DNA of 64,000 nucleotides from Microbotryomycetes sp. JL201 (lineage: Eukaryota > Basidiomycota > Microbotryomycetes): contig JAQYUZ010000003.1 in the NCBI GenBank assembly GCA_033819885.1, positions 1-64,000 of the forward strand, given 5' to 3'. The notes beneath the pieces were generated by a model, which worked only from the letters and a program-made list of their open reading frames with translations, made no database searches and was not told the DNA's origin. Shown here piece by piece: positions 1 to 64,000 of this stretch; position 1 is the stretch's first letter; each line of letters begins with the position of its first letter. Position numbers and translations under genes: made by a program.

Positions 1-78
1 AACCCTAACCCTAACCCTAACCCTAACCCTAACCCTAACCCTAACCCTAACCCTAACCCTAACCCTAACCCTAACCCT
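1..78. repeat. Telomeric repeat, (AACCCT)13
   Basis: Thirteen uninterrupted copies of AACCCT start at base 1, the C-rich strand of a TTAGGG telomere read from the chromosome end inward. The array ends sharply at base 78 and unique sequence follows. No variant repeats are mixed in, so the window begins at an assembled left chromosome end. Confidence 0.98.
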
Positions 79-1257
79 GGAGAGACGTTGCCGCGCTGGG
101 CGCCGACTTGGCCACCCTTTCCTGACCTGTGATGCTCTGCCTGTTACGATTCGCACTCATATGCGTCACATCTAGCCCGCCGCATGCCTGTACTGGCGCT
201 AGCACTTGCCCATAGCGACATCGTGGCCAACTTGCGCGACGCCGAGGGGCCCAAGCTCAGAGACTTCGCGCCTAAGACGCAATCACTGTTCATATGCCCG
301 CGCGCAAGCACACAGCGACGCCTGATGGTGCAGTGTATTGCAACAGACCAAGGCTGATTGCGGTTGCAATGACCATGTCGCGAAGCAGGACAGTTCGAGG
401 AACGCCACCAATGCCAACGCGCATGTCAGTCGCAAGTTGCACGTTCACAGTCATACTCAACGATTATACTGTCGCGCGATGGTGCTCGCGTCGGCTCTGG
501 GCGTGTAAGTCACTGGCGCGGACTGCCTGAGTGGCGCCTGGTAGGCTGGCGACGTCAAAGACTGTCTTATCGTGCTTGCCGGCTGGGAAATTTGTCAAAC
601 GAAACAACACAAGTCTACGCGAGGCGTGGCCGAGCCTTGCGATGGCCTTGACGGCGTTGCAAAGGCGGCGTCGGATCAGCCGCGCGCGTTGGCGCATGCA
701 GGGGCCGCCGCGCGTCAAAGCAGACGGTTACGATCAAAAGCTTGAAACGCCCAAATATGCTGCCACTGAGCCACGCGTTTGCGTAGACCGGAGACAGTCG
801 CAATCTGGGCAGGCAGGGCGCGCGCGATCGTCCTCGCCGTCGTGTCTCGCGTATCAGCGCAGTGACATTTCGCGCGGCGGTTCTTGTGAGCCCAGTGATC
901 CGGTTGAGCGCACGCCGAGGTACGCGCTGATGTCGGTCGCACTCTGCCGAAATGCAAGACCAAAAGAGGCCCGAGCTCGCGCGCGTCGAATACCGCCAAG
1001 CGTTTCAATCGCCTCGCGCGCGTCGTTGGCATGCACAATGAAATTGCCCGAGTTTCTCGAGCTTGGTGATACGAAAGTGTCTCCTTCTGAATGCTCAAGC
1101 GCCTGCTGTAACAAAACTGGCTCTGCCTACTCAGATCCGTTGTCACCAGCAGTGGTACTCGCGCGAATTCCAATGCTGTAGCTGTCACGCCGGCCTCCTT
1201 TTGGTCAAGTCGTCGCGAATTCATCAAGTGTCATACAACGCTAGACCCAGAATCGAT
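79..1257. other. Short subtelomeric stretch without a recognisable gene
   Basis: About 1.2 kb separates the telomere from the first credible gene. Open frames of up to about 216 codons exist on both strands, but they overlap each other and have no recognisable motif. The stretch shows no telomere-linked helicase, no tandem repeat and no transposon end. I see nothing further in it. Confidence 0.6.
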
Positions 1258-2915
1258 TCAATCTCTATCATAATCTGAAGACCACTCTTCCGAATCGTCG
1301 TCATCGAACTCGTTCCAGTACTCGCCCGAACCATCCTCGTTGTCCTCGCTATCCGTGGCAGGCTCGTATTCAAATTCTATGTTTTTGGAATGGCAGAGCA
1401 GCTCCAGACTTTCGAGTTGAGCATCCGTAAACTGGTCAACATCCGTCAAAAGAAGGCGTTCCAGCGTCTGCTCGTGCGTCGCGATGAATGCTTCAATCTG
1501 TCGTTGATCGATAGACGGCGCAAAATTGAGCTCAAACTCGCGAATTGGCGAGTCTGTAAAGTGATTGAGAAAGTCATTGAGGACGGTTGAAATGGCGAGT
1601 GACGAGAGCCGGGGCAGGTTGAGGCATCGAGCCGTATCGCGGTCGGTGTCGGTCATGTTAACAGGCACGTCGTCAAGATCCAGCTGAACAAGTGTCGGGT
1701 GCATTTCGAGGAAGGCGACCCAAGAACGGTAAGAGAGCTCGTCGCAGCCGGACAGCGTCAGCTTTTCCAGCGAGTTGGTCCACTTGATATTGACAATGTT
1801 GTCGTCAAAATACGCGCCTGAGGCGACATTCAGCGAAGTCAAACTCGGTAGATACGCAATGTCGTGAACAAGCACGTGACCGAGGTCTCCAGGAGCAAAG
1901 AAATCGAGCGACAATGCTTTGAGAGCTTCGAAACCGTCCAACGTGAACGAGAAATAGTCCCATGCGCCGTCTGAATCCGCCGTCACTGAGAACTCTGTCA
2001 GTTGGCAGCGAAACTTGGTTTGGACCACTCGAAAGACGTAGTCGCGAGGGCGAATGTTGAATTCAGACTGTAGACTCTCTCGCACGGTCATTTCAAGGGC
2101 TGACAAGTTGGAACACATGTCCACGACAATGGCCATGGCGAGTGAGCGGATGCGAGCGGCTCGTTCCGTGGTGTTGACGTCTTCGAGATTGATGCCGTGT
2201 TGCCGAGCGAGTTGCTCGACGGTTGCCACTTGCGCGCAATGACCCGCTTGTAATTCAAGTTCCCTCGCCTCGTCGACATCGACGTCGTCCTCCTGTACGA
2301 GACCAACGAGGCTCTCAACAAGGGTGCCATACCGGAGCAGTGGGCCCTGAATGAGCTCGACTAATTTGTCGGTTTCTCGCGACAAATCAAGTTGCTGCAG
2401 CAAATGTCAGTCAGCCTGCCGCTGCCTAAAAGCGAACAACTGACCCGCCATAACGCTGGCCTGCATAATTCTGCCCATTCGTGCGACACGAGCGCCAAAG
2501 TTGAGAGGGTCGAAATGAATTTGTGACCCCGCGCGTAGGCGTCGTCGTTGAACGCGTCGGCGTCGTCCCCGTCAGATCCGCAGCGACTGACACCGTCCGA
2601 GCTGGCTTGGGACGTGCCTGCATCGGTTGTCCACTCTGCTTCTGCGGTGTCGCCGCCGTCGTTGTTGTCGACTCTGGTGGCGGCGACGTTCCAGCCGTTT
2701 TGGGCAGCAGCGCGCAGCCGAGGGGCCGAGTACTCGTCTACATGACCGAGATTCCTTTCATTGAATGCATCGTATCTCTGCTGGTCAAGCGCTGCGACCG
2801 CATTCACGACCAAAGCTTTGAGCTCGGCCGGAAGGCCAGAAAGCGTCGGCTCCATGCGCGCACTTTGCAATGCATTCGTCTCCAGTGGCGACATTGGAGC
2901 AATGGGCTCGGACAT
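1258..2915 (-). CDS. F-box-like / leucine-rich-repeat protein
   Basis: Two exons, 2915-2445 and 2394-1258, joined across a 50-nt GT-AG intron (donor GTCAGT, acceptor TGCAG) give 535 residues. The N-terminal part reads like a fungal F-box: LSGLPAELKALVV, an acidic linker, then ALVSHEWAELCRPALWR continuing into QLDLS exactly across the splice. The rest has loosely repeating leucine-rich segments (LTSLNV, LEKLTLSGCD, LVQLDLDDVP), as in F-box proteins that carry LRRs. The C-terminus is strongly acidic (about 30 residues rich in D and E). Such proteins are SCF ubiquitin-ligase substrate adaptors; the substrate cannot be guessed. The start at 2915 is chosen because the upstream in-frame stretch is hydrophobic and unlike the rest. 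This is the gene nearest the telomere. Confidence 0.72.
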
Positions 2916-3413
2916 GCTGCGACGCTGCCGGGTCCGGCGTACGACGACCCCGTCTAGTGCACAGCAACGCAACCAGTCAGCGACATGTGCGCACCATAGC
3001 TGTGTCCAGCAGAACCACGCCTGCCGTTTCAGGCCAGGTTCATTGATCATTGTCAAGACGAATAAGACCATGACGCATGTCGCTTGCGGCAAGTAGGAGG
3101 CGCCAGGACTCACAAAAGATGGATGCTGAGAAACGCCGCGCGTGCAAAGAGTGACGCACAAAGTTGCAAGTTTTGCCGGTCTCAGAACAGTCAAGAGGTT
3201 GTCATAGATGTCGGTCGGTCGACGCGGGTGCGCAAGGACCGAGATAAAAGAGCGACAAGCGATGAGTACCGTGAATATTCTATGTTGAGCGTCCGACTTG
3301 TATCGCACATCACAAAGTCTTTCTACATTAATGTCGCTGCAACTGAGATTTTGCAAATTGTTGCCTACTTTCACGCGACATTTCGCATCCGACTCTCTGT
3401 ACACACGCGGGCA

Positions 3414-4501
3414 ATGCCGTCCAAGCTCAGGAAGCGCGCATCGCCTGGCAAGCCCGCCGCTGCTGCTTCTTCAATGCGCCAGACTGTAGCTCACAGCAAG
3501 CCAGCGTCGCCGATCGCGCTCAGGACAGCAGCGGCGGTGCCGGCAAAACCAGAGCGTACTACGACTACTGCGACTGCGGCACTCCTCAGTGACACTACGA
3601 GCATCATCTCGTCCTCTGCTAGGTGAGGGAACGTCCGTGCGTGGTCTGAAAGTTGCCATGCGCGAGCGATGACGTCCGTTGCACGAATCGCGTAGCTGAC
3701 TTTTCGCGACTTGGGAGATCCGAGCCAGCTTCGAGCATTCCAACAGCGGAATCTAGCCCGACTGTGCCACCCACGGCATCATTTGTCGCGCCATCACCAG
3801 ACTCGGCGCTCGCTCTACTGCGCCAAAGGATCGAGAATGACGAATTCGCACGAAATCGAGAACATAGCGACTACGAGACAACCCCCACAAAGCTGCGCCG
3901 CAAACGGTTTGCATCCGAGATTGACAGCCTGGCAAGCGCGGACGCCACCACATCGAGGAAACGAGAACAGCCGGCCAATGACAAGCCTGTGTCACAGAGC
4001 ACTACCGGAGACCACGCAGAATTGGACACGGCGTCGTCTTCAACTGCTTTTGAGGAAACCGGCGCGCGACACGCTCCACTCGAGATAAAGTCGATTCCCA
4101 CGGCGTCCTCGGCAATCCAGTCGCAGGACCTGATGGCAGATGTTGTCACGACCGCCTACGACGTCGCACAACACACACTCACTCTCACTTGGCGCCTTGG
4201 CAAGTCGTGCGCGCGGTTGCCGTTTCGTCTTGCCAGCCACATACCTGTCGTCGGTCGACTTGTACCCTTGGCCAGCCATCCCGTTGAGCGTACCAGAATA
4301 GCCGAGCAAGAGCACAGTACCATCATCGCAGAGCGCGTTGATACAGAAACAGGCTTGATGAGGCAAGCAATTGACCTTGGTGGCGCGTTCGCGCTCGCTA
4401 GCATTCTGATTCCGTTGGCGTTAGCTTCAGTCGTCTACACGACGCTGTACAACTTTGTCTACACACCATCCAGACGGCAGGGTGTGACCAGGTCGTCATA
4501 A
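3414..4501 (+). CDS. Hypothetical protein with a C-terminal membrane segment
   Basis: Exons 3414-3622 and 3718-4501 (intron 95 nt, phase 2) give about 330 residues. I do not recognise the family. The first 150 residues are basic, Ser/Ala/Thr-rich and probably disordered, starting MPSKLRKRASPGK. The middle has a short predicted helix (residues LALLRQRIENDEFARNR). Near the end lies one clear hydrophobic segment (FALASILIPLALASVVYTTL) followed by a short polar tail, so the protein looks tail-anchored or single-pass. A second amphipathic stretch around CARLPFRLASHIPVVGRLVP precedes it. The acceptor is the only one nearby that keeps the phase, but it is weak, so the exon junction is less certain than in neighbouring genes. 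Confidence 0.55.
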
Positions 4502-4695
4502 ATTGCCCCTCTGATTACATCGAGCTTTCTGCCTACCGACCTCGATCAGAGCGGCCGCAGTCGTACAGCTTTTGTCGCGACTTGTTACGAATGTTGTATA
4601 GCACAAAATGCTCAAAATTGTTTGATCCGTCGATTGCGAGTGAATGAGCCCTTACCGCAAGGACATTCGCCCCTTGAACGTTCTCAAATAGTGCA

Positions 4696-5914
4696 ATGTC
4701 GTCATGGATGTATTCATCGTCTACAAAACGCGGTCGTCAATCTTTATCGCCGCCATTAGCCGCACAAAGAGACGCAGAAGCGATCGTCGACGCTGCTACG
4801 CGCCTGCACGTCGTGCACGCGCACGAGGCCGCCCTCATTCGCGGACATGATCGGCTCGTATCTCAGACCGAACGCCATGACGTGCCAAACACGCGACTGG
4901 TGCAGTGGACGGGCTCGTTGCCTGGCGATGAACGGCCTGTGTGGCTCGACAAGTGAGTGTGTCCACCTTCCATGGCATCGTGCTATGCATCGATCGAAAA
5001 AAGGCGTGCCATTTCCTTAGCGTGCATCGCGTGGACGGACACGCCATCCAGGTCGGAAATCAGACCTGGGACAGGCGTACTCAGATGTGCAAAGATGCTT
5101 CAAGGTCTTGGACAACATCTCACGGTGCCTCAATATCCTGCGTTACAGGTATGACGCGCTCAACTTGCTGCAGAACCTGCCTTTGCCTCAAGCGCCACCG
5201 TCTCCAGTCTTGTCCGACGGCTTCTCGGACTTGGCTTCCGACAGCGAAGAATTATTCTATTTTGACGAGGCTACGAGGCAGGAGATTGCTCAAGGCAAGA
5301 AGCGCCGAAGGCTCGAGATTGGACGAGAGCACCGCATGCGCGAGCTCGCAAAGCAACAAGAGTCGCACTCGGCCGAGGTTCAAGAAGCTTCAGAGGCACG
5401 TGTCTCTTCCGGCTTTCTAAAGCATGCAATCCGACTCTTACTGTGCTTGCAGCCGTCACAGAAGCAACTTACAATGATGCAGAAATTGCACGCCACGCTC
5501 TCTTCATCCGCAGAACCTGCTTTGCTCGAGATGCGCATCATGGCCAACTATGCATCCGATCCGCGATTCTCGTTCCTGCGCAAGAATGGTCAGTTTCGCG
5601 CAGAGTGGGAGGAGATTCGGGCGGGCAAGCTGGCGGCTGTAACGACCGAGAGCGAGGCGGCACAGTCGACGCTTGTTGGCTACGGAAGCGATTCCGATAA
5701 CGGCAGTGACAAAGTCGGCAAGGACTTGGTAGCGGGGCTCGACGCCGGTGGCGATGACATCAGCCATCACAAATCTTTGATCGCCCGCAACACTGAGGGA
5801 GATTTCCAGTCGAGCGACTTGTCGAGGCAGAAGCAAGAGCAAAGGGCGCGCAAGGCGAAAGCGTGGGCAGAGCGGCGGCGGGCAGAGCGAGAGCCGCCGC
5901 AACAAGATGTATGA
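4696..5914 (+). CDS. SWAP-family splicing regulator (DRY_EERY + SURP domains)
   Basis: Exons 4696-4952 and 5149-5914 give about 340 residues. The 196-nt intron is long for this genome, but only this acceptor both keeps phase and restores the SWAP N-terminal signature: LVQWTGSLPGDERPVWLD from exon 1 joined to KYDALNLLQNLP in exon 2, matching the W-x-G-D...DRYD-LL pattern of suppressor-of-white-apricot proteins. The second half holds a SURP-like helix (LHATLSSSAEPALLEMRI, then SDPRFSFL) and a basic C-terminus (RKAKAWAERRRAEREPP). Family members act in nuclear pre-mRNA splicing control. A 51-nt in-frame segment near 5402-5452 just before the SURP region could be a further weak intron. The protein lacks the long RS tail of animal SWAP. 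Confidence 0.72.
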
Positions 5915-6713
5915 AATAGTATCAAGATATCGCGACAATGCGAGTGTGTATTTCACAGAATATTTGGCGTCGCTTGGCGAAACCGAGACACGGACGGTAG
6001 CTCTGATTGCAAACTCTGAGTCTCAACGGCTGCCCCGCGCGCGAGGCCAGCGATGGAAAAAGCTCCAAAAAAAGTCACGGCTTAGCGCGACCACTCGTTC
6101 GAGTGACCCATCACACCGTACTTGTCCTTTGGGCGGTGACGGAAACTGAGACATTCTCGGCAGCCCGATCGGTTCTTGCTGCGTGCGCGCCTGATTTTCC
6201 GGCCCCACACATCGTCGGCAGCCGTCTCTTGCGCGCACACGCCCCCACCTTTCGGCGCCGAGGCCCGTGCACCAGGATCTCCGATCTGCAGGGCACCCGC
6301 TTAAGGAGTCTCTGCACTCTTTGGCTCTGCCGTGTCCGAACGGGACCTGTGTGGTCGATTTGAGGTCCAAGGCTCATCGCGCTGACGTACATCTCGGCAG
6401 ATCCTTGTTCGTAAGTATTGCTCTGCTCTCCCCGATAACGCTCGTCAACATGCTACAGCCCGTCACGGCGTGGATTGAAATGCACGGCGCGCGCTCGGCG
6501 TCCACCGTCCGCGCGAGCACCTGACTGGCTATTCCCGAGCCATCACACTCGTACTCTCGGTACTGACTTTGTGAACGCTGCAGACCTGGCCATTGTGGCC
6601 AACTAGGAGTCTCGTGCGCGCGCTTGGCTCGGCCGCCGCCAGACTCGAACAAGGTGCACGCGGTACATTCACGCGTCAAATCATAATCTTATCTCTCTCT
6701 TTTCTTCAGTTCA
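5915..6713. other. Intergenic, no gene seen
   Basis: About 800 bp between the SWAP-like gene and the SepH-type kinase. Frames of 80-118 codons exist on both strands but shadow each other and show no motif. A pyrimidine-rich run (TCTCTCTCTTTTCTTCAG) sits immediately before the kinase start and could be a promoter tract or the end of a 5' UTR intron. Most of the stretch is probably the kinase gene's upstream region. Confidence 0.5.
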
Positions 6714-9698
6714 ATGGCTGTCCCTGCTCATATGGCTGAAGATACCGGCTACGACTCGAAACTCCCGAGAAAGCGAACAACATCGCTTTTGACAACACTC
6801 TCGTCACGTTTGCGCTCATCAGGCCATATAACAAAGCACTTCGTCGCTCCAGACGGCACGCCGTATCGCAAACCGTCCCTGTTGCGACGCCACCTGTCGT
6901 CCTCGGCTGCCGCCACCACTACCGAGAACGAGTCGGCAGCGCTCGGTGACACCGACGATGATGGCTTGCAGCAGTACCTCCAACGCGCTACTTTTGCACA
7001 ATCATCGCCTGAACTTGCCAAAGTCGAGACGTATCAGGCATGGCCAAACGCCGGCGCTTTCGTCGAACCCAAATTACTTTCTCAACCTCGCACTCCGCAG
7101 GACGAAAATACTCCAGTGACAGCAATCGGTCAACCTGCACGCGCCGAATTCGATCGCTCTCGACAACGGTCGATCGCGCTCGCAAAGCTCATTGGCTCGG
7201 CGGGTACAAGAACAGGACCGGCCGAGCGATCTATTTTGCAGCCGACAGCGTCGCTCGTCATCAACGCCTCGACCACCCCTCCTGTGAGGCCGCCTCCGAC
7301 ACCGCTGCCTCTTGAAATGAACCTTCGAGGGAGACTTTTGCGCGCAAAGAGCAACCAATCGGGTCATCTGGTCGTTGGATCGTTCGACTCGTCATCCAGT
7401 CGCTCTCAAAGCTCGTCTCAGCTGACAGCGGTGTCTGTAAAGACGATCGATGACCGAGACGTAAATTCTGGACCGCGCTTGCCAAAACCGAGCAACAATT
7501 CAGTGTCAGACCCGCCTGCCACCCTTTACAGCAACAACCGAATGGTAGAGAGCGCCGTCGATATGCTGGCTGTTGTCGACGAGGATGGTTCTTGCGGATC
7601 CAGTCATCAGCGATTCGCGAGCAAGAGGCGCTTCGCGCGGCAGTCAGCCTCACCGCCATCGTCAATCTCTCATGGTCACAGACACAGTCTCGACGGACGG
7701 GTTGAAGCAGGAGCAGACGTCGCCAGGTCCAACTCGACAACACGTCTTCGCGTCTTGACGCAGGAAAAGACTCGACCTGGAGACGACATTCAACGGTCGT
7801 TCTCGGCATCGCTTGCAGAGCTTTCTGGCACTGACGAGCCGCCAAAGCAACTCATCACTGTCCCGGCACGCGGTGGGCTGACGCCACGGATGACGGACGA
7901 TCGCCGACGCCACTCGAGCCAGTCACCAGTCCTTGGCGCGCAACTGCTGCGTACAAAGCTCGTGCTGCATGAAGACGGGAAGCCTCCGCTGACATATGCA
8001 AGTCGTTCGATTCCGCTCGACGAATGCGCTCGCTAACAGTCTGCTACAGCAACTTGGCGAGTGCATCGGGCGAGGCCAATTTGGAGCTGTGTACCGCGCT
8101 CTTAACCTCAATTCGGGACGCGTCGTCGCCGTCAAGCGCATCTCTCTGGCCGGCAAGACCAAAGTCGAGATTGATCAACTTTCGAGCGAAGTTCAACTGC
8201 TCAAGGCTCTGTCGCATCCGAGTGTCGTCCAGTACGAAGGCTTGGTCAAAACCGAGCACAACCTCAACATTATTCTCGAGTATGTCCTGCCACTGCTGTC
8301 TAAAGCGCGACCGTGACCAACGTTTCACAGGTTTGTCGAAAACGGCTCGTTACAAAAAACGCTCAAGGCCTTTGGAGAGCTACCTGAAGCATTGGTCGCC
8401 TCGTACGTGGTCAAAATCCTCGAGAGTCTCGACTACTTGCACTCGCAAGGCGTCGTGCACTGCGATCTCAAAGGCGAGATGCGCCTGTTTCTGCACTGCC
8501 TTGTGCTGACCAAGACCGCGCTCGCAGCGGCCAACATTCTGACAACAAAGAATGGCAACATCAAGCTGTCCGACTTTGGCGTGTCGCTCAATCTGAACGC
8601 TATCGTCAACCAAAGCATGAGCGCAAGTCCGCGAGTCGATGGCACGCCAAATTGGATGCCACCAGAGGTGATTCAGCTACGAGGAGCGTCGACGGCGTCC
8701 GACATTTGGTCTCTTGGATGTACCATCATTGAGCTTGTCAAGGGCAAGCCACCGTATGCCGAGTTGAATGCTATGAGCGCCATGTTTCGCATCGTCGAAG
8801 ACGACTGCCCGCCGATCCCAGCTTGCTGCTCATCAGAGCTGGCCGACTTTCTAAAGCTCTGCTTTGCGAAAAATCCCTTTGAGCGCCCGACGGCTGTCGA
8901 GCTGCTGTCTCACCATTGGCTCGAGCTCAACTGGGATCCAAAGCGCGTAAGCAGGTCTGTGAAACAGCGAGTGACCAACCATTGCTCAGATTGTCCTTCC
9001 AGGACCTGAGGCCTCAGGACTCGCTTCCGTTTCTCAGACGTTTCAGCCAGGACACTGCGCGACCGAGCTTTGACAACACGGCCATTGATGGCGTAGGTGA
9101 TCCATTCGCGAGTGACGTGCCAGGTGTCCATTTCGATCCGGTGAGCACGCAGCAGACACACCATGCCGAAACTCTGACGCTTGTCTGGCAGTCGGTGCAA
9201 GCGCCTCGCCACGCTCGAGCAAGGTCAAATCAACCTCATGTATTTGTCAAGACGAGCTTCAGCAAAGCAATCGTGTGCCGACTGTGCCAAGAGACGACAA
9301 AGAAACACTCGGTCCTATGCAAAGAGTGTGGCTTGATCGCGCACGCGCGGTGTAGTTCGCTCGCGACGCCTTGCAGCAAAGAGTCGCGGTTTCGCGCAAC
9401 GCCTTTCTCGAGCTCTCCACCAGAGTCGCCGACATCAGGTAGCAACGAGGCAGTGTTACAAACTAGCTCCGACGCAGAAGGGGAGCGTAAACTGTTGCGT
9501 CGACTCTCTCGAACAAATACGCCAACTGCACGGCAGAGAACTCACGGTTCACTGTCGAGCCCTTGCACGACTCCGCCGGCTACAGTGGCAAAGTCTTCCG
9601 GATTGTCGAGTGACAACACCCAGAATCCAGTGTCAAGGTCACGGTCGCGACGACCGAGCTTGTCTGTCATTCCATCTCAGGACTGTGTCGTTCAGTGA
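6714..9698 (+). CDS. Cdc15/SepH-type STE kinase with C-terminal C1 domain
   Basis: Five exons (6714-7997, 8050-8279, 8331-8473, 8528-8946, 9003-9698) give 923 residues. The catalytic domain, about residues 427-690, shows GRGQFG, VVAVKRI, VVHCDLK, LSDFG and PNWMPPEV plus IWSLGCTIIELVKGKPPY, typical of the Cdc7 (S. pombe)/SepH kinases that head the septation initiation network. After it comes a zinc-binding C1-type domain (HVFVKTSFSKAIVCRLC, then CKECGLIAHARC), roughly residues 770-815. The first 425 residues are Ser-rich and low complexity, whereas SepH/Cdc7 kinases usually begin near the catalytic domain. Two of the four introns (7998-8049 and 8474-8527) need GC donors; using them gives PPLTY-QQLGECIGRG and HCDLK-AANILTT, exactly the family pattern. 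Acts in cytokinesis by homology. Confidence 0.85.
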
Positions 9699-9881
9699 CT
9701 GCCTCGGCCGCCAGACTATCCTTTCCATACGCCGCCAGGGCTCTTGTTTTTGCCACGACCACCTTTGCAACTATATCTTTAAGTCTATCTTGTTTGATGT
9801 ACATGGAATCGTTATTCACATGCGTTTATACCGAGTTCTTTGCTTCTCGCTTGGCTTGCCCTTCAACACCAGCACGGGACC

Positions 9882-10781
9882 ATGAAGCGCACATTGTCCA
9901 ACCAAGGCTCGCCGCCACCTACCAACTCGAAAACCAAGAAAAAGTCTCGTCTGTCGACAAGTGTCGTGGCAAATCAGAATGCGATGAGCTCGCCTCCGCC
10001 GCCGCCTTTGTCGTCCAACACGCTGCAGTGGCCTACCGGCAGCCGAAGCAGGAGCCGCAGTGCCAGTATCGAGCCCGAATCGAGGCAGTATGGTCACGCA
10101 GGACCGGGTAGGGGCGTCAGAGACGGCAGCGTCGCTGGCAACGACGGCGCCGGCGGTGCTACAGGCGAGCAGGACGGCGTAGAACAGCAAGAGGCACAGG
10201 ACGGGGACAACGAAGATGATGATGACAATGACGACTTGTTTTCAGACGACGAGGTGCGTTCTGGCGCGCACGTGACTTGGGCCGAGACTGATGCGCGCTT
10301 GTTTCGCAGTTTGGCCTGAACCAAAAACAAATGGCACGGGAAAAAGAAGACTTGAGAGTGCTGCTCGAGCACTTTGACGCAGAGCAGATGGACCGCTACG
10401 AGGCCTTCCGTCGCAGCGGTCTCACAAAGGGCGCCGTCCGCAAGGTGCGCTCCAATCCGCGCTATTGTCACGACACGTCTCAGTCTCTGTTCACAGCTCG
10501 TCAACAACCTCGCAGGCCAGAACGTGCCGCCATCGGTCTTGACGGTTGTGCGTGGTTTCGCCAAAGTCTTCGTAGGCGAAATTGTCGAAAAGGGCGAGTG
10601 CGCCTGGACTGCCATCTCGCGATGCCACTAACGTCAGCCCCTTGCAGCTCGTCAAGTCGCGAATCATGACGGCTCGCTCTCTCCAAGCGATATCAGAGAG
10701 GCGTACCGACTGTATCTCCTCGAGCACCCGTGGGCCGGCGCAGGCGTCGGTTCGGGTAGCAAAAAATTGTTCACAAAATAA
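9882..10781 (+). CDS. TAF11: Transcription initiation factor TFIID subunit 11
   Basis: Four exons (9882-10253, 10310-10444, 10497-10593, 10648-10781) give 245 residues. The C-terminal half is a TAFII28 histone fold: FDAEQMDRYEAFRRSGLTK, then LVNNLAGQNVPPSVLTVVRG and FAKVFVGEIVEK running into ARQV, then SPSDIREAYRLYLLEHP. TAF11 pairs with TAF13 in the TFIID lobe that contacts TBP and TFIIA. The N-terminal 120 residues are disordered, with a Pro run and a long acidic block just before the fold, as is usual in fungal TAF11. The third intron (10594-10647, 54 nt) starts with GCGAGT; only this GC donor joins EIVEK to ARQV in phase, because the nearby GT option leads to an early stop. The gene ends 68 bp from the convergent monooxygenase gene. 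Confidence 0.92.
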
Positions 10782-10807
10782 GCTCGATCCGCTCATCATC
10801 AATCCGT

Positions 10808-10824
10808 GTTGTTGTTGTTGTTGT
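10808..10824. repeat. (GTT)n microsatellite between convergent genes
   Basis: A run of GTT triplets lies in the 68-bp gap between the stops of TAF11 and the monooxygenase gene. It is probably part of overlapping 3' UTRs. No coding role is apparent. Confidence 0.7.
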
Positions 10825-10849
10825 AAGGCCTGCCTCGCATTTCACTCTA

Positions 10850-13172
10850 TCACACCACTTTTTTCGAATGAGGAGCATGCGCTTTGCTATAGGAGTGCGA
10901 ATCAATCCAGCGTGCCACCCAAGCCGGCTTGCCCGCGACGCGCCACACAGCCTCAAGCCCGAAAGCGATGCCATTGATGATCGCATAGAACAACATTGGT
11001 ATCAGACCCATGGTCAGGTTTCCGACGAGTCCTCGGCGCTTGATCGTCGACCACAGTTCAGTCTTGACAATATGAGCCATCTCATCCGGTTCAGCAAACG
11101 GTCCCGTCAGGCGGTAGAACGGCACAAACGATGCGCCAAAGCTGTCGAGCGCTCGTCAGTACAAGGGGTTGCGCGCGTGTACGAACGACTGACCAGTAGC
11201 ACAGCAACACGTGCAAACCGTACTGCCGGTACAGCTGCCACAAGGAAGGCGCGGCGCCCATGTCGCGAGCAAGCTGCGAAATGTACGCGCCATGGTCGAC
11301 GCCATATTGAATGCGTGCAGTCTTGGCAGCGAGCAAATGATAGTGACCCTCGTCTGTTGGCAAAGACACTTTGCCGGCGAGCATCAACGACCACAGCATC
11401 GCCTGCTGCTCTGCAATAGGCGGAATCGCGCCTGTTGGACACTCGGATCAGCTCGGGCGCTCTCTATTCTCCGAAACGACATACCGACACCCGGTCGCAC
11501 AAAGCCAATGTAACCGATCGTGACATCCTTTGAACTCGTCATTTCTCGCACGTCGACACTGTGAGGGCCCTTGGCGTAGCCTTCGCCGAGCCACGTCCAA
11601 TCCTGCCTGTACCCCGTGGCAAAAACGACCAAGTCTGGCCTGATTTGCCGCTGCGCCATCATTCTTTCCTCCGGTCGGTCAATGCCGGCCGACTGTGCGA
11701 GCTTTGATGCCGGCAAAAAGTGCACTACTCCATTCTCGTCCACGCGTTCGGGCCACAAGGCCAAGTCTATCTGGCGACATGGCGTCGGCGGAAACGGCGG
11801 ATCGATATACTGCGTGCCAAACCAATCCGACATGATCCTTCGTTTGGGAGCGTATGGTCGGTTGATATACGCCATCGCCTTGTGCGACTTGTTGAGAAAC
11901 ACATAGGCTCTGCCAAGACGAGAAGGCGGCAGTGAGCCGATCCACTGATTGCAGCCGGCCTGTGTGCCGGTCAAGAACCAGAGTACGCGCTTGATGATGA
12001 AATCCGAAAAGTGCCAGCGTAGTCGGCTTTGGCGAACCCAAGGATGAACATACGCCGTCTCGAACACTGCGCGCGCTCATCAGCTTGATCACGTACAGGA
12101 TACAAAGAGCTCACGATTTGTTATGAGACCATCAATCGGCAAATCCCCGTCAAATTTGATTCCGAATACCTGAAAGTCGTTGAGCACTTTTGGAAAGCTC
12201 AAAAAGCTGTCGGACGCGTCAAGGTCAGCGTCGGCAACTCGGTCAGAGGGAGTCGCACACGCTGGCGTGCTCACCCTCCTCTGTGACAAACAACAACCTC
12301 TTTCGCTCCCCCTTGGATTGCTTCGTAAGACAAGTCCATACTGGTCTCACCGATCCCGAGGATGAGCACGCGCCGGTCTTTGAACTCGCTGCGGTTCTTG
12401 TATTGGCTCGAATGTATGACGCGCACGCCTCGTTTCTGCTTGTCTACAGGCCAGTCGGCCGTCGGCGGGTGTTGTGGCTTGCTAGAATCGGTATCGATGA
12501 CGGGTGGCGACTGTTCCTGAAGGTTGTCCGGGACGCCAGGAATCGAGGGAACAGCCGGAAGTACGTGTAATCCAGTGCAAATTGCCACCGCGTCACATTC
12601 GATGGTGTGAGATTGCCCTGTGAGGGCGTTAGCGCTGCTGGGACGCTTTCACACACGCGATTCACCTTGCTTGTCTTTGTACGTCACTTGATGCTTGCCC
12701 GAACGTGCACGTTCAATGTTTGTTACTTTTGTGTCCAGCTGGATGCGACTTTTTGCAGCGAGTGGCGTGGCGTGCCAAGCAGGGCCGACGGGCGAGTCGA
12801 GTCCGAACCTGGCTACGTATCGCTCGAGGTAGTTGACGTACTCGGGCATTGTGATGTGGTCCGGAGCATCGAGCGGGAAGCGGTCTTGCTCGATCACCGA
12901 GGTCAGTGCACGTTTCGGCAGCGAGGTGGGGCCGAACTCGACGACTGACAATCGCTAAACGCCGTGAGTTGCTTGCTCGACACGAGCGTGCCATTCTCGT
13001 AACTGCGCTGGTCGAATGTGCCTCCGATTTTGTGGGCTTGCTCGAGCACGACCGCGTCAAACTCGTGAACGTCCGGATTTGTGCGCAAGTGACGCGGAAA
13101 GTGCAACAGCACCTTGAGCTGTACGAGGCCAGCCGGACCTGCGCCGATAATGACAACGCGTCGCGGAGCCAT
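10850..13172 (-). CDS. Flavin-containing monooxygenase (class B)
   Basis: Seven exons on the minus strand (13172-12950, 12884-12666, 12617-12275, 12206-12115, 12066-11485, 11431-11194, 11141-10850) give 662 residues. The start shows an FAD-binding Rossmann motif (VVIIGAGPAGLVQLK) and a second NADPH-binding motif (RRVLILGIGETSMDLSY). Between them lies the class-B signature around RGVRVIHSSQYK, followed by VCHRGG-FLSFPKVLNDF. Splicing at 12949-12885 turns an apparent frame break into FSDYRFPLDAPDHITMPEY, the normal family sequence. These enzymes oxygenate N or S atoms or ketones in small molecules using NADPH, FAD and O2; the substrate is unknown. The C-terminus carries a hydrophobic stretch (MGLIPMLFYAIINGIAFGLE) that could anchor it to a membrane. 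At 662 residues it is longer than the usual 450-550. Confidence 0.85.
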
Positions 13173-13539
13173 GTTTGCGTGTGGTCAATGGCAAAGTGGT
13201 CCGCGTTGGCGCAAGCTGTGGGGTGCGCAGCACTAGTTTTCTTGGGACCTTGTCATCCACGAGAGCACTCGTATGATTATACGCACCATCGATTTCGCGT
13301 AAAGAACTTGATTTGCGGGGGGTCGGGCCGCCCCCTGTTCTGACTGGGTGACGCTCCGAGTCAGCCGCAGCCGCCGTTTGCCCATCATCACACCCGCCCG
13401 AGTAAGTACGTTTGTAGCGAGACATGTCGACGCACCGAGTGCTGACTGCCGGCTCGCCGCTTGTTGCTGTGCAGCCGAGCTCTCGCGGTTTTCAATCTCT
13501 CTCTGTCGGACTCGTTTGCCGCCCACTCTCCATCCTTTC
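13173..13539. promoter_or_regulatory. Shared divergent promoter, monooxygenase / eIF1
   Basis: A 367-bp interval between the starts of the minus-strand monooxygenase and the plus-strand eIF1 gene. It contains a strong donor-like GTAAGT at 13402, which may mark a 5' UTR intron of eIF1, and an ATG at 13424 that would be an upstream ORF in the spliced message. No clear TATA box is visible. Confidence 0.4.
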
Positions 13540-14196
13540 ATGTGAGTGCAATGCGTGTGTTCTGGTGCACGAGCTGATGACTTCATTGCACGCGCGGCCA
13601 CTCGTGCACAGGAGCACGCTCCTCAACAAGCCATACGACGCGTTCGCCGACGAGGGTGCAGACGACGAACCCGTTCAGGCAGTCGCAGCGACCAAGCAAA
13701 AGACTCAGGGTCAGTTTCTGTGTCAACCCGTGACGCCTTCCGGCGAGACGTTCGCGTGCACCGCGTTGCCTGTCATGCGATTTCACTCCTGCTGACGCAT
13801 TTCCGTCCTCTCCTGTGCAGCCGACCACATCCACATTCGCATTCAGCAGCGCAACGGTCGCAAGACTATCACGACGTTGCAAGGCGTGCCCAAAGAATAT
13901 GACCCAAAGAAGCTGCTAAAGGCTTTCAAGAGTCGGTCGCTTTCTGTTTGTCCATTTGCTCCACAACGCTGACAAGACGCTGCCTCCGCTTGCAGAGGAA
14001 TTTGCGTGCAATGGCTCAATTGTCGACGACGCCGAGATGGGTCAGGTGATCCAGCTCCAAGGCGACCAGCGAACAAAGATTGTCGAAATCTTGGTCGAAG
14101 AAGGTGTCTGTGAGTGTTGTCGGGCTCGGAAAGGTGCACATCAGTTGACAGAGGTACTCTTTAGCCAAAGACACGATCAAGGTACACGGTTTCTAA
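13540..14196 (+). CDS. SUI1: Translation initiation factor eIF1 (SUI1)
   Basis: Five coding exons (13540-13541, 13612-13709, 13821-13931, 13996-14109, 14165-14196) give 118 residues, close to the usual 108-113. The SUI1 fold is unmistakable: DHIHIRIQQRNGRKTITTLQ, KEFACNGSIVDDAE, GQVIQLQGDQR and the end DTIKVHGF. eIF1 binds the 40S subunit near the P site and enforces AUG selection. The striking point is the start: the only phase-consistent N-terminus puts AT at the end of one exon and G at the start of the next, across a 70-nt GTGAGT...CACAG intron. This yields MSTLLNKPYDAFADEGADD. An unspliced alternative from ATG 13424 would add a long unrelated N-terminus. All introns are GT-AG. Confidence 0.9.
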
Positions 14197-14568
14197 GCCG
14201 GACCCTGAACGGGCGCGGCCAGTTTGCAACCGCTCGTTCCATGCGACGAGCGATGTTCATGCGTCTGTCTGGACTGCTGCCAGTGCGAAAGCGGCATTGT
14301 GGTGACGGTTCTCTGATTCCAATTCGATGCTCAGTAGACCCGTTTTTCCATGCTCTGTTTCCGCGTTTGTACTGTTCCTCCATGCATTACAGCTTTCGAG
14401 TCTGTGTTGTCTGTTGACGCCATGGCGGCGCACGCGAATTTGAGCAAAAAGTATCAGTATCAATGGCAGCAACGTGTGACCGTTGTATGCATATGAAATC
14501 TTTATCAGATTGTGGTGAGCTCCTGCAAGTCTGCCGTTGTCCGCTTGCGCTCGACAAGTGCGTCTGTT
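14197..14568. other. Intergenic region between eIF1 and the EEP-family gene
   Basis: A 372-bp gap, tandem orientation. Overlapping frames on both strands show no motif. It presumably holds the eIF1 3' UTR and the promoter of the next gene. Confidence 0.4.
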
Positions 14569-15998
14569 ATGCCCCGCCACGGCAAGACGCGTTGTCAAGA
14601 CCACGATTGCGGCAGGTCACGTGCTTCTGGTGAACGTGAGCATGCCGAGCAGCCAGGTCCTCAGCACAGACGGCCGCCTCCGAAGCGAACGCCGAAGCAT
14701 CGGCTCCACAAGCCCGTCATGCTCGAGTACAGCGACGTTTCGAGGCGATGGCAACCTCACTCTCACTTGTCTCGAGCCGCCTCGACATCAATCAGTCACG
14801 GGGACGACCCGCTGAGCCTGGCGACATGGAACGTGTGGTGTCGGGCACAGAGTGAACTCGGCTTGTCGGACGAAAAGGAACACTTTCGACAAAAGTCCAT
14901 CTTGCATCACTTGCGCTTTCTCGGCTCGTGCTCGTTCATCGCTTTGCAAGAGGTCGACGTCCAAATCCGAAGACTGGTCCAACACGAATCTTGGGTCAAG
15001 CGCGATTTCTTAGTCTTCTGCGGCGTCGGAGACGATGGAGACGACAAACAACAGGGCTGCATGTTGCTCGTGCGGAAACAGCTCTACAGCAAAGGCTCGC
15101 GTGTGTTGTGGCAACCTCTGCGCACGGCACCACACGAACGCGCGCGCAACGCACGTCGCGAAATTATTGGTGTCTCGCTGTTTGACGAAAGCGGCAAAGA
15201 GCATGTGCGTGGGCTGAAGGGCTGTGCGTGGCACGAACGTTGACCATTGATTTGCAGATGCGCGCCGCTACTGTCCACTGTTCGGCCTTACCCATGAATG
15301 CACCACTGCGCCAAGACCAGTACACCAAATGCGTCAATCTGCTCAGGCTCGACGCCAGCGACAGCGTCTCAAGCTTTTTGCTCGTCGATACAAACGCGTC
15401 AGAGTCGTCCGAACTGGACGTGTTTCAGCGAGCCGGTTTCTGCGACTGTAACCCGGAAAACCAAGATCTTGACTGGGGCTACGACATGTTTGACAGCGAG
15501 ACCGACAGGCCCGACATTCCTGGCTTGCGGCGCAAAAGTTTGCAAAAGTGGCGCAATCCTGGCGTGTACAACTCTCAAACCGGGGAATGGACGCGGTCAG
15601 AAACAGACATGGCGAGGTACCCCACTTTTGGTCATCTGTTTCCGATCGTGCCGAGTAGTAATCCAAAAGACCGTCGAAAACCTCGCAAGCCGAGACGGAT
15701 AGATCGCGTCTATGTTCACAGAGGCATGACTTTGTCAGTCCCCGACCTTTGGCGGCTTGAATTCGTCGAGCCGTTTGGTCAAGAGTACGTCAAGGACGAC
15801 AAGAATCGCAAAGTTCGAGAGAAAACGGGCAGAGACGGCAGTTTGTTCCCGTCGGACCATGCTGGCATTTGGGTTCAGTTAACGAAAGGTCGTCTCTTTC
15901 GAAACGTCGGTCCTGTGCCATCGACGAGCGAGACTGTTTCCACGAAGTATCGCACTGTCCAGAACCATGACGTTGTTGTAACAGATTGCGCTGATTAA
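14569..15998 (+). CDS. Endonuclease/exonuclease/phosphatase (EEP) superfamily protein
   Basis: Exons 14569-15204 and 15258-15998 (53-nt intron, donor GTGCGT) give 458 residues. Catalytic-core motifs of the Mg-dependent EEP fold are present in order: LATWNVWCRA, CSFIALQEVD (metal-binding Glu), VHCSALPM, FLLVDTNAS (the Asp-x-Asn site), RRIDRVYVH and SDHAGIWVQL (SDH). Spacing after the intron and an arrangement of GYDMFDSETDRPDIPG followed by RIDRVY recall TDP2- or Angel-like members, but I cannot choose a subfamily. Substrates across the superfamily include DNA ends, phosphotyrosyl-DNA, RNA tails and phosphoinositides. The first 75 residues are Arg/His-rich and low complexity, and a short C-terminal tail follows the SDH motif. 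Confidence 0.75.
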
Positions 15999-16099
15999 TT
16001 ACAGGTGTTGAATGCTGTGAAACGACGATCGATTGTACACGAGACAAAACTACACAACAGAAGACAAAGATTGGCGCAGAAAGAATTTGATGTCGCGCG

Positions 16100-17222
16100 T
16101 CAGCAATTGCACCATCCGCCTTCTCCGCTCATTTCTTCGTCGAGCGACACGCGGTTTGGGTACGTGCCAGGTGGGCCACCCGCCCGTCCACCTTTGGCTC
16201 CGGCGGCGCCAATCCCGACCGCCGACTTGTCGTACAATGACGGCGTCTCGATAATCTGCGCGGCAAAATCCATTAGCAAACAGAGACATATCGCAACTGC
16301 CAGGTATGCTGACCTTGTCAACAACCCTACTGAACAAACCGTCTTCTCCAGACACGTCTAGTCCGCCCTTCTTGGCCGAACACTCCATGAACATCCAAGG
16401 CGGGTTCTGCGCTGCCGCGAATGCCTCGCCCTCGGCCGTCGAAACGACTCGATTGAATTCCTGCAGCGATAGTAAGCAGGGACCATGCCATGATTGCTCG
16501 GCAGACTTGCCTTGTCAACCTTGTTGCCGACAATCATCCTGACGACTTCCCGAGCGCCCGCGCCAGATCCTGCAAATGTATCGAGCTCATTGATCCAGGA
16601 CGCTAGAGATTCGAACGTGTCGCGCGCGGTGATATCGTACACGAGAATAACTCCTTGCGCGCCTCTGTAGTACGACGATGTGAGCGTTCTGAACCTTTCC
16701 TGTCCGGCCGTGTCCTGAGGCGATGGCTGTCAGCGCATGTCACCAGGAGACAGGTTCCCGCTAGAGCTGACCCAGATGCTAAGTTTCCATCGTCTACCTC
16801 TGCGCTCGATGACTTTGACCTTGAAATCGACTCCGATGGTGGCTGCGTGCGCCAAATAAGCTCACGATTCTGCACGCTCGAATCGCGCTTACCGCTCGTC
16901 TCGTCAGGCGACAAAAACAATTCGTCCGTGAACCTTAACAAGAGTGACGATTTGCCGACAGATGATGCGCCTGTGTATGTAGTGCTCGCGTCAACTCTGC
17001 AGTGGCATCGCGTCCGGATTTCACGTGATCTCCCGCAAAGTCTGTTCCCAGCAGACGGCGCGCGGACCGCGTGCAGCGGCCTGCGATGCGCTTGGCTCGA
17101 ACTAGCTTACCTATCACCAGCAATTTGAGCGTCGTCGGTGGTTCGCTCAACTGACCGAAAGACGGCGCGGCCGACCCGGCAGCTGCGGGTGACGACACTA
17201 CGCGTGGCGTGTCAGCTCGCAT
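16100..17222 (-). CDS. Rab18-type small GTPase
   Basis: Six exons (17222-17111, 16970-16893, 16842-16772, 16714-16511, 16460-16314, 16255-16100) give 255 residues. All G-motifs appear: [20 protein letters not shown] (P-loop), [15 protein letters not shown] (switch I), [29 protein letters not shown] and MECSAKKGG. The C-terminus WCNC supplies prenylation cysteines. Similarity of the effector and [20 protein letters not shown] segments points to Rab18, which works at ER, lipid-droplet and Golgi membranes. The fourth intron (16510-16461) has a GCAAGT donor; this joins NKVDK to EFNRVVS without residue loss. About 22 residues precede the G domain and a Gly/Pro-rich insert lies before the tail, making it longer than animal Rab18 (206). 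Confidence 0.9.
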
Positions 17223-17782
17223 GCAGTATCAATGATTGCATCAAGTGCTTCGGACTCGCTGTCGCTCTAATGTTTGGGGGTGGGCGCGCTCGTGCTGACT
17301 CGCGCTCCTGTCTCTTGTTGTGCACGTGATCAGCAGCGACTGCAGTGAGCTCCGATACGCTACGAGATAAAGATTTCGACAAGTCGGGGGCCGGCGGTGC
17401 TTGTCCGTGAGCAAGGGAGGGCCCGTTCGCCCTGAGGGGAAGGGATGCCCAACGTCATACGAACAAGTCATTGCCAGAAAAATTACAAGGAAACTCGCAT
17501 GAGATCGCAGATATGACACATTCGGGTGCTTGAATGTCCCGGGTCCAGGATTTGCACTAATCTCCTGAAGAATGGTGGCCGGGGACCGGGGACGTGAATG
17601 ATCACCGACGCCAGAGCCGTACCAAACTTGGCGCTCTGCGCTGTCTCCCGCGTCGACGGGCCACGACGCGAGATTGTTTGCCGCCGCATCCTCGTGAGCT
17701 GCAGCCCGCCCGTCTGATCGAGTACAGAACGCAACGCAGCTCGGGCCTCGTTCTGTCCCGGTCAACCTGATCAGGCAAAAAC
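17223..17782. promoter_or_regulatory. Divergent promoter region, Rab18-type / Ypp1-type genes
   Basis: A 560-bp interval between two divergent membrane-trafficking genes. A 214-codon minus-strand frame covers it and runs into the start of the next gene, but it has no motif and is probably spurious. No TATA box or repeated operator is evident. Confidence 0.4.
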
Positions 17783-20700
17783 ATGGCCGGCCGCGATGGG
17801 TCCGCCAAGGGCCAGCTGTACAGTCATTCGCTCGATGTCGCGCGCAGGATGGGCCTCTTTGCCCAGCAGACGGTCGCCGACGCAAAGGGCAAGGTGATCG
17901 TCACCGCGCTCGCCCAGGGCGCCGGCATGGACTGGAAAGAGCTCGAGCGCAAGTTCAGCAAACACAACCCGCAACGTGAAGGTGAGTCTGGTCGAGGATA
18001 GCCATCAAAGATCGACGAGTCTGCAGCCATGACGGCACTAGTCGCTTGTGGGGAGGTCGGCAACCCGCCCCGCTCATCCCGTGAAAGCGGTCAAGCGCTT
18101 GATTGGTACAAATGACTGTGACTGAAAGTCATCATCGCATGTGGGAGTCACGACACTCTGTCAACTTGCCGGGCTTGAGCTCTTCGTTTCAAAGTACAAG
18201 GCCGGCACAGTTGATCGTAGCTGACTCATTCTGGTCACTCTTCCCTTCCTATGCTTGACAGTCGTCGCGGCTGCAGCACATACCGACCAGACGGTTCACA
18301 GCTTGCTCGCCAAATCGTCTGCTGCTCCGACAATTCCAACTTCCACATTGCCTCCGCTCCCACCCACAATCTCGCAATCTTTAACGTCTGTCGCGCTTTC
18401 GAGCATCACCTCGCTCGAATCGGCATTGTCAAATGGCACAGGTTCGGCCGTCGACAAGGACTCGGCGCGAATCGTAAAGGCAATCGCCCTGTACGCCGTG
18501 GGTGACTTTGAGCAGTGTCTCAGAGAACTCCAGCGTGTGGACAAGGACATGCCAAACTCAAGCTTTGAGCCGTACGACTTGACTTTGAGAGTGGCGGCAA
18601 ACGCTTACGAAGGTGCGATCCCTCACTCATTTTTTTGTGCTCTTCTCTTCGCGCATCGGCCACTTAAACGGTTTTTCTGCCTCAGGGTATGCTCTCGAGC
18701 AGGTACAAAGGGACAAAGAAGCTATTCCAGCGTATGGGAAGGCGGGACGCGTGTATGATGAAGCCTGCGACGCATTGCGACGGCAGGGCGGCTCGAAAGA
18801 CGATATCGAATTGCACAAGACGGGAGAGGCTGCCTTGTTCAGGCTGTGCTTGTGGGCGAAAGCGGCTGCGTATGTCTTTGCGTTTGCTACAGACCGCCTA
18901 GAGAGACTGACACTGCAACAACCTCAGTGATCCGCATCAGGCGTACCAAGCGCACCGCATCTACGTCAACCGTGCCGAGACCTGCCCCGTGTCGCCATCA
19001 CCCTTCTCCCAAAGCCACGTCGTTCGAGTGTTGACGGCTTTTCGCGAGCTCATCACGTCGACTCGCCGTTGGGACGATCTTAGCGTCGCGAATCGCACGC
19101 AGGAAGCCATTTTGCGACGAACCACGAGCCTGCCAATGGCTGGCGACGTCAATGTCGAATACGTCAAATTTCTCGATGCCGTCGCTGACGGGTGGCGGCG
19201 GAGCGGTGCCGGGCCCGAAGGCGCTTCAGAAGTGGTCAATGTGCGTGCCCATGCGAATCTGTCCGAGCCGGAGCTGACCCTTTGGCGACAGATCATGTAC
19301 AATGCGCTCACGCACACGTTTCAATCGCACCGGTTGCTACGCCATTTGGCAAGAGCGCTCGTCGCGCTGGGCCGTCACGATGAAGCCGGCAAAGCCTTGC
19401 GTTTGTACCATGAATTGTTCAACAAGTCGAAAGAGACGGATCCAACCGTCGTCGCACGAGAAATGCGTAAATTCCGCGAAACCGAAAAGCGAGGCGAAAC
19501 TGGTGCGGACGCATTTGCAGGCGAAAAGCAATCTGCTGAAAGCAAAGGTCAAGCGGAAGAGTTCGAGAACGACGCAGACACGGACAGGCAGTTTGTCGAA
19601 ACGGTCGCATTTGCGGTGCGCGTGTTTGTCAAGTACCTGGACGACCCCGCGTTCGCCGTTGACATGGCCAAGCGTGCACGTCAGCTGTTTGACGACGAGA
19701 GATCGAAGTTGAAAGGCGATGCCAAGCTCGAAAGCCAGCTCGAGCGTACGCTGGGAATCGCGCTCGGGGCTCGAGCTGCGAAAGGTGAGCTCGTATGGTC
19801 ACGGTGGCGATTCACGTTTTTGATGCCCTTGTCTTTCAGAACAAAACCCGGAAACGAGACCGACATCTCAGACCGAGGCCCTTGCGCATCTTGACAGAGC
19901 TAATCAACTCGATCCCGAGTCGTGGCAGACGCTGTACCATTTGGCCTACCAGCTGGCCGAACTACGACAAATCACACCGGCGCTTGACAAGGCTCGTCAG
20001 GCTGTCGAATTGTGCAGTCGATCAAAAGGCGGGTCGGCCTACGTCGATGCGTGGCACTTGCTCGGCTTGCTCGTCGCCGCCCAAAAAGAAACGAACGAGT
20101 GCCTCGTCGTGCTCGAGACAGCCATTGACGACGGCGAGAGTGATGAAGATGACGGCGAGGTTGCCAAAAACCGGGTCAACGGCACAGGACGTTTCTTGAA
20201 CGCCATTGACTCGCGGCTGCAACGCTTATCGCTGGATTCCGACTCGCGCAAACCGTCTGCCGAGTGCAATTTTGAGCTATTCCGCGACGAGACGGAGCAG
20301 CTGGTCGCCGAGGTTCAGCTGCGCATGACGAAGAATGTCGTCATCGAGGTGATGGAAGGACCCGAGGCGGCATTGGTCGACCAGCAAGCTTTGCTGGCGT
20401 ACTTTTCATCGGCTTACGGCGAGATTCGCCAGCAGCAGCCTGGTGCGTAACGCATCATGTATTTACTTTGTTGTTACTCATGCTTGCCTTTGCAGTATCG
20501 GCAGAGGATTCTTCTTCGCCGCCGCCGGTCGGGCTCGCCAACTCGGGTGCGAGCCTCAAACAGACAACGTCGCGTCCTCGATCGATTCGGGGCCTTGTCA
20601 GCAAGAGCAAAACAGACCTCACACTTGACCGTAATGGCACGATCGAAGCACCCGAGTCGCCACTGATTTCGACAAACGGCGCCAACATGCCTTCGGTGGC

Positions 20701-21291
20701 CTCCAACAAGAGGGCAACGAAATTGCTTGTCGACCTGTGGCTCATGTCTGCGGCATCTTACAGGCGCGCGGGCAAGCACAGCGACGCACGAGGCGCGATC
20801 GCCGAGGCCGAAAAGCTCGATCCCGAAGATGCGGACGTGTGGGTGCAGGTGCGTCCATGCGCGTCTTTCTTTGTGCAGTGACGCTGGCTAACGTGTGCTG
20901 GGCTTGCCAGTTTGCGATGCTCAACACAGCTCGCGGCGACAGCGACACGGCTCGCACAAGCTTGCACAAGGCCTTGTCGTGCGAGCCAGATCACTTGGCC
21001 GCGTTGCTATGTCTCGCGCGACTGTACATCGCTCCGTGCCTGGGCGACAAGCCCGAAGCGACGGCGATCGACCGCAAATTGCCGTTTGCCGAAGGTTTGC
21101 TCGAAACATTGACAAAGCGACATGGGTGGGATTCTGCGGAAGCGTGGTTTGAGCTGAGCAAGTGTTTCAACCTCAAGCAAGACAAGCTCGGACGACGACG
21201 TGAGCGCGAACGCGAGTGCCTTGTGTGGGCGCTGCAGTTGGAAGAGACGAGGAGCGTCAGGAGATGGGACGCCGTGCCGAGGGTGTTGTAG
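17783..21291 (+). CDS. YPP1: Ypp1/TTC7-like TPR protein
   Basis: Seven exons (17783-17981, 18262-18612, 18686-18869, 18928-19784, 19840-20442, 20496-20848, 20911-21291) give 975 residues. It is mostly helical with TPR-type repeats: GDFEQCLRELQRV near the N-terminus, LARALVALGRHDEAGKALRL midway, EALAHLDRANQLDPESWQTL, and at the C-terminus SYRRAGKHSDARGAIAEAEK followed by ARTSLHKALSCEPDHLAALL. Family members (yeast Ypp1, animal TTC7) bridge Efr3 to the PI 4-kinase Stt4 at the plasma membrane and so control PI4P supply and endocytosis. The first intron is unusually long (280 nt). All six introns are GT-AG. Length fits fungal Ypp1 (about 820-1200). An acidic DGESDEDDGE loop sits inside the central repeats. 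Confidence 0.82.
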
Positions 21292-21412
21292 AATGTTGGC
21301 TATACAAAATATTGGTTAATTATTGAATTCTTTGTCGGGAGCGCGCTCGCGGATCTTGATTCTGTGCCACAGACCGCGTCACCGCCGTCGACAGCGGAAC
21401 GAACGGTTCGAC

Positions 21413-21684
21413 ATGCAATCTGATGGACGTGGTGGCTCTCGTGGCCGTGGGGGACGCGGAGGCGGACGAGGCAACCGCGGTGGTCAGGGCGGCGGCAGGG
21501 GCGGCAGAGCCAACAAGGTGAATCCAAGCGGAACACAGTGCTTACCATGCTGACATGGGCTCCGCAGCGACCGAGACATGCTGGGGCACACGGCGGCGGC
21601 GGTCGACACGCTGGCGAGGCGGCACAAGGTGTCGCTTACTTTCGTGAATCATTCATGCAAGATCCCTGGAGTCATCTCGAATAA
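21413..21684 (+). CDS. Small RGG-rich protein with conserved-looking C-terminal tail
   Basis: Two exons, 21413-21517 and 21568-21684 (50-nt intron), give 73 residues. The first half is Gly/Arg repeats (RGGSRGRGGRGGGRGNRGG), an RNA-binding and arginine-methylation type sequence. The second half ends in AYFRESFMQDPWSHLE. The short aromatic-Phe-x-x-Asp-Pro-Trp ending looks like a conserved tail in small fungal RGG proteins, but I cannot name the family. Phase, splice sites and composition support a real gene. A role in RNA binding is an inference from composition only. Confidence 0.6.
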
Positions 21685-21995
21685 CTCTGTAAAGCGGACG
21701 CGCTCGCTTGTGGAGGAACTGCAGCCAGGCAAGGGTTCCGCCACACCACGCCGCGACGCGCCACACCACGCCAAGCCACGCGATGCTATGCGCATTGCGC
21801 CAACGCCAAGACCTTGCATGATCTGCACTTTCCAGAACCACCGCGCTCAATATACTCTACCATGCTTGCCGTGTCAAGACCGCGCCGGAAAGCCTTTATC
21901 TTTGGGTACATTCGGCCACCCGTCCTTGGTACTACAAGCTTGATAATATCCAAACATCATGTACAAAACCTGACAACCCGAGCTATACGCGCTAC
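21685..21995. other. Convergent intergenic region with a 12-bp direct repeat
   Basis: A 311-bp gap between the stops of the RGG gene and the first transporter. CCACACCACGCC occurs at 21741-21752 and again at 21761-21772, followed by the related CCAAGCCACG. No gene is seen. Confidence 0.5.
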
Positions 21996-24209
21996 TCAGG
22001 CATTCTCCTTCATGACCGTCTCGGGTTTGTCTGCGTCAGCCCATCGGTTCATCGCTTCGGCGTGAATTTCTGCCGGACTCGGACCTCCAAACAGCTGATC
22101 CATTTCTTCGAGAGGAACACCGCGAGTTTCTGAGAAGAGGTTGGATCAGTTTGGATTTGCCAGGAAACACCACGTCTATCTCACCGGGAACGCAAAAGTA
22201 CAGCCAAACAGAGCTCACAGTTAGCTACAGGCGGTTCCCAGATCAGCGAGAGAAAGCGAGTGCAAGACGTCTTGGTGTGCTCACGCAAGAGGCAAACAAG
22301 TACCAGGCTGAGCGCGTGATGGTGTCAGCGGCGGATTGCTTTCGAACTTTTTCGAGACAGAGCTCACTGCCGTAACCCAGGTTGGCAATCATGTATGGCA
22401 CAGACTTGCCCAGCATTACTGCAGAGCATTGTCAGCACGCGGATCGCGACCAATGCAAAGGACGGACAGTTAAAGGCCCAATGCGTCGTCGTCGTGATCG
22501 AAACGTTGAACGATCTGATCCTGAGCGGGAAGATTTCTGAGCAGTACACCCAAGGTACACCCGCGTAGCTGAAGCAGAAGGCGACCGCGTAAAGAAATAT
22601 GAATACGATCGCAGCGTAAGAGGAACCTGCAATGGTCGAAGCGCCAGGAGTGGGAGGGTGGGTCTTGATGATGCTGCCAACGACCCACATGCAGATGGCC
22701 ATGGCAGAACCGCCCCAAAGCATCATCGTCACGCGACCGGCGCGGTCGGAAACGACAGCCATGGCAATGACGACCGCGACAAGCCTGACGACGCCGTAAA
22801 TACCTAGCAACCAAGCTCGTCAAAAACATTCAATGAGCTCCAGCAGCCCGAGCTTCTCACCGGATGCAAAGAGTGAAGAGCTCGTGCCCGTGAGACCAAA
22901 GCTTTTGAAAATGCCTGTGCATACGAGTCAGCGTCTGCGCAAAGTACCGCTTTTCCCGTGACGTACGGGTGCTGAAGTAGTTGATCGCGTTGGTCTGTCG
23001 AGAAAATGCGTGAGTACATGATCAAGAGACGCCGTGCAGACGCTTGCTTACTCCACTCATTTGAAACGAAATCACTTGAATCGTGCAGTCGAGTTAGTCG
23101 AGGCGGCACCCGGTAATGCACAGCATCAGTTCCGACTTACTGATGCACACACCGGTGAACAAGCGACGGCGGTTCGACTTGCTGAAGCTCTCGCGAACGA
23201 CTTGTATGTACGAACCAGCCTTGAGCTTGCGTTCATGCTCCAGTTGCTCGAGGATACCCAGCAGCTCTTCTTGAATGTATGCATGTGATTCCGGCAAGTT
23301 TCTCAGTCGAGAGAGTGCTTTCTCGGCAGCACTGGCCCCTTTTTTGCTTGCGATGAAGCGCGGTGTCTCCGAGACGAAACAGAGGCCGAGCAAAAAGAGT
23401 CCGCCAAAGACTAGCTGCAAAGCGATTGGCAGACGCCATGACTCGGAACCTTTGAGGTGGTTCAAGGAGATATACTGTGAAGGGTGAGCCAAGCCTCAGC
23501 AGATGCAAAGGTATGTCGTGTGAGCGCCACTCACCGGAATGAAGAATCCGAGGCATGTCCCGGCTTGGACGCCGATCTCGTAACAGCCAGTCAGTCGTCC
23601 ACGCAGATGGGGAGGCGAACACTCGGACACAAACACTGGGGCGAGCATAGAACTGGCTCCGACGGCCCAACCAGTCACGATTCGGCCGACAATCAAAAGC
23701 GCATGCGCATCGGCGGAACCGGCTCCGGCAACAGTCATGAATACGCATCCGACGATATAAATAAAGCTTGTCAACATCAATGCTGGCACGCTCCGGCGTC
23801 AGTCTCCGTCACCAGTGTGTTTGGCCGTGGAACTGACTAGGTTTTCGGCCTAGACGGTCACTGAGCGGTGCGGTAAAGAGGCAGCCAAAGACGCAACCGG
23901 CTTGAAACACGGCAATCACGTTGCTTTGAAAGGCTGCAAGGTCTTCGGCGCTTCTGCCTTTGTAGCCAAAGTCTTCGATAAAGCTTGGCAAAGCAACCGT
24001 ACCGCCAACAAAACCTGGCAGCGTCAATTTCCTGTCAGCTCGCGTAGGCTTGCGAGTATTCAATGTATCTCACCCAAGTCGTATCCAAATAACGAAGCCG
24101 CCGACAAACCAACAAGAGCGACGAGCAGGATACGAAAGTTCATCGTCTCTGGCGGCGGCTCGACATGCCCGGGCGCAGGCTCTGGTGTTCGAAACTTGGC
24201 AAAAAGCAT
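21996..24209 (-). CDS. MFS transporter, sugar-porter family (paralogue 1)
   Basis: Twelve exons on the minus strand (24209-24074, 24014-23838, 23782-23535, 23474-23141, 23074-23052, 22994-22967, 22914-22861, 22803-22468, 22418-22368, 22307-22285, 22224-22185, 22129-21996) give 527 residues, the usual size. Signatures of the sugar-porter branch are LFGYDLGFVGGTVALP, PLSDRLGRK, GRIVTGWAVGASSMLAPVFV, SECSPPHLRGRL, SETPRF and PETRGVPLEEMD, with about 12 membrane segments. Several middle exons are only 23-54 nt. The family carries sugars, quinate and other polyols or organic acids by proton symport; the substrate is unknown. It lies tail-to-head with a diverged paralogue and beside a PrpF-type enzyme and a tricarboxylate carrier gene, which suggests an organic-acid substrate. 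Confidence 0.88.
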
Positions 24210-24806
24210 CTTAGGAGCGTCCTCAAAACTTTGTGAGCGTGGTGAAGAGGAAAGAGCAGTTCTGTTCCACGCGCGTGCAGGTCCTTTTATGTGGCCGCGA
24301 CAGACTTGCTTTAAAAATAGTGGCGGAGATTTATATCCGGGGTGCGCTCGCGGGGCAGGTCTAATGGACAATCAATGTGCGTCTTCAAGCAGAAGGCATC
24401 AAGCGGCGCAACATTGTGTCGTTACTATTGATAGCACACAAAAGGATGCTCGGTCTAGCGACCAACACCGGCAAGACGAGTGGGTCAAAGATCGAGAACA
24501 AAATTGCGAGGGCTCGTTGAGCCAGGTCGGCACACCGAGACAAAGTGGCATGACCCTGCCATTTTCATAGACGCTGACACTAAATGCGTTCGACTCGTTG
24601 TCACCTCTTTGCAAGTCACACGTCGCACTCTCACGTGGACCATGCATTACCAAGATCTTTTACGCGAGCGGTTTGCCGCAATTGCACATATTGCCATCCT
24701 GGGTTAGAATACAACTACATCTATTGACCCAATACAGCGTCTCAACATAATGACATACAACCGACTGAGCCAAACTATAGCCTTGACTATGTGCACCGTT
24801 CTTTGC
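24210..24806. other. Intergenic region between the tandem transporters
   Basis: A 597-bp gap. The open frame of paralogue 1 continues upstream of its start to 24371, but that stretch (a run of mixed basic residues) does not resemble the family, so I start the gene at 24209. The rest probably holds the promoter of paralogue 1 and the 3' UTR of paralogue 2. Confidence 0.4.
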
Positions 24807-26822
24807 TTAGACAGACTCGCCGTCTTTCTCGTCGACAGTCTCGCGATGGCTGACTGTGCCAGTCTCGGCCTTGTCGTGCAGACGCTTCTCTGTCTGCTCC
24901 GCGCGAGAACTTCCGTTGAACAGTTCGTCCACTACGGTGAGAAACCGGATATCAGTATAAGGCTTGACCTGTTTGACGCGCACTCAGCTACTCACTGTCT
25001 TCGAGAGCGACACCCTTGGTCTCAGGAAGGAAAAAGTACGTCCAGATAAATCCGAGCGTGAGCATGGCAGCGAAAACAAAGTAGGCTGTCGAGACGAGCG
25101 ATCAGCAAAATTCGAGACGAGCTCGAGCAACGCGAACGTACTGCCATATTTGATGTTGGCAATCATGTACGGCACCGACTTTGCAATGCACAGGTTAAAC
25201 GCCCAATGTGTGAACGTCGTGATGGCCACGTTGAAAGAACGAATGCGCAAAGGAAAGATTTCGCTGCAGTAGATCCACGGGATTCCGGCGTACTGCGAGC
25301 GTGCAAGTCAGCAACGCGCTCAGACGACACCTGTGCTCGGCGGCTTACTGAGAAGCAAAACGCCACAGCATACACATAGATGAGCGTAATGGCAGCGTAT
25401 TGACCAGGCACAATCTGACCGCCAGGTGAGGCAGGGTACACTGCGATCAAGGCGCCGACGATCCACATGCAGATTGCCATGATACCGCCGCCACACATGA
25501 GCATGGAAACGCGTCCGAATCGATCGGTGAAGAAAAGCATCGAGATGATGGTCGCGACCGTGCGCACAATACCATAAACTCCCGTCGCAAAGAGCTTGAC
25601 GCTCGTGCCCTTGAAACCGAGATTGGCAAAGACTGCAAGCGAAACAATTAGCACACTCAAGCCAATCGTGAGTGATTATAGAATCCAACTGACTTTTGGG
25701 CGAGTACTGGCAACGGTGGAGCTTGAATCAGCACGATCCCGTTCAAGCTTCAGTTCGACCGCAAACTCACGTAGTTGATCGCATTTGTACCCGAAAATTG
25801 GAAGAAGATCATCAAAGTGACTGCCTTGAAGAGCCGTACCCGGTTGTTGGGCCCGAACGTTTCGCGAAGAACTTGGAAGCGACCAGATCCAGCGGTAGCG
25901 GCACGCTCGTTTTCAACTTGCTCGACGATGCCAGCGAGCTCGGCTTGGACGTATGGGTGATCCATAGGTAGATTGCGAAGGTAGCTGAGCGTCTCTGCCG
26001 CGCGCACTTCGTTGTGGGCCTTTGCCATGTAGCGTGGCGTCTCGGTCAAAAACAGCATGGCAACGTTGAGAGCAACGCCTGGGACAAGTTGAATGCCCAT
26101 CGGTCCCCGCCATTGAGCTGATGACTCTTCATGTACAGCCTTGAGGAAAATGTAACCGATCCAGAAGCCTGCAGCCGTGCCTGATAACACTCTCGATGTC
26201 AGCGACACCATGAGCAGATTGTTGAATCTTCACTCACCAGCCTGAATAGCCACCTCATACACTCCAACCAGCCTTCCACGCAGAGACGCTGGTGCACATT
26301 CTCCGATGTACACAGGCACGAGCATGCTCGTTGCGCCAATGCTCCATCCCGTTAAAACTCGACCAGCGTACACCATGTTGAGCGCATGAGAAGCAGTGGC
26401 CGCGCACATCAAGACGGCGCCAAGGTTGAAGACGAACGCCGTGACAAGAATGGCGATCTTGCGACCGAACTTGTCGCTGAGAGGAACTGCCATGAACGAG
26501 CCAAAGCAGCAGCCGGCTTGGAAGATGGCGACAATGTTGGACTCGAGCATGCTCCTGTACGCCGCTCCCCTCGAATCGGTGCCAAAGTATGATTCAAAGG
26601 CAGGCAAGGCGAGCGTGCTGCCAATGAATCCTAGGTCGTACCCTGTGTGGCGGCAAATCACGTCAGTCGTGCCCGGCCTGCGCGGGGGCGACGCTTACCA
26701 TAGCAGAGACCACCAAGAGAAGCGGCGATGGCGAGAAGGATAATTCTCCAATTGTTGACCTCTTTCGGTGTCGGAATCGGGCCCTCGTCTTTGACTTTGA
26801 AAGACAGCTTGCCTTTGGCCAT
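24807..26822 (-). CDS. MFS transporter, sugar-porter family (paralogue 2)
   Basis: Eight exons (26822-26699, 26642-26238, 26180-25771, 25706-25694, 25632-25349, 25292-25142, 25085-24996, 24931-24807) give 533 residues. Motifs: CYGYDLGFIGSTLALPAF, PLSDKFGRKIAILV, GRVLTGWSIGATSMLVPVYI, GECAPASLRGRL, TETPRYMAK, FFQFSGTNAINYYSPK and PETKGVALED. Exon 4 is a 13-nt microexon that supplies YSPK plus one base. The intron after the NIKYG segment falls at the same codon as the one after NLGYG in paralogue 1, but several others differ, so the pair duplicated and then gained or lost introns. A short acidic tail follows the last helix. The start lies 585 bp from the divergent PrpF-type gene, so the two may be co-regulated. 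Confidence 0.88.
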
Positions 26823-27407
26823 GACGACTTGGTGAGGAAGGTCTGAGAGGTTGGACTAGGCAAAAGGTGCTGGAGATTGAACGCTGGCGAGCGCAGGAGA
26901 GAATGAAGAAGAAGAGAGGCCTACGCCCCCGCACGCGATCTTTGTAGTCGCGCTGACGGACGTTGTAGACCAACACTCTCCGCGCGGGAGCCCCACGTGT
27001 GAGGCTGCCAAGACCGGAGCTTCTTATGGCACCGAGGCGAGTCGGGGGGAGAAGGGCTAGCATCGCAGCGTTGGACGCAAAAGATTGCGGACAATGTATG
27101 TCCTTGCAGCTGCGGGCGTCGGGCCCCGGCGAAATTGTTCGCGGGGCGTCCGGGTCTCACGGACGACCTGCATGATTAACAAGGTTGGTGTGAACTATCA
27201 ACAGGAATGCTCCGAGCGAGGAAACGGGGGTGCCGTCTTTGATTTTGCGCACAGCTTGTCGATTGCACGTTGGTGAGCGGACCGCGGAATGCGAATGTCC
27301 GCTCGGTGCAGGAAGGAGCAACTAACGGAACAACAAAGCGCAGACCGCCCCCTCAAGTGTCCTCATACGCGTTCCCATCTTGGGATTCTTCCTTCAATCA
27401 CATTGCC
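26823..27407. promoter_or_regulatory. Divergent promoter, transporter 2 / PrpF-type gene
   Basis: A 585-bp interval between divergently transcribed starts of a transporter and an enzyme gene. Zn2Cys6 regulators usually bind CGG-based half sites. Several CGG/CCG triplets are present in the interval, but I see no clean inverted pair that I would call an operator. Confidence 0.45.
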
Positions 27408-28776
27408 ATGCCTACAGCCATTGACGTCCCTGTGCCAACGGTTTCCAAGCGCCGCTCGGGCCCCCTTCGAGTGCCCGCGGCACTCATGCGCTCCGGCACG
27501 AGCAAAGGGCTGTTCTTCTGTCAGAAAGACTTGCCTGCTTCGCGCCAGGACTGGGCTCCGATCATCCTCGCGGCGATGGGCTCCCCGGATCCGTACAACC
27601 GACAGCTCAATGGCTGCGGTGGCGGAACCAGTACTCAGAGCAAAGTCGCCGTTGTTGGCATATGCAGCGAGCCCGATGTTGCCGACATCGATTATACGTT
27701 CATTCAAGTGCCCGTCAACAAGGCAGTGCTCGACTTTTCTGGCAATTGCGGCAACATGGTTCGTCATTTGCCCCGATGCAAAATACCTACGCTGACATAG
27801 TTCTGATAGGCGGCAGGATGTGGACCATTCGCTGTGGCGTGAGTGCGTTGACCGGTCTTCCCGAACTACACTGATGCGCTGAAATGCAGAGAAGGCTTGG
27901 TCAAGCTCAAAGGCTCACAAACCCGAGATGCGTTCACCGTCAGGATCCGCAAGTACGGCCATTCATTAGTTTCAGCCACGAGCTAAGCTGACATGACTCG
28001 CTAGCACCAACACTGGCACAATCATCAATTCGACGTTCGCAGTCAACGACGGTTATCCTGCCGAAGATGGCGAGATGGTCATTTCTGGCGTCGCGGGCGC
28101 TGGTGCACCAATTCGACTCGATTTCGTCAATCCTGGAGGGGCAATGACTGGAAAATTACTCCCAACCGGCAGGGCAGTTGACATTGTCACAGTCGAGGCG
28201 ACAGACGATCACGCGCGACTTGACGTTCCCGTGACGCTCATCGACTCTGCCAATCCGTTCTGTTTTGTGCACGCATCTTCGCTCGGGCTGCAAGGAAACG
28301 AGTCGACAAGCGACCTGATCGCCATGACAAACCTCATTCAAGATATCCGCGCTGCCGCATCCATCAAGATGGGTTTGGCCACCGACCTCGAAGCAGCGCG
28401 GCAGCGAATGAGCGTTCCGAAAATCGCCATTCTCGCTGAGCCAGCGACTTATACGACTCTATCGGGAGTGGTCATAGACTCAAACGACATGGACATTCAA
28501 GTGCGCGCATTTTCAATGGGCACGCTGCATCAAGCCCTTCAAATGACGTGCGCCGTCGGTCTCGCTTCCGCTTGCTCTGTTCCGGGCAGCATCCCCCATT
28601 CTCTCGTCGCGGACAGAAAATTTGCTGGTCCGCTTCGCTTTGCACAGCCAAGCGGTATCACGAGTGCAGACCACGACGCGAGTGTCGACGCGAGTGGCGA
28701 AGTGATAATCAACAGTGGCACAGTGTACCGGACAGCTCGGCGATTGATGGAGGGTAACGTGCTCGTCAACTTGTAA
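27408..28776 (+). CDS. PrpF-family isomerase (aconitate / methylaconitate isomerase-like)
   Basis: Four exons (27408-27758, 27810-27838, 27890-27952, 28005-28776) give 404 residues, close to bacterial PrpF (about 390). Family features: VPAALMRSGTSKGLFF near the start, SPDPYNRQLNGCGGGTSTQS, VLDFSGNCGNM joined by splicing to AAGCGPFAV, GTIINSTFAVNDG, SGVAGAGAPIRLDFVNPGG and DSANPFCFVHASSLG. PrpF proteins are cofactor-free isomerases that shift the double bond of 2-methylaconitate; Adi1 of Ustilago maydis, in the same family, converts cis- to trans-aconitate. Cysteines in the GCGGGTS and GNCGN motifs are retained. All introns are GT-AG. No methylcitrate synthase or dehydratase gene is nearby, while a mitochondrial tricarboxylate carrier is, which favours an aconitate role over propionate breakdown. 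Confidence 0.85.
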
Positions 28777-28897
28777 CTGATATTCAGGCATCTTGTACAT
28801 CGTTAGCATTTCGTAACTTCAGTCCATGCCTTGTCATTGCACCACTCTTCGTTGTAAATACAATCAACATATCTCGGTGTAAACAGTCGCGCGCAAA

Positions 28898-31698
28898 TCA
28901 CCAAGTCTCATTTGGCAACGTGCCACTTTCGCCACCGCCTGGCCAGTTGACAAGCGAGATGCCAAACAGGCTGTCTTGTTGAAACGCGTTCGATGGCGGC
29001 AAATTGTTATATGCGGCGGCAGGCACCGTCCACATATCTTGGTGAAAGTTGAATGACGACATGATTGCATCAATATCGACCGATGACGCTGCATGATTCG
29101 GCAATGCCAAATCGTCCGTCGCAGATTGCGAGGCGATCGAGTCGTGAGCTACGGCCACATTCAACCGATTGACGAGGCTTTCGATGATTGCAAGCGTCTT
29201 CCGCGCTCCGGTGTTGACATCAGCGTTTTCCCGAAGTCCATCCATGCATACTTTCAAGCATCGAGCAGCGTCAGAGGACGGACCTTGTTGCGCCGCCGTG
29301 CGCACGACAATGGTAGCAGCAATGTACGTTCCGTACGCGATCAAGTACGGCGCTCGACTGAGAGTATACGTCTCGCGGTAGCGAGTCAAGATCGCCGTCG
29401 CTTTTTTGGCTGCGTGCTCGCAGCGTGACCAGCACTCGGCCGCCACCGGACTGTGCGTCGTCTGCAAGTGACCCGATTCGAGAAACGGACGATTGACGAG
29501 GACTGTCAGCGTGTAATAGATTGAGCTGCAAGACGTGCGTTTCCGATTAGCTCGCCGTAACATGGAAGGAACGGGGACTGACTAGAGCGACAAGACGTGC
29601 GGAGGCGGCACTGGCAAAGACCCGTCCAGAGGATCGTATTTGAGGCACGCCGGAATATGCTCAGACCATTCTGCTAGACTTCTATTGTGCGTGTCTAGCT
29701 GCTGAAGTGGGTCTGGACAGTTGTGGTCGGCGTAGAACGTGTTGATGATTCGTCCCTGGATCGTTGTTTGTCAAAATGCTGCAGAAGAAGAGGCCAAGCC
29801 CACGCTTACCATGAGTACGGACAGAGAACACAACTCAGTGAATGTCGACACGCTGTACGAAGGCGAGCTCGTGTATGATCCCGTCGACGCGAACGCGAAT
29901 GGCGTCCATGGTTCTTGCTCTTCAAACATGTCGAAAAAAACGGGAGGCACCTTGACGTCGAACTCGTGCAAAGTGACCGCTCGTCCCTGATACAACGAGA
30001 TGATCTTGTCAAAGACTAGATGACCAGGTCAGTGATCGCTCTGTAACCTTTCATGAACGCGCAACGCACCGAACGCGGCCCACACGAGCCGTCGTCTGAT
30101 CTCGAGATCTGCAGGCTCGACTTCGCCACCTTGCACAACGCGTGACCGCCAATCGTGCAGCAGTCCTGCAGGAAGCGAGAGTCAGGCCCGAGTCTGGCCA
30201 CGTCTGTACTCAGGGACGAACCGAGATCCGAGAGCATGCGAAAAGCAATTCCAGAGTACACCCATGGTGCAGATTGCCAACCCAACGCAAAAAGAGAACT
30301 CGACAGCAATAGCAGCGCCTGAATCGTGGGAATGCGAGATTTGTCGAGCGATTCGCCGAGGAGCTCCTTGACACGTCGCAGGAACCGGAGCCCTGCCGTC
30401 CTCGGATCGTTGACGTCGTCAAACACTTCTGGACGCTTTGAAAATTTGGCGACGGAAAAGTAGATGGCGTTGAGGAGAAGTTTGGAAAAGTAAGGGCCAG
30501 AGCAAGCCATGTCTCGCATAAAAAGAGGTCTGTAAGTGATCAAGAAGGCATGGTGTTGTCGGTTCCAGTGTAAAGCAAGCAGGTGCATGGCGAGCTCTGG
30601 CTGAACGCCGTCGACTGCAAGAACAAGCTGGCCCAGTCAGCTTGACGCTGCGCGAAGGTCTGGTCGAGAACGCACAGTCGAGACTCCCAAGGGCAAGTGC
30701 TATCATTTCTTGATGTCGTTGCTCGGCGCAGAATGTCATCAAGCGGGAACGAATCTCCGAATCAGACAGAGGGGTTTTTCCTCCGGGAGCCACAGCTGAT
30801 GATGCTTCGCTCTCGTCAAAAAAGGCCGATGTCGGTCCGTGGGAAGTCGCATGTCTGAAAGGATTCTCAGTCATCGGATTCAAGTAAACGCAGGCTGTAA
30901 CTTACCCGCTCGAGGAATCAATGTGAAGGCGGCTCACAGGACCGCTCACTGCTCGCGAGACCTTGCCGGCGCCGTCGCTTGGTGCCGGTGCCGAGCCGGA
31001 CATTGAAATCGCAAGGGGTTTCGCCGCGGAAAACTTCAGCGCGGGCAAGTCGCTGGGCGCTTGGTGCGTCTGTTGCCACTTGCCGAGTTCGGCCGCCTGC
31101 TGCTCTTGATCACTGGTCGCCAAGCGATCTATGAACGCTTGCAGGGCATTACGCTCTGCTTCGAGCTCTTCAATCCTCTGGTGTGTTGGTCTGGTCACAG
31201 GTCACGTGAGTCGAGGTCCGCCTCATCAGACGCGTGCGTTCCGCCACGGCTGACCTTGGCTTCTTTGAGCGTTCAAGAGGTTCGCATACCGCGCCGTGAG
31301 CGAGACAAGAGCTGCATGGTACTTCGAGATCGCATTTGAGCTGTCAATCAGAGCGAAGCGACCGAGATCAGTGTCTTGTTGGCGGTCGGCTCCTGACAGC
31401 CGTCGGCGAGGTCCACAATAGTTTATATTGCCCAGCCTCACCTTGCGACGGCGACAGAAGCCACACGAGACGCGCGGCCTGGCCAATCTGCGTTTCTCTG
31501 GCGTAGTGCGAATCGTCAGCTCTGTCGATCGCGCGTTACAGATTTCTACAAGTATTACATTCCGTTGCTGTCTCACGGTATGCGAAAAGGTGACTTACTA
31601 TTGCTGCGTGATGGCTCGCCGGAACCTTCACGCGTCCTTTCAGTGTCGGCGGGGCTCGTGGACCCCACAGACTGCTGGTCGGGATTCGCGCCTGCCAT
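28898..31698 (-). CDS. Zn2Cys6 transcription factor with fungal TF domain
   Basis: Ten exons (31698-31599, 31521-31442, 31340-31255, 31190-30906, 30854-30676, 30614-30210, 30165-30070, 30015-29810, 29755-29583, 29525-28898) give 745 residues. Splicing assembles a textbook zinc cluster at about residues 53-79: CGFCRRRKLKCDLEVPCSSC then LAHGAVC (C-x2-C-x6-C-x5-C-x2-C-x6-C). A short coiled coil follows (RIEELEAERNALQAFIDRL), then a fungal-specific regulatory domain with LHWNRQHHAFLITYRP, PYFSKLLLNAIYFS and IQALLLLSSSLFALGWQ. The 44-nt intron at 30209-30166 is the least certain junction. The gene is convergent with the PrpF gene and shares a 294-bp divergent promoter with the mitochondrial carrier, so it is the likely local regulator. 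Confidence 0.88.
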
Positions 31699-31992
31699 CT
31701 TCTTTATTGATGCCGTTCAGCAGCCGCCAGAATGACAGCAAAAAGGGCCGCGGACGAAGCGCGCCCGTTGGACGGACAATTCTCGCGTTGGCGGCAAGTG
31801 AAACTAGCAACGCCGTCCGGATGATCGGAGCGGACAATAAGTGTCCGTTTCCCGAAGCACATGCCCAGCGGCGGTTCAATCCGGACACTCGCATCCGGCC
31901 GCGTTCCATACAGCACCTCGACACCCCGACAGAGTGCTTTTTTGTCACCCATCGCCTCCTCGTCGTCACTGTCGCCGCACCCAAAGACTCCA
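31699..31992. promoter_or_regulatory. Divergent promoter, Zn2Cys6 regulator / mitochondrial carrier
   Basis: Only 294 bp separate the two starts, so both genes probably share control elements. The interval contains several CGG triplets (for example CGCCCGTTGGACGG near 31764), which are candidate half sites for the adjacent zinc-cluster protein. This is a suggestion from composition, not a defined site. Confidence 0.45.
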
Positions 31993-33293
31993 ATGCCTCG
32001 AGACTCGACTGCAGCATCAAAGTCACTCTTTGCCGGCATCATTGCCGGCGGCATCGAAGGTTTCATTACTTATCCTGCAGAGTATGCCAAAACTGTAGCT
32101 CAATTTCAATCAAAACCTGGTCAGAAGGCGAGTCGTCGCAAACCGATTTGGATCGTAAGCCGTACCCGAGTAGTTGACAATTCTGTCCTGCTTGCAGCGA
32201 GTTGGTCCGGTCAAGATCTTGACAGAGACTCTCAAGACACAAGGCGTCAGGGGAATCTACTCGGGCTGTGGCGCTCTTGTCGCCGGCAATGCAGCGAAAG
32301 CCGGCGTTCGGTTCCTGACATATGATCAAATCAAGTCGTACCTTGTTGACGACACGGCAAGTTCAGCCTTCTTGACGTCTGTGGTGGCAATCTAACGCCG
32401 ACGCGGCTAACAGGGACGACTAACGCCCGCGAAAAGCCTGCTCGCCGGACTTGGTGCCGGAGTCTGCGAAGCCGTGCTTGCCGTCACGCCATCAGAAACA
32501 ATCAAGTACGCACACGTGCGCCAGAGGTGGCTTGAATCCTTTTCCTGACATTGTTCTGTGCGCGTACTCAGGACGAAACTCATCGACGATGCAAAGCGCG
32601 CGGTGCCGCAGTACAATGGACTCGCGCACGGCACTGTTACTATCTGCCGCACAGAAGGCTTCGCAGGCATCTATCGTGGCTTGTTTCCCACAGTGAGTTG
32701 CCACGCAACAAGCCTGGACAAGCCAATCCTTATGAGCCGACTCGCAGATTATGAAGCAAGGTGCCAACAGCGCTGTTCGGTTCACGTCCTACTCTACAAT
32801 CAAGCAATGGCTTCAAGACAGGTCTGGCGTCACCAAGCAGCTTTCAGCTGCAGAAACCTTTGCTGCAGGAGCAGGCGCCGGCGTCATTACAGTCTGCAAG
32901 TCGAGCAAAGGATTTGTCGACAGACATTTGCTGATGCTTTCCTGTTGAAACAGACGCCACAATGCCATTCGACACTGTCAAGACCCGAATGCAAAGTCTG
33001 AATGCAGCTAAAGAATATCGAAACAGCTTGCATTGTGTGCTTAGGGTGAGCGGGTCACCATGTTTCATCCTGTACAGCTCTGATCGAACTTGATGCTGCC
33101 ATTAGGTCGTTCGAGAAGAAGGTGCCTTGAGCCTCTGGGGAGGTGCCACGCCACGACTCGCGCGGTTGTCGGTGAGTTTCTACGAGCAAACACTGGCGTG
33201 TTGCGCATTGCTGAATCCTTGCCTCTGGGTGACCAGATGTCGGGCGGTATCGTCTTTTTCGTTTACGAAAAGATGATGGCCCTGATGAAATGA
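31993..33293 (+). CDS. Mitochondrial tricarboxylate-type carrier
   Basis: Eight exons (31993-32154, 32198-32356, 32414-32505, 32572-32692, 32748-32895, 32954-33045, 33106-33171, 33237-33293) give 298 residues. Three mitochondrial-carrier repeats each keep the P-x-[DE]-x-x-[KR] signature: YPAEYAKT, TPSETIKT and MPFDTVKT. The LFAGIIAGGIEGFITYP opening, GIYSGC, GIYRGLFPTIMKQGANSAVR and VRFTSY resemble citrate/tricarboxylate carriers (yeast Ctp1, Ustilago Mtt1). It would exchange citrate or cis-aconitate across the inner mitochondrial membrane. Introns 32357-32413 and 32896-32953 both use GCAAGT donors; the second is needed to restore GVITVYATMPFDTVKTR. Its position beside a PrpF-type isomerase, a regulator and two MFS transporters suggests that it feeds cytosolic aconitate metabolism. 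Confidence 0.87.
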
Positions 33294-33558
33294 GCTTGTG
33301 TTGATTGTGACGATAGACATTTTGTGTGGTCTCTGTTTGCTTGATGTATAATATGCAAATTAGCCCCGCGTGACGGTTGACAACGTGCCAAAGTGAAACG
33401 CCTGCGTGCGCAGCATCAAATGTTGAGTGAAAGTTCGACTTGAAGGCCGTGCGCTAGACTCCTAGCCTTTCACCACGAAAGAGAGTCCATCTCACGCAGA
33501 GCAGACAGAGAATATAACTTGAAACAATCACTGCACCTGACTCCCTAGTCCACGCTCA

Positions 33559-36102
33559 ATGGCTGCCGTGTACGTCGCGCGATGGTCGAAAAGGTTCGAA
33601 GCTAATTTCACTCTCGCTTGTCACAGCATTGACGGTAGCACAGCGACGGTCACCTACAACAATGGACTGTGGACACCCGATGATGAGCTACTAACGCCGA
33701 CCTTGACGACGCCGAGCTTGGTAGAGACGGTAACGACAACGACGAGCGCAGTGTTGGACACTCTTGACGACGAAACGACGACTTCAGCTTCAATCGTGGA
33801 CTCTATCACGACAGCTTCTGCTGCACTCACGATGTCTGCATTGTCCACAACCACGACGCCGGCGCCAGTGCAAGCCACGTCATCTTCGACTCTTGCTGCC
33901 GAAATTACCTCTATGTCGAGCGAAACCATCGAGACCGCCACAGAGCTGCAACAAGATGCCTCTCAGACTCTTGCAGTCACTCTGGCGTCGCAGGCCGAAA
34001 CAACGTCACCTGCGTCAGCAGCTACGGCTGCCAGCGGCTCACTCGCGTCCTCAACAAAACACGACAATGTCGACATGAAGCTGCTCATTCCAGCGTTTGT
34101 CGTCGGTCCGATTGTCATCTTTGCCATGATCTTGGCACTCACATACGGACGGTGCTGGGGCAAACGCCATTACAACGGTCATCGCTCGTTTTGGTTTGGC
34201 TCGCGCAGCAAGTCTGTGCGTCAGCCGCGCAAAAATATGTTTGCGGACGAAGAGGACGACGACGATGGGTTTATTGAAGGCAAATTTGCTGCACCCAGGT
34301 ACTCGAGTGGCGGAGACGAGCTTGACGACGCGGATCTCGATCCATGGGACGAAAAGGCGGCTATGGGTCCATATGCGCAAAACATTAACTTGCAAAGGAC
34401 ATCGACCGAGTCGCGCTGGACCCAGCTCAAACGCGGCATTTCCAATGCCAGTCGATTCGGCCGGCAAAAGTCGCAACGACGTTTGCCCACGGAGGAGGCA
34501 CCGTTCGCGCCTCCGGCTCGCAGCTCGGTCTACAACTTGCCATCGGTTCAAGTGCATCCCAACACACCCCAATGGACGTATGGTGGACAGCCCGAGCCAA
34601 CAATCGCAGAGGAAAGCTCAAACACGATGTTGACAGCAGGAGGAGCGTGGACTTGGGGACGTAACAACAGAATTCGGGCCAAGAGCCAAAACAGCAGTCG
34701 ACAGAGCTCAATTAAAAGCCGTCTGAGCGACAAATGGTTCAATCGGAATGCCAATGAGCTCGTGCCGCCTTCGCCGTCGATTTACTCGCCTAATTTGCGC
34801 AGCTCTGATGCTTACGCAGGCTTGGACGGTCAAGACATTGACGAAGAGCCTGACAGCGACGCTCTCAATGCATACTTGGGCGAGTCGCGAGTTGGTGACA
34901 GCTCTATCGCCGACCGGTTTCTCGGTGGCGAGACAGAACTCGCGTACGCCCCGAGGAACGAGTCTTCTGCGAGTGCAAGCCGCCAAGACGAGTACCGCGC
35001 GCGAGGTGACTATCAGAAGCGACACGATCCGATGAATCGGAACAGCGTGACCATGTATGACGACCTCGTGCAGCAGATGGGCATGTCGATGCCGACGCCA
35101 CCGAGGTTGACGCAATCGTCGCCTACAAAGGCTTCGGCTGGCGCCTCGTTGCTGCGTCACGCTGGAACGGTCGATTCGCCAAGTAATCGTCCGGGCACAA
35201 TCTTTCAGTACGACTCGCCACCAGTCCGTCCAATGCACCAGCCGCCTCCCATGATCTCGTTCAGCCCTGAGCGAGCAGCTCCATCATCGCCCCGGCCACC
35301 GCTGCCGCAACCTCCGCAACCTCGACAGCCCATCTTTGCGTCGGCCTACCGCGATGCGAGCGCGACCGACGTGTTTGCGTCCAAGCCGCTCCCAGTGCCT
35401 CGAGCCCAACAGCTCGTTCAAGAATCTTGGCCTTTCTCACAAGACACGATGCAGTCTCTCGATGGCTCTGTCGTGTTTGGCGGCGAAGATACGGACGAGT
35501 TTGCTCGGCGTGAACGCAGGGAAGCTGCCATTGTCGGACAAGACGACCGACGACGGCCATCGATCGGTGACAAGGGTCGACCTACCGTGCCTCCTCGTCA
35601 TCCGATGAGACGCGTGACGCCACCGACGACGCCAACGGGGTCACGGGACGTGTTTGATCCGGTGTTTGATGACGCGCCGCCTTTGCCGCCAATCGAGCAT
35701 CCTTCCCGCGTGAAAAATGCCGTGTTCAACCTCGAAGCTCGAACCAAGCAAGAATCGAGCGCGGGCAACTCGGTCGCTCGCGACGACTTGACTGGTCACC
35801 GCGTCTCGGGTGCAAAGACGGTCTACCACAGGCCAGTCAAATCTGGCCAAGTCGGAGACGAAGACTGCTCGGACAATGTCAACAACGTTCGAGTCGCGAG
35901 AATGCACGAGAAAGCAGACGACGAGAGGATCGGGTCAATGCTGCTCGAACGTCGTCGAACTGCAGAATGGTCTTCGTTTGACGTGACGACGCACGGTCAG
36001 ACAGAAACGACAACGAGACCACTGTCGAGCGACTCGAAAAGGTTGTCGGCTATGCTGAGGCGGCCGAGCTCGGGCGCGAACCTGGCCGGGTCAGAATTAT
36101 AG
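33559..36102 (+). CDS. Ser/Thr-rich single-pass membrane protein with long cytoplasmic tail
   Basis: One long frame of 847 codons. A 57-nt in-frame segment at 33569-33625 (GTACGT...CACAG) is probably an intron; removal gives MAAVIDGSTATVTYNNGLWT and a protein of about 828 residues. The first 170 residues are Thr/Ser-rich and mucin-like. One membrane helix follows (LLIPAFVVGPIVIFAMILAL), then a basic stop-transfer segment (GRCWGKRHYNGHR) and a tail of about 640 polar residues. The tail has several Pro-rich SH3-ligand-like stretches (RPPLPQPPQPRQPIF) and many Ser/Arg motifs. No cleavable signal peptide is visible. The layout recalls fungal wall sensors or mating/septation membrane proteins, but I do not recognise the family. 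Confidence 0.72.
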   Translation: MAAVYVARWSKRFEANFTLACHSIDGSTATVTYNNGLWTPDDELLTPTLTTPSLVETVTTTTSAVLDTLDDETTTSASIVDSITTASAALTMSALSTTTTPAPVQATSSSTLAAEITSMSSETIETATELQQDASQTLAVTLASQAETTSPASAATAASGSLASSTKHDNVDMKLLIPAFVVGPIVIFAMILALTYGRCWGKRHYNGHRSFWFGSRSKSVRQPRKNMFADEEDDDDGFIEGKFAAPRYSSGGDELDDADLDPWDEKAAMGPYAQNINLQRTSTESRWTQLKRGISNASRFGRQKSQRRLPTEEAPFAPPARSSVYNLPSVQVHPNTPQWTYGGQPEPTIAEESSNTMLTAGGAWTWGRNNRIRAKSQNSSRQSSIKSRLSDKWFNRNANELVPPSPSIYSPNLRSSDAYAGLDGQDIDEEPDSDALNAYLGESRVGDSSIADRFLGGETELAYAPRNESSASASRQDEYRARGDYQKRHDPMNRNSVTMYDDLVQQMGMSMPTPPRLTQSSPTKASAGASLLRHAGTVDSPSNRPGTIFQYDSPPVRPMHQPPPMISFSPERAAPSSPRPPLPQPPQPRQPIFASAYRDASATDVFASKPLPVPRAQQLVQESWPFSQDTMQSLDGSVVFGGEDTDEFARRERREAAIVGQDDRRRPSIGDKGRPTVPPRHPMRRVTPPTTPTGSRDVFDPVFDDAPPLPPIEHPSRVKNAVFNLEARTKQESSAGNSVARDDLTGHRVSGAKTVYHRPVKSGQVGDEDCSDNVNNVRVARMHEKADDERIGSMLLERRRTAEWSSFDVTTHGQTETTTRPLSSDSKRLSAMLRRPSSGANLAGSEL

Positions 36103-36153
36103 TCTCTCGCTGTGTAGATCTTTGCAAATTGTAGTGTTTACATTTGTATTCTA

Positions 36154-37850
36154 TCAGTTGCTCTTTTTCTTGTCAATGGCCTTGTCCAGCGCATCAAGAC
36201 GCTCGATCAAAGTCGGATGGCTGTTCTTGTAGGCCGAGTACAGCGGGTCTGTTAATGTCAGTGCCTGCAACAGTCGAAATTCCCCGACATCAGTACGAGA
36301 CCTGAAATTGACAAACTCATGTCTGACCAGGTTCTTCTCGTGCAATGAGACGAGCGCGCCCTTGAGGTTTGAAGCCACGTCTGCGCCGAGCTTGCTTGCA
36401 AACTTGTCGGCGTCATACTCGAGCGCCCTAGAGATCATATTCATTACGAAATGGAGGATCGTCGACACGGGTGCAAACAGCAATGACGCGAGCAAGAGTG
36501 ACACGATGATCGGACCCGTCTGCGAGTTTGGAAACTGATTCGTCGAAAACCCAAATGCGGCGAGCAGCGACCGGTTAAAGAGCAAGAGTGAGAACGTCAA
36601 GAGAGAAAAAGATAGCTGAATGAGCGAGACTGCGAGCAGGATGACAATGTGACCGTGCTTCCAATGGCCGAGCTCGTGGCTGTGCGGCGCCTGTCAGTTC
36701 TGAATCTTTTCATTACCTGCTAGACACTTACGCGAGTACGGCTTCGATCTCTTCCGGTGATGACTTTTCGAGCAACGTGTCGTACAGTACAATGTGCTTG
36801 GTCAAGAACGGCAGGCCATAGAAGTACGCGTTCGAGTGTGACGAACGTTTCGAGCCGTCTATGACCCAGATGCGTCCCAGCGGAAATTCGAGTCTGTCGG
36901 CCAACGCTTTTGCTTTCGGATACACTGGCGAGTCTGTCGCAAGCGGCGTAAACTTGTTGAACAGGGGCGCGATCAGATACGGATACGTTGGAATCATAAT
37001 GATTTGGAACGCAAAAATCACGGCGAGGAGCCAAGCAACGAGCCTCAGGATGCCCGATCCTCCGATGCGTTCGATCAGCTTGAGGATGGCAGCGAGAAAC
37101 GGCAGCTCGATGGCAAGCGAGACGAGCAAGCCCTTGACGGCGTCGCCAAAAAATGTCTTGACCGTCATCTTGTTGAAACCGTGTTTCTGTTCGAGCACAA
37201 AATTGCTGTACAAGCCTTTTGGAATGGACAGGATCGCCGACACGAGCGACATGCACGCGACGAACGCGAGTGAGTGGCGCAAAGGCGACGCCGCTGCGAA
37301 TTGCGACCGACCGGCCAAGTTCCAAAAGCCCTTGAGCAGTGTCCAATTGCCGTCGTGTCCCACGCCCAACAGCTCGTACAGTTTCGTCGACAGCTTGTCT
37401 GACGCGAATCGCGTTTGGCCCAAAGTCGCCGGCTGGCCCAAATCGATGCCGAGCACCGTCAAGACGGGCGCACTAATGCCCGTGAGCAATACAATCGATT
37501 CGACGAGATCTATCAAATTGATTGAACTGCTGTAAGCGAGCTTGTCCAAGCTGTATCGTTGCGACTTGTGATAATTGTCCTGCGCTGTCGATGCAGGAAG
37601 GTATGGCGCCAGCGTCTGCGGCAGGGTTGGAAACAGTCTCGAATCGAGGAACGGTCGCTGTCGCACACTGGTACACGTCGCGTCAGTCTGCGTGGACGGA
37701 CTGCCGTGCCAACGGATCGTCGTCGCGCCTTGCTCACTTGATGTACGTTTCAAAGACAGTCACAGCGATTATGATGCCCACCATCAGTGCCTGCCATTCG
37801 ATCGTCGGGTCCTCGAGCCGCCGTTGCACATCTTGCAGCAGCGACGTCAT
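36154..37850 (-). CDS. STE24: CAAX prenyl protease 1 (Ste24, M48 metalloprotease)
   Basis: Three exons (37850-37738, 37667-36732, 36679-36154) give 524 residues. The zinc-protease motif HELGHWKHGH is created exactly at the second splice (EAVLA joined to HELGH). The third ligand lies in ALEYDADKFASKLG. Other hallmarks are EQKHGFNKMTVKTFFGDAVK, GRIWVIDGSKRSSHSNAYFY and multiple membrane helices of the ER/nuclear-envelope enzyme. Ste24 removes the -AAX tripeptide from farnesylated proteins such as lipopeptide mating pheromones and clears clogged translocons. It is somewhat longer than yeast Ste24 (453), mainly through an N-terminal segment. Both introns are GT-AG. It is convergent with the Ser/Thr-rich protein gene, only 51 bp apart. 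Confidence 0.93.
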
Positions 37851-37984
37851 GAGTGTACCAAGAAAGAGAGACACAGAGAGGGATTTCTTGAGGTTCTTGC
37901 CCGAAAGCACACGGAGCTATAATCTAATTACATTCATATCCCATTGTCACACGTCTATAGTACACTGCATTGCAGCGAGCCCCT

Positions 37985-38687
37985 TCAAGGACATTGAACA
38001 GGGTCGCCACCAGGCTCGTCTGAGCCAGCACTTAGTAGCTCTCGATCTGAATGGCGAAAAAGTGCGAGTACGTAATGACTGAGAAAAGCAGAGGACGATA
38101 TCGTGCCTGTCAGTGAACGGTATTCCAGCCGGCCAGACACCATCAACGCTCAACGAGATCCGATCGACAAGGCAGGTAGAGGGTGCATCTGGCCCAAGTC
38201 CGAGGTCTGTTCGCCGACTCACTCGTTGCGTATCCGACGATACCTCCGATGGCACTCATCCACCCTGCCAGCTCGGCAATGACGCCAGCGTGCGCGAGCG
38301 CAAACGGCAGCGCGATGCCGCTCACGAGAAACACGCTCGTCAAAAAGTGACCAAAATCAACCGGCCCTGACGAGTAGTCTGTCGCAAAGTCGTCCGTCAC
38401 GCATCGCGCACAGACGAAATTGGGAAGCGGCGCGAACGCAAAGATGAGCGCTGCAGGTCAATGTTCAGAGATGCGTCGACCTTGTATGTGGCATGTTTGA
38501 CGTACCAACGATCAGCGGCAGCCAGTTGGACCACAGCGCACACGACAGGATCACGAGCAGGAACGAGATGGCGAGCACAAACGACAGCAGGATGATCGCT
38601 ACACGATGTGTGTGCGCAGTCAGCCAGTGCTGCAATACACCCGGGCAATGTGCGCATGCACTCACTTTTCAGGCCTGCCTGCGCCAT
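37985..38687 (-). CDS. VPS55: Vps55 / OB-RGRP family endosomal membrane protein
   Basis: Four exons (38687-38666, 38598-38506, 38450-38223, 38106-37985) give 154 residues. The first coding exon is 22 nt. The family sequence is clear: QAGLKTIILLSFVLAISFLL, then VILSCALWSNWLPLIVALIF, APLPNFVCARC, then VDFGHFLTSVFLVSGIALPF and LAHAGVIAELAGWMSAIGG, with four membrane segments. Vps55 with Vps68 supports late endosome-to-vacuole traffic. The last exon after GYAT is less typical and its acceptor is chosen by phase, so the C-terminal 40 residues are uncertain. It shares a 227-bp divergent promoter with phospholipase D. Confidence 0.87.
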
Positions 38688-38914
38688 TGTCGGGATTGTG
38701 GATGCGAACCAAGGCAAAGTGCCGGCCCGAGCTCATTCTGTGTGATTGGTGAAACACAGACGAGAAGTTGATATTTGATTCGGTATATCTCTGTCACATT
38801 TAGACCCGATGCACCCATTCACTTTATCATTCGGCCCCACATGTCGTCAGAAGGCTGCTGCGCACAGACGCGCGTGTCCGTCAGCTTGCGACACTTTGCT
38901 CTCCCAACCTGATC

Positions 38915-41900
38915 AGTGAGTCCATCTTATTATCACATCAGCACAAGGCGGGCCGCTGTCACATGCACGGACTGTGACTCTTGTACAACTGGACCGCGCG
39001 GACCGCTTCGCACACGCAGACGCTGACTTCCGCTATACACAGTGAGCAAGCTCGTTGACAAGCTTTCACACCGGCTTGAAAAGTTGGTGAGCTGCCACTG
39101 TACCGAGTGCGCTACCTGGCCTGTTTCGTGATATCCATTCAAGCGTGCTGCGGCCAGAAATTCTGCGAACCAAAGAATGCTGACATTGAGACGCTAGCCT
39201 GCTCAGCTTGGACGCCTGAAAGAGTCGGTCGCGTACGCCGCCAACCCGAACCGCAAGTGCTCAGAGACTGGCATTCGAACACGTGGCGAGCTCATCGCTA
39301 CAATCTGCAGACCGCCACGACGAAGAACACGAGCAAGCACAGGACCGCATCAGGACAGAAATATGCGAGAGTCATAGGTTCAAATCATTTGCTGACGTGC
39401 AAGAAGGCAACAACGTCAAGTGGTACATTGACGGCCATGACTACTTCTGGGCACTTTCAGAAATCCTTGACTCTGCCAAGGAGGTCATTTACATCGCAGA
39501 CTGGCAAGTCGTTTCAGTGCACCTGTCCAGAGATACATACTGGACTGACTCGGACTCGCCAGGTGGCTCTCGCCCGAGCTACACCTGCGTCGCCCTCCGG
39601 CCAAGCATGAAGACTATAGACTCGATCGGATCCTGCTGCGCAAGGCACAACAGGGCGTGCGCGTTCTCGTCATGATTTACAAAGAAGTCACTCAAACGAT
39701 GAGCATGTCAAGCCATCACACGAAGCATTTTCTCGAAGACCTGCACGAAAACATTGCGGTAGTTAGACATCCAGACCATTTGGGCGGCGAAGTGACGATA
39801 ATGTGGAGCCATCACGAAAAAATTGTTCTCGTCGACAATGCCGTGGCGGCAATCGGGGGACTGGACCTGTGTTTTGGAAGATTCGACACGCGCACTTTTC
39901 CGCTGGCAGATGTGCATCCGACAGACATGTCGAGATCCGTCTTTGCCGGACAAGACTACAACAATGCTAGGATCCAAGACTTTCAGGCAAGTTCATACGA
40001 AGCACGGTGATTCTGATTCAGCTGACCAATCGGACTCGCCGCTAGACGGTCGACAAATGGGTTGGCAACCAACAAAGCCGACTCGAGATTCCGCGCATGC
40101 CATGGCACGATGTGCACACAATGCTCGTCGGACCTGCCGTCATGGACATTGCGCAGCACTTTGTAGAGCGCTGGAATTTGATCAGACACCTCAAATACCG
40201 CCACGACCAACGGTACCCAATGCTGAGCTTTCCTCACGTAGTCGACGAAAAAGAAGAGCCCAAACCAGCGATCGTTCGTCATCCGCATTGGCAGCAGTTC
40301 AAAGACTTTGGCGAGGCGTTTGCGCACCACGCGCACCAGCTCGATCGACCGGGACGCTTTGGAGTTGGGTTCAAGGGCAACATGAAGGTTCAGACGCTTC
40401 GAAGCTCTGCAGATTGGAGTCACGGGATCCTCACCGAACACTCGATCAACAACGCGTACCTTCAAATGATCTCCGAAGCGTCACATTACATTTACATCGA
40501 AAACCAATTCTTCATCACCAATACGTCGGCAGGCCCTCGCAGGTTTGTGCACAATTTGGTGGGCAAGGCAATTGTGGAACGCATTCTGTCTGCCGCCCGT
40601 TCAAACAAACGTTTCCACGTCGACATTTTCATCCCAGCCGTGCCAGGATTCGCTGGCGACTTGTATGGCAATTCGGGAACTTTGGCCATCATGGGGGCAA
40701 CGTACTACAGCCTGTCTCGCGGAGGCGACTCGATCTTCGAGTGCATCGAGCGCGAAGGTTTCAACCCAAACGACTTTATCTCGGTCTTCAACTTGCGCTC
40801 GTACGACAGGATCAACTTTGACCCAGACCGGATGAGGAAAATGAGTGAAAACAGTGGCGTGACGTGGGAGCAAGCTCAAGCGGCTTTGGCTCGGTTGTGG
40901 CTGGGCAAGGACGCAAACGAGCAAGAGATTCAAAAGAATTCGCAAGTTACGTTTGCCCTCGGGATTGGTACGTCTCTCGAGCCGTTTAGTCGTGCTTTGA
41001 GCAGCTAATGTTGTGTTGTAGAGGGAGGAGAGGCGCTCATGATGGCTGATGAAGGAGCCAAAAAGAGCAAAAAGGACAAGAACGCTCCTCCGACCATCAC
41101 GCTCGACCTTCCTGCGAGCTATGAAGATGCGCTCGGAATTGTCCAACGATTCGAGCGAGGCGACGATCTGCAAGAGCAGATCGCTGATTCGATTGCCCAC
41201 CATGCGTCGAATAGCCGTTCGGGAAGCTTGATTGACGAACCTTGGTCCGGCTCGGAAGACAGTGAACGAGCGGCTTTCGTCACTGAAGAACTCTACATTC
41301 ATTCAAGTGAGTTTGCATACCTTGCATTGGCAGTCTCGCTGATATTTCGCGCATCTTCCAGAGCTCATGATTGTCGACGACCGTCGCGTGCTCATTGGGT
41401 CGGCCAATTTAAATGAACGCTCGCAGCTCGGAGACCGCGACAGCGAGATTGCCATCGTCGTCGAAGACACGGACATGATCGAGTCGCGCATGGACGACCA
41501 TCCGTTCATGGCAGCGCGGTTTGCCGCAACATTGAGACGACAGCTAGCCAAAGAGCATCTCGGATTGATCGAAAACGCACAGGGTGCGCTTGATGAGGTG
41601 ACGCCGGCCATGAGGCCTGTCGGAGTGACCCAAGAAGACCACGATATGACAGAGGCCGACGAGCTCGTGATGGTGAGTGCGCTTTGTTCTGCTTACTCGT
41701 TTGGTGCTGACTCGCTTGCGATTGTCTCAGGACCCGCTGTCGACGAAATTTAGGACGTTCGTCCGTGAAACGGCCGAGCGCAACGCGGAAATCTTCGAGG
41801 ACGTATTTCATTGCACACCGACGGACAAGGTCAAGTCATGGGACGAGTATCACAAATGGGTACCTCAACAGCCAGTCAAACCAGGCCACGTCGCGAGCCT

Positions 41901-42152
41901 TGACCGGCCCGTGCGCGAGATCAAGGTTTGTTCTCGAGCTCTTGCACCGCTACGCTGGGCTGACGCGCGTTTTGGCAGGAACAATTGTCGCGCATTCGTG
42001 GGCACATTGTTCCGATGCCGTTGAGTTTCCTGGAGAATGGTGAGCCTCTTTTCTTTGCAGAGCAGGCGCCTGCTAAGCCTTGCACCGGTCCAGAGAAATT
42101 GCTCGCGCTGGACGCGTCTGTCAACCCGGCGACGCTCAACATTTACCTGTGA
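38915..42152 (+). CDS. Phospholipase D (two HKD motifs)
   Basis: Coding exons: 38915 (one base), 39043-39086, 39207-39252, 39311-39503, 39563-39986, 40046-40967, 41022-41306, 41362-41672, 41731-41925 and 41979-42152, giving 834 residues. Both catalytic motifs are intact: HHEKIVLVDNAVAAIGGLDL and YIHSKLMIVDDRRVLIGSAN. Other conserved segments are VKWYIDGHDYFWALSEIL, IADWWLSPELHLRRPPAK, YIYIENQFF and GFAGDLYGNSG. It has no PX or PH domain, like the shorter fungal PLDs. The enzyme makes phosphatidic acid from phosphatidylcholine. Three introns (39253-39310, 39504-39562, 39987-40045) use GCAAGT donors. The start ATG appears to be assembled by splicing A at 38915 to TG at 39043, which gives MSKLVDKLSHRLEKL. 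An upstream ATG near 38838 ends in a short uORF. Confidence 0.9.
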
Positions 42153-42341
42153 TTGTCAAGAACACGATTGTAGTCAACGCTTGCAATGCAAAGTACGACA
42201 AAGGTCACGTGACGATCCTTTGCAGCTGCGAGCCTTGGGCGACGTCATCGCTGATGAACGCGTCAGAGCAAGAACGTTCGTTGACCCCCTCGCAACCCGT
42301 TTGTTCTTTGTGGTTTCCCCTTGATACTAGAGTGAAACAAG

Positions 42342-43326
42342 ATGGGACTAGCCGACAAGTTGCGTAATGCGACGTCTTCGAACGCTGCCTCGTCGTCGCC
42401 GGCGTACGGCCAACCTGCGAGTGCCACGGCCGATGTGACTTCGACAACCTCGCCCGCCGTCGCTCATCATCAGCAGCATTCGACGACGGCTAATGCCCCG
42501 GCCGCAGCTGCGTACGGCCAACCTGCACAGGTCGACCATTCTTCTCCCGCAGTGGCGCACTACACGACAAACCACTCTGGCGGAGGAGGAAGCGGAGGAG
42601 GTTTGTTCGGCAGCAAGGGACGTCGGGGCTCGAGAGAGGAGAACATGGCCACTCCGGTCGCCGCTGGTGCGACGTCTCAGTCACCTGCGTACGGCGTTCC
42701 TGCCACGTCATCAACGACGACGACAAACGACACGCACGGACACGCAAAAAAGTCGAGCGGCGGCGGGGGAGGTTTGTTTGGATTGGGCAAGAAGAACAAG
42801 GACAAGGACGTCAACTCGCATGCGCATGACCACGGAACGTCGTACGGACACGATGGTACGACGACCGATCGTCGTGGCGGAGGACTCTCGGGATTCACGT
42901 TCTCAAAGTCAGTCTGTGATTTCGTTCCATGAGAAGGTCCAGCTTGCTGAAACGCTCGGAAAACGCAATCCAGGCAAGACCGTTTGACGAACGCTCAAAC
43001 GAAACTCAAGGCTGCGAACGAGGCAGAACGAGCCGCTGACGAAGGTGCGTGTCCGAGGCTCTATTCCAAACAATACTCTTTGACGCTTGTTCTCGGTTCC
43101 GTAGCTCTGGCGCGTGCACGTGATGCCGTGCGCGAAGCTCGTCAGGAAATAACGTCGCTCGAGCAAGAGGCGGACGAAGAATACCGTGCAGCAGAGGCAA
43201 AAGTACAAACTGTGAGTGAACCCGAACGGTGTCTTTCATGTCTTGAGCATTGATCATGGCGGCTGTTTTTTCGGGTAGGCTCGCGGAATTCGAGCCCAGG
43301 GTGACAAGCTGCGATTTGGCGCCTGA
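42342..43326 (+). CDS. Low-complexity protein with C-terminal coiled coil
   Basis: Four exons (42342-42907, 42974-43044, 43105-43211, 43279-43326) give 263 residues. The N-terminal two thirds are Ala/Ser/Thr/Gly-rich with a repeated AYGQPA / AYGVPA unit (three times), SSPAVAH repeats, and basic GLFGSKG and GLFGLGKKNKDK blocks. The spliced C-terminal part is a regular charged helix (TKLKAANEAERAADEALARA, then RDAVREARQEITSLEQEADE). I do not recognise the family. The arrangement could suit a membrane- or cortex-associated scaffold, but nothing specific supports that. It ends 166 bp from the convergent HPP gene. Confidence 0.65.
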
Positions 43327-43492
43327 TTCATTTGTTTGACTCTTTGTCTTTCGTCTCGTGTATGATGTGAATGCAGACTTGCTATTGGGTGCGGTATCCG
43401 TGCCTCGTTTGTTGCAGTTTTCAGAAGTGTCCTTGTATTTATACGACAACAGTATGCAAATGCTCTGTGTAATTGGACCTCTTATGAGTCTT

Positions 43493-44665
43493 TCAAGCGC
43501 TCGTACGCCCCTTTTCAACGTCTGTCGGTTTCTCTGCGTTGTCGTGCCGCGACCGTCTTCCAAAATTGATGAGCGGATCAATTCGAATGTTGATCGTTTC
43601 TGGAGTCCACCAGTATACAGGATACTTTTTACGACCTAAATTATTGATGATACAAGCCCAAGCGCACATGACTGTCACGCTGAGAAAGACGAGCAAAACG
43701 AATGCATACGTTCGTCTTGACGCAGCGAGCACTGTCGGTTCGGGCGATGTGTGAGACCCTTTGAAATCTTCATGCAAGGCAAGCCTCTCACATGCTGTAG
43801 CTCCTCCAGGAGGATGGACGGTGCCGGTCAATTGCATAAGAAACGAGGCGAGTGCGACGGACAGGGCGGCGGCGACCGGCAGCAGATTGCGCCACTCGTC
43901 TCTTGACGCGGCCTCTTCGGTCGAATATTTTGGAGAGAGCGAGAAAAGGTACGTGATCTAGAAATGCGGAGCGATCAAACAGGTCATCAGCGACCTTGTT
44001 CTGTGCGACCCTTGTGCCGCGGATCGACGTACGCAGACGCCTGAGACGGCCGACAGTAGGTGCCCACAGATGACGTTCCTCGGTTGACTGAGGGGCGAGT
44101 TTGGTACGATAAACAGCAAGACACTCGTCGCGCCGAGACTGCCAAAAGCGATTGGCAGGCTGTTAAAGTCTTCGCTGAGGCCGTAGCTGACGGCACATGC
44201 AAGGAGAATGCCGACGAAAGCACCAATGAAAGCGAGCAGGGCGCTCTCGACTTGCTCTGGCACGTGTTTGAACCCGGGCAGCAGTGGCGAGCTCAGGGCG
44301 GGTCGTCTTCCGAGAAAGTGTGCAATGTATGGAGGTGCGATATCGATCAGATGCCTGTGTCGCTTCTCTTGCTCTGGGTTGTCGTCTCCTCTGCGGCCTT
44401 TGTCCTCGTCCTTGCTGTCGCGAGATGAGCCGTGCTCGTGCTTGGGAGCTGCGCCAGTGCCGCCTCCGTTCGATGACGTCGTTGGTGCTCGACTCGGCGC
44501 TTGTAGTGGTTGGGCATGGGCCTCTTGATTTCTCTCTGACTGTGCTGGCTCCATGTTGGCGTGTTTGTGTGCGTGATTGCGTGTGTGCCCCGCATTTTGG
44601 CCGTTCGTTGTCGCGGTCGTCGGCAAACTTGCGGCGACGCGCGTGGCATCAGACTCGAACGACAT
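43493..44665 (-). CDS. HPP-family integral membrane protein
   Basis: Three exons (44665-44033, 43957-43792, 43731-43493) give 345 residues. After about 115 polar, His/Asn/Gly-rich N-terminal residues come four hydrophobic segments with the family's marks: LLAFIGAFVGILLACAVSYG, FGSLGATSVLLFIVPNSPLS, QPRNVICGHLLSAVSGV and, across a splice, GTVHPPGGATALLAAS, which contains the eponymous His-Pro-Pro. It ends YPVYWWTPETI plus a polar tail. Plant and cyanobacterial HPP proteins transport nitrite into chloroplasts or cells; a role in fungi is not established. It is divergent from the short-chain dehydrogenase gene. Confidence 0.85.
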
Positions 44666-45030
44666 ACGCGCAGTGGCACTTCAGTAGACAAGAGAGAGAA
44701 CAGTCAGGGCAAGCGCGCCCCAGGCGACAGGCTGTGGACAAAGCTCGGTGTCGTGCGCTCGGCCCTTTCGAGCGACTGCCGAAGTTGCGCGCGCTTTAGC
44801 GTCGGCCGAGCCATTTGACGCGCGAGACGACCCTCTTTTCGTCGCAGTCTCCCAGAAAACTTGAAGCGATCTCGCTTTGCTTAGGTAATTACTGCAAATG
44901 CTTGATCGGAATCACCGCCGGCGCGGATTCCGGATCGCGGCCCGCGCGTGCCGCAATTCGGTCGATGCGCATTTGCGGCATTTGCGTGGTGCGCCGCCGT
45001 CGACATTGCTCTTGCACACTACCGGTAACG
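44666..45030. promoter_or_regulatory. Divergent promoter, HPP-family / short-chain dehydrogenase genes
   Basis: A 365-bp interval between the two starts. It is GC-rich with no clear TATA box or repeated operator. A minor overlapping frame from the plus strand has no motif. Confidence 0.4.
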
Positions 45031-46220
45031 ATGCAGCAGCAAGACTTGTTGGACGCGACAAAGCTTTTTAGCGTCAAAGGCAAGATTGCGCTCGTTTCCG
45101 GAGGCGGCACAGGCATCGGACTATACATTGCTACAGGCCTCGCGACCAACGGCACAAAGGTCTACATCACAGGCAGGCGCAAGGACAAGCTCGAGGCCGC
45201 AGCCAGCCAATTCGGTGAGCGGAATGCTACAACGTCTGTTCGTGCACGTATGCTCATGTCATCCCGTACACAAACTCGCTCAGCCGCTACGGGCAACGGC
45301 GGCAGCCTGATTCCGTCAGTCGCGCCTCCCCGGAATAATTTACAAACCTAACAGTACATCGCAAACAGCCTGCAAGGCGATGTGTCGTCGAAAGACTCTG
45401 TGGCCAAACTCGTCGAGGTCAGTCTGCAGTCCATACCACAGACTCGCGCTCAACTTTGTTTCTGTTGTCGACAGGATTACAAAAAACTCGAATCAAAGCT
45501 AGACATTCTCGTCAACTCGGCAGGCGTGCTGCACGTCGACCCCATCAAGTCTCATCCTGATGACGGCAAGCGTCGTTTGTGTGACTGCTCTCGAGCCCAA
45601 CGGCTGACATGAGACTGTTCGCAGTCGACAACCTGATGCAAGCCTTATGGTCGTCTGAAGAAGCAGGCTGGAAAAACTCGCTCGACGTCAACGTCACGGC
45701 ACTGTATTTCATGTCTGTCGGATTCGCGCCGTTGTTGCACGAATCGTACAAGCAAAACCCGTCATCGGCCGAAGAGCCACGCGAGACGCCAAACATTATC
45801 AACATTGGTTCGATCGCCGGGACTCACAACGCGCGAGACGCGGCGGCCGTGTCGTACCAGGCGTCCAAGAGCGCCGTCAACCACTTGACAAAGTGTCTTG
45901 CCACTCGGTTCGTGTCTTCGTTCGTGTCAGCTACGACCGTCCTTGTCGACTCATCCCCCTTCATGTTTCACAGCTTCCTGCCTCTTCACATTCGAGTCAA
46001 TGGCATCAATCCCGGCCTTTTTCCGTCAGAAATGACGAAGACTGACCCAAAGGTTCTGCGCGAGACGCACAAGACTCATTTCAGAGCCATGCCGGAAGGA
46101 CGAGCAGGCGCACCTCCGGATATTGCAGGTCCTGTCATCATGTTGTCGAGCAGGGCAGGAGCGTATATCAACGGAAACATGTTGGACGTCGGTGGCGGCC
46201 GATCTCTCGTGCGTTCTTAG
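45031..46220 (+). CDS. Short-chain dehydrogenase/reductase
   Basis: Six exons (45031-45214, 45284-45314, 45369-45417, 45475-45565, 45625-45907, 45974-46220) give 294 residues. Classical SDR motifs are in place: ALVSGGGTGIGLYIA (cofactor binding, Thr-Gly-x3-Gly-x-Gly type), LDILVNSAGVLH, INIGSIAG, the active-site VSYQASKSAVNHL (Tyr-x3-Lys) and INPGLFPSEMTK. The substrate is unknown. Exon 2 is 31 nt and its use yields GGSLIPLQGDVSSKDSV, the expected strand. Intron 45566-45624 has a GC donor (GCAAGC). The C-terminus (GAYINGNMLDVGGGRSLV) is the usual SDR end with a predicted cofactor-loop Gly run. Confidence 0.88.
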
Positions 46221-46366
46221 CTTTGCTCTCCGTATGCTGATGTGGCTGACATTTCACTATCATTCGAATGATATACACAGTTGCTCAGTGGTGCGATCTT
46301 GCCAGATCCAAAGTAGACAATCGAGCACGCTCGTACGCTCGCTGTTTTTCGAAATACAAGAAATCT

Positions 46367-48700
46367 TTACATGTTTTCGTCTCGTACGCCTTTCAAAGGT
46401 CCGAACACGTCTGTAGGATTCACAAACAAGTCACGTTGTCCGACGTGATAGGACTCTTGCGGATGGTCTTTGACTGCTGCTTCAAAGTCGAAGAACGTTT
46501 CGAATTCGACAACATCCAACTCGGAAGAGCGCACATGCGATGAAGCGGGATGTTGTGTAACGTCGGCAAGGGATGTGACTAGACGGTCTGGAGACATCCA
46601 GGCGTCGATCTGGGTCTTGTGGTCGGACGTGACCGATTCCGGTGCTCTACCGTTCGTCTTTTGCTGATACCATCGGCTGCCGATTGAAGAGATTCTCGAC
46701 ACTTGTCCAACTCTTGTTGGGTCGTTCGTCCCTCCCACGAAAGAGGCGTTTGCGGCTGATTCTCCCGCTGCTATATAATCAGGCACGAGCAGCGAATTGT
46801 CGTACTCGAACCGAGATTGAACGAGTTCGAGTGGATCAAGAATCGATGGCGTCACTCCCCGGAGTCGAGCCGCGTCTTGCTGGATACTCCGCTCACTGAC
46901 TGATGACGTTACCCAGAGACTAGGTCGAATGCAAGACGCGTTGACGCTTGGGACGGGCTGTGGCCGAGGACGACGAACTGCCGCGTCTGACAAAGACCCG
47001 TACGTCTTGTGCGAACGTTTCGGACCTGAAGTTGAGCTGGACAATGGCGAAAGAGGCTGTTGTGTAAAGACAAGTGATGGGCATCGCGTTGGCGAGCTTT
47101 CAAGACTATCGGTCTCTGTCGGTGAGCGCTGACTCGACTTGAGGACGCTCGAAAGGTCAGACAAAGGTGACGAATAAGGTCCGAGGCGTTTTGATTTCCG
47201 AGTCGATGAGGTTGGCGTTCGAGTTGGCGTTCGAGTCGACTTTGAAGGCATAGTCGTTGATGAGGGTTCAGGCGTATCGAATGCTCGAGGAGTTTGCCTG
47301 TACCGCCATTCAGTCAGAAAATGACAGCGCCGCGCGCACGTATAGCTCGGACAGCTCACACGTCTTGATCTGAAGAAGCCTTGCCTTGCGAACGCGTCAC
47401 TCGCTGGAACCTTTCGTCCTTCATGGTGGTTCTATATTCTGAAAACTCGGAATCGCTTGCGCCCATCTCGACGCAGTCTTGTCCGTCTTCGTCGCTATCG
47501 GTCTCTTCGCTATGCAACCGCTTCGACCCTCGCGCTTTCCTGATGCTGCTCGTGCGTTCACTGCGCGGTATCGACGTCGTCGATTCCTTCTTCTTCTTCT
47601 TTTTCGGCTTCTCTCGCTCGCTCGTCTTTGCCTTTGGCCTGTATTTGTACTCTGGAAATTCTTCTTGATGCCTTTTCTTCTCGAGCTCTGCCAATTTGTC
47701 CCACCCACGTCTCTCTTCTCTCGTCAAGCTGCTCCACAACTGTCCAACCACTTTACTAGCAGCCGTCGCATGCTGTCGTCCGAGCGAAAACATCTGAAAC
47801 AGGTCAACTTTACTGTTTAAATGAGTTCGAAACAAGATGAAACTGTTGCGAGGTCTCCTGACGTGGTTTGCTGAAAACTTTCGAGTGTGAGCTGGTTCGG
47901 AACGGGTCAGAGACGATGTTGTATTCGGTGGAAGTTGGCTCGGTGCCGTGACTAATTCGTTCAGCAAAGCTTGATCGACGTTTCGAAACTGATCGGATCG
48001 GGCCTGGCCAGGTGGCTCATCTTGTGGGATCGGTGGCTTTGTTCGGGACGTCGTCGCTACAGTCAATTGGTACGGCTCGTGCCGGTGGTGCTCCAGAACC
48101 ACTGGGGATGGAGCTCTCCGAAAGCTCGATCGAGTCGGTTCCCTTTGCTCGTCAATCGGTAAAACAAGCGTTGGGATCGTCGGCGCAAGAGGTGGCAAAG
48201 ATGCTGTACGAGGAGGCGAAGGGAGCTGGAATACAGATCCGTCGTACGCTGGGGACCTCGGTGGCGAACCATGATCAATGATGGTCGCACAAGATACGAA
48301 TCTGTTGCCTGGCTGTTGACCGTGCCGAGGCGACGACGGAAGCGGAGGCGTGCTTGGCAGAAGCGAATCTCGCCTATCAAATCCATTCTATGAATTACCA
48401 AAGTAAGTTCCTGGTGAGCGTCGCTTTCGGGAAAATCCTGGTAACGAGACTCACCTCGTGCGAGTGAGCGAGCGACGAAGACTGCCAAGCACAAGCAATA
48501 GCGGTCTCGTCATCGACTAGTCGGTGAAGACAGGGACTTTTTTCGGCTTGCTCGAACGGCGCTCCATCGGTTGTTCGAGTCGGCGCGCGGTCACCAGACA
48601 CAAACAGTGGCGGCAATGCAGGAGGTGCAAGTGCGTCCCAGCCTGCAAGACTTGACCTTCCCACGCGAGTCAGATCCTTGACTGGTGGACGTGATGGCAT
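46367..48700 (-). CDS. HMG-box transcription factor
   Basis: Three exons (48700-48455, 48387-47360, 47297-46367) give 734 residues. The HMG box reads VRRPRNSFILFRTHLNSK, then ASKVVGQLWSSLTREERRGW and LAELEKKRHQEEFPEYKYRP, a sequence-specific MATA/Sox-type box as in basidiomycete pheromone-response and mating regulators. A strongly basic Lys block (KPKKKKKKE) follows and probably adds nuclear import. The rest is Ser/Thr/Pro-rich and disordered. The upstream exon was recovered because the frame of exon 2 extends back only to an acceptor at 48388 and the residues before it (LLPSTPPLPSSP) read as coding. The start codon overlaps the divergent small gene's ATG. Which pathway it controls cannot be told from sequence. 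Confidence 0.78.
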
Positions 48701-49035
48701 GCTCGCGACAGTTGCTGTGCGCGTTGGAACAAACGTTGACTGACGCGCGCGGCGAGTACCGGTCAACTGGTGAAGCAGCGGCGGCGAGAGCGAGCAGTTT
48801 GTTTGGGTCAGTCCCGCATACTCTCGCTCAGGCACAAGAGCTCAGAGCCACCATGGACAAGATCCAGCAGAAGACGCAGACGCGCGTGTCAGATCCGACC
48901 GTTGGCGTGCACGGTTCGTTCGGCGAACGCGCGTTCGTCTGTTTTTCGGCAAAGGCTGTATACGTCAATACCATGTTTCAACAAATGGTTGTAATAATGG
49001 TCTTGGTAATCGTCGCACGAGTCGTATCAGAGTAG
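48694..49035 (+). CDS. Small protein with C-terminal membrane anchor, unknown
   Basis: An uninterrupted frame of 113 codons from ATG 48694. It begins with helical, Ala/Glu-rich sequence (CALEQTLTDARGEYRSTGEA, then LAQAQELRATMDKIQQKTQT), has a middle loop (SDPTVGVHG) and ends in a hydrophobic segment MVVIMVLVIVARVVSE, the layout of a tail-anchored protein. I do not recognise a family. Its ATG lies inside the sequence ATGGCAT, whose reverse complement supplies the start of the divergent HMG gene. Codon composition looks coding, but a gene this short could also be missing a 5' exon. Confidence 0.5.
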   Translation: MACSRQLLCALEQTLTDARGEYRSTGEAAAARASSLFGSVPHTLAQAQELRATMDKIQQKTQTRVSDPTVGVHGSFGERAFVCFSAKAVYVNTMFQQMVVIMVLVIVARVVSE

Positions 49036-49087
49036 AGATACAGAGGCCAAATGAAAGCCAAATCCGAGTGGCGGAATGACAAGGCGG

Positions 49088-49870
49088 TCATCTAGTTGGG
49101 ACGAAAGGCGCATTCTCTTCGCGCTCTTCACTGGTGGCATGGATAGCTTTGCCGTACACGAGCATAGCAACGGATAGAGCAATGACGACAAAGACAATGA
49201 TCGGTGGCAGCATGTACTGAAAGAATTTGTGTTAGCCCCAGACAGCTCGCTAGCGAGCGAGCGGTCGACGCACCTTGCCATAGCATTTGATCTCTGCGAC
49301 AAGGCACTGTCTCGTTACCTTTGGCAAGCCTTCGTGATTTACTTGCTGACTTGTCTTTCGCAAGAGAGGCTCGTGCTCTGGTTGCGGAACTGTCGCCTCA
49401 CCTCTCTCGATGTCGGGCCGGTCCTGTGAGTGCCATAACCACCTGGCCCATGTCGAACCGTTGCCTCGTCTCTCTTCGTCTTCGTCCCCTGGTGTCTTTG
49501 GCGGCTCGCATGGTAACGAGGTGTACGTCGTACTGCACGGACGGGGATCGAGTCGAGGACGGCTGCTCGGGTTTGTGCAGCATCTTTGACTGACGCGAGG
49601 CGATCTGCTACGCTCTGGCGTTGAATCGGCGAGGAACGACGAGGTGGGTGCGGACGAGGCTAAAGGAGGGAACGAAATCGTGGCTGGGTGGGTCAAGTGG
49701 CGAGTCTGCTTCTGGCTCGCCTGGAATGCTTTGCTGTGCCATTCCGAGTGCCAGCGTGTGGAACGAGAGAACATGGGCCCACTGACAGAGTGCTGTTGTA
49801 CTATGCTGCGATCTGTCCCGTGTTGCCGTGTTTCAACGGCTGGCGAAGCCGACTCTGGGCTTGTCGTCAT
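49088..49870 (-). CDS. Ser/Pro-rich protein with C-terminal membrane segment, unknown
   Basis: Exons 49870-49274 and 49216-49088 (57-nt intron, GTGCGT donor) give 241 residues. The first 180 residues are polar and disordered (many Ser, Pro, Arg, and short Glu runs). After LVAEIKCYGK the second exon supplies a membrane helix (YMLPPIIVFVVIALSVAMLV) and an acidic tail ending in VPTR. The strong match of splice phase to the hydrophobic helix argues for a real gene. The start is tentative because the frame stays open further upstream. It is convergent with the small tail-anchored protein gene. No family recognised. Confidence 0.55.
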
Positions 49871-50712
49871 TGTGAGCTTTGCTGCAAGGAGTGAGGGAGG
49901 GATATGATACTGCCTGCTTGCTTGAGCTTGTTTGTGCGTGCTGGCGTGGTACCGAGCGCGGCGTGCAAGAATGTGGCTGTGCTCGCCCTCGCGCGTTTTC
50001 CACTCCTTCTGAGACTGTACAGAGCTGACCGAGGGCGGTAAAGACACCTTGAAGGAACAAACTGGCTGCTGAGCTGTAGTTTACGCTCCAAGGAGGCACT
50101 CGACGGTGTCGGTGGCGATGACGTCGTCGTCCGTCGGCCGCCCAAACACCACCAACACGCTGGCACAGCAGTCTATTGCACGCCCCAATTGCGTTTCAAG
50201 GAAGTCCCTGAGACGGCCGTGAGACTTGTATCGGATGAGACGAGGTGCAGCACAAGACAACAGCTCGCACCTGCCGAGTTGTTTTATTCGTCTCGCTTTG
50301 CTTCGGACACTCTCGGAATAAGGGGATGTACTCACAGCATATCTCAATCTAGTGTGAGACTAGCAACGAGCTCAACCCATGTCGCCTTGCTTTGGCAAAA
50401 GTGTGCGTCACGTGACTTGTCCGCGTCACGCGGGGCCCGAGCTGCGGGCCGCGGGCACACAAGAACAATGGTCTGTGCGCATGCACGCACGCTAACTCAT
50501 TGGGTTCAGCGTGAAATGTTACGCGAGGGTTGCCTTTGTGCCGGCGTGTCCGCAATCAGCATCTTGCACACACCAAGAAGCCAGGCGGATCCTGTGCCGT
50601 ACCTTGGACTCGCACCGCCGATCGAACATTCCCGAGCCGAGTACAGCCCGAGTCGAGATTCTATCGCTTGAGCGCCGCCGGTTCCGACAATCGACTCCTG
50701 AGCGTGGCCGGC
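49871..50712. promoter_or_regulatory. Divergent intergenic region
   Basis: An 842-bp interval between divergent starts of the small membrane protein and the xylulokinase-like gene. Frames of 60-160 codons occur on both strands without motifs. One GC-dense patch (near 50425-50460) contains a short inverted pair around GGGCCCGAGCTGCGGGCC. I would not call it a defined element. Confidence 0.4.
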
Positions 50713-53452
50713 ATGGCTGTGGACACCAGTGGCCTTGTTTCGCCACTCCTCAAGCCTGCGCTGCCCGGCGTACCTCCACCTCTACTACCAGACTGTCGCA
50801 TCGCATCCTCATTGCACCTACCGCCACCTTTGACCACTCCAGACGTCATTCCAGTGCTGCCCGCTCCAAATCACACCGAACAAGGCCTCGATAGCCCGCC
50901 CGACTCTGACTTGTTCTTGGCAATTGACAGCAGCATGAACAAGATGAGGGCGTGCCTCATCAACAATCGATTACAAGTCGTCGGAGTCGAGCAAGTTGAC
51001 CTTGACACAGAACTGCCAGAGTTTGGGTGAGTCCAGCAAAGCTCGAGCAAGACAAGGTGACAAGCACATTAACGCCCGCTTCCCATTTCTAAAAGAACGC
51101 AGAATGGACTTTACACCTTTGAAACCCAAGTGCGCGCACCTTCGGAGCAACGAATTGCTGCCCTCGACGTGCTCTTGTCAAAATTTGTGACGAGCACTCT
51201 CGCCGACTCTGTCCTGTCTCGAGTGCGGGCCGTCTCTGGGGCTTGTCAGGTGATTCAAACTCTCATACGACGATGCATATTCCTGATATAGCGCTCCCTA
51301 GTCCAACGCCATGTTCTTGTCCAACGAATTTGCCTCGGCGCTCACCCTCATGGAGGACCGTTCACACGAACCGATAGATCACGTCTTAGGAAGCTCGAGG
51401 GTATTCTCGATCAGCCAACCCAGGACAATACAGGATGGTCGGTCTCGTCTCATAAAATGGCGTCGGCAAGCAGCTGAGACATATTCCTTGCGGTCGCAGA
51501 CTCTGTGTCTTGCGTGTTTGCTCAGACCTGTGAAAGCCAAGGGAAAAAGTTTCCCTTTCAATGTGCTTCTGTCGACCAGCTCGATGCAGGTCATTCAATC
51601 TCGCACTCCAATCCGTCTCTTGTGCAAGCGACTGCGCACGTGATGCTCGAAAGCACAATGATGACAAGCCTGTTCTTGGGCGGGTGAGCAAACGAGCATA
51701 GTCACGAACTTGTACAAGAGTGAAAGCTTTGTGTCGCAGCATTGCGCCTGTCGACGCTAGTGACGCATGCACTACCGGCTTGCTCGACCTCGACTCTATG
51801 ACCTGGAACCAGCAAGAGGTCATGCGAACGCTTGCTTCAGAGGGAAGCTCATCACAAGAGGCTCAAGACATCATGGCGCGTCTTGGTCACATTCAGCTGG
51901 ACGGTCCAAGTGCGGTAAGTCGCTAGTTATAGTTTTGTTGCGCGTCTCGATCACGCTCAATCCCATGTGCCAGCAGCTCGGAACCGTTTCGAGCTACTTT
52001 GCCAAGCGGTTTGGATTCTCTTCAGGTGAGCCCGAAGAGTGATCGGCAGATCTGACATTTGCTAAGTATGCGATTGAGCACAGACTGCCTCGTTGTCCCC
52101 TTCTCGAGCGATCACAGTTCCTCATTCCTCGCTTACGGTTTGGGACAGGAAGACGTCGCTTTGTGTCTTGGTGTCGGACTTAGTGACACTGTGATCGCTC
52201 GCAGTGGCCAAGCGGCGGTAGAAGAGGCGAGTATTCTGGTATCGCCTGTAGCGCCACTTGACAAGCACGAAAGGTTCGTGCTGATCAGGTACGCACCTGG
52301 ACCACCTTCAAAACTCAGATTGTCGCTTATGTCTCATGTGCTGTACTCGTTTGGTGTTCAGCAACAAATCAGCGGCCGTCGCGCGATCGCTCGTTCGAGA
52401 TCTCAACTGCAACGGCAGCTGGTCCGTGTTTGCTCGCCTGACTGCACTCGTGCCTCAAGGGGGCAGCATCGGGTACAATCTATAGCACCTGAATACGCGC
52501 CGACAAGCTGCTGATTCATGAACTATAAACACAGACTCGACAACAAGTACTTCTCAGCGTTTCTTACTCTCATCAACAATGAGCACGGACAATACGGCTT
52601 TCAGCGATTCGTCTCTGGGTCAAGGGTTCAAGACTTTTCTGATCGCAAGGTGAACCCGCGATTGCTTGTCGAATCTCAACGTACAGTCGAACCCGATCGC
52701 TCAATCTTTTTGGAACTGGTCTTCTGACTATCACGTTGGAAAGAAACAGTCATGACCCTTGCACGCAAGTGTGAACCAATCAATGGAACGCTTTCTGACG
52801 GTCGCCACGACAAGACTTTACCCGAACCTCGTGGTCGTCTCATACTTCAAGGTGGGGCAGCTCAAAACCCAGCGATTGTCGCCCTGAGCGCGACCATCTT
52901 TGGCCGCAACGCGTTCTTTATCGACGAAACCACTGAAATGGCGCTAGACTCAAATTCTTGCCCGACTTTGACCGCCCTCGAAACTGTGTCAGCCCTTGCT
53001 TCGTCATCTTCAAACTCGGAACTATTCTACACGTCGGAAAGTCCGACAGCACCAGAGACGTACAAGTCTACGACTTCGGCCTTGGGGGCTGCGTACAAAG
53101 CTGCATACAGTTTCGCATTGGAACGAGGTTGGCAAGGTACGTCCATCGATGCCGAGTCACCCAACCAAATACGTCAACTCGGATTTTGGGACTTTGTACA
53201 ACATGTCAAACGAGAGTCAAAGTGCGAGTGCCTTGACAAGGCTTGCCTCGAGGTAAGCGTCAAACAAGAAAATGAGGGGTTGACATTGGTGGCGAAACCT
53301 GACAAAGACGAGCATCAAAACTACTTTGCGAGTGAGTCGCGGTCCTTTAATCTTCTTTCTCCGCAAGCAACGTCTCAACATACTTTGCGACACCCGCAGT
53401 GAAGACTGAACTGAATCGACTCATAACGGCCGCGCGGAAAGGATTCATTTGA
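50713..53452 (+). CDS. FGGY-family kinase, xylulokinase-like
   Basis: Eleven exons (50713-51026, 51096-51249, 51302-51437, 51500-51683, 51740-51914, 51974-52025, 52084-52288, 52362-52472, 52535-52680, 52750-53331, 53400-53452) give 547 residues. It follows the xylulokinase order: LFLAIDSSMNKMRACLI and DTELPEFGTQNGLYTFE, AVSGACQ, TAHVMLESTMMTSLFLGGIA, PVDASDACTTGLLDL, VSSYFAKRFGF, DCLVVPFSSDHSSSFLAYGL and LILQGGAAQNPAI with a final SALGAAYKAAYSF. The enzyme would phosphorylate D-xylulose for the pentose phosphate pathway. The usual GDNPSS active-site loop reads SSDHSS here, although the Asp is kept. The substrate-binding QQHG reads CQSN. About 70 extra N-terminal residues are Pro-rich. Divergent substrate use is possible. 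Confidence 0.78.
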
Positions 53453-53761
53453 GCGAAAGCAACCAGCATCCCAAACCATACATCCTCTCATCGAAAATCT
53501 GTGACACGCATGCCATAGACATTTCCTCTGTATCGCTCAACAGACAATCTCACAGACCCTCACCATAGACACTTTTCTGCATTCATCACCAACCCTTGAA
53601 AGCTCGCGTGTGATGACAGTGCGAAAGAAAGAAATCAACGGTTGAGAGCACAACATGTGGTCCGGCAGCAGAGAAAGAAGCGTGAGGGAATCAAGAAGCA
53701 AAATGCTCGCACTACTACTGTTTGATACCCGAATCTGTCTTCTTCATAATTAAAGCTGGAT
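53453..53761. other. Convergent intergenic region
   Basis: A 309-bp gap between the stops of the xylulokinase-like and Kin1-type genes. The open frame of the kinase continues in another phase through here but lies outside the reconstructed last exon. Nothing else is seen. Confidence 0.4.
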
Positions 53762-56700
53762 TCAATGCCGATAGTGCTTCGTCAGCGACACAGTTTCTAG
53801 CGGAAAAGAGCGCAAGGATCCCACCTTGAGCTCTGCCAAAATGCGCTTGGCGAGCATTTGATACTGCCAAGCGTTGCCGCCCTTTGCGAACGAAAAAGAC
53901 GAATGCAGCGTCAGAGTCCGGGCACCGAAAAGACAATGTTGGGCGTGCAAGACTTACGATGCGCCTAAATTGCAATCCACTGATGCCCGGCAGCAGGGGC
54001 ATTTTGACAATGAAAATCTCGAACCTGACAATCATATCGTTCGACACGGGTGCGGTGACAGGTGGCGCGGTTGCGTCGGCGTCAACAGCAGCAAAGTTTG
54101 ACATTGCCTGTTCTGGCGGCGATTCTTTTGTTGATGAAGACGTAGCGTTGTTGCCCTCGGAAGGTGCGGCCAAGACGCCGAATGACGCCGACGACGTGTG
54201 AGGTCTCTCTGCCTGAGTCGTCGTGTGGGACCCGGGCACGGGCACGCCCAACGACGCCGTAGAGTCATCAGCATCGACCGAAGGGTCCTTATCTTTCGAA
54301 GACAACAACAATTTCGATGCGCGCCTGCGAATCGTTCCTTTGCCGCTGCCGTCCTTTTTCATATTCGCTCCGCCGCCGACGCTCGTCAAATCGATCGAAG
54401 GCACGTGAGCGCACTCGAAACCAGACTTGACGTCACGATATTGCACTCCAAGTCTGTCGAGCACTCGAATAAGATCTGCCCTGATCGTGGCAGTCGATTT
54501 TGTCGTCGTCGTCGAGACTGAGAACAAGCCTTTGAGCCAAACAGGTTTCGCTTGTTGCTGCTCGTGACTGTCGTGAGCCGAGGCTGTCCGTCCAACAAAG
54601 CCAATCTCGAAAGGTCGCTGCTCGCCCTTGCTCGACTTTGTCGACGACTGCGCTTGTTGCTGTTGTCGACGATCGGTCGAGTATTGAATATCGACGACCT
54701 CTTCTTCGACTTCGTCAAACATGCCTTGAACGTCGCCAGACGTCTTTGGCCTCGGCATACCCGAAGACATTCGCGTAGAAGTCGTCGTCGTGCTCGGACT
54801 ACCTCCCATTGACTGTCCCCTGTGATGCCTGTTTGGGGAGAGTTCGCCGATCGTGCTTGCACGTGCGACAGCCTTGCCTTCTGACGGTGACGGCAACGGT
54901 ACGTCCGACCCGCTCGTACGAATCGTTTGCACCGGCGCTTGCTCAGCCACCTGAGGCAATGGAGAAGCGGCACCTCGATTACTGGATCTGTGAGCCATGA
55001 CGCCAATGCTGGCTCGCTGACGATGTCCTTTGGAGAAGGCGTCGTTCTTGTCTTGAGCAGACGTGCTGGTGCTGGATGACCGACCGAGCAGCGATCCAAA
55101 CCGTCTCGCAAACAGGCTCGGCGATGTACTTAAAGGAATATCATCGTCGTCAGATGGATGCGTTTGGTGGTCTTGCGAGTATCGGCCTGGCGTCGGAGTC
55201 ATCGGCGGCTCGAGGTGTCGGAATCCATGCTGTGTGTTGGCGGGAGACGTCGGAGTCGAGGCGGATGGGGCCATGAAGCTCGTGCGTTTGCCGGCAAACG
55301 CTGAGCTGCGGTCAGGTGCCGAGGAAGGCAGCGCAGCAAATTCTTCACCCGTAGCCCGCTGACGCGGCTGCGGAGTCAGAGGCATGGAAGGTGACGCAAC
55401 GGGTACGCGGGAGATATCGTGTCCGTCACGAGCTGTTGCGCCAGAACTGGCTGCAATAGCTGATGGTTTTGACAGTAGCGGAGGCTGCAAGACGGTCGAT
55501 CCCGCTTGGTACGCCGTGGCAGGTGCAGGCGGCGGTGGCGGGCCAGTCAATGACAGCGTCGACGAAGCAAACACACCTGGACCCCAAATCTTTTCCCTGT
55601 CTATTTTTTCTTTGACGAGGTAGTATAGCGAGATGAGAGGGTGAAAGCCGCGCGTCGGGTCGAGGCCATCTCGTAAGCCGCCTTGTCCAGATGTCAATGT
55701 GCTCGACGACGAAGTCGATAGCGCGCCCGTGTCGTCGCTCGATTTGCCTGCACCCGACGAAGAACCGCTGGAGAACGCAGCGTTGAGGCCTCCTGCGATC
55801 TTCTTGCCGTAGAATCCAATGCCCGAAAACCTCTTGTTTGTTGGTGACCTGCCGAGACCACCGCGCATATCTTTGCCGTCGACTCGCATGGCCGGACGAT
55901 CCTTGTGATCGACCGCGTCTCCTTCGCTGTCGATGCCTGCAGGGTTCGTCTTGTGTGCCTCCCAATTGCGCACGGCAGCTCTGTATTCTGGCGTGACAAG
56001 CACGTCGATCAAGCGGTCGTAGATCTCTTCTTCGGTACCCATGTCAAAGCCAGACATTCCCTTGACGATCTCTCGATCAATTTCCTCTGGTTTGAGAGGT
56101 GTTCGAGCTGGCAAGTGCGACGACGGAGGTCCGGCGAAGCCTTTGACGACCCAGGGGTGTGTCAATACCTCGTGCAACGTTGCTCGGTTCGCCGGGTTCG
56201 TTACGAGCATGCGCGAAAGCAAGTGCTTGCATTCTACAGCCCAGAACCAATGTCAACGCGAGGTTCAGGACGATTCGGACAACAGTCGACTTGCCTGGGC
56301 TGAGCCACGTAGGATACTCGACCTGACCTCGCTTGATCTTGGCATGCAAAGCCGGCATGCTTTGATCATCAAAAGGAACTTTGCCGCACACGAGCACGTA
56401 CAAGACGATGCCAAAGCTCCATACATCGACCTCGGGGCCGGTGTAGGGTTTAGCGTTCAACAACTCTGGCGCCGCAAAATACAGTGATCCGCAAAACGTC
56501 GACAAGTGCGACGTTGGCGAGTACAAGTTTGAGAGGCCAAAGTCGATGATTTTGATGTTGCCCGTTTTGGAGATGAGAATGTTTTCGATCTTGAGGTCTG
56601 TAGAGAAGACCATGTCGGCGATTTCTATACCGCGCCCTGCACAGCCTCGCGTGTAAGCTCACCTCGATGCACGACAGAGTTGGCATGGCAATACTCGAGC

Positions 56701-58300
56701 GCACTGCCAATCTGTCGTGCAAATTTGCGCGCGCTTCGTTCTCGGAGCCGGCCGTGCGAGATGATGTAGTCGAGCATTTGCCCCCCGTTCACGTACTCTG
56801 TGACCATGTAATAATGATTCTACGCAGAGGACTCAGCACGGTTCTTTGAGCTGTCGAACGAGAAACGCTTACCGGATACAAGATCATGCTCTTCATTCCG
56901 CAAATGTACGGGTGATGAAGCAGCAGGCACAAGCTGCCCTCTCTCATTGTTCTTATTTCTTTGCTGTGATCTTTCGCTGCGGCCTTTGCCAGGAAGCTCG
57001 CCGTCGGCTTTTGCTGATCCTTGTCGTCTCCGGAAGGTTTGCTTGCCGCTGCAGTTGACGTGTACCGAGGGATTATCTTGATGGCGACCTGAAGCAACGC
57101 GAGGTCAATAAAGAGCAGCCATGATATTTTTGCGCATGTTGACCGCACCTTTTCACCCGTCACGTTGCTCAGACCAAGCTTAACTTTGCCCATGCTGCCT
57201 GCGCCCAGAGTCTTGCCAAGCGTGTACTCTCCGAGCTGCCGTCGACTCCTCGTAGAGCTTTCTTTGTGCTGCTCTTTGGACGCTGCTGCGGCCGTCGCCG
57301 ACGAGGACGCCGCGGTGGTATCCGTCCGCTTCTCGCGCGACCGTTCTTGCGAGCGACTCGGCTCACTCGACCCCTCGTGCCGACTGGACGAGGACTGCGT
57401 TCGAATCTTTCTTGAATGTTCCGAAGGTATTGCACCGTTGGCGGAAGACGAGCTCTGGTCATGCCGAGAAGTCCGCATCGGGCTAGCTGACGAGTCGGAT
57501 ATCGGCGTTGATTCTAGCGACTGCTTCTGCTGAGAGTTCGGCAATGGCATAGCCAGACCGTTGACCACCGACGTAGCAGTGGACTGTGGTGTACTTCCTC
57601 TCGTCACGTCCTCGCTCGGCGAACCGGATGTCGTGCCCAAGTCAGAGATCTGGGGCGGTTCGGTATCCTCGATGTGCGTCCCAGCGACCGCAGTCGTGCT
57701 CGGCCCGGCCGTTTGGTCGAGAGGTTCTGGATTGACTGCCTGCTGCTCTGTCGTCATGGTTGTATGATTCCCTTGCTCGACTACGTCGGGTTCGGCAGTC
57801 TCGTTCATGAGCGATTTGCGCGAGCCGAGCAGCGTTGGCTCCCTGTCCTCAAAGCTCGATATGGACGATCTGACATGACCGAGTTCTGTGCCTCCGTCTG
57901 TGCCCGGTGTCGTCGCAGGCGACGTATGTGGATCTGGGTTGTCGACACAGACCAAGTCTGCTGGGTGAGGTTTCCCTTGTCTTTCTGCCGAAGATGGTAT
58001 TGAGCTCGCTGCCGAGCTCGTGCTGTCTCGGTCTTTGGGTGTTATAGGATGCTCGTTCTGCACGGCTGCGGCATCAGGACTTGCTGCTTGAGCATCTCGA
58101 ATCGAAGCAAGCGGCAAATCTGTCGGTTCCGCCGCCTGCGCAATCGCAGCCAGGCCGTCGTCTGCGGCATCTGGAGACGCAGCGAGTAAAGATTCTGGTT
58201 GCGGCGGAGACGGGTCGAGGCAGTTGACGTGAGACGTTGCAATTGCCGCTTGAGGGATCACCGTCGATGCCGGCACCTTTGCTTGTGCATGCTCGGCCAT
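53762..58300 (-). CDS. KIN1: Kin1/PAR-1 (MARK)-type Ser/Thr kinase with KA1 domain
   Basis: Six exons (58300-57149, 57088-56873, 56819-56663, 56597-56295, 56233-53958, 53881-53762) give about 1407 residues. Kinase domain, about residues 365-680: [66 protein letters not shown] and LTHPWVVKG. At the C-terminus is a KA1 domain: [20 protein letters not shown], then [19 protein letters not shown]. Kin1-type kinases act at the cell cortex in polarity, septation and secretion. A first 365-residue disordered region and a long Ser-rich linker match fungal Kin1. Intron 56294-56234 uses a GCAAGT donor and joins TWLSP to ECKHLLSR. The first intron (60 nt) has no stop and is a multiple of three, so it could be retained. 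The exact C-terminal end after LKVGS is uncertain. Confidence 0.9.
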
Positions 58301-60431
58301 GACTGGCGTGCAGGTTGGCTTTGTCGGGAGATTTGATCAGGATAGCGAACCCGAGTAACCTTTTGCGCGTCGGCTGTCGTCGGGAATGCCTGCACCGCCT
58401 ATCCAAACACGCTCACGCGCGTACGCGAGTCGAAAGCCTCGCAAAGACTCGGCGAGCGCGTCAGACTCGGATATTCGGGTGATCTGGTGCTGCCTGCGGT
58501 CGATGCCAGCTGCGTCGAGTGTCGAGGGGGCGGCGAAGCGGGTGAATGACGCCAGTGCTCGAGCGCGCACTCGGAAGCGCGGCGAACCAGGCCTGTCGAT
58601 GGCCACAGGAGAGCAAAGTCAGTCAGCTTATCCTGCAAGCACACGCTGCGGTGCTGACTGACGCCAGACGTGCCCGCTGTGACTCGTGCACACTGTCCTG
58701 AGCGAACCGAGCGTCACTCGAACGCACTCACAGCAATGTAGCACACGGACACGCGCGTGTGCAAAAGTCACCACAAGTGAAATATGAGCGCAAGAGAGTG
58801 TGAGAGTGAGGCGTGTGTGCACGACAAGCTCGACACGGTACTCGAGTCGACCAGGCATCAGACTCAACTTTGCGCAGCACTTCAGTGTCATGTCAAACAT
58901 GTACGAGCAACTTGAATTCACTCTGCATTCTCATTCAAGTACCCGATGCAAAAGACTCTTTCCTTGACTTAGGCGGCAGCGTATTCACTCGAATTCACTA
59001 GGCGACGAAACAATCTGAGCAAATTCGACAATTTGCAAGGATGCTCATCCAACTGCTGCTACGACGTGTCACCGAATGTGGCCGCACGAAAGCGATCACG
59101 AGTTACAGAAAATCCCTCGGCATAGTGCGAGCAGCGAGTCTGCGTATCCTCTCAAGCGCAATCTCGACCTTGTTAGAGTACGTGACAAGTCAGTCTTGTC
59201 ACCGGTCGACGATGCACATTCACCGAGGTTGGAGCTCGATGAAAGCGCTAGACGTGCGGCAGCACGTGACCGTAACCAAGAATTGCAGGGCTTGCACGGT
59301 GGACCACGACCAAAAGCGCTGAGTAGAGCGGGGCGTGGGGTCAGCAAAAGTCAGACCAAGATTGTCTCCGCCAGGACAGCAGCCACATCCTCCGCCATAA
59401 AGCGTTGCTCGAGTGCACAGCAAAGAGAGCATGGCACGCGCACACCCACACACAAACACGCGCACACCCATCGTTCGAGGTGCAAGAAAATGCATCAGGC
59501 CCAACTAGCGTAAAAAATGTCGGGCGGCAAATACGTCGTCACCATGTTTGAAAGTTCTCTCGATCGCTCTGACGGTCAAGCCCCGAAAAGGCGACAGTAG
59601 AACGGTCAAGATCATTTCCAAAAAAAAGTCATGACTGGTGCCAGTATTGTTTGTCTTCACGCGCAGACTCGACGTCGAACGACAGTAGTGCTGGTGCTGG
59701 TGCTGGTGCTGGTACAAGTGCAGGTGCTGCTTCTCTTCTGCGCATTCGAGCACATCTTGCGATGCGAATCGCTTTGAAATGGCCAGGCGGGCTGGCGAAC
59801 AGGCACACATAAGAGATTATGACTTACCAACCTTGTAGAAAACAACGGGACGCGCGGCGCGCTCGCGTACACGGCAACTGAAATCAAACCGCGCGCACAA
59901 CCAGGAACGCGGCACGCAAGCAATTCCCAGCAAGGCGGCATCGCGAGTACGTCTTGATTCAATCAAAAAGGGTCCGACGATACTGCCTTACGGGCGCGTC
60001 GTGTGCATGGTTGCGCGCGCGGAAAAGAAAAAAAGCTGGCCGCATGTCATCCAAAGACGCAGAAACCGCGGCTCAAGCTCGTCAAGCATGTCACTCGAAC
60101 ATTTGCGCTCAAAGCGATGGCCAGTCTGGGTAGCCGGAGGCGTGAAAGCTAAAAAGACGAGTCCGGACTTTTTCAAAGAACGCATCGACAGGAGGTGGCA
60201 GCGTTGGGACTATGAGCTTCACGACTTCTCGGTATGCTATATTCCAGCTGCTGCTACATTCGAGATTGTATCTGATTATAACAAAAGTATCCTATCTGCC
60301 TTCAAAGCTCCGGCCTCGCTCGCGTGTCCCCCGAGTTTGCGTGTATCTCGCCCAACCGAACCAAACACGATGCACCATATCGATATCACAACCCTCCTAT
60401 TCTTTCCGCCTGCAATGCACAAGCGCTTCGC
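58301..60431. other. Long gene-poor interval upstream of KIN1
   Basis: About 2.1 kb with no gene I can support. Short frames exist, the most coding-like being 59076-59513 on the plus strand (a polar stretch around LELDESARRAAARDRNQELQ) and an 89-codon frame at 58337-58606 on the minus strand. Neither has splice partners or a recognised domain. The interval also has CA-rich tracts (ACACCCACACACAAACACGC near 59444) and a CTGGTG microsatellite. It may be a long promoter for the polarity kinase, or may hold a small unrecognised gene or noncoding RNA. Confidence 0.4.
59691..59714. repeat. (CTGGTG)4 microsatellite
   Basis: Four tandem CTGGTG hexamers followed by related degenerate units (GTACAAGTGCAGGTGCTG). 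They lie in the gene-poor interval. No function assigned. Confidence 0.8.
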
Positions 60432-63400
60432 TCATGCGGCCTTGGACTTGCCCTTTTGTTCGGCCGTAAACGTTCCGCTCATGACGTCTTCCATGCCTTT
60501 GCTGTGTTTGGCAAATTTTTTGCGCATCTTTTTATACTCGCCATCGTCACTGTCTTCGGACGTGTCGTCGCCCACCGTACCCCCGACGCCACCAGATGTG
60601 CCGTTGCGCTGACCGAGTCGCGTGTCCCAACCACCTTTGGACGGCGACGAGTTGACGAGCGCTTGAGCCGGACTGGCCGGTCGAGCATTGACGAGGATGC
60701 CTTTGCTCGGCGTGACCGATCGAGCCTCTGACTTGGCAGACAAGGCCGGCGACATTGAACGAGGAGGCGCCAACAGAGCAGAATCAGTCGCACCGCCCGA
60801 GCCAGCCGCGTCCTCAGTGTCGACAGGATCTGCTGCCAGTCGAACAGACTTGCGCTTGCCCAAGCCATCAAGTCCGGACCCGGTCGAAACAGATCGAGGC
60901 GTGACGACACCAGCCGCCGCAGAGGCTTCGCTGGCAACCTGGTTGCCTCCGTTTGGTCCATATTTACGAGACGGAATCCGGTCTTCGCCGCCCTCAGCAC
61001 GATCCACGAGCGTCATCAAGCTGTCTTGACCTTCGACAACATCAGACTTTTTGAGTGCGGCCGTCGTAGACGCATGCTTTTGGTGCTTGACCACCGCGGC
61101 AGGGTGCGTCACCCAATCGTTCGTGCCGAGCAAAGCAGAATCGCGTTTGGCGCGCTTTTGCGTTTCTGCGAGACTCTTGGGCACCTTGCCTGCCGCGCCC
61201 GTTCCACTCGTCGTCGTCGTGACATGACCCGACTCGGGCTGCGTCGGGGTAGAGTCGGTGGCGTGAGCTTTAGTCTGAGCCGTCGTCGACAAGCCAGCTG
61301 TATGCATTTCGTGATCGGGCAGGTCAGACGGCAGCGGCAACGTCACCGAGTTGGGATCGAACCTCAACATCGCCGAAGGCAGACTCGATGCAAGGTCGGC
61401 AGCCGTCGGCGGCGGCGGCAGCAGTGCGCCATCGGCTTCATTAATCGTACCGTTAACTGGGCGCTTCTTCTTTTTCTTTTTGGTCGCCGTTGCCGTAGTA
61501 CCGACCGTCGTCGTCGTCCTCGCCGTAGCGTTGCTCGTGACCGTATTGCTGCGAGACAACTTCTGACGCGAAGGCGCGCCATCGACTCCAGCGCCGGTGG
61601 GAATCCCCAATTTTTCGGCAGACAGTACGATCGTGTCTGGCTGTACGCGCTTCTTCTTCTTCTTGACCGTGACCGAGTCCGTGTCGGCCGTCGCCGGAGT
61701 CGATGTCTTGACCGATGCTGGCACAGCTGGTACCGGTGGTGGTAGCGTGCTTGTCACCGTGCCAGCCCGAGGAACAGATGCCGAGGACGACATGCGCTTT
61801 GTCGGCGGTGGCGGAATCAAAGCGGATCTCGCTTGCACGCCAATGTCGCTCATGGCCTTTTCAGGAACCTTAGTCTTTTTCTTCTTCTTCTTGGTAATGG
61901 AAGGCTCTGGAGACAGAGACCTGCCGACATCGCTCATAGCTTTCGTGCGGGCTTTCGGATCATTGACGATACGAACGACATTGCGAGGCATAGCCTCATC
62001 GTCACTTGATGAATCATCTCGGGATCGGCCGAGAATGTTCCTGCCTCCTCCGCCACCGCCACCGCCTCCGAGGTGGTGAGCGGCAAAAACGTTTCGATCT
62101 GTCCGAGTCTCCCATTTTGAGCTGCGAGAACTTTTCAGCTTGACGCCATAGTCGCTATCATCGTCATTTCTTGCGTGCTTGTCTTTGCGTTTGAACAATG
62201 AAGCAAATCCGCCAAAGAACGAGCCACGACGTTTCCGGCCTTCATGGCGCTGACCACTACCGGGTCTTCCGGTAGAGCTGGCATCGCTGTCTGCGCGCAT
62301 TCGGTTCCCGACGACACTTTGCCGATGCAAAGTGTTGTGATGTCCCATTTGCGGTCTGTTTGTGTGGGCCTCGAAATCACGCTCGATCTCTTCGTCTGAC
62401 GAATCGTCGTTGGGACCGCGTGTAGCTACATGAGTCGGTGCTTTTGGAATATCGAACGATGGCATGGCACCCTCATCGGCTTGAAGGAAAGAGGAGATCG
62501 GTCGAGGCGCGGATGGAACAGGCCCGAGGTTGGGACGCGGTAAGGCGGATGCTCGTGGAACGCTTGCGGCTCTGGGCACGATAGCGCTGGCCAGTCTTCG
62601 ATCAGATGGCGCGCCCGTCGGCGAGGCAACTCGTGCCGGGGAAGTCGCGCGCGACCCTCGATTCGGCGAGAGTGCTCTCGGAGACCTAGCTGGCACAACA
62701 GCTTTCGGCATTGCCGCCGTTGGCGACAGCGCACGCGGGTTGGCGCTGGCGCCTGTGATTGGGTTGTCGATCTCGTCAAGCAATGAAGACGAGGACGAGT
62801 TGCGTGACATGGCTTGCGAGGCCGATTGAGAAGGCGTCATAGAGTCGCCATCGTTGGATTGCAAGTCGTCTTGCCCCTCGTCCTGGTCGTGACCTTGTTC
62901 GTGGTCAAACTCGTAATCTGAGGCATGGACGAGTTGTCAATGCACTCGTCTAAGCTGGACTCTTCTCGGGGCGACTGACTTTGTGGCTCAAACTCGCCCT
63001 CGCCTAAACGAGACAAAAGCTCTACTGCCTCTGCAGCACTGTCCTCCATTGTCCGACCAAGGTCTCCAAGTGCACGCATTCTGAACGAGAGCGAGTCGCG
63101 GAACGACCTACGTTTCGCTTCCGCCAGCAACAGTTCCTCTTCTTGCAAGAAAGCTGTAGCAACACTGGATGAGCAAGAGATGTCATAGCAGGAACGAGAG
63201 GGATGTGCATACTTTCGCAAGCAGCCAATTCCCTGTGCGCGTCATCGAGCTGAGACTGATGCTTGTCCATTCCCGAGTCTGACGGCTTCTTGTTGCCGAG
63301 CTTGATCAGCCGGCCAACGAGGATCTCTCGGTCCCTGACGACAGTCCTCAGCGAGTTCTCCCTGTCGAGAACGTCTTTGAGTGACGCCCGCCAGGCTGAA

Positions 63401-63959
63401 AGAGCGTTGATGTAGGCCTTTTGTGATTCTCCACAAGCCGCGAGCAGCTGCGAGATGCGAACAGAAATATCCTGATCGTGTTCAAACGTGATGTGATGCA
63501 ATGTCAGCTCTGTATAAGCTTGCAAACCCGTCTCCGGCCCGAGAGCGTGCTCGGGCGTTACGGGCGGTCTCCCCGGGTCGGATGGCTTGATGTGTATCTC
63601 GATATGCGCGCAGTCTTCGGGGTTGAAGTTTGACTGACCATAAGATCTTGTGTGTCACCTGAATCTGCGACGCTCCATGCGCTCAACGCTGCGCTTGCCG
63701 AGGTCGTGTCCTTCGTCCATCTCTTGAACCTGCCGAGAACAGCCAAGCGTGCCCGGGTCAGCTCAAATTGGCTCGATAGAACGCTGTGTGCAGCCGAGGG
63801 ACGGTCTCAAACTCGATTGCCGCACAGCGACATTGGCGCGAGCATTCGGGGCTGGAATCTCATGAGAGTGTGTCCGGACACTCACGATTGCTGGGCATCC
63901 TTCTCCGTCTTGATCAGGTTTGTGAGCAGCCGAGTGTCGTGCAAGTTGCGTGCCGGCAT
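60432..63959 (-). CDS. Large protein with N-terminal coiled-coil (BAR-like) domain and disordered tail
   Basis: Five exons (63959-63886, 63729-63659, 63614-63213, 63153-62980, 62917-60432) give 1068 residues. The first 240 residues are long charged helices: NLHDTRLLTNLIKTEKDAQQ, SASAALSAWSVADSD, LQAYTELTLHHITFEHDQDI, SVRISQLLAACGESQKAYIN, DREILVGRLIKLGNKKP and EEELLLAEAKRRSFRDSLSF. This pattern suits a BAR-like dimerising, membrane-curving fold. The remaining 830 residues are disordered: Ser/Pro/Ala-rich, an eight-or-more glycine run, and three Lys tracts (ITKKKKKKTK, TVKKKKKRVQ, TKKKKKKRPV), two of them near repeated AMSD[VI]G motifs. I do not recognise a named family. The 44-nt intron 63658-63615 is the weakest junction. 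Confidence 0.7.
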
Positions 63960-64000
63960 CGTTGACTGGCAGCCCGTGAGCCCGCACGCGCGCGCCTCCC
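63960..64000. other. Window edge
   Basis: The last 41 bases lie upstream of the coiled-coil gene's start. Too short to judge. Confidence 0.5.

Follow-up and report, generated by a model that had tools for sequence, protein, structure and literature searches.

What can a fungal gene cluster achieve with a PrpF-family isomerase, a mitochondrial tricarboxylate carrier and two transporters when no decarboxylase accompanies them? The question is raised by a locus of Microbotryomycetes sp. JL201, a strain on which no paper was found, that lies in a window of 64,000 nucleotides (the whole stretch of DNA analysed). We regard it as somewhat better than an even chance that the five genes are regulated together and serve the catabolism of a tricarboxylate from outside the cell, most probably trans-aconitate. 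In the portions of the literature searched, this compound appears as a common plant acid, accumulated by 47% of assayed grasses, and as an inhibitor of aconitase and fumarase (PMC4720413). Consumption by Aspergillus niger lowered the trans-aconitic acid of distillery waste from 5.71 to 1.59 g/L within 10 days, and no fungal gene set for its use was found described in those portions.

Gene content of the locus

The locus consists of five intact, intron-bearing genes at positions 21996-33293, whose models were spliced by hand and scored in bits against Pfam profiles. Two of them, MFS1 (21996-24209, minus strand; 527 aa, 12 exons) and MFS2 (24807-26822, minus strand; 533 aa, 8 exons), code for sugar-porter (SP) family transporters, with PF00083 scores of 380 and 392 bits, respectively; this family membership is an addition to the first reading of the locus. 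The remaining genes encode a PrpF-family isomerase (27408-28776, plus strand; 404 aa, 4 exons; PF04303, 352 bits), a Zn2Cys6 transcription factor (28898-31698, minus strand; 750 aa, 9 exons; PF00172 (Zn_clus), 33.6 bits, and PF04082 (Fungal_trans), 56 bits) and a mitochondrial tricarboxylate (CTP1-like) carrier (31993-33293, plus strand; 289 aa in the refined model, 8 exons; PF00153 (Mito_carr), 219 bits). Splicing and Pfam matches bear out the five adjacent genes of these classes proposed in the first-pass annotation, and the lengths that it gave for the two divergent intergenic regions, 585 bp between MFS2 and PrpF and 294 bp between the regulator and the carrier, are also correct.

The MFS1, MFS2 and PrpF models are letter-identical to the public proteins OIV83_000636, OIV83_000637 and OIV83_000638. 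In the regulator, the intron at 31176-31254 has an odd splice acceptor (AGAG) and is uncertain, and the carrier gene contains three GC-AG introns. Carrier searches used an earlier 298-aa model, nine residues longer than the refined one, from which the PF00153 score, the 97% identity to OIV83_000640 and the carrier tree derive. Rfam and tRNA scans of the 64-kb window found nothing, and a viral_contigs scan gave no match.

The isomerase and the missing decarboxylase

The Ustilago maydis itaconate cluster comprises, in the available text of its description, adi1, mtt1, itp1, ria1 and tad1 (PMC4720413), and therefore joins, also in a basidiomycete, a PrpF isomerase, a mitochondrial tricarboxylate carrier, an MFS gene and a regulator. 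The resemblance previously noted between both loci holds for the isomerase and the carrier at the level of protein class and fails for the other members: Ustilago has the CMLE-like decarboxylase Tad1, whereas the JL201 cluster has none; Itp1 is EmrD-like, whereas MFS1 and MFS2 are sugar porters, a separation based on description; and Ria1 is a bHLH protein (PMC4720413), whereas the JL201 regulator is of the Zn2Cys6 type, its Zn_clus and Fungal_trans domains confirming the difference of class already noted.

Being the Ustilago set minus Tad1, the JL201 genes could make itaconate, or another decarboxylated product, with a decarboxylase encoded elsewhere in the genome. Profile searches of the JL201 assembly, which may be incomplete, with TIGR02426 and PF03972 revealed no gene of the Tad1 or CadA type. 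The four TIGR02426 matches lie in three genes, whose fragments fit other enzymes best: fumarase in the first (450 v. 57 bits), adenylosuccinate lyase in the second (124 v. 53 bits) and argininosuccinate lyase in the third (248 v. 34 bits). The sole PF03972 gene fits a 2-methylcitrate dehydratase of the PrpD type. A hidden decarboxylase was rejected because all these matches score best as other enzymes; the cluster stands without one, as first described, and an itaconate function is extremely improbable. An uptake route needs no decarboxylase, which explains its absence.

The isomerase keeps Lys79 and Cys114, which align with the catalytic K73 and C107 of SoPrpF and are invariant in a 15-row alignment. 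It scores 272.4 bits against TIGR02334 (2-methylaconitate cis-trans isomerase; curated cut-off 440.55) and 284.2 bits against NF033377 (4-oxalomesaconate tautomerase; curated cut-off 440), and belongs to neither equivalog since both models require about 440 bits. In a 44-row tree, built from 20 of the 120 listed proteins, sequences from 18 of the 80 bacterial loci, five solved-structure sequences and one paralog from the same genome, it lies outside the SoPrpF/PaPrpF pair; hence, the grouping with methylaconitate isomerases that the first-pass annotation had named as evidence against its own reading is not observed, the protein being separate from the solved propionate PrpF proteins. Among the 120 PrpF matches listed, many of them without names, there was no named protein from Ustilago. 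A propionate-type PrpF was discarded on the basis of the TIGR02334 score, the tree position and the PrpD-type dehydratase of the genome, which makes PrpF unnecessary for propionate.

The sister clade of the fungal PrpF contains bacterial proteins with tcuA-prpF neighbourhoods, which share with the JL201 cluster a tricarballylate/tricarboxylate setting and differ from it in having TcuA and Tct-type genes and in the absence of MFS genes from the main neighbour families. In 80 bacterial loci, all chosen for homologues of this PrpF, PrpF was found in every one, accompanied by the tricarballylate dehydrogenase TcuA in 27, PrpB in 18, TctC in 17, MmgE/PrpD in 16 and AcnA in 9, while 22 carried none of the eight scored families; neighbour counts are lower bounds because contig ends cut some of the loci. 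These mixed neighbourhoods (PrpB, MmgE/PrpD or none) make other tricarboxylates possible, so that PrpF might act on a different assimilated substrate: citrate/isocitrate, tricarballylate, methylaconitate or a ring-cleavage product such as 4-oxalomesaconate. The scores on the tautomerase and PrpF models point the same way, although both fall short of their cut-offs and the PrpD-type dehydratase argues against a propionate role. A search of the genome for TcuA gave five weak matches, the best of 61 bits, in an exon-by-exon search in which the cut-off is hard to reach. Gallate ring cleavage was ruled out, given that the only LigB-type match is a gene fragment that fits 4,5-DOPA dioxygenase (51.9 bits, cut-off 233). 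A substrate other than trans-aconitate is, on balance, unlikely.

Transporters, carrier and direction of transport

The nearest solved structure to MFS1 and MFS2 is STP10, and PF00083 (Sugar_tr) is by far their best Pfam match. Both proteins keep the proton donor/acceptor pair D42/R142 (STP10 numbering), while the sugar-contacting asparagines are replaced, N332 by Arg and N433 by His. This Arg/His pocket class accounts for 57 of the 120 transporter matches listed and is widespread in fungi, extending beyond PrpF clusters. Relatives of both transporters are labelled 'Quinate transporter' in uniref, which would again favour a different substrate. Fungal quinate permeases (QutD type) do belong to the same sugar-porter family; however, MFS1 and MFS2 fall on the other side of a quick tree (30 of the 120 listed proteins, with quinate permeases identified by database name only), outside the sampled permeases, and where MFS1 and MFS2 have Arg and His in the pocket, the permeases carry Lys, in most cases combined with Gln. 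Both observations argue against a quinate permease identity.

Matches to the carrier are named mitochondrial tricarboxylate or citrate transporters. The refined protein is identical to ACM66B_000504 of NB124-2 in 262 of 289 residues, without gaps, and the 298-aa model falls in a clade of its own in a tree of 17 of the 120 listed proteins, the window carrier and the partial CTP1 of the same genome, suggesting that it is most likely a duplicated CTP1-like citrate carrier. Together with the PrpF isomerase and the transporters, this carrier type supports the original reading of a tricarboxylate/aconitate cluster. Mitochondrial carriers are able to run in both directions, a property that would also allow the opposite flow: cis-aconitate released by the carrier would be converted by PrpF into trans-aconitate, which the MFS proteins would secrete, for instance to serve in defence or to chelate metals. 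Bacterial tbrAB and the initial half of the Ustilago route run in this sense.

Export is also favoured by the isomerase equilibrium, which for Adi1 lies towards trans-aconitate (88:12; PMC4720413, as far as its available text goes), so that uptake would need a strong drain. In the accessible text of PMC11495376 and PMC8871043, Bacillus thuringiensis tbrA/tbrB, which likewise pair a PrpF isomerase with a membrane transporter for trans-aconitate, produce and export the acid, although the exporter comes from another MFS subfamily. The Bacillus velezensis tar genes, described in the same partial text of PMC11495376, serve trans-aconitic acid assimilation and encode a PrpF (tarA), an MFS importer (tarB) and a regulator (tarR); the tar and tbr isomerases are mutually substitutable. 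Against export stand the SP type of MFS1 and MFS2, with an STP10 proton pair and unlike the EmrD-like Itp1, and the uptake and catabolic genes that often adjoin the bacterial PrpF relatives. We infer from the proton-symporter pair and the SP type that uptake is the better reading; the first-pass annotation leaned towards export and gave uptake as the reverse option, and it is this second option that is retained. Biosynthesis and export is, thus, distinctly unlikely.

By analogy, the closest parallel to the JL201 cluster is the bacterial tar operon. Both have a PrpF-superfamily aconitate isomerase or its likely counterpart, with the catalytic Lys and Cys present in JL201 (K79 and C114), a linked MFS protein, which in JL201 is a putative importer with a proton-coupling pair and an Arg/His pocket, and an adjoining regulator, which in JL201 is predicted and accompanied by a shared candidate motif. 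The tar system differs in being a bacterial operon with a LysR-type regulator and in having no need for a mitochondrial carrier (PMC11495376, available text).

Conservation, promoter motif and proposed route

Synteny was judged by locus-tag numbers and contig sizes, the gene between PrpF and the carrier being counted from the tags. The JL201 order MFS1-MFS2-PrpF-(one gene)-carrier (OIV83_000636, 637, 638 and 640) is repeated in NB124-2, where four of the five genes are seen (ACM66B_000500, 501, 502 and 504), and JL221 shows three, MFS2-PrpF-(one gene)-carrier (OIO90_000942, 941 and 939). Rhodotorula taiwanensis keeps the order of MFS1, MFS2 and the carrier (BMF94_4477, 4478 and 4480). In Tremellomycetes, the locus tag of PrpF is close to that of an MFS from this transporter clade in Saitozyma (001039/001040) and Cryptotrichosporon (004908/004905), and in Kockovaella both genes lie on equal-sized contigs. 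The genes therefore stay largely together in relatives, and the separation that the first-pass annotation had named as a refutation is not observed, with the exceptions that no MFS1 of JL221 and no PrpF of R. taiwanensis appear among the 120 matches listed for each. Either the rest of the cluster may work without PrpF in R. taiwanensis, as a citrate uptake set would, in agreement with a different substrate, or PrpF is unannotated there. The same two gaps would suit neighbouring genes kept together without joint function, which is highly improbable in view of the order kept in several genomes, the PrpF-MFS proximity in a second subphylum and the search-corrected shared motif; since these genes are neighbours, by locus tag, in further genomes, chance does not account for their grouping.

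An inverted repeat, CGGACA-N5-TGTCCG, is common to three intergenic regions: upstream of MFS1 (TGGACAATCAATGTGCG, 24365-24381, two mismatches), in the MFS2/PrpF divergent promoter (CGGACAATGTATGTCCT, 27088-27104, one mismatch, and a second, weaker copy at 27285-27301, two mismatches) and in the regulator/carrier divergent promoter, which holds the exact palindrome CGGACAATAAGTGTCCG (31831-31847), present as a single exact copy in the whole 17.15 Mb assembly. None of 60 shuffles gave an equally good shared repeat when the best of 4096 half-sites and 13 spacers was taken, and none of 300 did with 64 CGG half-sites and 21 spacers. The motif is not enriched across the window at up to three mismatches (33 seen, 36 expected) or genome-wide at up to two (850, against 940 for a reversed control). 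A wider regulon was not apparent in the 7 checked of at least 48 other one-mismatch sites, six being inside predicted genes and one upstream of none, and repeats sought inside each promoter separately gave nothing useful. It is plausible, from its sequence, that the repeat is a Zn2Cys6 site, and its presence in the shared promoters argues for co-expression of the five genes.

In the uptake route favoured here, MFS1 and MFS2 would import the acid by proton coupling through their positively charged pocket, and a cytosolic PrpF, using Lys79 and Cys114 for an allylic shift, would turn trans-aconitate into its cis isomer. The duplicated CTP1-like carrier would then bring cis-aconitate to the aconitase inside the mitochondrion and so into the TCA cycle, and the Zn2Cys6 protein, bound to CGGACA-N5-TGTCCG in the three intergenic regions, would activate the cluster and itself. 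A trans-aconitate uptake route is known in bacteria and the fungal gene set may be new. With a probability that we place close to even, it would represent a dedicated eukaryotic trans-aconitate assimilation regulon, composed of plasma-membrane proton symporters of the sugar-porter type with an Arg/His carboxylate pocket, PrpF, a citrate-carrier duplicate and a Zn2Cys6 protein that controls it through a palindrome of its own, in which the PrpF-transporter pair is common to Pucciniomycotina and Agaricomycotina. If so, the cluster would provide testable genes for fungal trans-aconitate consumption and a candidate fungal aconitate importer, useful for itaconate and aconitate biotechnology, as well as a reinterpretation of sugar porters currently labelled as quinate transporters.

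Gene models and conservation of the cluster

The window is basidiomycete DNA, and its positions 21996-33293 contain two MFS transporters, MFS1 (21996-24209, minus strand) and MFS2 (24807-26822, minus strand), a PrpF-family isomerase (27408-28776, plus strand), a Zn2Cys6 regulator (28898-31698, minus strand) and a CTP1-like mitochondrial carrier (31993-33293, plus strand); the spliced models bear out the gene content, strands and promoter lengths of the first-pass annotation. Introns in these genes are 49-101 bp long (counted with the refined carrier model), and the MFS1, MFS2 and PrpF models are identical, residue for residue, to OIV83_000636, 000637 and 000638 of Microbotryomycetes sp. JL201 (taxid 2987684). 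The public carrier model, OIV83_000640, is probably mis-spliced, because the three GC-AG introns that this gene requires give a 289-residue protein with a gap-free match to that of strain NB124-2 (262/289 residues identical). The public model begins 44 residues upstream of the refined start and differs at two of the three GC-AG introns; its exon 1 runs on for nine residues more, and around 32357-32413 it takes an alternative reading. The carriers from NB124-2, JL221 and Rhodotorula taiwanensis start at or adjoining the refined start. The flanking genes are, judging from the appearance of their sequences, presumably a TPR-repeat-like protein (17783-21291) and a Ste24-type CAAX protease (36728-37759).

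Gene order in relatives was inferred from locus tags, without their DNA. Next to MFS1, MFS2, PrpF and carrier in JL201 (OIV83_000636, 637, 638 and 640), four of the five genes are found together in NB124-2 (ACM66B_000500, 501, 502 and 504) and three in JL221 (OIO90_000942 MFS2, 941 PrpF and 939 carrier), with no JL221 MFS1 among the 120 matches listed. Synteny is largely kept in these two strains. R. taiwanensis has no PrpF among the 120 matches listed, which may reflect gene loss or an annotation gap; its MFS1-MFS2-carrier order is kept (BMF94_4477, 4478 and 4480), a single gene number separating MFS2 and carrier. The tag number skipped between PrpF and carrier fits a candidate regulator.

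The best-conserved core is PrpF together with the MFS clade of MFS1 and MFS2, because the two families also lie close to each other in Tremellomycetes and group in the trees. In Saitozyma PrpF (EHS25_001039) adjoins an MFS gene (001040), in Cryptotrichosporon they are 004908 and 004905, and in Kockovaella both are on contigs of identical size (1,071,374 bases). These MFS partners form a single 12-row clade with MFS1 and MFS2 (SH-aLRT 100), and the fungal PrpF proteins form one of eight rows (100/99). The carriers encoded in the four Microbotryomycete clusters also form a clade (98/100), separate from JL201's own CTP1 on contig C4. One Kockovaella carrier, likewise on a 1,071,374-base contig, is placed with Papiliotrema and Dioszegia carriers (100/100) and is at most a candidate cluster member.

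The isomerase and its bacterial relatives

Residues K79 and C114 of the window PrpF are the counterparts of K73 and C107, reported to be important in Shewanella PrpF, and are invariant across a 15-row alignment. The protein scores below the curated cut-offs for 2-methylaconitate isomerase (272 bits) and oxalomesaconate tautomerase (284 bits), both of about 440. A grouping with methylaconitate isomerases had been named as evidence against an aconitate cluster; the tree sets PrpF apart from the Shewanella and Pseudomonas PrpF, as well as from Mii and LigU/YbhH, and places the fungal clade as sister to a bacterial clade (98/94) of PrpF-domain proteins. A second PrpF-family gene of the JL201 genome (contig C7, 221655-222224) has diverged far from the one in the cluster, with a terminal branch of 6.0 in the tree (rough model).

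Around bacterial PrpF (80 loci), counting relatives of the cluster PrpF alone, the co-located families were TcuA (27), PrpB (18), TctC (17), MmgE/PrpD (16), GntR (13), epimerase-like (11), AcnA (9) and aldehyde dehydrogenase (7), and 22 of the 80 loci had none of these eight. The TcuA representative is above its curated model (533 vs 369 bits), that of AcnA passes the AcnA model and fails AcnD, that of PrpB passes PrpB, and that of MmgE/PrpD is below the PrpD models; Pfam confirms the TctC, MmgE/PrpD, epimerase and GntR representatives. Additional neighbours (10 ORFs examined, one fungal) included TctA, ETF alpha and unrelated genes. The neighbourhoods lean towards tricarboxylate catabolism, without pointing to a single substrate. 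The sharing of 27 loci by TcuA and PrpF, at most 300 bp apart in 12 of them, suggests that an isomerase step belongs to a tricarballylate/aconitate module.

Transporters and a shared promoter motif

MFS1 and MFS2 are sugar porters whose closest solved structure is Arabidopsis STP10, in which D42/R142 is described as the proton donor/acceptor pair and N332 and N433 as contacting glucose. Both retain the D42/R142 pair (among the 120 matches listed, D at 42 in 106, with 11 gaps, and R at 142 in 113, with 6 gaps), and Arg and His replace the two asparagines in both transporters as well as in their Tremellomycete partners. We therefore read them as putative proton symporters of an anionic substrate. 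Among the 120 matches listed, the 332/433 pair is R/H in 57, K/Q in 51 and other or gapped in 12, K/Q being found in all four compared entries named quinate permease or QutD. The R/H class is widespread in Ascomycota, so its substrate range may be wider than aconitate. The fungal MFS2 relatives listed, of which many carry the name quinate transporter, fall mostly into these Arg/His and Lys/Gln classes; for the Arg/His class the name looks unsafe.

The inverted repeat CGGACA-N5-TGTCCG has a single exact copy in the 17.15 Mb assembly, between regulator and carrier (31831-31847), with a one-mismatch copy (27088) and a two-mismatch copy (27285) between MFS2 and PrpF and another two-mismatch copy upstream of MFS1 (24365). 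Because it was first noticed by eye, with the scoring scheme fixed after the sighting, an all-motif search was run (4096 hexamer half-sites, spacers 0-12), in which it was the top shared inverted repeat of the three intergenic regions (summed mismatches 3), a value reached by 0 of 60 dinucleotide shuffles (best 5) and, for CGG half-sites with spacers 0-20, by 0 of 300 (best 5). It counts against the motif that it is enriched neither in the whole window (up to three mismatches, 33 observed vs 36 expected) nor genome-wide (up to two, 850 vs 940 for the reversed control). Six of the seven sites checked, from at least 48 other one-mismatch sites, are inside predicted genes, so there is no sign of a wide regulon. 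The cluster's own Zn2Cys6 protein is predicted to bind the repeat.

A proposed route for trans-aconitate

In the pathway proposed as most likely, trans-aconitate would enter by proton symport, and cytosolic PrpF would bring the trans and cis isomers to equilibrium. The CTP1-like carrier would draw off cis-aconitate into the mitochondrion, where aconitase would consume it. Tricarboxylate carriers take cis-aconitate better than trans-aconitate. Mitochondrial carrier genes are reported as up in Candida parapsilosis on hydroxybenzoates. The genome search found no Tad1-like or CadA-like decarboxylase, in line with the earlier description of a cluster without Tad1.

No description of this fungal gene set was found in open PMC text, and the nearest described systems are the Ustilago cluster and the bacterial tar system, in which tarB and tarA, under tarR, perform the identical first two steps (PMC11495376). 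The type of transporter was weighed heavily here because the tar authors propose that use versus production is set by the transporter, not the isomerase (PMC11495376). Since the equilibrium reported for the Ustilago maydis isomerase Adi1 is 88% trans (PMC4720413), the carrier would supply the pull, which would explain the presence of a mitochondrial carrier in the cluster.
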